Origin: Neocallimastix lanati (nom. inval.)
Lineage: Eukaryota; Neocallimastigomycota; Neocallimastigomycetes; Neocallimastigales; Neocallimastigaceae
Direction of reading: 5' to 3'
Assembly: GCA_016946835.1 (NCBI GenBank)
Contig: JACVTC010000040.1
Span: 585,001-649,000, forward strand
Length of the DNA: 64,000 bases
Shown here: positions 1-64,000 of the stretch, one piece after another
Layout: every line of letters starts with the position of its first letter
How positions within the stretch are numbered: position 1 is the first letter of the stretch
Position numbers and translations under genes: made by a program
The notes under the pieces: model-generated
The model's input: the letters and a program-made list of their open reading frames with translations, nothing else
What the model was told of the DNA's origin: nothing
Databases searched by the model: none

Positions 1-2798
1 TGATTGTGCTGTTAACGTTGAGCTAACAGCAGTAGTAGAAATATTATTTGCGGATGTCGATGTACTAGTTGCTGTTAATGTCGGTAATGGAGGTGCTGAT
101 GAGTTTGGATTAATTGTGGACGGAGCATTTGGTGAATTATAATAAAGCTTTCCTGATGTAGCTGAACAACCTGGAGGATACTCATCATTTTCTCTAGTTT
201 CTATTTTTTTATTTGAAATATTTAATCCTTTACTATTATTTCTATCATTTATATCTTTAGGTTTATATATTTGTGATATAGAAGGTTTAATCATAAGGGA
301 TGGTACTGATGGAGGAGGTGGTGGAATAGTTGAAATATTTGATGGTAATGAATTTCTATTAAGTTCTTTAATTCCTTCTTTTTTTAAAGTTTCATTAACG
401 ATGGAATTTGAATTTCTATTATTATTAATTCTATCCTCTAATTTTATTTTTTTCTCTTGATGATTAAATTCTGAATTCTTTGAATTAATATCAGAATAAT
501 TAACATAATCAATTGTTTTTTTATCATTTTCATTTTTTATTTCTGCTAATGGTTTTATCTTTATATTATCAGTTTTAATATCTTTCTTTTCTTTCAATAA
601 GCTATTATTATTTATTTTATTTGATTGATATAATGATTCATTGATTTTATTTTTATTTTCTATAGATTCAGACTTTATTTTTGTTTCTGGTAAATTTAGT
701 GGAGGATGTGGTGGAGATACCGGAGGTGGTACTGGTGATTTTTCATTTGAACTTGATAAAATATTCATATTTGTATTTGATAATTCAGACTTAAAAGATG
801 AAATCGATAATGCTGATGAAAGAATTGTAACACTTGAATATTTTTCAGAGGAATTATTATTGGATGAAGATTTTTGATTATTCGTTTTTGATAATGAATT
901 ATATGAATTTGATTTACTATAAGAATATGATGATATTGATCCTGATGTTGGTGATACACTTTTCATACCACTACGACTATAGTCTCTAGATCTTTCTCTC
1001 TCTTTATTTTTATCACGTTCTCTTTCACGTTCTTTTTCTTTTTGTCTATCCTTTTCTTTATCTCTCTCTTTCATTCTTTCGTATTCTCTTTCTTTTTCAT
1101 GTTCACGCTCCCTTTCATATTCTCTATTGTAACTTCTATCATAATTACGATCCCTATCATAATTACGATCTCTTTCATAACGATCCCTATCATAATCACG
1201 AACTCTATCATAATCACGATCCCTGTCATAATTGCGATCTCGATCATAATCACGATCTCTGTCATAATCACGGGCTCTATCATAATCACGATCTCTGTCA
1301 TAATCACGATCTCTGTCATAATCACGATCTCTATCATAATCACGGTCTCTATCATAATCACGATCTCTATCATAATCACGATCTCTATCATAGCCACGAT
1401 CTCTATCATAACCACGGTCTCTTCCATAATCATCTCTATCATAATCGCGATCTCTTCCATATCCACGATCTCTATCATATATTCTATCTCTATCTTTATC
1501 TCTTTCTCTATCTTTATCATAATTATATTCATAACGATCTTTCATTTTTCCACTATTATTACCATTACCATCTATGTTATTATTTGAATCATGAGTTACT
1601 GAATTTCTTGATGGTGAACTTGGTGATAATGAATCTTCGTGTAAAGGTAGAGGTGAAAGAGATGAAGAATTATCTCTGAAATTTCCTCTTGAAGATGATG
1701 GACTCCAACTTGAGCTTCCGCCAATATGATCTTTATTATTGTAATAATGATGTGTTCTATAAGGTGTTCGGTATGGGTATACATGATTATTATAATATCT
1801 TTCACGTTTGTAATAATCATATTGATTATTATTTCTCATTGAATGATATTTTGAAGGAACATATGATGAATATCCATATCTCTCTCTTTCTCGTGATCTC
1901 TCTCTACCCCTATCTCTATCTCTATCTCTATCTCTATCTCTTCTATCTCTACTATTTATTTTTAAATAAATTAATAAGTTTTCATTTAATATCATTTAAT
2001 ATGTTTACAATTTATTATTTTTAAATTCATTATTTTTAAATATATTTATATTTTGTAAATAAACAAATTAATTATTATTTGAATATAAAAACATATATAC
2101 ATAATAAATAAAAAAAATAATTATTATTTGTATAAATATACATATATATATAATAAATAAAAAAAAATAGTTATTATTTGTATATATATATATATACAAA
2201 TAATAATTATTTTATATATATTGTAAATTAAATTCATTATATAAAATAATATATATAATAATTTATGACAAATATACGAAAAAATAAATCGATTATATTT
2301 ATTATCTTAATTAATATTTATTACTATATATTGATATTAAAAAAAATTCATTTACTTCATTTATAAATATGAAATTTACCTTTCACTTAAATCTCTATAA
2401 CTATCGCCACGACCTCTTTCTCTATCTCTTATATAATGATCATGATCCCTTGTTCTATCTCTTTCTCTGTAATCTCTCTCCCAATCTCTTTCTCTTTCTC
2501 TTTCACGTTGACGACGTTCTCTCTCTCTATCGCGCTCCCTATTTCGATCGCGCTCCCTATCTCTATCGCGTTCTTTATCTGACAATTCTCTACGTTCACT
2601 ATGGTCACGATCTCTATAATCTCTTGGTGATAGTGAATAATGAAAAGGATTATATGAATTTGATGTTGACATTCTTATTGGTGAATGATATCCAGAAGAA
2701 CTTCTTGAAGAAGATATACTTTGGTATTTTGAATTTGATGAATTATTGTTGGATACATTATTATTATTATTGTTATTATTTGATGTACTCATTGACAA
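1..2798 (-). CDS. Arg/Asp/Ser-rich low-complexity protein (3' end beyond window)
   Basis: Two exons are visible. Exon 1 runs 2798 to 2380 and starts [12 protein letters not shown]. It is followed by a GT-AG intron (2379-1952), and exon 2 runs open from 1951 past position 1, so the C-terminus is missing. The junction AG|T gives Ser and keeps frame. The protein begins with an Asn/Ser tract, then RS/RD/RE dipeptide-rich stretches, a Tyr-rich patch, about twenty RDRDYD-type hexapeptides (roughly 1140-1500) and a Lys/Asn/Ser and Pro-rich tail with poly-Pro blocks near 310 and 700-730. This composition resembles nuclear SR-like RNA-processing or transcription proteins, but no folded domain is recognisable. 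No function is assigned. Gene reality is well supported by the long open frame; identity is unknown. Confidence 0.75.
1141..1500 (-). repeat. 18-bp coding minisatellite (RDRDYD repeats)
   Basis: Near-perfect tandem copies of an 18-bp unit (ATCACGATCTCTATCATA on the + strand) lie inside exon 2 of the Arg/Asp-rich gene. They encode alternating basic/acidic hexapeptides R-D-R-D-Y-D. Variants such as RARDYD, RVRDYD and RGYD show point divergence without loss of frame. Confidence 0.85.
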
Positions 2799-3390
2799 TT
2801 CTTTATTTTATAGTTATTTATTCTAAAAATATATTATTTTTATCTTTGAATAAGTTATATATATAAATTATATAATATTGTGAATATATTTTTATATATC
2901 ATCAAAACAAAATTATGTAATATATTCACATTTATATTCAAAATTATAATAAAAAATTAAAAAAAGAAATATAACAAAAAAATTGATAAAATAAAATAAA
3001 ATAAAATAAAATAAAATAATAATAAAAAAAAAAAAAATAAAAAAAAATAAAATAAAAAAAAAAGAACAAAATAAATATAATAACTAAAAATAATTTTTAA
3101 TTTATGATTAGAAATATTAATCCATAAATTAATTCTAAAAATTCTATGTATATATTCTTATATTCTTTTACTTACATTTGAAATTATATATTATATATTT
3201 ATTATACTAAATTAAAGAACTACTAATTTGTATAATGTCCATCATTCATTGTTTATTATAAATATTAAAATAAAATACAAATATTAAGGAAAAACAACAA
3301 CAATAACAAAAACAAAACAACAAAACAACAACAACAAAAAAAAAAAAATAATAACAAAAACAAACAAAAATAAACAAACAAAAAAACTAT

Positions 3391-3433
<43 letters not shown>

Positions 3434-3969
3434 GTATATATATATATATACATCAATGGATTTTATGAAATTATTAAAAACTCCATACTACATTCTAAAA
3501 ATTCATTGATAAAAAAATAAAAAAAAATAAAAAATAAAAAGGAAAAAAAGAAAAAAGAAAATAAATTATATATTATATACACTACACTATAATTTATTAT
3601 TGCATAAATTTATTTTTCATTAACGTTGAAATATATATATTTAAATATTTTATTATATTTTTACTATTTTTTTACAACTAAAGAAATTTACGTCATATAA
3701 TTATTGAATATTTTAAATTTACTATTTTTTGACTTTTTTAACATATATATAGTTTTATTTACATTTTAAATTCCTTGTATTAAATATATATATTAATAGA
3801 ATTACATATATATAAATAAAATAATAAAACAAACAAAATGAATATTTAATAATTGCAATCAATAAATTAAAATCAAAATATATTTATATGAAAATTATAT
3901 TTTATCATTATTAATATCCAAATTATATAATTAAAAAAAATTTATATTGTTTCAAAATATTTATTATTT
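2799..3969. other. Intergenic A+T-rich region
   Basis: This lies upstream of the Arg/Asp-rich gene and downstream of DNAAF1. It contains AAAAT pentamers (2990-3020), long A runs (3390-3430) and short CAA/AAC repeats. I see no gene. Confidence 0.6.
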
Positions 3970-5962
3970 TTATTCAATATCTTGTATTAATTCAGCTTCT
4001 AAATCTTCGTTCTCAGATTCATCATTACTATTTCTTGTGGTCATTTGAACTGAATTTACTTCATCAATATTGTAATCTATTTCTTCAAAAGATTCTTTTT
4101 TCACTGGAATTTCTTCATTTTGTATTACTTCATTATTATTATGTATATCCTGCTTATTATCTTCTTCATCAATAATTAATTCAGCTTCAGAATCAACCGA
4201 ATCAGTATCATTTTCATCAATGTTTCGTGTTAATGATGGCGATTTTAATTCACTATTAAGAATATCAATAACATTACTTCCTGTTTTGATTTTGTTAATT
4301 AAGGTATCCTTTAAACTCTTTGGTTTATCGAAATTAAGATCATCTAAGCTTACATTTTCTATGTCATCATCATTATTGTTATTAGTAATATTATTAATTA
4401 TTTTATCCTCTTTTGTCTCATTTTTAATTTTATTTGAATATTCATGATTATTATTTTCTTCAATTAGTAATTCTTTATTATTTTCCTCGATTGTTAATTC
4501 TTTACTATCTGAAATTTCTAATTCTTTATTTAATGGTTTCTTACTTTCATCAATGTCCAATTCTTCAATTTGTTGATTGGTTTCTTCATGAGTTTCTAAT
4601 TCTTCAGTAAATGACTTTTTATTTTCGGATATTTCTAATTCTTCAACTAATGGTTTGTTATTTTCAGATGTTTCTAATTCTTCAACTAATAGTTTGTTAT
4701 TTTCAGATGTTTCTAATTCTTCAATTAATAGTTTGTTATTTTCAGATGTTTCTAATTCTTCAATTAATAGTTTGTTATTTTCAGATGTTTCTAATTCTTC
4801 AATTAATAGTTTGTTATTTTCAGATGTTTCTAATTCTTCAATTAATGGTCTATTATTTTCAGATGTTTCACATTCTTCAACCAATAGTTTGTTATTTTCG
4901 GTTTTTTCTGATTTTTCAATTAATGATTCGTTATTATTTTCTGTTTCCAATTCTTCAATTAATAATTTATTACACTTTCTTTCATCATTAATCTTATTTA
5001 CATCATCATTAATATCTCTGATTATTAAATCATTTTCTTGTTCTAAAACCTTAATTTCATTAGTTTTTTCAGATAATAAGTTATCATGTTTATTTTCGTT
5101 TATATTATCAATTTCTTGTATCAATGGACTACGTAAATTAGTACTTAATTCTTTATCATCAATTTCCTTAACAAGCACCTTATTCTGCTTGGATATGTTA
5201 AATATACTTTCATATTTATCATCATTTTCTGACTTTACACTTGCATCTGAATCAGAATCTGATTCAGTAATTGCTTCTGAATCGTTTTCTGAATCATTAT
5301 CAGAATCACTTTCAATTTCAATTTTAACACCTTTAGTAGACATTAATGTATATGATCTTATTGGAGCCTTATTTTCAGAAATTTGAATTGGTTCATTTTT
5401 ATTTGAATTATTTTGAAGTTCATCACTAGCATCTTCAAGTGGGGGTGGATTATTTAATTCAGTATTATCCATCCTATAATCATGATCTTCAACTGGAATA
5501 TCAACTTTTCTAAGCATATCATCACGCATTTCTATATATTGATATTTTATTAATAAAAAAATATATATTTATATAATATATAATACAAATTTTCACTATT
5601 ATAAATACTTCTAAATTCTGGCTTAAATTCTGGTTCTTGATCTGCTCCATATCTTTCCATTCTAATTTTCATACCTCTTTCTTTAATTTTCATCATAGCT
5701 ATTTTATATATAATTTAAAATAAATACAATTAAGAATAACGATCTATCCATCTATCCATATATTTTTCTAAATAATTACATTGATAATTAATTTAGTTTC
5801 TACCTTGGAAATTTCGGTTATGACGTTCACGTTCTTCATCTCGTTGTCTTTGTCTCTCAGCCCTTTCAGCGGGAAGTCCACCAATTACCCTTTATTATTA
5901 TTATTATTATTAATTATTATTAATAATTATTAATTATTATAAATTATTATTAATTATTATCA

Positions 5963-5994
<32 letters not shown>

Positions 5995-7446
5995 CAATTA
6001 TTATTATTATTATTATTACTATTATTATTATTATTATTATTATTATTTTTATTTTGTATTATCACTTTCATAATTTATTATTATTAATTATTATTATTAT
6101 TTATTATTATCTTAAAAATAAAAATAACTTATTTTATTCTTTAATTTTCTAGAGCTTGAATTTTTAATTATACCATGCTTCTGTTGCTAATCTTTCATTC
6201 TTAGTTACAGGCCTATCATCCAAATAGGTAAGACCTTTGCAACGAGATATTATTGTTTTTCTATAATTCGAAATTTTTTTAATTACTGGATTATTCATTA
6301 AATTCAAAACAGCCTTTTTTTAATGTCATAAATTTAGGACATTAAAATAAAGTTATTATTACTATTTTTTATTACTTTTTACTTTTTTATAAATAAATTT
6401 ATAAGTTCAATTTATAATTATTATTTTGATATATTTTATTATTACCAAATTTGGCATTTTCTCTAATACATCAATAATTGCTGGATCTTCTAGTTTATTT
6501 TTAGAAAGATCTAAAATACTACAAATTGTTAAATAAAAAGATAAAATATTAGTAGAAATGATTTTAATATTAAATATTTTATATCTATTTCTAAAATTTC
6601 ATTACCAAATACTTTCACATTCAGCTAAATGATTGATATCTTCAGCATTTCTCAAAAAATTGTTGGATACATCTAAAGTTTTTAATAATTTTAATTTACT
6701 AATATTTTCAATTTTTTTAATTAAATTATTGCTAAGATTTAAAGTATCTAAATTTTCTAATTCTTCAACGTTTTCAATTTCGCTAATACAGTTTTGATGA
6801 AGAAATCTTAAAACAAAAAAGAAGAAAAGAAAAATAAAATTAGCTAATATTATTAAATTTTCAAAACCAATTGTATTATCATTACATACAAGCATTTTAA
6901 TTCTTTTAAGTGGTCTTGTAAAAATTAAAGTGATAATGAATACAATAGAAATAAGAAGTCGTTAATATTAATAAATGAATGATAATATATATAAATTCTT
7001 ATATTGAATTATATATATATACCAATATTTTCTATTTTATCAATTCCATTTCCTTCCAACCATAAACTTTTTAATCCAGTATAATTTGTTAAATTTTCAA
7101 TTTTACTAAAACCTATAATAATTTATATATATATTTTTGTGTTTTTAGTTTTGCATAATAAATAATATATCTAATTATAATTATTACCTTTGTAATGTAA
7201 ATAAATTTTATCGTTTAATTCTGGAGTAACATATAGTTTTTGTTCACGACAAAGTTGTTTAATATATTTTTCTGTCATCAAAGTATTTCCTTTCTTATCT
7301 ACTTCACGACAATCTCTTATTCTATAAGAATTAATTACATATTTAATTACCCTAAATGCTCTATATATATATATGTATATATATTAATTTTAAAAATTAA
7401 AGTTTTTGTACCTTAAGCGTGGAGTAGGAGCATAGTATGTATTCAT
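3970..7446 (-). CDS. DNAAF1: Dynein axonemal assembly factor 1 (ODA7/LRRC50-like), leucine-rich-repeat protein
   Basis: Ten exons on the minus strand: 7446-7412, 7321-7188, 7112-7023, 6914-6890, 6806-6606, 6518-6446, 6313-6174, 5889-5804, 5698-5609, 5531-3970. They sum to 2,436 nt (811 aa). The N-terminal half is SDS22-type leucine-rich repeats ([46 protein letters not shown]), then the LRR cap [15 protein letters not shown]...LTYLDDRP and [19 protein letters not shown], the layout of DNAAF1/ODA7. The family preassembles outer and inner dynein arms in the cytoplasm, so this gene implies flagellated zoospores. The last exon adds ~500 mostly acidic, disordered residues with a 13-residue tandem repeat, much longer and more divergent than usual. 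Exon 4 is only 25 nt; its junctions restore the conserved CLFLHQN. DNAAF1 identity is strong because cap and LRR together are diagnostic. Confidence 0.9.
4605..4940 (-). repeat. 39-bp coding minisatellite in DNAAF1 tail
   Basis: About eight tandem 39-bp units encode [13 protein letters not shown] with small variants ([39 protein letters not shown]). Central units are almost identical while the edges are divergent, as expected for recent internal expansion. Frame is kept because 39 is divisible by three. Confidence 0.9.
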
Positions 7447-8084
7447 CGTTATATTTTTTATTTTATATTTTTATTTTAATATTTTATTTGTTAGTTATTA
7501 TTTTATGTATTACGATTTTTATTAAGAATTGTATTTATTTGTTTAAAAAGACAATAAAAATTAATTTTAATTTGTAATTAAAAAAAAATGAAAATGAAAA
7601 TAAAGAAAAATTATGAAAAAAAAAAAAAAAAAAAAAAAAGAAAAAAATAGTAAAAACAAATAAAATAAAAGCTAAAATGTTTCCATTAAAAATATATTAT
7701 CTCCGACTTGAATTACTAATAAAATTAATTAAATTATTATATTGATTATTTATCCTTAAAAATTTATTAAAAAACATTTTAATATGTTTGTTTAACATTA
7801 AACATTTTTTTTTTTTTTCTGGATATTAATTAATTTTTAATTAAAATTGAGAGATATTTTTTATTATAACTTTAATTTCTTTTTTTTTTAATTATTATTA
7901 TTTATAATATTTTTTTTTAATCATATAAAAAAAAAAAATATAAATAATATAAAATAAAACTATACTTTAAATATCATAAAAAAATTTTATTTATAATTAT
8001 ATATATAATTTTAATTATATGAATGATTTTAGTCTAAAATAATAATTTAAATATTTTTAATAAAATTTTTATTATAAATATAAA
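7447..8084. promoter_or_regulatory. Shared divergent promoter region, DNAAF1 / PGGT1B
   Basis: About 640 bp separate the start codons of two divergently transcribed genes, so both promoters must lie here. It is nearly pure A+T with homopolymer runs (7617-7639 A-rich, 7807-7819 T). No specific binding site is evident. Confidence 0.5.
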
Positions 8085-10024
<1,940 letters not shown>

Positions 10025-10606
10025 ATCCAATATTTTGAAAAAATAATACAAAAATAATTAAATTAAATAAAATTAAAATTAAATAATAAAAAAAACTTAT
10101 ATTACTATTTTTTTTTTTTATTTAAAATTAAATAATATCATGAATACGTTTTACTTTAATAATAATAATAAAAAAGAACGGTAATAATAATAGCAATTAG
10201 AAAAAAAAAAAATAAATAAATAAATAAATAAAATAAACATAAACATAAACATAAACAAAATTACATAAATATATTATATTTTTTTTATTATAAATAAATT
10301 TTCATTTTATAAAAATATATAACATTAAACAAAAAAGAAAAAACATTATAATAAAATAAAAATAAGTTAACAGAAATATCTACTAAACTATTCATATTTA
10401 AAAAGAAATTATAAAATTTTTTTATTATAAAAATTTATAAAATACACTTTATACAAGTCTATGTTAATCTTATATATAGATTATAAATATTATTATATTG
10501 CAATAATAATATTTTAATAATGACATCTAATTACAACATTATAAAAATAAATTTCTGAGGATTATTAATAAAATATTTTATTAATCCTTATCAATAAGGT
10601 AAAAGT
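10025..10606. other. Convergent intergenic region
   Basis: This is a 3'-to-3' spacer between PGGT1B and HAP3. It holds an AAAT/AAACAT microsatellite (10205-10260) and otherwise unstructured A+T. No gene is seen. Confidence 0.6.
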
Positions 10607-10730
10607 TTATTGGTAAGGATTATATTGTTGTTGATATAAAGCTAATGTTTCTTCCATTCCATTATCTTTTCCTGCTGATGATCTTTCATTTTTAGTGGCC
10701 TTTTTGTAAAATTATTATTTAACAACAACA

Positions 10731-10778
<48 letters not shown>

Positions 10779-11215
10779 AAAAGGAAAAAAAAAAGAAAGA
10801 AAAAATAAATTTAATATTATAATTGTTATTATTATTATGAAATCATAAATTCTTTCTATTATTATTTTTATTAATATTATCATTACGATTATTTTATTAT
10901 TATTGAATAATTTACCTCACGATATTTATGTAAATAAACTTTTAAAGTTTCACAATAATTTTCAAAGCCAAGAGATTGCATAGCCCATAATATATCCTCA
11001 CCATTAATTGTTTTACGTTTTTCATTTTGACAACGATCACTTGCTGTATTTATAATGAAATAAATAAATATATAATAATAATAAAAAAAAAAAAAAAAAT
11101 TAAGGATTATAATAGTATTCACTTCTAAAAAAATGAAATAAAATAAAGTAAAATAAATAGAAACAAGGAGATTTTATTTAATTTCATAATAATAAAGTAT
11201 TAATTTTAAGCGTAA

Positions 11216-11280
<65 letters not shown>

Positions 11281-11468
11281 GGATATTCGCTAGTTATGAA
11301 AGAAATAAATTCTGAAACACATTCTTGAACACATTCTTTTGCATCTTTTGCAATTTTAGCATTTTCTGGTAACGCTCTTTTCATAATACGAGCTACATTT
11401 GCAATTGGAAGGTAACGATCTTGTTCTTTAAATTCTTCAACATGTTCTTCTGGTTGTTCATTTGACAT
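10607..11468 (-). CDS. HAP3: CCAAT-binding complex subunit HAP3 / NF-YB (histone-fold)
   Basis: Three exons: 11468-11287, 11045-10916 and 10699-10607 (405 nt, 134 aa). The protein shows the almost invariant NF-YB core: [68 protein letters not shown] and [20 protein letters not shown] pairs through its H2B-like histone fold with NF-YC, and the dimer recruits NF-YA to bind CCAAT boxes. The second intron (10915-10700) is ordinary GT-AG and contains a ~43-nt A run (T on the coding strand). The first intron is unusual: no GT-AG pair joins SFITSE to ASDRC, whereas an AT-AC pair does so exactly (separate entry). The tail [15 protein letters not shown] is divergent. Identity is certain from the histone-fold core. 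Confidence 0.95.
11046..11286 (-). other. Putative U12-type AT-AC intron in HAP3
   Basis: On the minus strand exon 1 ends ...AGCGA and is followed by ATATCCTTA, matching the U12 5' splice consensus (R-TATCCTTT) at eight of nine positions. The intron ends ...AAATAC before AGCAAGTGATCG. Joining gives GA|A GCA AGT GAT, restoring the invariant SEASDRC of NF-YB. A branch-site-like TCCTTAAT (11106-11099) sits about 54 nt from the 3' end, farther than usual, with a poly-T/ATT stretch between. An AAT/ATT tract (11217-11280) follows the donor. No GT donor near codon GAA gives the conserved protein. Confidence 0.8.
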
Positions 11469-12703
11469 TTTTAATACTATTTTAAATAAAATGATAATAA
11501 AAAATATCAATTATATAATAATTATATAATCATTATATTAAAATTTTATTATTATAATTAAATATATATTGTTGTTATTGTTTTTATTATTAATAATATT
11601 ATTATTACAGTTACGATTAATATTATGATTAATACTATTATATTTATTAAAAATTCAAAATTTCAAAATTTTTTCCTATAATATATATTTTCATTATTAT
11701 ATTTATTTAAAATAATTCTAAGTATGTAATATTTCATATCATTTCTAAAAATAAAATTTATTAAAAAAAATAGCTTTAATTTTTATATTTATGTAAATGC
11801 ATATTTCGCATATATACTTATTTTATATTATTCTATAATGTGTATATAAAAATAAAACTTGAACATAAGTTAAAATAAAATTATTTTAATAATATTATAC
11901 CTATATTAATAACAAGGAATAATTTATTCAATAATTTTAAAGAAAAAAAATAATTTCAATTGTATAATTATAATAATTAAAAACGAAATAATCATTATTG
12001 TTATAAATTAATAATATATGTACTAAACTATATTACAATATATTAATAAAATAATATCAAATAATATTAAATTTATAATATATTAATAAAATAATATTAA
12101 ATATATAAGTTTATTAATAAATAAATAATCAATTAAAAGGATTTTACAGAAAAATTCAATAAAATATTATTATGAATAAGTTCAATAAGAATTAGTTTGT
12201 CAATATTTATATACATAAAAATATATAATTTAATAAATATTGTTTATATATGTATATGTATTATAAAAGCAAAAAAAACATATAAAAAATATATGATATA
12301 TTAAAAAATAAATTTAAAATGAAATTGATTTACTATTTTTAAATATAATTATAACATACTTCATAATTTTGTTATTTTTTCCTTCTAAAAACTAAAAGAA
12401 ATACAAATAATAAATATAATTAAAGATATAAGAAATTTGATTTTATTTTTATGTAGATTTTATTCTATTCCATTAATTTAAAAAAATTTATGTTATAAAA
12501 TTACTAATTAAATATTTATAATAAAAAATAAACAAAAATATAAAAATATATTTCAAAAAAAAAAAAAAAAAAAAAAAAACTAATACTAATACTAATACTA
12601 ATACTACTACTAATAATAATAATAATAATAATAATAAAATAAAAAAATAAAAATAAAATAAATTCAATAGTAAAATTTAATATTAAATAAGAGTATAAAC
12701 AAA
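11469..12703. promoter_or_regulatory. Divergent intergenic region HAP3 / YIP1
   Basis: 1.2 kb of A+T-rich DNA between two divergent start codons, so it must contain both promoters. It holds an A run (12558-12579) and a CTAATA/AAT microsatellite (12581-12636) just upstream of YIP1. No other gene or clear motif is visible. Confidence 0.5.
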
Positions 12704-14333
<1,630 letters not shown>

Positions 14334-14846
14334 AAAATAGTAAATTTTTTAAGAATAACATTAAAAGTAGTATTTTTTTTTCTCAGTAAAAAAAAAAGTA
14401 AAATAAATAAAATAGAAATATAATAAATAAAATCATTATTATTGTTAAGTTATCAAAGAATAAAATTAATATAAAATACTAAATATTTAAAATAAACTAA
14501 AATAAATAAAAAAAAATAATAATAATAATAATAATAATAATAATTATAATAATTATAATAATTTATTTTATTATTTATTTATTTAATAATAGTATTCAAT
14601 AATATTAAATATCTATGTAATAAAATAAATAAATAAATAAATTAAAGATAAAAAAATAAAAATTATAAATTATAAAAATATAAAAATAAGAATAATAATC
14701 GTAGAAATAAAAATAAAATAAAATAAAAATATATATATATCAATAATAAAAATTAATAATTAAAACAATAGCAAGCAAAAATAAAAAAATAAAAAAATAA
14801 AAAATAAAAATAAATAATAATAATAATAATAATAATAATAATTATG

Positions 14847-14896
<50 letters not shown>

Positions 14897-14949
14897 TAAA
14901 TAATTTAAAATACAAATAAAAATAAAAATTATCGAAAAAAACAGTATAT

Positions 14950-14993
<44 letters not shown>

Positions 14994-15069
14994 GTGTATT
15001 TACTTATATTTATTTGATAAGGAATAAACTTTATTTAATAATTATTATTAAAAATAAAAATAAATAAAA
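14334..15069. repeat. Intergenic simple-sequence cluster
   Basis: Downstream of YIP1. Several microsatellites lie in tandem: AAT (14516-14545, 14815-14895), AAAT/AAATA stretches and TTTA (14945-14994). No gene is seen. Confidence 0.7.
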
Positions 15070-15130
15070 AAAAAAAAAAAATGCATGAAAATAAAATGAA
15101 TGAAATTTTTTACGTTAATATTAAAAAACT

Positions 15131-20271
<5,141 letters not shown>

Positions 20272-20340
20272 TTACAAGAAACTGCAATAAGCAACTGTAT
20301 CAAAATCATTTCGCAATGTTTGGACTTTTTTACCATCACC
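20272..20340 (-). other. Orphan terminal-exon candidate ending in a CaaX-like CSFL
   Basis: A less A+T-rich island. On the minus strand a TTTCTTTCTACCAG acceptor precedes 22 codons, GDGKKVQTLRNDFDTVAY then CSFL, and a TAA stop. No upstream exon is recognisable before RPC2 begins at 20956. It may be a decayed last exon or chance. The last four residues resemble a geranylgeranylation motif, which is only suggestive. Confidence 0.2.
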
Positions 20341-20708
20341 CTGGTAGAAAGAAAAATAAGATAATCTCCATTTAGTGAAACTCATAAAAAGTGATACGCC
20401 CCCGATGGGGTATTTATTAATTCAAATGTTAAAACAAAAATATAACTATGCGTAAAGCTTTAATCTCTTTAAAAAATATTATATATATTTAAAAAATACT
20501 TTATTATTTATTTAAATTAACTTTTTTTTTTTTTTTTATTTTTTTTTTTATTTTTATTTATATTTTATATACATACGATTATATTAAATGTTATTTTGTT
20601 TTAAAATAATATTATATTGAAACTATTCAATAGTAAAAAAAAAAAAAAAATAATAATAATAAAAAATTTTTTTTGAATTTTTTAATAACTATAAATAATG
20701 AAAAGATT

Positions 20709-20766
<58 letters not shown>

Positions 20767-20955
20767 TTTTAAGGTTAATAGTAATATATTCTATAATCTA
20801 ATAAATAATTAATGTAAAAAAAAAAAAAATAAAAATAAAAAAAAGAAAAACAAAATAGTGATAATATTTAAAAAAGAAAAAATAAAAAAATAAAAATTAT
20901 TTTAGTTTTTTTTTTTTTTTTTTTTTTTTTGTTATTATAGTAGTTTTCATTTGAT
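20341..20955. other. 3' flank of RPC2
   Basis: Poly-T and poly-A runs and an ATT microsatellite (20710-20765). The island 20340-20460 includes GATACGCCCCCGATGGGG, unusually G+C-rich for this window. No gene is recognised. Confidence 0.5.
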
Positions 20956-23861
20956 TTAAACATCCTCCAAAATTAATCTTGGTACAACATTCATACTCAT
21001 TAATTCTTGGAATAAAAGTTTACAAGCGTATGGTACTTGAATATTTGAAACACCCTTTCTCTTTTTACAATATGGACAATAGCCTTGGAATCCAATCAAA
21101 CCACAATCTTGGCATACATCAATTTCAAACGCATCACTACTAAACATTAATCTTTCCATTAATAAATTACTAGCACCATGACCAATTAAACAATCACGTT
21201 CCATTTCACCAACACGAAGACCACCATCTCTTGAACGACCTTCTGTTGGTTGTCTTGTTAATACAGCACGTTTACCACGAGATCTAGCATGCATCTTATC
21301 TAAAACCATGTGTTTTAGACGTTGATAAAATACTGGACCAAAGAATATATAAGCCTCTAATGGTTCACCAGTAATACCACTAGTAACATAATCTTTTCCC
21401 GAATAATTAAAACCATGTTCAATTAAAATTCTTGACATATCATCAACCTTACTACCTCCAAAAGTAGTACCATATTGTAATTCACCCTTCAATACACCTG
21501 CTTTACCAGCTAACAATTCAATCATCTTACCAACTGTCATACGACTTGGGAAACCTTTTTATTTATCAAAAATTAAATTCAATAAATATATAAAGAACAA
21601 ATCACATAGTAAATTTTATCAAATTTTTATTTATGTATATATATTTAGAATAATAATTACCATGTGGGTTCATAATAATATCTGGTACAATACCAAGATC
21701 ACTAAATGGCATATCTTCTTGGTTAACAATTAAACCACAAACACCTTTTTGACCATGTCTTGAAGAGAATTTATCACCTAATTCAGGACGACGAGTTTGT
21801 CTAACTAAAACTTTTACCAAAGTTTGATCTTCTTCGTTTGTTGTAATTAAAACCTAAATAATAATAATTATAATAATAATAATAATAATTAATATTTTTT
21901 ATACTAATATGAAAAAAGAAATTAAATATTCAATAAAAAATTTATTAATTTTTGAAATTATTCATTTAAATAACTTACTCTATCAACATAAGAAACACCT
22001 GGATATTTAAAGTTTTGTTCTGTATTAGTATATTCAACAGTTCCACGATTTCCATCAGAAGTTGGTCCATTCTCAACAGGAGATTGTTTAAAGATATAAC
22101 ACTATAATATTAATTAATTATTTATTTATTTTGTTTGGTTTTTAATAATTATTATATATATTGTATCTTATATAAAATAGATTAAAAATTACCTTTCCAG
22201 GATCAATTCTTTCACCAACAGCGCAAATACCATCTTCCTCCAATACTGAGAACTTTGGATCAATATTATGTGTAACAGGATCTCTTGGTAAAAATACACG
22301 ATCATATGTACCATTTGGATAAGTTTTTATCATTGCAGAGAATCTTCTCATAGTTTGAACACGAGCAAAACCACGATCTAATGATGCCTAATGTGTTAAA
22401 TTAATTATATTTTATTTTAAATTATAATAAATTATTATAAATTCATCAAAAATATAAATGAAAACAGCATTATATTAATTAAATTTAAAAATTTCAAACC
22501 TTATTAACAATTAATGCATCTTCAATATCATAACCACTATAACTCATAACAGCAACAGTTGCATTTTGACCAGCAGGTAATTTATTATAACCAATTAATT
22601 CAATAGTCTTAGTCTTTACCATAGGTTGTTGTGGATATACATTAAGATATAATAAAGTATCAGTTCTAGTAAATTGATTATAAGCAACAGCACCAATGGC
22701 TTGTTTACCCATAGCACATTGATAGGTATTACGAGGAGATTGATTATGATGTGGATATGGAATTAAACCAGCAACAGCACCTAAAATTGTAAATGGTTCA
22801 ATTTCTAAGTGTGTAGTATTATATAATTCTGAAGCTGCTTCAAATGTCATTTCATTAAGAATTTGCTTTTCTTTACCAGTAATATATGTAATATCCTTTT
22901 CATACATAGCAATATTAGAATCACTTTCTTCATTAACATCAACAAATTCAATTTTACCTTCTTTTACAAAATCATCAAAGCCTTTAATACCATTTAATAA
23001 ATTTTTAATATCATTATCAGTCATATTTGGTTTTCCATTTTCAATAATAATTAATGGTCTACAAACTCTACCACCATCACTACTAATATTAATTGTTTTT
23101 TGTTGTTCATTTCTATAAATACTAACAAAAGCACCAATACGGCCAGCTCTTCTTAACCTTCTAAAATCTTTTACAAATTTTAAAGGATTTTTATGAACAC
23201 CTAAAGTAATACCATTTAAGAATACTAAGAAAGTACTTGGATTAGAATATAGTTCAATACCGGTTAATAAATTAATATCTTCAACACCCAAAATATATGC
23301 AATATTACGAACTGGTTCATCTTCAGAATCAGTAGTAATATGTGTCATTAAAGCTAAATTTTTAATTAAACCACAACCTTCACCTTCTGGTGTATCTGAT
23401 GGACATAGCATACCCCATTGCGATGTTTGCAATGAACGAGGACCTGAAACTTTTCTCGTTTTTTCAAATTGTGATGTGATACGTGTCAGCATACCTAATG
23501 CACTAATATAACTTAACCTACTTAAAACTTGAGTAATACCAGCTCTTTCCATTTTGAAACGTTTAACATTCCAATTTCCCGAACTAATACTTCTAAATAA
23601 CGTTTCTGTAATATGCCTACTATGAGATTTAATAATTTTAGCTGCATCTACTACTGCAGTTCTATTATTACGTCCTAATTGAAGATCAATTTCTTTTTTA
23701 ACATGATGAATAAAAGATTTGAATGCATCTTCGAATAAAAGTGATAATAATTGGCCTGCCCTTTTATCATAATTAAACAATACGTCAACGTACACATAAA
23801 TAAGAATTATTAATATTAATTATTATTATAAAATATTATAATTATAATTATTATTATTATA

Positions 23862-23902
<41 letters not shown>

Positions 23903-25895
23903 CTATAATTATAAAAAAAAAAAAAAAAGAACTTACAACTCAAGTCTTTTATTACCAACATAATCACGATCATCAATAATACCACCATCTCTAACAGCAA
24001 ATAATACTCTTCTAATCATTATACCAATATAGATAGCTTTTGGTCTTAAATTAGTTGAGCCCTTTATATTTTCAGCTGCAATATGAGAAACAACCATATT
24101 TTGCAATACATCCTTTGTTTCATCTAAAGCAGAACGCTTTTGACCACGTTGGAAAGTACGTAAACCCATTTTTACCTTAGTTGACATATACTCTAATGCT
24201 TGTTGTTGAGTAAAGATTTTTAATTTGGCACATTCTTGAATAGATGGTGAAAATAAATCAATAAGAACTGGGTCAAAACCACAAACAATCTCAACAATTT
24301 CTTGATCTGATAAAATACCTAATGCCTATATTTAATTATTAATAATTATGTTTTATTTTTTAAAAAATATCATTTATTAAAAATAATGATAATTAAATTT
24401 ATAATATAATATAATATAATAATATAATATAATAATAAAAACAAAATATAAAAAAAATTATATTTATTTACAATCTTTATAAATATTTTAAAAAAAAATT
24501 ACCTTTATAACAATACAAATTGGAATATCTGAAGTAAAACTGTTATGCTTTAATACAACTTTCTTTGCTTTATTATATTGGACATTAGTTTTAGTTCTTC
24601 TCTCTTGTGTTGTACTAGCAACACTAGCAGTTATACCACCTTGACGATCTTGGTCAACAATTATACGATTTTTTGACATTTGTTCTTGAATTAATATAAC
24701 TTTCTCAGTTCCTCTAATTATAAAATAACCTCCCGGATCTAATGGACATTCACCCATCTCAACTATTTCCTTTGGAGTTTTCTTTGAAAGACGACATCTA
24801 TCACTTCTTAACATCATTGGTAATCTACCAATACAAACTTTTCCTGCTGTTGCAATTTTTCTACTTTTGATATATTCAATATCAATATAAATATTTCCAG
24901 AATAAGTAATATCTCTTAGCCTACACTCATGAGGTGTAATTTTTCTATCTGTTTGAAGTTGAGGATCATGTACAGTAGGATAATCAACCCAAATATCAGT
25001 AAATCTATATTGAATAAGCATAGTTTAAATCATAAAGAAAAAAATAAATATATATATATATATTATTAGTTAAATATTCCTTTTCTTCTAAAATTATTTT
25101 ATTATACATATAATATTGTAATTGAAACAATGACAATTTCAACTGAACTATATTAAAAATGATATATATTAACATTACTTTGCATAAAATAAAGGATCAA
25201 CATCACTTTTAATTATAGAATTTGCTTGAACAATTTTTTTAATATCAGTATTAATAAAATAATTGAACGAATCTAAATGTTGCTTAACAAGACCTCTAGT
25301 TTTTAGAAAAGCAGGAACTAATCTCCATTTATCCTATATATTTATAATTTTATATTATTACATAGTTAAAACTCTAAATTATTTTCAATTTCTAATAATC
25401 TTTATTTATAATAAATAGTAATTTTATTAATTATTTAATTATCCAAACTTCATTATTATACATTTTTATATCACACATTTCTATAACAAATATATTTATA
25501 CCAAAATCAAATTAAAATCATTTTATTTACTTATATTTTTAAATTGAACTTTTTAAATATAATCTTTAATACTTAAATTTCGAATTACCAATAAATTATA
25601 ATTTTTATATCTATTAAATTAATGAGAGTAAAATAATGCATATATATATATATATCTTATATCTATATATTGCCACTATATATTATTTTTTTTATTATTA
25701 TTTTTAGTTCTTTTTTATATTTAAAATTTATGGTTATACCTCTATCATATTAACTGGATCTGTTAATTTTTTTCCACCATATCTCATATCTGGTCTACCA
25801 ACAACATCAGTTTCAAATATAGTAGCACCAAGACCATTTGGTGTTGAAAATTTTTTTTCTGCATATTTTAAATGTTCTGGAGTTGGAAATTGCAT
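20956..25895 (-). CDS. RPC2: RNA polymerase III second-largest subunit (C128)
   Basis: Nine exons: 25895-25740, 25333-25179, 25004-24503, 24325-23937, 23760-22500, 22387-22193, 22101-21979, 21853-21661, 21554-20956. They sum to 3,573 nt (1,190 aa; yeast Ret1 is 1,149). Pol III-specific features are continuous: [89 protein letters not shown]-type [40 protein letters not shown], the metal-binding [10 protein letters not shown] (~810-820), [17 protein letters not shown] and [15 protein letters not shown], then a C-terminal zinc ribbon ([16 protein letters not shown]). The enzyme makes tRNA, 5S rRNA and other small RNAs. The N-terminal ~45 residues are divergent. It is distinguished from RPB2 and RPA2 by the C128-type motifs such as KRFKMERAG and YDIEDA. 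Confidence 0.97.
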
Positions 25896-26512
25896 TTTGA
25901 TATTTCAATTATTAAAAAGGTATATTATAGAGTTTATTGAAATTAAATTAAATATAATAGATGTTATTAGATAATTTAAGTATCTACTAATAACAGAAAA
26001 ATCAAAATTACAAATTTTTTTCCAGAATATATTTATAAAATAACTAAAATGTAAAATTATTATAAAACTAAAATTTATATATATTAAATTAAATATAACA
26101 AAATAAATTAATTGATGAATAAACTAAAGTATAAAAAAATAAAATTAGTATTAAAAAAATTAAAAATAAAAAAAAAAAAAACTAAAAACTTAATATTTCA
26201 AAATATCTGATTGGCTAATTTCATACATCAAAAAAATACATACATTTCAAAATTACTTATAACTATTCAAATTGTTATTTTAATAATATCTATTTAAAAT
26301 AAATTTAAAAAAAATATCTTAATATTTTATAATGGTCTTTATTGAATAAAAATATATTTTTTATTAATTATATAGCTATATATATATAAATTCTGCATTA
26401 AATAAAAATTTTATCATATTATCAAAAAAATATATATATATATATATTTTTATATACAATAAAAATAGTTTGTATAATAATTTGTAATAGAATAACCAAA
26501 TAATCAAAAAAA

Positions 26513-26552
<40 letters not shown>

Positions 26553-26651
26553 TTTGTAAAATAATTTGTATATAAAAAAAGGAATACAAATTTTTATTAA
26601 TACATGATATCACATGATCATTTTTAATCACAAATAAATGATAAATTATGA
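25896..26651. other. RPC2 upstream region
   Basis: Contains the RPC2 promoter by position. TA dinucleotide runs flank a 20+ A run (26430-26560). No gene is seen. Confidence 0.5.
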
Positions 26652-27074
26652 TAAATTATCGGGGAAGTTGCATTACGCCAATATTTTCACGTGATATATA
26701 TAAATTTGTGGCTATAGATATTTTATGCTACATAATATTATTTTATTGTATTATTTTGTTATTTCAAATTTTAAATTAATTATTAAGTGAATAATTAAAT
26801 AAATCATATAATGGTTAGATTTTATGATTTTAATTCTTTTATTTAAATGCTATTAATAAAAAAATTATATAAAAATATAAATGTTATTAAAAATATAAAT
26901 ATTATTAATAATAATTCTTTTATTTAAATGTTATCAAAAAAAATAATAATTATAATGATAAAATTATTAATTATAGAGACGTATTTGAATATTTATTTAA
27001 ACTGTTTAAATTTAATAAGCTTTATAAATTAAATTTTTGAATGACAGAATTCTGATTATTTCGTTTGGTTATTC

Positions 27075-28130
27075 CTCATTTTTTAATTATTTATTATAAA
27101 ATAATATTTATATTATTTAAATCAGTTAAACAATCAAACCACAAATTAATAGTATTATTTCTATCACATTTAGTATCAATTAACTTGGTTTCAATATTTT
27201 TGTAGCGTTCAATTAAGACACTGATTTCATTAGCTTTATTTATTGCTCTTTTTTTTATTTTCTAAATTCCTCTTATTTTTCTTTGATAATCATAATATGG
27301 TAAATGTTCAAGTTCATTTAATTTATCTATTAATTTATAATAAGATGGTATTGTTAGAAATAAATTATTTAAATAACTATTGATTCTGCAATTATAATAT
27401 TATTGTTACAAGTATTTGCATTTTTTTTTTTTTAATTTTTTAAATATTTTATATATTTCTTGTTCTTTATTTTGTAATATTGCAAAAGAAGTAGTGTAAA
27501 AACTATCTAATTCTTTAGTGTAAGTTATTGTAATAAATATTTGATAAATAAATTTAGGGGCTTTAAAATAATGTACCATCAGCAAATATATCATCATTAT
27601 ATTCCCTAAATAATTTTACATGAAAAGGAGATTGAAAAATTATTAAATTAATATTTTTTGAATATCATAAAATTTTCACCTCACTTTGTTTTATAATATT
27701 TAGATTCATTAGGAATTTCAGTAAATGTTGTTACATTGGATGATAGTTTTTATTTAAATTTCTTGATATTTGGGATTTAATTGAATTATATTCTGAACAT
27801 ATAAGTCCCATTTCTTTAGAAATTTTATTTTATAAGGGTTTTATTTTTATACCATAAGGAATTGAACTTTTTTCAATTCCATCTTTAATTTTATGTTTCA
27901 TTATAGATAGAGATACATCGTATTCTTTTTCAGGATGATTATGTGAACTATCATATTTTAAGATTTCTTTCTTATCATTTAAAATAATAAAAGATTTACA
28001 TTTATTTCTGTACATAAACTTTTGAATTATTTTTTCTTATATATGAAAAATTAAATTTACATTTTTTATTAATAATAATTTATTTTTTTCCTTTGTTAGA
28101 TTCACTTATATCAATAATAAGATTTTTTTC
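27075..28130 (-). pseudogene. FLYWCH zinc-finger / MULE transposase fragment
   Basis: Reading minus: a FLYWCH-like Cys...HNH end (NKCKSFIILND, YDSSHNHPEKEYD), SIMKHKIKDGIEKSSIPYGI, a linker NVTTFTEIPNESKYYKTK, the MULE core start DDIFADGT, FKAPKFIYQIFITITYTKEL, SFAILQNKEQEIYKIF, then an abrupt jump to LNNLFLTIPSYYKLIDKLN and the C-terminal NEISVLIERYKNIETKLID, TINLWFDCLTDLN. The central catalytic part after KEQEIYKIF is missing and stops occur throughout, so it is inactive. FLYWCH-MULE proteins of this kind are, to my recollection, very abundant in anaerobic gut fungi. Confidence 0.8.
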
Positions 28131-28265
28131 CATTTCTATATTTTTATAAATATTTTTTAATTATATAATTAAAATTATTATATTAATTATCCATACTAAT
28201 TTTGAAAAATTAGTTTTTCAATTATTTGTAAAAAAAAATTTATAAATAAAGAATGCAATAGTAAG

Positions 28266-29145
28266 TTTATTTTATTTTATTTTATTTTATTTTATTTATT
28301 TATTTTATTTTATTTTATTTTATTTTATTTTATTTTATTTTATTTTATTTTATTTTATTTTATTTTATTTTATTTTATTTTATTTTATTTTATTTTATTT
28401 TATTTTATTTTATTTTATTTTATTTTATTTTATTTTATTTTATTTTATTTTATTTTATTTTATTTTATTTTATTTTATTTTATTTTATTTTATTTTATTT
28501 TATTTTATTTTATTTTATTTTATTTTATTTTATTTTATTTTATTAAATCTGTACTTTATATTCATATTTCTACTATTTATTTTTTTTTTATTTTATTTTA
28601 TTTTATTTTATTTTATTTTATTTTATTTTATTAAATCTGTACTTTATATTCATATTTCTACTATTTATTTTTTTTTTATTTTATTTTATTTTATTTTATT
28701 TTATTTTATTTTATTTTATTTTATTTTATTTTATTTTATTTTATTTTATTTTATTTTATTTTATTTTATTTTATTTTATTTTATTTTATTTTATTTTATT
28801 TTATTTTATTTTATTTTATTTTATTTTATTTTATTTTATTTTATTTTATTTTATTTTATTTTATTTTATTTTATTAAATCTGTACTTTATATTCATATTT
28901 CTACTATTTATTTTTTTTTTATTTTATTTTATTTTATTTTATTTTATTTTATTTTATTTTATTTTATTTTATTTTATTTTATTTTATTTTATTTTATTAA
29001 ATCTGAACTTTATATTCATATTTCTACTATTTATTTTATTTTATTTCATTTTATTTTATTTTATTTTATTTTATTTTATTTTATTTTATTTTATTTTATT
29101 TTATTCAATCTGTACTTTATATTCATATTCTACTATTTATTTTTA
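28266..29145. repeat. TTTTA pentanucleotide satellite with interspersed 40-bp unit
   Basis: Long TTTTA arrays are interrupted five times (from about 28545, 28633, 28876, 28999 and 29106) by a near-identical ~40-bp unit containing MAATCTGTACTTTATATT then CATATTTCTACTATTTATT. Spacer lengths differ widely. The same unit occurs inverted near 59.8-60.0 kb. Confidence 0.95.
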
Positions 29146-29344
29146 TTTTATATACTTATTACATTCTTTATTTATTTATTTATTTATTTATTTGCTTATT
29201 TATTTATACATTTATTTTTTTTCATATAATTTTATTAAAAATTTTATGGCGTTAACAAATAATTTTACAAGCCATTAAAAATAAATGGCGTATTGAAAAT
29301 TTGTATTATAAAAATTGGCGAAATGAACCACATTCTAAATTATC

Positions 29345-30176
29345 CATATAACTAAATTAATACTTTCTATTTTCAATACCTTCTAACAATAACATGTTCA
29401 GACATCTTTTTTTGGGGGCTAATAAAATATTAACATAGTGAATTTCCTCCTTTTTTTTTTTATTATTATTATTATTATTTTTTGTTATATATATTTTCAC
29501 TTAAAAAACTCTTTAAATGCTCAATCAATCATTTTATTTAAATATATAATAAGCTTTGTTAATTCTTATTTAAGATTTTCATCATTATTACATATAATAT
29601 AAATATAAATATTTAAAATAATAAAAATTGATATAAAAAATTAATATTACTAATAAATATTAAATATTAAATATTAAATATAAATGAATATTAAAAATGT
29701 AGAATCTTAAGTAAATCAAAAATAAAATTAATCAACTGTTTATATAGTATGAACTTGTATATTATATTATTTGATATTGTAACGTTCTTCTTACTATTAT
29801 TATATAGAATTAATATCTATATGCAAAACTTTATTAACCCAACAGATTGACATTATAAATATATAAGTAATGAGGAAATAAATAAATTTGTTTTATTAAA
29901 ATATTTATTTTATTAGAATTAAAAATACTAAAAATTATTTTATATAGAAAGAAAATTACAGAAAATATTATTGATAAATATTTAAAATAATAATTTTGAA
30001 AAATCAATCCTATGAAGTGTTGCTCCAGGTCAATATAATCTATCAGTAGACCATTTTTCTCATTTTTATAATTTGATTTTAATTTATTTGATTTATTTAG
30101 TTAATTTTTATTTTATTAAATTATAATCAAACTTGATAATTCTTAGTAAAATATTTAATTATTCCTTCTGGTAGAT
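29345..30176. other. Gene-free A+T-rich stretch
   Basis: Between the MULE and the gypsy fragment. A short ATT run (29461-29480). Nothing else is recognised. Confidence 0.5.
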
Positions 30177-30404
30177 TTAGATCTTTGGATCAAGATCAGC
30201 TAAAATCATATTAATACATTTAATAATATCTTTACTATCTTTTGACGGTAGTCTTGAAAGAGCATCTGTGAAAACATTTTTCTTTCCTTTTTCATATTTT
30301 AGTTCAATTTTATATTTATTAAATTCTTCTATCCAACGCAAGTGTCTTCCTTTATTTGAAATCGAATCTTTATAAAATCTTAAGAGAGGTTTATGATCCA
30401 TATG
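30177..30404 (-). pseudogene. Ty3/gypsy RNase H fragment
   Basis: About 75 codons: MDHKPLLRFYKDSISN, RHLRWIEEFNKYKIELKYEK and NVFTDALSRLPS. This is the classic C-terminal part of gypsy RNase H (DHKPL...RWxxxLxxY...G...ADALSR). Upstream is replaced at ~30405 by an unrelated repeat module, downstream frame decays. No LTR, RT or integrase is nearby, so it is an isolated fossil. Confidence 0.75.
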
Positions 30405-30470
30405 TATGCTAGCCCACACACTAACAACCAGGATAGAATCTGGTTCGATTCTAGTATCAAAGAAGTAACT
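30405..30470. repeat. ~60-bp repeat module shared with 46.41-46.47 kb
   Basis: TATGCTAGCCCACACACTAA followed by CAACCAGGATAGAATCTGGTTCGATTCTAG here; a diverged copy (TATGCTAGCCCACGTACTAA, then AGGAGAGAAATCTGATTC) at ~46413-46465. Flanks differ on both sides. A T-arm-like GGTTCGATT is present but no complete tRNA shape. Confidence 0.5.
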
Positions 30471-30814
30471 TGAATAAAAGTTTATTCCTATATAAGTAGC
30501 TTAGTTTAATAAAAGAGTTAGAATTGAGTGATTTGGTTAGGTATGAGGATTTGCCTAAAGGTATTATTTTGAATAGATTAAGGAGTAGTAAGGATAGGAT
30601 GGGCTTAAGAGTGGTTAAGTAGAATCAAAAAATGTGACTTAATTTTAAATCCAATAAAGTAGCTTGGATAGACCAAAGGTATTAGTAACCCGGTAGTAGT
30701 AGTTCCTTGAAGTAGATTGCACTCTGGCATCATGTTGCTTTTCACTATGGTGCTTTTATTGTAACTGAAGGAGTTGACACAACAGGTCAGTACACTAGAA
30801 AGAGATATATTTGA

Positions 30815-31917
30815 AATTTACTTGACAAATTATGCGGTTAACTCTTTAAGTTTTTAACCAACAAAAGCGTACCTTTCTTCTTTAAAACTTGCATTCTAGC
30901 TTCCTTTGTCCTTAATTCAGTTCTTTACAATACAACTTTACTAGGTCAAATAAATAAAACTCAATCTTCTTTTAATCGAGGTTTGTTTTGGAGTGTTAGG
31001 TTTAAAATTAAAACATCCAATACTTCTTTTATAATATGTATTAGGATCTATTTATGCCTCCTATTGCTAATTTTTTGAGCTAAAGCGATGGATCAATGCT
31101 TTAAAATGAGGAAAGTATCCTCTTGTATTATTTCTCATTTTGTTAAAAATATTCCTATGAATTTACATTATTCATGGACGAAAAAGGCCCGCAGATATAC
31201 AATACGTATACATAATAATAAAACTTCCTGAAGAAATACAAAAGTTTTACTAGGAAGACGTTTCATTATTCTAATATTTCTGTGATTAGATCAATTAAAT
31301 ACAAAAAGTTTAAATTTGATTTTAAAAAATTTATTTAAAGTTTATATCTTAAATCATAATTTTCTTTTGAATTTTTTTTTGGATTAGACAAAATAAATAT
31401 GGATTTAAATTTGAAATGAAATCTTTTGTTAAAAGCAAATTGGTATTAGAAAATTGCCTAACATGTTGCCCTTGGTACAATGAAATTAACAGCATACTTA
31501 GTTTTATACACTGGATACTATTACGCCCTAAATTTGAAGAGTTTAAGCGACAATGCATTTATTTTATTGATGAAACTTTTATTAATTTTTCTCTAATTGT
31601 TCACGGGAAATCATTGAACATTACTAATGACAAAGAGGAAAATTTTGATGATAATATTAATTTTTATGTACTATGTCTTGGCGGATATGCAGTATATGAA
31701 ATCTTAAAGATCGACTCGGAAAAAAGAAGGCATTTATTAATAATCTCTCTCAATCACCTTCTAGAGAGTCTTTTTTTTTTCATATTTTGTGAGGCTTGCA
31801 GAATTATTTAATAATATTATGCCTATTGTGATTAGTGATTTTTACAAGATGATCAATTTGTATACAGTTTAACCTACCGTTATCAAAAAGGTCGACATCC
31901 TCGAAATTCAGACATAG
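30815..31917 (+). mobile_element. Decayed LINE, copy B (3' part)
   Basis: Same family as copy A, opposite strand. From 30.82 kb it parallels copy A: TNYAVNSLSF / INYAINFLNF, LLGQINKTQSSFNRGLFW (LINE C-terminal motif), ESSCIISHFVKNI-type text, then at 31416-31811 a long open piece VKSKLVLENCLTCCPWYNE, HWILLRPKFEEFKRQCIYFI, DETFINFSLIVHGKSL, NFYVLCLGGYAVYEILKID. The Cys-Cys...His...Cys spacing is like the terminal zinc knuckle of many LINE ORF2 proteins. No endonuclease or RT core is present. 30471-30814 holds coding-like fragments (LVRYEDLPKGIILNRL) that I cannot place. Confidence 0.75.
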
Positions 31918-32564
31918 TTTATTTAATAATAATTATTAAGTAAAATTTATTCAAAATATGATATAAAAAAAAAAAAAAAAATAAACTAATTATTTCAATA
32001 ATCAATAATAATAATATTAACAAATTTTTTTATTTTAATTTATTTAATTTTTTTTTCACTTAAATTTATCATATTTTTTTTGTAACACAGATTAATCTTT
32101 ATATTTAAATATATAGTTTAAAAATTTACAATCTCTTTCTAATTTTACTTAACAAAAAAATTGTATTTTTCTTAGCAAAACCAGCTTGAAGGGGAAATAT
32201 TAACAATAGATAAAACTACATAAGTTAAAGTTATTCAGAATAAATATGAAGTATTATATTAACAATATTATTTTTTATTTATTTAATTTTATTTATTTAC
32301 TAATATATTTTATAAACAAGTTTGAATTTTAATTATAAATAATAATGAATAAAATATAAAGTTAAGTTTTAATCATATGAATTCATAATTAACATTAATT
32401 AATGTATAAAAATAAAAAATGACTTATTTACATAAAAGAATGTTATTAATGGTAATAACAAATAATAATAATATTTACATGATAAAGTTAATATATTAAA
32501 ATTTATTCATATTATATCAAATATCTTAAAAATATTAAAAATAAATTTATAATATTAGTAATAA
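31918..32564. other. Gene-free stretch with possible retroelement PPT trace
   Basis: Mostly A+T. CTTGAAGGGGAAATATTAACA at ~32187-32207 looks like a copia-type polypurine tract next to an LTR start, but no partner is visible. Confidence 0.3.
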
Positions 32565-32946
32565 TGATATAAAACAAATATGTGTAGTAACATATTTGTA
32601 TATTTAATAATAATTATTAAATATTAAATTTATATCTTTTTGATAATAATTATTTTATTTTATTTTATTTCAATATGTATTATAATTATAATAATTATAA
32701 TACTTTATTTCATATAAAATTTATATAATTCTATATATTAGAATTTATAATTAATATATTACCTATTTCTTATAAATAGATTAAATTATTTATATTTGAA
32801 ATAGAGAACTCACTTGTAAATTTTTAGGAATTAGAATTATTATTTTAATTGTACGAATATTATAATATTATTAATAAAATTTACTAAACTACCATTATTT
32901 AAAACCCACTGCTTATAAATTATTGCACATAAAAGTCCGTATATCA
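32565..32946 (-). mobile_element. Solo LTR or MITE-like element (copy 2 of the 43.5-kb insert)
   Basis: Starts TGATATAAAACAAATATG and ends CCGTATATCA. Both ends match, in reverse orientation, the 440-bp insert in the copia LTR at 43549-43988 (shared ACAAATATGTGTAGTAACAT and GCACATAAAAGTCCGTATAT). The middle is diverged. No clear target duplication is seen here. Confidence 0.65.
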
Positions 32947-33653
32947 AAAATCAATACACGTGACTAATAATAACAAGCCATAAGCAATTATATAAATTTC
33001 ATGTATTTTACTTAATTTTATTCCATTTAACAACCTTTTATCATTTTATTATAATAATTTTAATAATACTATTAATAAATAAATATGTTTATAATGTGAG
33101 ACTTTTTTAATTAAATTACTATTAAGTTTTCATGAGGATTAAGTATAATTTTGTTTTTTTAAAAAGTTTTTTTTTTTTTGATTTTATCAAAAATAAAGTT
33201 TAAAAGAATTTAATATCATTTAAAAATTATCTTTTCTTTATATAGTAATAATAGTTTTAATTAATTTTTTTTTTTTTAATTTTTTTATTTAAAACGAAAA
33301 TAAAACATTATATATAAAAATAATTTTCATGATTAAAAAAAAATTAAATTCTATTTGTTAATATTTTAATATTTAAGAATTATTTCTATAATTATGCCAT
33401 CATTTATATTATTAATGTTATATATTTAGGATAAAAATTTTAAAATTTAAATAAATATATTTTTATTGTATAAATTTATAACATAGTAATTAAAATTTTA
33501 TATTTTTATTTAATATCATTCTCTATCATATATATAAATATTTTTTTTTTTATTTATTTATTTTTATTTTTAATAATATTTTTTTAAAAAAAATATATAT
33601 ATATATATATATTTTACAATATAAGGAAGGTTAAAGTTAAATAAAGGTTTATA
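32947..33653. other. Upstream region of the 33.7-kb gene
   Basis: Featureless A+T-rich DNA with T runs and a TA run just before the start codon. Promoter by position only. Confidence 0.4.
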
Positions 33654-35865
33654 ATGGGTAAATCAAAAATTGCTAAAATTCCTAATACACCACAAAATCC
33701 ATCTCTTAAACAAAAAAGAAATCTAGAAAAGTATAAATTTTGAATTATTAAATTTTAGAAATATTTAACAATATAATTATATATAAGTTTTAAAGTCTTA
33801 TTAGAAAGATGTAATTTTTTACTTTTATTAATAATTATAATATTTTTTATTTCAATTTGTGTTATTATAAATAAATTCTTTAAAATCAATTATTTTTATA
33901 ATAAGAAATGAAAAAACTACAGATGTTACACCTTCAGTGGCAAAAAATACAAAACCAGGAAACTATAAGCCAGAAAATGAAATTTTTATAGATAAAAATG
34001 ATTTGAATGATGAAGATGAATATGACAATAATGATGATGATTATTCTGATGATTCATATGAGTTTGACGAAGCTGAAACAGCTCAAGAAGCATTTGAAGC
34101 AAAATATTATCACAATAGAAGAGCATTATCAATTAGCAATAAAAATTCTTATGGTAACAAAATTTCAATAAAAAAAGTCAACAATTTATTAGCTAATCAA
34201 AATATTATGATCATTGATAAAAATCAATTCACTGAAACTATGAATAATAATGGATTATTATCTAATGATGGTCCATCCTCATCAAATAATATATCAATTC
34301 AAAATGATAATCAAAAAAATGTGGAATCAATAGATAATAATCAATCACTTTCTAATGGAATTGATTTAGTTGCTTTATATAATAACACTAATTCAATCAA
34401 TAGTTTAAAAGGAGAAATCAGTATATATGAAAAGGATGAAATAGATCAAGATATTAATCCTAAAAAAGAAGGTACATCAACTAAAGAAGAGAATGAAATA
34501 ATAAACAATAGTAAAAAGAACAAAAAGTCATTCAAAAAATATGAAAATTCAAATTTAACTCAGTATGTTACAGAGGATACTGAAGGTTTTATTAAATCAA
34601 AAAAGTCAAAAAATAGAAGAGTTAGTGATGCATTAAACTCAAAAATTGATAAGAACAATGAATCTGATGAACAATCAGATCAATCTTCTTCAAGTCAAAT
34701 GGAAAATTCATCATCAATTCCTGTGAGCAAAAGAGGTTCAATTCAAATTTCCGTTGATAAGAAACAAATTCAAATCCTTTGTGGTTCTAAGACAACACCA
34801 ATAAAGCTTTCAGAAAATAAAAATTTAGCGATTATCGTTAATCCAACATCAATTCAAAAAGAAGATATCCAAGAATTATTAGTATCTCCAACAAAATCTC
34901 GTTCTAAAAATAATAAGCCTTCTATTCCAGTAATTTCTTCTTCACCATTTACTAAAAATCACAATAGAAATAACCACACAAAAATTAATAATAATAAATT
35001 AAATACACCACAAAATATTTCTCCTGGATTTAACAAACCGTCAAGTCCTATTAAAATGTCCAAAAACAATAAAAATAAAACTGTTATTGCTGAATCACCA
35101 CTTTTTTCCAGCTCGTATCCCCCATCGATTAATACTTGTTCAAATAAATACAATCCAACAACAGATAAAGTTAATCAAAATTCAATTAACTATAAATACA
35201 GTTTATTAGATAAATACAACATGAAAAAATCTGCTTCGCCTGTAGAAAACAATAGATGTACAAATAGATTCTTAAAGGATGAATCTGAACTAAATGATGA
35301 ACAACCGAAATTAAGTAAAAAAGAAATAAAAGCCTTAAAAAAATTACAAAAAAATAAAAAATTTATTGAAGAAAACAACAATCTTAATAGCTCTCGTAAA
35401 ACTTATATTGTTGACCATGGTAATAATGAAATATATAATGATATTTTTGGTGGAAAATGTGATACAGAAAGCGAAGAAGAACAATCACCAACAAAAAAAA
35501 GTCAAAAAAAGAAAAAAAATCTCAGCAAACAGCAATCGGAAATATCACAAATAATAAATGATAATGAAGAATTAGAAAGTCCATCAAAAGGAAAGAGAAA
35601 TAAAAAAACCCAAAAAAATCAAAAGTATCAACAACAACAATTTGATAATGAAATTTCTAATAATGTACCAAAGAAAAAGAAAAACAATAAGAATAATAAA
35701 AATAGTTATAAAAATGCTATAACCGAAGATGATGATGATGAAACTTCTCATAGAAAACACAGTAAGAAAAGTAAACATCAAGAACTTGAATTCAATATTG
35801 AAAATATTAGTGATGATGATGATTTGTTCCATATTACTTCCAATATAAAAAATAAAAAAAAATGA
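33654..35865 (+). CDS. Unrecognised disordered protein, acidic N-terminus and Lys-rich C-terminus
   Basis: Two exons, 33654-33730 and 33906-35865 (2,037 nt, 678 aa). The first encodes MGKSKIAKIPNTPQNPSLK; the junction AA|A gives Lys and continues NEKTTDVTPSVAKNTKPGN. An acidic block (NDDDYSDDSYEFDEAE, ~45-75) precedes QEAFEAKYYHNRRALS, then Ser/Asn-rich disorder with SP motifs (ISPGFNKPSSP, SSPIKMSK, KSASPVEN). A more ordered-looking SKKEIKALKKLQKNKKFIEE precedes YNDIFGGKCDTESEEEQSP and a Lys/Asn-rich tail. Several KKxKKNK stretches could be nuclear localisation signals. No known domain is recognised; many SP sites suggest phosphorylation. Gene reality is supported by the long frame and matched intron. 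Confidence 0.8.
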
Positions 35866-36381
35866 ATATAGAAATCCTTATTATCTCATTTTTTATTAAT
35901 AATATTTTCTTTTTATTTCTCTCATTGAATTAATTGTGTTCGTTTATATTTATTTAAAAAAAATTTTTTTACTAAATTTTTTTTTTTTCTATTACTTTTT
36001 TCTATATAAAAAAATTTTTGTAGTTCATACAATTTATTTAAAATATAGTGTAAAAAATATATATATATAAAAATATATAATATATTATAATAATAATAAT
36101 GATTTTTTTATTAATTTATTTAAATAATTTAAAATTATTTTAATTATATTGATAAAATAAAAAATTATAAATAAAGTTAATTAAGAAAATTATAATTACT
36201 TTTTATTATTTAATTAATTAAAAAATTTATAAAAATAAAAATATTTAAATTCAATATTTTATATCATTTTTTTTATTTTCATAAATAGAATAATAAATCA
36301 TAATTATTATTAATAATGATATTATGATAAATATAAATATTTGATATTGTATTTATAAAATTAATTATCCCAATATCATTG
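35866..36381. other. Gene-free A+T-rich stretch
   Basis: Downstream of the 33.7-kb gene. T runs and a TA run at 36050-36070; nothing else is recognised. Confidence 0.5.
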
Positions 36382-36435
36382 ATGAAAATAGTTTTATCTT
36401 CAGTTCTTTGTTTTTCAGTTGGTGCTTTTTTGTAA
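36382..36435 (+). other. Orphan signal-peptide-like exon
   Basis: MKIVLSSVLCFSVGAFL is a short secretory signal-like peptide. Its last codons abut GTAAAT, a plausible donor (TTT TT|GTAAAT). No downstream coding exon is visible in the 470 bp before the heptanucleotide repeat and copia insertion. It could be the remnant of a secreted-protein gene, or chance. 36436-36900 shows nothing else. Confidence 0.25.
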
Positions 36436-36904
36436 ATTATTAATAAAGTTTTAATTATATTATAAAAATAAGTAAATAGTCAAATATATATTTAAATTAA
36501 ATATAAAGTAAATAATTTTCTATGATTTTTCATAACGACATTACAAAAATATATATACTTTTTTTTTGTATAATCATTAAAATTTGCATCTTAATTATAA
36601 TAATATTTTATTTAAATAATTATACATTTTAATAATAAGCAAAAATATCCCTATTTAGTTTTATTATTAAAACTTTTAAGTCTTATATTAATATTTTAAA
36701 TAATAAAATATAATTATGTACTTCAAGAAATTGATTATATTTACTTGAATTTCTTCCAAAAAATATTTTTTATTATAAAACAATAATTTATAAATTTTTT
36801 GATTTAATTTTTTTAATAAATTTATGTATTAAAGTTTTATTATTTATTATAGTATATAATTAAAATTATTTTGATTTTTTTATTATTTATTTTTAATTAT
36901 TTAT

Positions 36905-37186
36905 TTTTTATTATATATTATTTATTATTTATTATTTATTATTTATTATTTATTATTTATTATTTATTATTTATTATTTATTATTTATTATTTATTATTT
37001 ATTATTTATTATTTATTATTTATTATTTATTATTTATTATTTATTATTTATTATTTATTATTTATTATTTATTATTTATTATTTATTATTTATTATTTAT
37101 TATTTATTATTTATTATTTATTATTTATTATTTATTATTTATTATTTATTATTTATTATTTATTATTTATATTATTTATTATTAAT
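36905..37186. repeat. (ATTATTT)n heptanucleotide repeat, left of copia element
   Basis: About 36 heptamers that continue on the other side of the retrotransposon at 44158. The copia element therefore inserted into an existing microsatellite. Confidence 0.9.
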
Positions 37187-37470
37187 TGTTAGATTATGAA
37201 TACGCGTATTAATTTATTTAATTAAAAGAACTCTGAATTAAAAAATATATATGAAATGAAATTATATATATAATTATTTATCATATGATACATATGATTT
37301 ACATATTTTATGAAGATTTTAATACATGTACATGATTAAAGAAATGATTACATAAATTTTTAAAATTAACATGAATAATGTTAATTCAATATAGAATTAT
37401 AATTTAAAAATGTAAAATATATATAATATATTTTGTAGATTTATTTATTTTATTTGTTTATATATTAACA
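37187..37470 (-). repeat. 3' LTR of copia element
   Basis: 284 bp, with TG/CA ends, next to a polypurine tract. Intact relative to the 5' copy. Confidence 0.93.
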
Positions 37471-37484
37471 CTCCCCCTCAAATC
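37471..37484 (-). other. Polypurine tract
   Basis: Minus-strand GATTTGAGGGGGAG lies directly against the 3' LTR, the usual primer site for plus-strand DNA synthesis. Confidence 0.85.
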
Positions 37485-37504
37485 TATTTTTAGGAATACT
37501 AAAT

Positions 37505-39132
37505 ATTTGATTTGCGAAGTAGTATATAGAATTATTATCAGCATATTTTGTTAAAATGTCAGCTAACATTTTCTTTGATTCAATGTATTTTAAAGTAATT
37601 AATTTCTTTTCTAAATTATTCTGTTGAAATGATATTTTATAGCTATATGTTTCATTTTTGGATTTAAATATCCATTTTCCATTGATTTTAAACTTGGTAA
37701 ATTATCAGTGTATATTAAAATTGGTTTTCTAAAGTTTAATAATTCAGATAAGATATTTCTTATCCATGATATTTTTCTGATACATAATGAAGCACCAATA
37801 TATTCTGCTTCGGCTGATGATAGAGCTACTACTGATTGTTTTTTAGAATTCCAACATATTGGACTCTTACCCATAAGAATAATATAACCAGAAGTAGATT
37901 TTCTATCTTCTAAATCTCCAATCAACATAACCAATTATCTCCCCCTGTCCGTCATATGTAATTTTATAGCATTTAGTTTTATTAAGACATTTTAAAATAT
38001 TTAATATTTTGTTCCAATCAGAAATGGTTGGTTCTTCTGCTTTTCTTGCTGCTTTATGTACAGCAAATGCTATGTCGGGTCTTGTACATCTTGATAAAAA
38101 TATTAACATGTCTATCGCACTTTTATAAGTTGACTTATCAAATGGATTTGTATTTTCAGATTTTAAATTATCGCCTACACAGGGTGTATTTCTTTTTATA
38201 TTTTCTTTAATATTAAATCTTTCCAGTATAGTATTTATAAAATTAATTTGTGATATGGTATATATGTTATTATTATTTTCCACTTTTATGCCTAAAATAT
38301 AGTCAACTGGTCCTGATTTAGAAATTTTAAATTTATTTTTAATTTAATTTACTATATTACGAATTTCGTTTTTATAACCAGTGATTATCATATCATCAAC
38401 ATATAAACCAATAATACATACTAATAAATTGTTATTTTTCTTGAAGAAAACGCATTTTTCAGAAATTGATTGAGAAAAACCTTGTTTAATAAGAAAATTA
38501 GAAATGGTAAGATACCATTGTTGATCTGATTGTTTTAAATCATACAGGGCCTTGTTAAGCTTCCAATATCCCCGCCCAAAGTTGGTATCTCCAGGAGGAA
38601 TCTTGACATAAATATCTTTGTCAAGACGCGCATTGAGATACGCAACTTTGATGTCAAGTTGTTCAATAAACCAATTAAATTTAGCGGAAATAGCAAAAAG
38701 TAATTTAAGACAATCAATATTTAAAGTTGGGGAAAAGATAAGTTCATAATCAATACCAAAACGTTGATTAAAACCACGAACAATCAGGCGAGCCTTAAAT
38801 TTAGAAATGTTTCCATTACTATCTCTTTTAGTAGTAAAAACCCATCTTGTGGTAATAATATTTTTATTAGGAGGAACATATTGAACAAAGGTAAAAATAT
38901 TATTAGAATAAAGATTATTTAATTCTTCATTAATAGCTTTTTCCCAATCACGGTGATTAGTGCAGGTAATAGCTTGATGATAGATGGCAAGAACGTAACA
39001 GGAGACAAGAGAGATAATTTTGTCTACATAAGAAGTTTTTCTAAATTTGTGTTTCTTTAAATTTGAAATTAAAGAATTTAATGGCCTTTTGTTATTAGAA
39101 CTAATTGATGAATTAATTTTAAAATTTGGAAG

Positions 39133-39210
<78 letters not shown>

Positions 39211-40064
39211 GATAACTGTCCTAAAATTATGTATATAATAATTATTGATGCACGTGATATACATGAATCTAATGTGGCACAAATGATGAATTGTTAAATA
39301 CATAAAATGCTCACTGTATTATTTACATAAGAATAGAGGTTTAATTCCTAATAAATAAAAATAAATAAACGACATTAAAATTTATTAATCATAAATTTAA
39401 GTGTGTTAACAATTATTATTATTATTATTAATGTTGTCATCTTTATTATTATTATTATTATTGGAATAATTATTATTATTATCATAATTTTTGAAAAAAT
39501 TTAATCTGTGAAACATAGGAGAATTATTGGTAATATTTTTAATAAATAAATTTTTGGAGACAGGTGGAGAAGGTGAGTTGTTATCAATAATTAAAGTTTT
39601 AACACCACTTTTAGAAGTAAAAGGGGGCTTTATGTTTATAATTTTGTTGGAATTATCATTAATAGAAGGATTATTATAAATAGAGTTATTATTCAAAATA
39701 TGTGAATTAATATTATTATCAGATATATTATCATTATTTTGATATATATTATGATTAAAGTGTTTAAATGAATTATTTAAATTATTATTGAATAATTTAA
39801 TATTATCAAATTTTTTTATTTTTTTTAGTGTTAATAAAATTTTTATTATTTTTGTTATATGAAATTAATTTATTATTCATAGTTTATTAGAATTTTTATC
39901 AGTTTCTAAAATAGGATTAGAAAAATTTGCTGTCTCAGAATTATTATTAATTTTTGTGAAATAATAAATACATTTAATATTAAAAAATAAATAAATAATA
40001 TGTAGTACAAATATCAATGTAAAATGTATTTATTTAGTAATTATTAATATTTTATTTTAAACCG

Positions 40065-40098
<34 letters not shown>

Positions 40099-42430
40099 TT
40101 TCTTGATTTATTGATTTTTGAAGTCTTATAAAAATTTACATTGTTTAATGTAGATATATTATTTTTATATTTATTAATAAAATTATTATTTCATAAACCC
40201 AATTGTTTAATTGAGTTTTGTACGTTCGAGTGTTTGTTTTCTTTATTTTTATATATTAATAAATTAAATTTTAACAATTTTTTATTATTGAAATTTTCAT
40301 TATTAATAAATGAAAAATTTTTATTGGAATTATTATCATCAAATTTATTATTAGATAAGGTTTGGTCATTATTAAAAATTTTTTCTTCAAAATTGTTAAA
40401 ATTTTTATTATTAAAATTTTTTTCATTAAAATTGTTCAAATTATTCTGATTTTTTTAGATTTCATTTGAGTCTGAGTTATTAACTGGATTTTCATTATGA
40501 AATTCATGATAATTATTATTGGAATTATTGTTATTTAAATCTATTTTGTCAATAGTTTTTGAACTTGTAGAAATAATATTGGATTTGTTAATGTTATTTC
40601 CGAGAAATTGTTGATTAGATTTATCTACTTTAATAGATGAAATATTATATTTTTCAGATGAATTATTAGAATTTTCATTTATTAAATTTTCATTGTTTTC
40701 GTTTTTATCTAATTCAATATTCACATTGTCAGTTGGACTATAATTTGAAAAATTAAAGCTAAAAAATAAAAAATCTGTGACCTCTTTGCTATTTTTAATA
40801 TTATTTTGAATTTTGAGATTAACTGGCACATTTTCCAAACAATGGATATCACGAACATAGTGTATTTTATAATTGTGATAATCCATGATAATATAGCTAC
40901 TAAATTTTTCGCTATACCCTAGTAAAACGACTTTCTTTGTGTTTGGGGTAAACTTTTTTCTTTTTTAATGAAGGTCTTTATAATAAGTTATGCAATCGAA
41001 TACTTTTATATGGGTAATTTTGATTTTGTAATTAAAAATTCTTCATCAGGTATTTTATTATTGTTACCTGAATGTGGAATTTTGTTGTAAATATAATTAG
41101 CATATTGAACAGCAAAATCCCAAAAATTATCACTAAGACCGCTCCAAAATAAAATAGTTTTGGTGTATGATAATATTATTTGGTTTAGTCTTTCTGCTAA
41201 ACCATTATATGGTATAGAAAATATCTTTTCTATACCATTTTTCTCACAGAAATTACTGACCTTTTTATTATCATATTCTTTTCCTTTGTCGGTTTTAAAA
41301 TATTTTATTTTATTATTTTTAAATAAATTATTAAACTTTTTAAGTGTTGAAATAATTATATTGACAGCATCTGATTTTTCTTTTAATGTAAAAATCCAAC
41401 ATTTTCTTGTGTATTCATCAATAAATGTTAAGATATATCTTTTATTATTTAATGATTCATTTATTGGTCCTACAATATCTGAGTGGATAACCTCCAAAAT
41501 ATCCTTTGCTTTGGGTGTTTCTTTATTATGAGGGCACCTCTTTAATTTCGCAATTCGACGTGCATCTCAAAAATATTGTTTGGTTATTCCGTGCGTAAGG
41601 TCTTTATTATAAAAGTGACCTAATCTTCTATGCCATAATAATTCAAATTCATTATTATTCTTATTTATTGATAATATTGGACGTTTGTTGTTAATAATAT
41701 TATTTTTGTGTATAGCCGTGATACGTAATTCATTGTTTCTATTTGCCTGAAAAAAAGCAATTTTGTTATAATCTTTATCTAATAAGTTTAAATACATATT
41801 GTTGTTATTACTGTTGATCAAAGCATTTATACCCTCTTTTGCCCATTCTACTCCACTAATAATATTTTTAATCACGTCTGGAGAATATAATACATGTTTT
41901 AATATAAAAGTATGATTATTTATGCTGAATTCAAATTCACCATATCCTTCAAATTTACATTCAGTATTATTCGCGCATATTAAATTGATGTTTTCTTTTG
42001 TATAATTTTTCAGGAGCGATTTATTGCATGTTATATGTTCTCCGGCTCCAGAATCATATAACTATATGAATTTTTCATTATTGATTAAATTTGTATTAGA
42101 TTCTTTATTAGTTTCTTTCTCAATATTATTGACGAGTAAATATTTGTCAATAACAAAATTTTTATCATAACGATTAATGAATAAAGTAAACTTTTTGCCA
42201 TTATTATTTGAATGTTGATTATTTTTGGTGTAAGAACTATCTTCATTAATAATTCTTAATTCATTATAATTTAAGTCAAAATTATATTCATTATCTGAAT
42301 TGAATTAATTAATATAATCAATATATCTTTTATTGTTATTGCTTCCCTTATTATTATTGTTTCTTCTTTCTTCATTATTATTATAATATTTATGGTATTT
42401 ACTTCTTGGGTTCTTTGGATTAAAATATCA
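37505..42430 (-). pseudogene. copia pol remnant (protease, integrase, RT, RNase H)
   Basis: Protease: LYDSGAGEHITCN (~42.03-42.06 kb) with catalytic DSGA. Integrase: HRRLGH zinc His pair, but the matching Cys positions now read stop and Arg (YF*DARRIAK, 41.57 kb); then VIHSDIVGP, KTDKGKEYD and NGLAERLNQ supply the D, D, E set. An Asn-rich hinge spans ~39.2-40.9 kb. RT: RWVFTTKRDSNGNISKFKAR, QLDIKVAYLNA, LYDLKQSDQQW and LYVDDMI. RNase H: EDRKSTSGYIILMGK, SSAEAEYIGAS and ADILTKYAD, separated from RT by a small deletion at ~37.93 kb (GYVD|W). Stops near 38.34 and 41.0 kb add to the damage. Confidence 0.88.
39138..39210 (-). repeat. (ATT)n / poly-Asn run in copia pol hinge
   Basis: About 24 AAT codons in the linker between integrase and RT. 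It shows the same Asn-codon expansion tendency as host genes. Confidence 0.9.
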
Positions 42431-43312
42431 TTCTTTAGTAGTGTGTCCTGTCTTATCGCATATTTCGCAAAATTTATTATCAAAATTATTATTGTTCGAA
42501 TTTTTATAATTTTTATAATGATTAAAATTTTTATTATTATTATAATTTTTATAATTATAATTTTTATTATTATTGTGTTTATTGTTATTATGATTATTTG
42601 AGTTTTTGTTATATCCATAATTATTATGTTTACTTTGTCTTTGAAGAGGTTTTTCTTTATTAGTTAATTTTCCAGCATAATCAATTTCCAATGGATCATC
42701 ATTATATGTAGATTTATCAGATTCCAAATCATCGATATTGTTCCACATTGTCAAATCCTCCTTAATTTGGTCGTATAGATTATCAACTTTAGTAGATTCT
42801 TTCAACACTAATTTTCTTTTGTATTTTTCTGGTAAAATATTAATAAAATATTTTAATTTTTCTTTTTCTGTCATGTTTGCCTTAGCTTCATCCATGTTCT
42901 GGAAAATTTTCTTAATTTTTCTAATAGCTTTGGGGATTTCTTCCACCTTATTTGCTTTAATGGATTTTAGTTTTCTAATCCATTGTGTCATATCTTCAGT
43001 TTCCTTGCCATATTTTGTTTTTAAAGATTATATTATTAGGGAAGCAGGTATAATTCCTATTATCTCTTTGTGTATCTTTGAAGTGACAGAGTTGATAATA
43101 AGTAGCCTTACTTGGCTATTTTTACTCTTAGCTTGTTTAATAATATTGTTATCTTTTCCTTGATCTTCTAGTTCTTTAACAATATCTTTCTCAAGGTATT
43201 CAGACAGATCAAGTTTTTCAACGTCTGTGGATATGGTGTCGTACCATATATTATAATTTGTGCCGTTCAAAGTTTTATTTGAGTTAATAATGTCTTCATT
43301 ATTATTTGACAT
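42428..43312 (-). pseudogene. copia gag remnant with damaged zinc knuckle
   Basis: Starts MSNNNEDIINSNKTLNGTNY then NIWYD, the typical copia Gag opening, and runs to an Asn-rich tail and CEICDKTGHTTKE. The CCHC knuckle lacks only its last Cys, which is now TGA at 42428-42430; the frame continues YFNPKNPRSK. Another break lies between 43028 and 42991. Confidence 0.85.
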
Positions 43313-43407
43313 TCTAATAGTTATATTATTTTATTTTATAAAAGTTAATTTTAATTTATTTTATATTTTTATTAATTATATTGTTAACCATTTTATTAAG
43401 AACTCTT

Positions 43408-43423
43408 CATGAGACTCTTAATC
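43408..43423 (-). other. Primer-binding site matching tRNA-Lys(CUU) anticodon arm
   Basis: Minus-strand GATTAAGAGTCTCATG directly follows the 5' LTR. Its complement CATGAGACTCTTAATC is the anticodon stem-loop of eukaryotic tRNA-Lys(CUU) as I know it, with CTT central. The position implies priming by a 5' half-tRNA cut after the anticodon loop, as known for Drosophila copia with initiator tRNA. Confidence 0.75.
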
Positions 43424-44157
43424 TGTTAGATTATGAATATGCGTATTAATTTATTTAATTTAATTAAAAGAACTATGAATTAAAAAATATATATGAAATG
43501 AAATTATTTATATAATTATTTATCATATGATATATATGATTTACATATTGATATACGGGACTTTTATGTGCTATATTTTAATTATAATAATATAGTTATT
43601 TCTTTATTTAATTTATTATTACTTTTCCTAAAAACTAAAAACCCCTTTCTAAATTAATTTTATTAGAAATTGGTTATTATTAAGAAATTACATTTTAAAA
43701 TTATAAAATTTAATAATATGAAATATATTTTAAACATATAATATAAATTATATATATATAAGAATACAATATCTATATTTAAATAATAAATGTATATTAT
43801 ATGTAAAAATATAAAATAAATATAAAATAATACATAATAATATAATATATTATATTATTATGTATTATATAATATAATAAAAATCCTATAAAAGTTAAAT
43901 ATAAGAATATTATTATATTTTAATATGATAATATATAATTATAAAATAAATATACAAATATGTTACTACACATATTTGTTTTAGATCAATATTTTATGAA
44001 GATTTTAATACATGTACATGATTAAAGAAATGATTACATAAATTTTTAAAATTAACATGAATAATGTTAATTCAATGTAGAATTATAATTTTATAAATGT
44101 AAAACATATATGATATATTTTGTAGATTTATTTATTTTATTTGTTTATATATTAACA
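43424..44157 (-). repeat. 5' LTR of copia element, split by a nested insert
   Basis: Equals the 3' LTR plus 444 bp of insertion and its duplication; ~290 bp without it. Confidence 0.92.
43549..43988 (+). mobile_element. Nested solo-LTR-like insert
   Basis: 440 bp, TGATATACGGGACTTTTATG at one end and ...TTTTAGATCA at the other, flanked by ATAT (43545-43548 and 43989-43992). Removing it plus one ATAT restores the LTR exactly as in the 3' copy. TG...CA ends fit a solo LTR of another family; a related copy is at 32565-32946. Confidence 0.8.
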
Positions 44158-44930
44158 TTAATTATTTATTATTAATTATTTATTATTTATTATTTATTAT
44201 TTATTATTTATTATTTATTATTTATTATTTATTATTTATTATTTATTATTTATTATTTATTATTTATTATTTATTATTTATTATTTATTATTTATTATTT
44301 ATTATTTATTATTTATTATTATTATTTATTATTTATTATTATTATTATTATTATTATTTATTATTTATTATTTATTATTTATTATTTATTATTTATTATT
44401 TATTATTTATTATTTATTATTTATTATTTATTATTTATTATTTATTATTTATTATTTATTATTTATTATTTATTATTTATTATTTATTATTTATTATTTA
44501 TTATTTATTATTTATTATTATTATTTATTATTTATTATTTATTTAATTATTATTTATTATTTATTATTTATTTATTTATTTATTATTTATTATTTATTAT
44601 TTATTATTTATTATTTATTATTTATTATTTATTATTTATTATTTATTATTTATTATTTATTATTTATTATTTATTATTTATTATTTATTATTTATTATTT
44701 ATTATTTATTATTTATTATTTATTATTTATTATTTATTATTTATTATTTATTATTTATTATTTATTATTTATTATTTATTATTTATTATTTATTATTTAT
44801 TATTTATTATTTATTATTTATTATTTATTATTTATTATTTATTATTTATTATTTATTATTTATTATTTATTATTTATTATTTATTATTTATTATTTATTA
44901 TTAATTATTTATAATATATTATTTATTATT
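44158..44930. repeat. (ATTATTT)n heptanucleotide repeat, right of copia element
   Basis: ~770 bp of the same heptamer as at 36.9 kb, with a few ATT and TTTA slips. Followed by unstructured A+T to 45200. Confidence 0.92.
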
Positions 44931-45456
44931 TAATTACTTATTAAAAGGATAAGTAATGAATTATATTAATAGATATTAATTTTTTTTATGTATTATAAAA
45001 TAACAATTTCTGTAAATATTTCAATTAGCTATTAAAAACTAATTTAAATTTTATCATAATACATAATTCTTTATTTTGTATTATATAAATAATAAATTCA
45101 TAATATCTGAAATTATAGACATAATACTATATATATTATAGTTTTTTTCTAATAAAATAACAGTTATGAAAAGCTACCAAATGGTGTCTAAAATATTTAA
45201 ATTTTTTTTATTTCCGGTGTGTACCGCCCTCCCCCCCCCCCTCGGGATAGTAGAAATGTTGAGGTAGTCACATACTTCCAAATAGGTAGATTTTTCCCTT
45301 CCGGACAGCCTTATCGAGTGTTCAGCATTGGCGCTCTGACATACATATTATTGTTGAGAATTTTTCTTGTACTTTTTCTCGGAGTGCTTCTCAAATTTCT
45401 AACTTCCCTTTGAAGTGTGAGTTCAGATTAACCTAACCCATATAGATTCGTACAAG

Positions 45457-45741
45457 GGGTGTGGGGCATTTCGCCAAATTGCATTTCGCCAGATTGTATT
45501 TCGCCAATTTTTTGAAAGCATGTGGCGTATTAAAAATGTGGCATTTCGCCAAATTGAAAATTATTAAATAAATAAATAAATCAATAAATAAAATTAAATA
45601 TTATTAATATCGCATAAAAACAATTTTAAAAAATATATATTTTGAATTAATATTTATTTATTTATTCATTTATTTATATCAATACTCTACTTGTCGAAAT
45701 GCAACTTGTCGAAATGCAATTTGGGGAAATGCAACTCTCCC
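45457..45741. mobile_element. MITE 1, MULE-type (9-bp TSD)
   Basis: 285 bp between perfect TCGTACAAG duplications (45448-45456, 45742-45750). Ends GGGTGTGGGGCATTTCGCC and, reverse complemented, GGGAGAGTTGCATTTCCCC; the inverted repeat continues as AAATTGCATTTCG. Non-coding. Confidence 0.9.
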
Positions 45742-45982
45742 TCGTACAAGCTCTCTTAGCAAATGTATCAACCTCAGAAAGATCGCAATTTAGTAGAATA
45801 TGTCTACATCACAAGTAGAGTATACATCTACATGGACATATGGAATCATGTACCCAAATGTTAGTAAAGCCCTGGTAAATATATTTTAAAACTTTAGTTC
45901 TAGCGACCCTCAGTTAGAACAACATCTTTTCTATATTACTAAGGAGATTTAGAATAATGATATAAATATGGGAGATATAATT

Positions 45983-46313
45983 GGTGATCATACATTTCGC
46001 AATGTGGCGTATAATTTTTTAAATAAAGCCATACATTTTTAAGATATTATATACAATCATAAATAAATATATAATAATAATTATTTTTTTAAAAGAAATA
46101 AAAATATATTTTTTCAATTAAATATTATTAAATAACTATTTCCAAAGAAATAATAATATATTCTATTAAAAAGGAATTATATAAAATTATTTTTATAATT
46201 GAATACTAATAAATTATATATATAAAAAAAGAATATTTATTATTTATTTATTATTTGATTATTAAAAACAAGCCATATATAAAATACGCCACATTATGAA
46301 ATGCACTAGATTC
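45983..46313. mobile_element. MITE 2, MULE-type (9-bp TSD)
   Basis: 331 bp between GATATAATT duplications (45974-45982, 46314-46322). Inverted ends TACATTTCGCAATGTGGCGT and TGCATTTCATAATGTGGCGT. Inserted in the same fossil as MITE 1. Confidence 0.88.
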
Positions 46314-46475
46314 GATATAATTACCTGTAACCCTAACCATCATATTCCATAAAAACCTCTTGTGAGGAAAACCTGGAAAATAGTTATAGGGTGGGATCGA
46401 ATTTGTAGTCTTTTGTATGCTAGCCCACGTACTAACAAATAGGAGAGAAATCTGATTCAATTTTAAAATATTTAA

Positions 46476-48206
46476 AGAAAAAATTTTTTTTATTATAATT
46501 TCCATTCAATTAATTGATAATATTTATAATTTATTTTGAATAATGTATAATATTATACTTTATTTTAGTCTATTTCATATTTTCTATAATTATTTAGATA
46601 TATATTATTATTAATTTTTATTAAATTTAATTTATTTTATAACCGCTAATAAATAAAATATTTATTAATTTATTTTATTATATATTAAAGTTTATTTTTT
46701 TTTTTACAATTTTTATCATTATTCTTATTATTATATTATTCTAATTATCTAACTATGTAATTATTTATTTAATTTATTTTTATTATTCTTATAAAGAGTA
46801 ATAAATTTATGTAATTATGTCAATTTTATTTAATATATTTTAGGAATTACTGGTACTTAATATTATAAATTAAACGTATTCATAATAATACATTGTGACT
46901 TATATATTAATTATATTTCGATATTTCACATATTCTAATGTTCCCCTTAAACATAGTTATTCAGTATCGAATAAATTTGTTTATAGGTGAATATGTATAT
47001 ATAAAATTATCCTATTATATAATATTAAACTTGATATTATTAAACTATTAGTTATTTCTATTTTAAATTAACTTTCAACTTTACATGAATAAAATAATTT
47101 TTACATATATGAGTTATTTAATTTAATTAAATATTGCTAAAATAATATTGTAAATATATTTGAACTATTAAAATAAATTGTTAATTGTAGGTTTAGGATA
47201 ACTATTAAAAAAAAATGTTAATTTGTATTATTAATATCAGTATCAATATTATATAGTTTTTTTATTATTAATATCAATATCAATATTATATAGTTTTTTT
47301 ATTATTAATATCAATATTATATAATTTTTTTATTATTAATATCAATATCAATATTATACAGTTTTTTTATTATTAATATCAATATCAATATTATATAGTT
47401 TTTTTATTATTAATATCAATATCAATATTATATAGTTTTTTTATTATTAATATCAATATCAATATTATATAGTTTTTTTATTTTATTAAAATTTTAATAT
47501 TAAAATAACACTAAAAATTGATACAAAAGAATAATAATAAAATAATTTTATTTTAACATATTTATTTTTTTTTTATATATATATTTATTAAAAATATTAA
47601 ATTAAATTATTATTTAATATTTTTTGTTTATTTATTTATTTATTTTATTTAATTATATGTTTATTTTTTAAAAAAAAATAAGCCACATTTTGTGATATGA
47701 ACAATTGCTGAATGCACATTTGCGAAATGATACACATTCTATTTTCTTATTTAATTAGCTACTTTGTTATTTAATTATTTAATTAATTTATATTTTTTAA
47801 TTATGGAATAAAGTTATGATTTTATAATTTTAAACTTTTAGTAAATAATTTTTTATACATTAAACATTCATTATACACAATATACCATAAAAAAAATTTT
47901 ATTATACTCAATTTTAAATATTCTATTAATAAAAATTTTATTATACTCAATTTTAAATATTCCATTAAATAAAAAATTAAGACTAATTTTCTTTTTTAAA
48001 AATCAAACAATATATGAATAGTAATATTTAAATTTATAATAAATAATTAAATAATATTGAATAATATTTAATTTTAAAGATATATTTTAATAATAAATAA
48101 TTTTGAAAAATAACACATTAATATATATATAAATTAATATTTAATACAAGACGTAAACATATTTTTAATAAAATTTTATTTATATTTCTTTTTTTGGTTA
48201 ATATTT
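46476..48206. other. A+T-rich region with degenerate MITE ends
   Basis: GCACATTTGCGAAATGATAC near 47.72 kb and AAGCCACATTTTGTG near 47.68 kb resemble a right MITE end; ACATTGTGACTTATATATTA near 46.89 kb may be its diverged left partner. GTTCCCCTTAAACATAG near 46.94 kb looks like a minus-strand polypurine tract. A 39-bp direct duplication lies at 47.89-47.97 kb. No gene is seen. Confidence 0.4.
47222..47480. repeat. 37-bp tandem repeat, about seven units
   Basis: Unit TATATAGTTTTTTTATTATT then AATATCAATATCAATAT. One copy is short by one TATCAA. Non-coding. Confidence 0.9.
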
Positions 48207-48542
48207 TGGGAGTGTTGAATTTCGGAACTTGGCTTATAATTAAAATTTTTAATTCGTAATATAACGCCCCACAATGTTTGTCTTTCTTAAATAATTGTAA
48301 ATAATTTTAAATATATAAATAAAAATAGAATTAAATAAATGGATTGATTTTTTTTTTTTTAATTTTTAAACATCAAAAAAATTTCTCATAAACACATTAT
48401 TTATAATATATAAATTAAATATTATTAAATATTATTATAATTTAACAAAAAATATTAAAATATATCTTTAAAAATAAATATTACTAAATATTTTATTACT
48501 ATTTTAACAAAAAAATATTAACGTTCTGAAATGCATCACACC
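48207..48542. mobile_element. MITE 3, MULE-type (8/9-bp TSD)
   Basis: 336 bp. Inverted ends GTGTTGAATTTCGGAAC and GTGATGCATTTCAGAAC. Flanks TTAATATTT and TTAATATTA agree at eight of nine bases. Confidence 0.8.
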
Positions 48543-48551
48543 TTAATATTA

Positions 48552-50171
48552 TTCTTTTCATTTTATATCTGTATTTTACTTTGATTTTCTTTTATAGTTA
48601 ATTTTTTTTTTTTATTATATTTTATAGTTTTTTTTTTTAACATTAAAGTATTTATTTGAAATTTAAAACTAACAAAAAATATTTAGTATTATATCATAAT
48701 ATTACAGTACTTTTGAAATAATTTATTTTTCAAACAACAAGAACCAAAAATTTTTTTTTTAGTTAATAATTACGCTATAAGTTTTTTTTTATATTCTTTT
48801 AAAGAAATTAAGTCTAGTGCATTTCGCAATCCCAAGTAATTTATAAATTTCTAACCTTTTAAGATTTACTATGCCTAACCATTATTTTATTCAATTAAAT
48901 AAATAATGTACTGTACTACATATGATATGAGTCTATATATATCTTTTTTTTTTAATTTAAATATATAATTTTTATTTAATAATTAATAAAGTTCTATAAT
49001 AATTAATAAATATATTTTTAATATAGATTATTATTAATGTAATTTTTAATTAAACTATTATATTTTATAATTAATTGTCTATATATTTGAGTAATTTAAT
49101 TATTAATTAAAGAATATTTTAGTTAAAATAAGAAAAAAAAAAAAAACAAAAACAATAATTAAAATTAATTTTTCAAAATTTTATTTGTATATTATTTTTT
49201 TTTAATTTATTTGTATTAAATATAGTTTTATCATATAAATAAGAGTATTAATATTATATATAAATATATTTTGTTAGAAATAAAGTTTAATATATGAATA
49301 TTATCCTTGTTATTAAACAAAATTATATAAATTTTATGTATAAATATTATAAATTATTAAGATATCAACTATTATATAAATTGTAATATGGCGCATGTAT
49401 GACGTACATAAAACATTTATGTAATAACACATAAAATAAAATTGTGATATAATTAAAATTTATGTAGTAAAAATATATATAAAAAAATAATTATTAAAAA
49501 AGTAGTTAACTATAATTATAAATAAATAAATAAAAAATATTAATAAAATAATAAATAAAATTTGAAATTACGAAATTTGAAGTGTGAATTCTAATATATT
49601 TGATTAATAAAGTTTTCTTTAAATTATTTTTTTATTATATTTTTTTTTTTTTTTATTAAATTTGCATACTTTATTTTTCAGAAATTAATACATATATTTA
49701 TATTTCTATTTTTTATTTTATATCATTATCTAAAGCTTTCTTAATAATAAAATAAAATACTACTATACTTTTTTATGTTATATTAATTTCATATTATCAT
49801 TATAATTATTATTAATAATATATATTTTTGTATTAATAATAATTTGTTCAAAACAAACGATAATAGCTAAAATGATATTTAATTTTATTTGTTAATTAAT
49901 CAATCCTTAATACAAAGTTAAAGTTAATGATAAGCAATTTATAATTTATATTTAATAAATAATAAAAATTATTAGTTTTTTATTTAATTTATAATATATT
50001 AAAATAATGAGGTAGAATTATTATTGATATGTATTTTATATCATAGAAATAAAATGTTAATATATATGATATATATATTAGTTTCTAGTATAATTTTTAC
50101 CATTTTTCCTATAATATTATTTTATTTTATGTTAATAAGTATTTTAATTTAAAATATATGTTAATAAAATT

Positions 50172-50206
<35 letters not shown>

Positions 50207-51114
50207 CATATTTATTAATAAAATTTTTAAAAGTAATATTAAGGCCTTTCATAAAAAGGGTTGTGTTTATTATTTATATATATATAATTTTTTAATAGTT
50301 GTACTAAATTAATATATATGAATAATAAATGAATAAAGCTATAACTAAGAAGAATAAATATGCTAAATACATAATATAATGAAGATATTTAATCTATTTA
50401 AATTCATATTTAAATTCATATAGAATAGTATATTCAGTTTAAAAGCGAGGTGAAAAAATAAATATTTTTACAACCATAAATAACAATGAAAAATAAATAA
50501 AGTAATAAATTTATAATTGAATTTAATGAAATACACTAATAAATAAATAAATAAAAAATTTCAATATAAAAATCATTAACATTTTGAAAGGAAATTTCAT
50601 TACTGAAAATCTTAAAATTACTTTTAAATTATAGAATAACAAATTAATATTGGAAATAAAAATAATAAAAATATTTTTATTTTCAAATTTTATTTAATTT
50701 TCATTAGAAAAATAAATATATTATAATTTTTTAATTATTTATTTTTCTTTTCTTTTCTTTTGTATTATCATATAATATTTAATATTAATAATTAAAAAAG
50801 AAATATTTAAAATAAAATATAATTAAAAATTTGATAATAGAATTTTAAAAATTATAAACTTCAAAAAGAATATCTTAATTTAAATAATTTGATATAAAAA
50901 AATTTAATAATATTTAATAAATAGAAAAAAAATAAAAAAAATTGAATAAATACAAAAAAAAATATATAAATAAACGTATAAATAATATTATATATATATA
51001 TTTATATTATATACATATCGAAAATAAGTATTAAAAAAACAACAAAAAAAAAAAAATTAGGAAGATATAAAAAAAAAATAAGTAATAATTTTTAATATAT
51101 AAAGATATCAAACA
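48552..51114. other. Long gene-free A+T-rich region
   Basis: Only a single MITE-like end (CTAGTGCATTTCGCAATCCC near 48.82 kb), homopolymer runs (T run at 50171-50203) and the upstream region of the Tea4-like gene. No coding or RNA gene is recognised. Confidence 0.6.
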
Positions 51115-53673
51115 ATGCAATTTTTTTCATTAGAAAGATATAGAAGTCGTTATCATCAAGATGAACCACAAAATCCAATATATGAAAATATAGGTCAACA
51201 TGAACCTGCTCAGTATATGAATGGTAGAAGTGATATGTATATTGAAGAGGCCGAGGATTATGATGATGATTATAGTGATGATGATGATTATGATTTAGAT
51301 TCTCCAGTATCAGATTTAGATATTGATATTAGTGAAATTGATTTTTCAAAAGTATACGCATATCATACATTTATAGCAAATGTTGAAGGACAAATTTGTG
51401 TACAGAAAGATGATGTTTTAGATTTACTTGATGATACCCATGATTATTGGTGGCTTGTAAGATGTATTAGTACAAATGAGGTATATTATATATATATATA
51501 ATTATAATATATAATTATATATTAGATATTCTAATTTTTTTTTTTTATATACATATACACGTATATTTATATTTATAGATAGGCTACCTACCAGCAGATA
51601 ATATTGAGGTAATAATATTTTATATATAAATTTTTTTTTAAATAATTTTATATTAATAAAAAAGCATATATTATATATATATTATAGCTTCCATTTGAAA
51701 GAGTTGCAAGAGCAAATCGATTTAAAAATGTTCAGGTATGATAGTAATTTAATTATTATATAATAAAATTTTATTATTTAAAATTTTAATAAATTACTAT
51801 ATTTACTGTATAAACAAATATTTATTTTTTTTAAAAAATAAAAAAAAAAAAATTTATATTTTAATACGAAAGGTAGCAGCGGTTACACCACAAGATACAT
51901 TACATAAATATAAAGAGAAAACACAGAAAATTAAATTTTCAAATAGTCCACCTATAATTCATATGGTTGAAAATAGAGAAGATATAGAAGAATATGATGA
52001 ATATGGCTCTGAGGAAGAATATTATTATGAAGAGGAAGAAGAAAATATGAATCCATATATTAATAATATGTATAATAATGGAATGAATATGAATGATTTT
52101 AATAGCTTTAATAATGGAGTAAATAATTTTAACAATAGTAATGCTATATATCTTAATGGATCATTTGGAGGCAATAATATAATACTTTCAACTGAACCAT
52201 TTAATCATTCACTATCATTATATGATCATGAAGAAAAAAAATATTTAAAGAAAGGTGGATTCTTATCAGTAAGTTTTTTTTATTTTTATATATATATTTG
52301 TGATTATAATTATTTCCATTTTTATTTATATATTTATTTATTTTTTATTTTTATTTTATTTTATTTGAATTTCTTAATATATACAGTAAATTAAATATTA
52401 TTTCTAATTAATACATAATTTTGTTTTTGTTATTATTATTATGTTAATTGAATAGAAATTATTAAAGAAAAGTAAGAAAAAGAAGAATAAGGATAAATTA
52501 ATGTTGAATACTATGTCGTCAAGTTATAATTCCGATTATACAATGAATCTTGGTATTAATAATTATAATACAATGAATATGAACAATATGAACAGCTTAA
52601 GTCGATTAAATGGAGGAATGAATAATATAAATGATAATAATAATATGAATAGCTTAAATCGAATGAACGGAGGAATAAATAGTATAAACGGAATGAATAA
52701 TATGAATAGCTTAAATCGAATGAACGGAGGAATAAATAGTATAAACGGAATGAATAATATGAATAGTTTTAGTCAAATGAATGGAGGAATGAATTATATG
52801 AACGGAATAAACAATATGAATGGTATAAATAATATAAATGGCATAGATGGAGGAATGAATAAAATGAGAATAGGTATGGAAATAGGTATGAATAAGAATG
52901 AATTTAATAATTATAGTCCATTGATGAATAATTCAAAAGTTCCAAACATAGCTACATTACAGTCATATCCTTCTAGAAATGAACAATCACCATTTCTTCA
53001 AAATTATCCGTCACCTGCATTAAGTAGTAATATTACAAGTACCTCTGAATTTAAGAGTCAATTTGAAAATATGGTTAATCATTATGAATCACCTCAGGTT
53101 AATAGAAGTACTAATAATGACGCTGATGATCATCAGAGAATATTTAATAATGAAATCCAGTATAATTTTAATAATACTAAGAGAAATGAATTTAATGAAT
53201 TATACAATCCTGTAGATAATGAAAGGAATGTTTTTAATAATTTAGAATATCCAGAAATAGAATTGAATGAAGAAGAAAAAGAAAATATTAAAAAAGTAAG
53301 TAAGGAAAATAGTGAAGAGGAAGAAAGTGAACATTTAGATGATGATTATGAATTCGAGGGAAGTAGAAGAAGAAGTAGAGATAGAGATAAAGATAATGAT
53401 AAAGAAAGTGAAGATAGATATAATAATAGTTCATATTCTCAACGAAAATCACATAAATATGAAAAACGCAATCATCAAAATCAATCAGAAAAAGATAAAG
53501 ATAAAGATAAATTAGAAGAATTAAAACCAAGAACTTCATCAATTTATTCAGTTAAAGCATCAACATCATTTTTAGAAAAAGAAAGAAATAGAAGAAAGAG
53601 TGAAAAACCTCAAAGTTCTAAAATTGTATCGCCACTTTCAGAGAAACATATTAGTGTTCTTAATCCAAGTGTA

Positions 53674-53707
<34 letters not shown>

Positions 53708-54870
53708 TTTTTTTTCTTTTATAGTAATTTAAAAATTAGATATATATTAAAATATTAATTTTACTTTATATTATATATATATTTTTTTCATAAAATTAAT
53801 TTTTATTTAATTTTATTTTATATTATTTTTTAATATTATTAATATTAATATTTAATATGTATTTTTTTTTTTTTCTCTTTTCTTTTAGTCTTCTTCAATT
53901 AATATCATTAAGGTATTTACAGGTAATTTTGATGTTGAACATACACCATATAAAAGCGTGTCAGTTAATTCAAATACAACTGTTAAGGAAATGATTAAAT
54001 CAGCATTATATCGTTTTAAATTACCAAGAGATAGTTATCATGATTATTATATGAGCGTTATTCATTTTGATTCAAAAGAAAAAACTTTAAATCCAAATGA
54101 TGAAGTATATAAGATACTTGATCATATAAAAAGTAAAAAACTTCCAGGGGCAACAAAACGCTTATCACAAAGTGTTAGTATTTTATCAGAGGAAGATAAT
54201 AGTGGAAAAACTGAACATAGATTAAGTAAAAATATATTAAATGATAGAAATATTAAATTTATATTAAATATAAAGAATGAAAACTCTAGTCATTGCAGAT
54301 TAGTTAGAGTATTTATTGACCAAAAAGATGAATTTGGTAAAAAAATGTTTAAAACTGTTGGTGTAACGTCGAAAGAAACAGCTGAAAATGTTATTGAATA
54401 TGCTTTAAAGAAGTTTAGTATTTTGCATGGTAAATCTATTGATGATTTTGTATTACATGCGTATACTCGTAAAAAATTAATTCCTATAAGAAATTCCTAC
54501 ATCATTTTCTATTTGATTAAACAAGAAATAGAAAAAGGTTCAAGAAAAGTTGATTTTGTTTTGAAAGTAAAAACAGATCGTGATCGTGAAAGAGAAAATA
54601 GAAAAAGTATGAGAAAATCAAAAGTAATAAAAACGGAAAAAAATTCAGAAGGTAAAGATAAAAATAAGGATAAGAAAGAAAGAGTAAAATCAACATATAC
54701 AACATATGATGATAAATTTGATCCTAATGAAACAGTAATGATTCCGAAATTATCTAATAAACCATTAAAATCAATGGATAAGAGTTATTCAGAATATAGT
54801 CAAATGTCTATTGATGTAAGTATATAATATATTATACTATATGTACATAATATTATTATTTTAAATATTA

Positions 54871-54909
<39 letters not shown>

Positions 54910-57900
54910 GATATTACGTATGTAATATATATTATTTATTTATTTATTTATTTTAATTAATTTAAAATTTTAATTTTAATCAATGAATTTCAATAATTTT
55001 AATATTTTAATAAATAAAGATAAAGGAGGAAGAAAAAGAAAAAAATAATAAAGATTTAACAGAATTGTTAAGCGCATTAAAATTAAGAGAAAAAACTAAT
55101 GATGATGGTAAATATTCACCACCTATTAGAAATAGAAGTAATAGTAATAATAGTTTTTTAACGAAGTTAAATAGTGGTAAATTCGGATCACCAAATTTGA
55201 ATAGCCCTTCAATGAAATTTAGTTCATTAGATAAAACTGGAAGTCAAGATAAATTTATAAATGTTCCTTCAGTGTTAGAAAAACTTAATTCAAGATCAGG
55301 TAATGCGTTGTCACCTAAATTAGATGATAAAAATTCAACTAAATTAGCAAAACAGAGATTAAAACCTATTACTAAACCATCTCATAGACGAGAGAGAAAA
55401 AATTCAGAATCCTCAATTCTTTCTTCATCTTCTAAGTTTTCTAATAGTGAAAATTCAAGTAATAAAGAAATTGGTAAATCTAGATCAAATCTAGAAGAAT
55501 TATTAGCTAAATCAGATGAAATCATAAAATCTATGGATGAAAGTCATAGACATAAGAACAATAATGAAAAGTCTTTGGATAATATAAGTGAAGAAGAAAT
55601 GTCTGATGAAGAAATAATAATTCAAGCACCTCCAGAAATGCCTCAAAAGAGACTTGTACGTAGAGGATCAACAGCATCTACATCATCTCAAATAAATTTT
55701 GATGAAATGCTTTTTAATTTAGAGGAAATGAGCATTACACTTCCGGAGAAAAATAATAATGATATTAATAATAAAGATAACAATGATGGAAAATTAATAA
55801 ATAAATTTAAAGATACAAATGAAAAAGATCAAAATGTTGAAAAAAAAAATGAAAATGATAATGATGAAAGAAAAGTACATGGAAATAAAATTGAAGAAAG
55901 TAAAACAGAAGAAAATAAGATAGAGGAAAATAAAACAGAAGAAAATAAAACAGAAGAAAATAAAACAGAAGAAAATAAAGAAGAAGAAAACAATGCTGGA
56001 TTTGGTTTTAAAGGAATTATTACAAATTTTTTAAAAAATAATTCTATTTCTAAATCAGATAATGAAACTAGTGATCTTTCTGAGAAAGAAGATAATAAAG
56101 ATGAATCAGTTGAAGAAAAACCTCAAGAAAATGGTGGTAGTATTTTTGATAAATTTAGGATAACTACCCGTTCTTCATCTAATAAATCTCCAAAAATTTC
56201 TGCTGATAAAGGCAATAATGGAAGTATTTTTGATAAATTTAAGATACCAAGTCGTTCTAGTTCTTCCAATTCTAATAAAATTCCATTTTCTCCTAATTTA
56301 AGATACTTTAATAAGAAAAATGATAGTAATTCTTCTCCAACCCAAAGTGAGGATAATAAAGCGTATCCTCTTATTAAATCAGATCAAAGAAATGAAAATA
56401 TTACTAATAAAGAAAGAGAAAAGGATAAAGAAAGCGAAATACAATTAATAAATTCAGAAAAAGCTAAAGTAAACTTGATTAATACTTTGAAAGAACAGAA
56501 ATCAAATGATATTTCCTCAACACTTTCTAAAGATAAAGATAATAATGAGGAAAATGATGTAAAAATAGATGAAAAAAATAAAAATGAGAATAGTTATAAT
56601 GAAAAGAAAGAAAAAGATGAAGTAGAAAAGGGTAATGACAATAATAATAAAGAAGAAGAAAAGGAAAAAGATTTAGAAAGGCCTAAAAAATATAAATCAA
56701 TATTAAAAGCACCTAAGGAGTATCCAATGCCAGAAGAGTTAAGAAAACTGGAAGATTTACGTCTTGAAGAAGCTAAAAGAGATTCTTCTATAAGACATTC
56801 TAGAAGGTTAGTTGAGAAAGAAAGAAGAAAATCTAGATCTAGAGAACGTCTTCATGATAATGAAAAAGAAAAAGAAAAAGATAATAATAGTGAGAAAAAA
56901 GAAAATAAAGAAGATGTTGATAAAAGTCGACTTCATAGTATGCTATCGAAATCACGCCATTCTTCACGTTCAGCTAGTCGTCATCATGAATCATCAAGAA
57001 ATCATGGGGAAGGTAAAAAAGATTATGAGGATGGTATTCAGGATAGTGAAGAAAGAAGAAGAAGACATACTTCAAGACATACTTCTAGAAGAAATCATGT
57101 TTCAAGACGATTACCACCAGAAACTGAAGAGGAAAGAGCTAGAAGACATGCTTCACGCCATTTAGAAACTGAAGAAGAAAGAGCAAGAAGACATTCTAGA
57201 AGACATATTTCAAGAAAATTAGATGTAGAAGAACGTCGTAGAAGAGAACGTCGTCAACGTGATAAAGAATATGAAGGTGAAGGTGAAGATGGAGATAAAA
57301 ATAAAAATAAAGATAATGTTAATAATGATGAGCATGAAAAATTTATTAAAGATGGTCGTTCTAGAAGAATGTCAGAAAGACGTCATCATAGACACAGACA
57401 TCGTTCTACTTCTGACTCTCATAGTAAAATCAATATTAGTGGTGATATTTTACCAGAAGATATAAATAATCAAAAAAAAGAAGGTATAACTGTTTCAACT
57501 TTGGATCCAGATAAATTAGAAGGTCAAGAAATCAAAAAGGTTGATATTGCTGATATTAGTGATCTTAAGGATGATCAACCTCATTCAGCCGCAATAGTGG
57601 ACTCAGAAGATATTGTTATTCCAGATCGTGCTCTTCATATGGAAGAAAAATTATATACTAGGGGTCGTTTTAATTCAGAGGCTTCAAATACTTCTTTAAG
57701 TAGTATTGGTTCAGAGTCAGGTATAATTTCTCAACAAAGTACAGATAGTAATGGAAATCATCATCATCATCATCATCGTAGTAGAACTCATTCACATTCT
57801 AAAGGTAATTCTTTAAGAGATAGTTCTAGTTTACGTGATAGACGTTCTTCGGTTAGTTCAGATAGCAAAAAGAGAAATATTAGAAATTCTTCGTCACATC

Positions 57901-59308
57901 ATCGTTCCGTTCGTCCTGATGGTTCTCATAGAACACCTAATAGCCCATTAGTAACTGAACAAGATAGAGAAAATCGTTATGAACATGGACACCGTAATTC
58001 AAGTAATATTTCTACTGCTATTTCAAGTCTTAGAATAAGAACAGATATTAAAAGTGATAGTGAAAACAAACCTGAAATATTTTCATCACTGAAGAAAAGT
58101 CATAGAATTTCTTCTATGGCAAGACCACCTCGTATTGCTACTCGTACAAGTCTTAGAATTGAAATACCTAATCCTCGAGATTCAATGAATAGAAAATCAT
58201 CTGCTTCTTCTGATATATCTATTAATGCTTTAATGGATGAAATGCGACAAATGATGACGGGAACTCCATCTCGTGAACCGAAGTCACCGTTTATTAGAGA
58301 ATTAAATAAATTAGATTCATTACAAAAGAGTAATGAAGAAGGTTTAACACCTTTAATTATTGAAAATGATATTGATCGTCAAGGTTCTGAAACCTATAGA
58401 GATCATATTATGCATAAATTTAATCGTATGAGGAATTCTCGTAATAGTCATTCATTATTAGGTCGCAATTCAGTAACTTCTATAAATTCTATGGATTTGT
58501 GGAAAAAAGGAGAAGAGAGACAATTCCATTTCTTAGATACATCATCTCAAATAAGTAATGAAAATTCTCTTTGTAGAAATATTGAAAATTTGAAACTTGA
58601 ATTAGAAGAATTAACAACTGATAAGGAAAAAAGAAGAAGTAAACTTTCTTTAAGTACTAATAGAAGTAGTCATACAAGTATAGCAAGAAATTCTAAATTT
58701 GATGATACCTACTTAAAATCATTATTAGAAAAACTGTCTGATACCAAGACTTCTAAACGCTATTCTCAACGTAGTAGTCGTATTATGAATGATATAGCTA
58801 GTAGAAAATCAATAAATATCGATGAAATCAAAAAAGAAGTCAACGAAGAAATTAATAAAGAAGAAGTTAATAAAAAAGTCAATAAAGATGAAGCTTTACC
58901 AATATCTAAAGAAGAAGAAAAAGTTAAAAATAAACCAGAAATTCAAGATGCTAACGATGAAGAAAATAATAAATTATTATCAAGCTTACAAGAATGTGAG
59001 GAAAAGTTTGATTCATTAAATAAGGTACAAAATAATTATAATATATATAATTTTTTTTTTATAATTTTTTTTTCTTTAATAGTTAACTTTAAAAAAAAAA
59101 ATTAAAATAAACTTTGAAAAATTTTATATTAATTATTTTTTTTTTTTTTAATTTTTTTATTTTTATTTTTATTTTTATTTTTATTTTTATTTTTTTTTTT
59201 TTTATTTAATTTTATTTTATTTTTTTTTTACAAAAATATTATTTATAGGATCTTAATACTATCTTATTTAGCTCAATAAAATTATTTGATAATATATTAT
59301 CATCCTAA
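51115..59308 (+). CDS. TEA4: Tea4/Bud14-like cell-polarity scaffold with SH3 and RA domains
   Basis: Eight exons (51115-51480, 51579-51608, 51688-51735, 51873-52268, 52456-53670, 53889-54815, 55026-59024, 59249-59308) sum to 7,041 nt (2,346 aa). SH3 domain ~79-140: VYAYHTFIANVEG, DDTHDYWWLVRC, IGYLPADNIELPFERVARAN. A PP1-docking-like KIKF follows at ~167-170, then acidic EYDEYGSEEEYYYEEE and the basic GGFLSKLLKKSKKKKNK, the order I know from Tea4/Bud14/TeaC proteins. An Asn/Met/Gly-rich repeat (~420-500) follows. A Ras-association fold is likely at ~690-775 (IKVFTGNFDVEHTPYKSVSV, YHDYYMSVIHF) with a second related segment at ~800-890. The ~1,300-residue rest is disordered: TEENK repeats, RRHTSRH and His runs, a late coiled-coil-like LELEELTTDKEKRR. 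Family members mark cell ends for formins and PP1. Every intron is phase 0. Length is well above relatives. Confidence 0.85.
52575..52860 (+). repeat. Coding Asn-Met-Gly repeat in Tea4-like gene
   Basis: Tandem copies of MNSLNRMNGGINSINGMNN with variants, about 60 bp per unit; two copies are virtually identical, implying recent duplication. Confidence 0.85.
55885..55990 (+). repeat. Coding TEENK pentapeptide repeat in Tea4-like gene
   Basis: 15-bp unit ACAGAAGAAAATAAA repeated about seven times with slight variants (IEESK, EEENN). Confidence 0.85.
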
Positions 59309-59395
59309 CACCATTAAAAATTTTTAATATAAAATTAATAATTTTATATTTTTTTTTTTTTAATTAATAGAGTATATATATATATATATATTTAT

Positions 59396-60095
59396 TCATT
59401 AATATTATTAGTGAAAACAAAACAACAATAAAATAAAATAAAATAAAATGAAATAAAATGAAATAAAATAAAATAAAATAAAATAAAATAAAATAAAATA
59501 AAATAAAATAAAATAAAATAAAATAAAATAAAATAAAATAAAATAAAATAAAATAAAATAAAATAAAATAAAATAAAATAAAATAAAATAAAATAAAATA
59601 AAATAAAATAAAATAAAATAAAATAAAATAAAATAAAATAAAATAAAATAAAATAAAATAAAATAAAATAAAATAAAATAAAATAAAATAAAATAAAATA
59701 AAATAAAATAAAATAAAATAAAATAAAATAAAATAAAATAAAATAAAATAAAATAAAATAAAATAAAATAAAATAAAATAAAATAAAATAAAATAAAATA
59801 AATAGTAGAAACATAAATATAAGTACAGATTGAATAAAATAAAATAAAATAAAATAAAATAAAATAAAGAGTAGAATATTAAATATAAAGTACAGATTGA
59901 ATAAAATAAAATAAAATAAAATAAAATAAAATAAAATAAAATAAAATAAAATAAAATAAAATAAATAGTAGAATATTAAATATAAAGTATAGATTGAATA
60001 AAATAAAATAAAATAAAATAAAATAAAATAAAATAAAATAAAATAAAATAAAATAAAATAAAATAAAATAAAAAAATAAAAAAATAAAAAAATAA
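59396..60095. repeat. AAAAT pentanucleotide satellite with interspersed unit (inverted relative to 28-29 kb)
   Basis: ~700 bp of AAAAT interrupted at ~59802, 59868 and 59965 by a ~35-bp unit (TAGTAGAATATTAAATATAA then AGTACAGATTGAA), the reverse complement of the unit at 28.5-29.1 kb. It lies just past the Tea4-like stop codon. Confidence 0.95.
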
Positions 60096-60281
60096 AAAAA
60101 TAAATAAATAAGTATATATATATAAACAAAAAAATAATTAATTAATAATAATAATAATAATAAAATCATAAATAATATCATAATAAATTAAAAAGTATGC
60201 ATATAAATTAAAAAGAACAAATAAAAGAAAAAAAAATAAAAGAACAAAATAAATAGAATATTATAAAATAACAAAAATAGA

Positions 60282-60340
<59 letters not shown>

Positions 60341-61317
60341 AGTTTTTTAGAATATGTGAAATATATGTGAAATAATTAAATTTAAGAATAACTAAGTACT
60401 AGTAACTCTCTATCATAAAATATTTTAATAAAGTTGTCTTAATTATAAATCATGGCTCTTAACGAAGTTCTTAAATTTTATTATTATTAATAGGATATGT
60501 TATAACAGATATTGTTTATTATGTGATTTTTTAATATATAATGTATATTAAATGATAATAAAAGGTATTTAATTATTCATTTTATGTTTAAAACATAAAT
60601 ATATATACTTTTACTGATAAAGTTTATATCATTTTATAACTTTATCTCATTTTACATAATTTTAAAATTTATATTTAAAAAATAAAAAATTATAATATGA
60701 TATAAAAGAATTAGAATTCATCTAAAGGTTAAGTTTCTGTAATTTATAATACAGAATTTGTGGCTAGATTAAATTTTAATTAATAATGTAATTCTTTTTA
60801 ATAAATAAATATAATTTAAAAAATTTTTAACCAAATATTCTTTGAACACATCTAATTTTAAATACATATTTAATACATCTATTAAAAGATACATTAAAAA
60901 AAAATTCATATGTATTGATTAATTAAAAATTTTATTCCAAATATTTAGAAATATAATTAGTTTGAATTTTTTCTTTTTATATTATATCTAAATTATTCTA
61001 TAGACATTATTTTAGGTAAATAAATATTTATTTATATTTTATTATTATATTTTTTTTTTTTACTTTTTTTTTTTTTATGAAATTAAATGATTAAATAATA
61101 GTAATAACAATAATAACAATAATAAAAAGTAATAATAAGTAAAGATTAGATAAAATAAAAATAATAAAACTACAAATAAAACAAAAATAAAACAAAAATA
61201 ACATAAAATAAAATAAAATAGAATTAAAAAAAATAGAATAGAATAATTAAAAAAAATAAAATCGAATAGTATTTAATAAAAAAAAAAAAATTAATTATAG
61301 TAATAAAAAATAAAAAT

Positions 61318-61348
<31 letters not shown>

Positions 61349-62272
61349 TAAAAATAAAAATAAAAAAAAGTTAGAAGATATATACATTATATAAATTATT
61401 ATTTAGGTATATTATTTTTAATATATATTTAATATTAAATAAATGCATACATTTTAAGATATATTTATATGAACAATAAAGTATTATTTTTAAATATATT
61501 TAATAATTTAAGAAAAGTATTATTAATAGTATAATCCATTTTTTTTTATTATTATTTTTTTTATCATTAATTTTTATTTTATTATTTAATAAAAAATTGT
61601 ATATATTTGAATATTTATTATTATTATTATATATTTTTAATATTAGATAATTAAAAATAAAAAGCATCATGAAAAAAAGAACACAATTAGAGAATGAATC
61701 TCCGAAAATTCCGGAAAAACCTGAAAATATTACAAACAAAGTTGAAATTGTAAAATAATAATCCCAATTTTCAATAAATATTATATTATATTTAATGAAT
61801 ATGGATAATTTTATTATATATATTTTTGTTATATAAATTAGTAGTGATCTGTTTGATTTTTAAATATATAATTTGATATATTTTATGAGTTTATTTTAAA
61901 TAGAATCTAATTTAATTATTTTAAGAAATTTTTAAATATCATACGTTTTATTCATTTATTTTAAGTACATAATTTTTATAATAATAGTATTAATAATAAT
62001 AATGATTATTTTTAGTGATCTATTTAATTTTTAAAAATATAATTTTATATATTTTATGAGTTTTTTATTGTAAACAGAACCATAATTAATTATTTTAATA
62101 ACGATTTTTTATAATTTCATATAACTAATATATAACTATAAAAAATTAATTTAATATTTAAATATAATTATTTATTGTTATAAGGCGATTATTATATTAA
62201 AGTGAAATAATATAAAATTAATTTAATAAATATTTATTGTTTATTTTAATATCAACGTGTAAATAGAAAAAC
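60096..62272. other. Intergenic region upstream of PMT4
   Basis: AAAT microsatellite (60280-60340), A-rich repeats (61140-61370) and T runs. A 29-codon ORF (MKKRTQLENESPKIPEKPEN, 61669-61758) is the only coding-like spot. The PMT4 promoter must lie at the right end. Confidence 0.5.
61669..61758 (+). other. Short ORF candidate (29 aa)
   Basis: Less A+T-biased than its surroundings, but no intron signals or homology are evident. It could be chance or a stray exon. Confidence 0.15.
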
Positions 62273-64000
62273 ATGAGAGGTCCAAATGTTTTATTATCTC
62301 CAAAAACGAAAGAATCTTCTTGGAATATAGCTCTTGCGGCTGTAGTAGTTCTAAGTTTCATAACTAGATTTTACAAAATTTATGAACCTGATCAAGTAGT
62401 GTGAGTTTATATAAATTTTATAATTATAAATATATATATATATTTAAGTCATATTAAAAAAAAAAAGAAAGAAAGAAAGAAATAATAATTTAAAATTTAT
62501 AAATAATTTATATTAATTTGAAATTTGGATAGTTTTGATGAGGTTCACTTTGGAAAGTTTGCTAGTTATTATCTTCGTCGTACTTTTTATTTTGATGTTC
62601 ATCCCCCTCTTGGTAGATTATTAATTGCTTTAATTAGTTATGTTGTTGGATATGATGGTCACTTTGATTTTGAAAATATTGGCGATAGTTACATTGATAA
62701 TAAAGTTCCTTATATTAAATTAAGATCTGGTGTTGCCATTTTTGGTGCTTTGATTCCACCAGTTGTTTTTTTAATTATGAAAAATATGAAATTTTCTTTG
62801 CCAACTGCAATTTTTGTTGCTGTTATGACTATTTTTGGTAATTATGAGTTTTATTTTTACTTATTAACCTAATAAATATATTTAATTGTTATTAATTTTC
62901 AAATTATTTATAATATATGCAACAAATAATAGATAATGGTTTAGTTACGCAATCTAGACTTATTCTCTTAGATAATATGTTAATTTTATTCTGTTTTTGC
63001 ACTATACTTTTTTGGGTTAAATTTTGGAATCAACGCCAAAAGTAAGTTTTAATGTATAAATAATTGATATATAATGTTAATTATTTGAATTATTAATTAA
63101 ATATATAATTAACTTCGTTATATTTATATAATATATATATAATAATTTATTAGTCCATTCACTCCAAAATGGTGGATTAATTTAACTTTGACTGGTGTTT
63201 TCCTTGGTTGTACATTAGGGTAATTAATATTTCTTAATTTAGGAATTATTATTAAATGAATATTTTTAATTTATATATATATTATATTATTCATTTGTTA
63301 TAAATAAAAATGATATTTAATAATTACTTATTTTGCAATAATTTTAGTGTTAAGATGGTTGGTTTACTTATTGTTGCTGTTATTGGAATTGCTACTTTAG
63401 TTGATTTATGGGGATTATTAGATATTAATCGTAAACCTTACCCAATTACAATGTCACGCTTCTGGAAACATTTCTGTGCTAGAGCTATTTGTTTAATTAT
63501 TGTTCCTGTATCTCTTTATTTATCATTTTTTGTTGTTCATTTCCATATCTTAAAGTACAGTGGTCCAGGAGATGGTTTTATGAGTCCAAGATTCCAAAGA
63601 ACTTTACAAGGTAGTGAAATTGTTAAACTTAGTGTAGCTATACCATATTATGCTAATATTACGATTAAGCACAAAGATACTGATGTTTACCTTCACTCTC
63701 ATCCTCACAGATATCCACTTCGTTACAAGGATCAACGTGTTTCTAGTCAAGGTCAACAAGTTACTGGTTATCCATACAAAGATGAAAACAATATTTGGTG
63801 TATTGAACCAATTGATTTAAAGTTAAATGGTGCTTCAAGAGCTATTATTCCAAAACCACATAGAAAATATCCAGACAAAATGGTTTCTTATGTTCAAGTT
63901 GGTGATTTAGTTCGTTTAAGACATATTAAAACTGATTCTTATTTAATTACTCATGATGTAGCATCACCATTAATGTCCACAAATATGGAAATGACTACCC
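62273..64000 (+). CDS. PMT4: Dolichyl-phosphate-mannose--protein O-mannosyltransferase, PMT4 type (3' end beyond window)
   Basis: Five exons seen: 62273-62400, 62533-62837, 62933-63041, 63154-63219 and 63348 to the window end (420 residues so far). The PMT core is clear: an N-terminal membrane segment, the catalytic loop FDEVHFGKFASYYLRRTFYF then DVHPPLGRLL, RLILLDNMLI, and GVKMVGLLIV. The MIR region begins ITIKHKDTDVYLHSHPHRYP, then VSSQGQQVTGYPYKDENNIW and YLITHDVASPL. The Asp-Glu of FDEVHFG is the proposed catalytic pair. In the ER, PMTs move mannose from dolichol phosphate to Ser/Thr. FDEVHFGKFASYYL and NIGDSYIDN (like the GYSYE region) fit PMT4/POMT1 rather than PMT1 or PMT2. The first in-frame ATG was used; it gives a short cytosolic N-terminus. 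Confidence 0.93.

What the first reader, a model, noticed from the sequence alone, without database searches (positions are those of the whole stretch)
11046..11286. AT-AC (U12-type) intron in HAP3/NF-YB
The only splice pair that restores the near-invariant SFITSEASDRC of NF-YB uses AT...AC ends. The 5' site ATATCCTTA fits the minor-spliceosome consensus at eight of nine bases, and a TCCTTAAT branch-like motif is present, though 54 nt from the 3' site. Minor introns are rare in fungi, so one in a core transcription factor of a gut fungus is notable. The ATT expansion after the donor and poly-T between branch and acceptor suggest tolerance to intron growth.
Basis: partly seen in the sequence, partly recalled or inferred. 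Interest (0 to 1): 0.82.

Follow-up and report, generated by a model that had tools for sequence, protein, structure and literature searches.

The report
Fungal minor intron with stretched tail
A basic gene-control protein of what looks like a gut fungus is interrupted by a rare 'minor-class' intron, and this one and most sister introns found in the same genome have an unusually long, T-rich gap between the inferred branch signal and the end of the intron, longer than the textbook spacing for such introns.

Summary
The AT-AC intron is real by sequence: window 11286..11046 (minus strand, 241 nt) in NF-YB/HAP3. The genome holds U11, U12, U4atac, two U6atac genes and U11-48K. A diverged duplicate gene (contig C532) keeps the intron, its ATATCCTT start and AATAC end. 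I found six further AT-AC introns in four more gene families (WDR19/IFT144 and POLR3C, each in two copies; eIF2A; one unidentified gene). Minor introns are already reported for Neocallimastigomycetes (PMC10639083), so presence alone is not new. What looks new: over the 8 introns the branch-like motif lies 54, 69, 90, 38, 74, 62, 18 and 35 nt from the 3' end (published optimum 11-13), before T-rich sequence, and the 3' site is the first AC after it. Spacing differs between duplicates while the signals persist; 5 of 8 motifs lie wholly or partly outside a standard -55 search window. Second oddity: both U6atac copies lack canonical 5'-site complementarity (AAG to GCC at nt 12-14) although U4atac has co-varied. 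No RNA was seen; GT-AG minor introns could not be surveyed.

The parts
11287..11468 (-). NF-YB/HAP3 exon 1
   Evidence: joined protein matches HapC/NF-YB across the junction
11046..11286 (-). AT-AC U12-type (minor) intron, 241 nt
11278..11286 (-). 5' splice site ATATCCTTA (8 of 9 to ATATCCTTT)
   Evidence: ATATCCTT kept in the paralogue
11216..11278 (-). (ATT)21 microsatellite inside the intron, absent from the paralogue
11099..11106 (-). branch-site motif TCCTTAAT, candidate branch A at 11100, 54 nt from the intron end (or the A before it)
11048..11099 (-). T-rich stretch (T17, then ATT/ATTT) between branch motif and 3' site, without internal AC or AG
11046..11047 (-). 3' splice site AC (AAATAC|AG), first AC after the branch motif
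10916..11045 (-). NF-YB exon 2
10700..10915 (-). GT-AG intron 2 of the same gene, also with a long T run
10607..10699 (-). NF-YB exon 3 and stop

Best explanation
11286..11046 is a U12-type AT-AC intron of an NF-YB/HAP3 gene, removed by a minor spliceosome that this fungus encodes. Proposed order: U11 with U11-48K reads ATATCCTT; U12 (AAGGAU) pairs with ATCCTT of the branch site; U4atac/U6atac and U5 join; the 3' end is then found by running from the branch to the first AC, at a distance that may vary (18-90 nt over 8 introns), across T-rich sequence. Shown by sequence: the intron, the RNA genes, the duplicate, the position of the motifs. Inferred: splicing itself, use of these branch points, and the first-AC search.
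For: Joined exons match NF-YB without a gap and AT-AC is the best of 178 pairs. snRNA genes present; U11-48K. The paralogue on C532 keeps position, ATATCCTT and AATAC|AG; coding sequence differs at 24 of 405 nt, 23 synonymous and 1 other codon change of 135, so both copies are under constraint. Further AT-AC introns: of 22 pattern hits (10 in the reversed control) 3 have coding flanks; paralogues of two of them; one of 4 hits to a branch+T pattern that did not select the 5' site (reversed control 11). Homologues align across the junction for POLR3C (E 0.0049), WDR19/IFT144 (9e-9) and eIF2A (2e-17). The best branch motif lies outside 8-35 nt from the end in 6 of 7 introns; no internal AC in 384 nt of 7 introns where 6.7 are expected at the upstream rate, shuffle P 0.008.
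Against: No transcript seen. AT-AG shifted by 2 nt fits NF-YB nearly as well, and its Ser is what the Piromyces finnis protein has there, though its 5' site (ATCCTTATT) is poor. Branch points are inferred from motifs alone, NF-YB's is weak alone; an unrecognised closer branch point is not excluded, and in POLR3C C101 a weaker match (4.5 bits) lies 4 nt from the end. The 8 introns are 5 families; 4 of the 8 branch motifs were selected by pattern; the 3' site of the C46 gene rests on reading frame, not on a homologue. T runs also occur in the GT-AG intron 2, so they may be neutral.
Confidence: 0.85

Rival explanations
1. The intron is minor-type, but the real branch point is a degenerate adenosine close to AC, and the upstream TCCTTAAT-like motif is a relic or coincidence; spacing would then be normal.
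For: NF-YB's motif alone is weak (P 0.49 and 0.059). Both NF-YB copies share ATTATAAA(A)TAC at the end.
Against: In 7 of 7 introns scanned the named motif is the best match, and in 6 of 7 the zone 8-35 nt from the end has nothing above 1.3 bits on a rough matrix. Motifs persist in duplicates whose spacing changed. This genome's U12 keeps the branch-pairing GUAAGGA.
Confidence: 0.17
2. An AT-AG or other junction is used (intron 11284..11044, or GT-AG elsewhere), read by the major spliceosome.
For: AT-AG 11284/11044 scores 1475 against 1478 and yields the Ser found in P. finnis.
Against: Its 5' site ATCCTTATT fits the U12-type consensus badly and is not GT; the best GT-AG pair damages the histone fold (1259). 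An ATATCCTT...AC reading in the same register joins eIF2A, WDR19 and POLR3C in frame with homologues. Mixed AT-AG ends are disfavoured (PMC3584512 passages).
Confidence: 0.05
3. The long T-rich spacer is a positive signal (a polypyrimidine tract bound by a U2AF-like factor), not just tolerated growth.
For: T fraction after the branch motif 0.71 against 0.50 before it, over 7 introns.
Against: Length and make-up vary between duplicates (a T39 run against mixed repeats in POLR3C), and the C46 gene has almost none. A long T run is also in the GT-AG intron of NF-YB.
Confidence: 0.2

Closest known systems
U12-type AT-AC introns of animals, plants and early-diverging fungi
   Same: ATATCCTT 5' site, TTCCTTAAC-like branch site, AC end, all four minor snRNA types in the genome
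   Different: Branch motif to 3' end 18-90 nt against an optimum of 11-13 nt, and a T-rich spacer although such introns are said to lack a distinct polypyrimidine tract (PMC3584512 passages)
Minor introns of Neocallimastigomycetes (Larue and Roy 2023, PMC10639083)
   Same: Probably the same class of fungi (NF-YB 97% identical to Piromyces finnis); presence already reported
   Different: The passages read give no branch spacing or U6atac sequence for this group. They used intronIC with default settings; the intronIC paper scores the branch from -55 to -5 (PMC7367187 passages), which leaves out 5 of these 8 motifs wholly or partly
U2-type introns with distant branch points and AG scanning (recalled, from no call)
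   Same: First suitable dinucleotide after a distant branch, across pyrimidines
   Different: Here U12-type signals and AC instead of AG

Membership tests
U12-type (minor) intron | 5' site RTATCCTT | tested here: met
U12-type (minor) intron | branch site near TTCCTTAAC | tested here: met
   ATCCTTAAT, 7 of 9; P 0.059 alone, paralogue P 0.005; by plain matches P 0.49 and 0.012
U12-type (minor) intron | short branch to 3' site distance, about 11-13 nt | tested here: not met
   54 nt here; 18-90 nt in 8 introns. The review calls this an optimum and names the 5' site and branch site as the defining features, so membership is not lost
U12-type (minor) intron | no distinct polypyrimidine tract | tested here: not met
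   T fraction 0.73 after the branch motif, T run of 17
U12-type (minor) intron | minor spliceosome encoded | tested here: met
   U4atac below Rfam's cut-off; of the proteins only U11-48K was sought
U12-type (minor) intron | splicing depends on U11/U12/U6atac | not testable with these tools
   needs RNA
NF-YB/HAP3 | CBFD_NFYB_HMF histone fold | tested here: met
   PF00808 100.5 bits; HapC 1.2e-47
canonical U6atac | GG14/15 pairing with 5'-site C5/C6 | tested here: not met
   nt 12-15 read GCCG in both copies; the pairing in human U6atac is described in PMC4980772 passages

The most novel reading that the evidence does not exclude
This fungal minor spliceosome has dropped two rules thought general: the short branch-to-3'-site spacing, replaced by a run to the first AC at up to about 90 nt, and canonical U6atac pairing with the 5' site, while its introns keep ATATCCTT, so that the 5' site is held by other contacts (such as U11-48K).
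Probability: 0.35. Interest if true: 0.75.

Novelty: new variant of a known kind. Interest (0 to 1): 0.52.

Why it matters
If branch points are truly 40-90 nt from AC, the spacing rule used to recognise minor introns is a lineage property, not a need of the machine, and surveys with -40 or -55 windows may undercount minor introns in AT-rich fungi. A natural U6atac without GG14/15-type pairing would make testable what that pairing is needed for. Duplicate genes give ready natural pairs for such tests.

Tried and rejected
Canonical U6atac elsewhere: GAAAGGAGAGANNGTTNGCAC with up to 2 mismatches gave 2 hits (reversed control 2), both in a repeated element-like coding stretch and without any Rfam match: rejected. 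TTGTATGANNNGAGAGANNGTTNGCAC with up to 3 mismatches gave only the two GCC copies. This lowers, but does not remove, the chance of a missed canonical gene; the Rfam search itself scored only 46 of 4700 first-look candidates.

Pattern hits dropped: of 22, 13 were printed with flanks and 8 were read for frames; L040 overlaps L039 and was not read apart. 3 were kept. L022, L027, L031 and L034 showed no clear coding flanks and stay undecided; the others were not called, being mostly in open coding frames or without coding flanks on both sides. Branch+T pattern: 4 hits, fewer than the 11 of the reversed control; one was already known, one is eIF2A, and L053 and L055 had no 5'-site match within 600 nt.

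An earlier count of NF-YB exon differences ran 20 nt into intron 2; one search replaces it. A hairpin bridging branch and 3' site in NF-YB was considered by eye only and dropped, as AT-rich sequence pairs by chance. The U6atac 5' pattern was not found in viral contigs. Two weak histone-fold matches (C168, C468) were fetched but not studied. Papers: the searches (capped listings, e.g. 20 of 116 and 10 of 475) listed no paper that by title or abstract start describes long branch spacing or a changed U6atac in anaerobic fungi; I opened only the five papers named in the full report.

Not done: GT-AG minor introns, longer AT-AC introns, other anaerobic fungi, minor-spliceosome proteins other than U11-48K, RNA.

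Full report
What is there. On the minus strand the window carries an NF-YB/HAP3 gene: exon 1 11468..11287, AT-AC intron 11286..11046, exon 2 11045..10916, GT-AG intron 10915..10700, exon 3 10699..10607. The protein has the CBFD_NFYB_HMF fold and aligns to HapC without a gap over the junction. The best database match is a Piromyces finnis protein, 97% identical over 97%, so the host is taken to be an anaerobic gut fungus (inference; the genome, 199,045,447 bases in 762 contigs, is unnamed).

Is the junction right? Among 178 open in-frame pairs of five end types, AT-AC 11286/11046 scores best (1478 summed over three relatives); AT-AG 11284/11044 follows at 1475 and gives SESSDRC, the reading of the P. 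finnis protein. GC-AG, GT-AG and GT-AC are clearly worse (1409, 1259, 1079). The AT-AC reading has the 8-of-9 U12-type 5' site; the AT-AG one would begin ATCCTTATT.

Is there a minor spliceosome? By sequence, yes: U12 on C146 (56.8 bits), U11 on C50 (40.5), two U6atac on C246 and C588 (57.4, 56.4), all over Rfam's cut-offs, and U4atac on C610 (47.2, below 53). U4atac and U6atac pair in stem II (-26.2 kcal/mol) and stem I, with changes on both sides relative to the Rfam consensus (read), so they look like true partners. A U11-48K-type zinc finger (C279, 33.9 bits over a cut-off of 21.1; 1 of 14 control genomes also rang) lies in a gene with the RDYKRRR.SYRAKN stretch of human U11-48K (E 5.8e-9, mostly from that stretch). 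No other minor-spliceosome protein was sought.

The duplicate. C532:829301-829796 carries a second NF-YB in a partly collinear region. The coding sequences differ at 24 of 405 nt: 23 synonymous and 1 other codon change of 135. The intron (184 nt) is at the same site, starts ATATCCTTTTT, ends AAAATAC|AG, has TTCTTTAAC 69 nt from the end and a T run of 42; the (ATT)21 repeat is absent.

More introns of the same kind. ATATCCTTN{8,38}TN{8,38}TCCTTRAC gave 22 hits against 10 for the reversed pattern. Three have coding flanks that join in frame over AT-AC: C46 (unidentified gene; best Pfam hint MCM3_WHD at E 0.21, below cut-off), C257 (WDR19/IFT144; E 9e-9) and C753 (POLR3C; E 0.0049). Protein searches found duplicates of the last two with the same intron: C1 and C101. 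A branch+T pattern that did not select the 5' site gave 4 hits (reversed control 11), one the known POLR3C and one an intron of eIF2A on C423 (E 2e-17, gapless over the junction). In all, 8 introns in 5 gene families.

Spacing. The last A of the branch motif to the intron end is 54 and 69 (NF-YB), 90 and 38 (WDR19), 74 and 62 (POLR3C), 18 (C46) and 35 nt (eIF2A). A review gives an optimum of 11-13 nt and no distinct polypyrimidine tract (PMC3584512 passages). With a rough weight matrix of mine the named motif is the best in 7 of 7 introns scanned (eIF2A not in that scan); shuffle P 0.059, 0.005 (NF-YB C335, C532), 0.002, 0.007 (WDR19 C257, C1), 0.001, 0.032 (POLR3C C753, C101) and 0.002 (C46); in 6 of 7 nothing above 1.3 bits lies 8-35 nt from the end. 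By plain matches NF-YB C335 reaches only P 0.49. The motifs of C46, C257, C753 and eIF2A were selected by pattern; the other four were not. T makes up 0.71 of the stretch after the branch motif and 0.50 before it. Inside the after-branch stretches of 7 introns (384 nt) there is no AC where 6.7 would be expected at the upstream rate (P 0.008 by shuffling), and one AG (5 nt after the branch in WDR19 C257) where 7.3 would be expected. eIF2A adds 35 nt with neither before the final AC. The 3' site was set by homology or paralogy in 7 of the 8 and by reading frame in C46, not by this rule, so I read it as a search from the branch to the first AC. Why it may have been missed: windows used to find branch points are -55 to -5 (PMC7367187 passages) or -40 to -5 (PMC2846911).

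U6atac. Both copies are identical over their first 54 nt and read UGAGCCGAGAGA where the Rfam consensus reads UGAAAGGAGAGA. In human U6atac G14/G15 pair with C5/C6 of the 5' site (PMC4980772 passages). Here nt 12-14 are GCC; predicted pairing with AUAUCCUUU falls from -5.7 to -1.4 kcal/mol. U11 (AGAAUAGGCUU) also pairs less well in these predictions (human-like piece recalled), though its exact 5' end is unknown. Yet ATATCCTT is kept in all 8 introns, in 5 of them without selection by a 5'-site pattern of mine. No canonical U6atac was found by two pattern searches. I hold this as a real but unexplained feature; the two copies are paralogues, not independent evidence.

Known or new. Minor introns in Neocallimastigomycetes are in print (PMC10639083 passages). 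Long T-rich spacing and the U6atac change were not found in print in the searches listed under Tried and rejected; only passages or parts of five papers were read (PMC10639083, PMC2846911 parts 1-3 of 4, PMC4980772, PMC3584512, PMC7367187).

Limits. No RNA; one genome; five gene families; GT-AG minor introns not surveyed because the search did not complete.

Noticed in passing
L004 (G000:C246:1236632-1236780) and L005 (G000:C588:485025-485170): Both U6atac copies carry GCC at nt 12-14 in place of AAG, and GGC in place of the AGC triad, the latter with a matching U4atac change.
   Followed up: partly
L012 (G000:C532:826001-834000) against window about 10200-14760, 20994-21235 and 35427-35866: Partly collinear duplicate region; NF-YB, POLR3C and WDR19 each exist in two diverged copies, which suggests large-scale duplication or two diverged subgenomes.
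   Followed up: partly
L002 (G000:C50:340477-340610): U11 5' end reads AGAAUAGGCUU, with a U opposite +8 of the 5' site when the GG is aligned to CC.
   Followed up: partly
L044 (G000:C279:1004975-1005049): U11-48K-like gene in several short exons; no RTATCYTT or TATCCTT site was found in the 3 kb locus on the strand as held.
   Followed up: partly
window 4304, 9316, 22891, 41499, 41942, 52965 (+) and 9294 (-): Other RTATCCTT matches in the window, not tested for being minor 5' sites.
   Followed up: no
L018 (G000:C2) and L019 (G000:C268): Near-identical repeated coding stretch with a zinc-knuckle-like sequence (by eye); false hit of the U6atac pattern.
   Followed up: no
8 introns: All eight end ATAC or TTAC; in seven the exon then starts with A, and AATAC|A occurs in five. 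May be a local 3'-site consensus.
   Followed up: no
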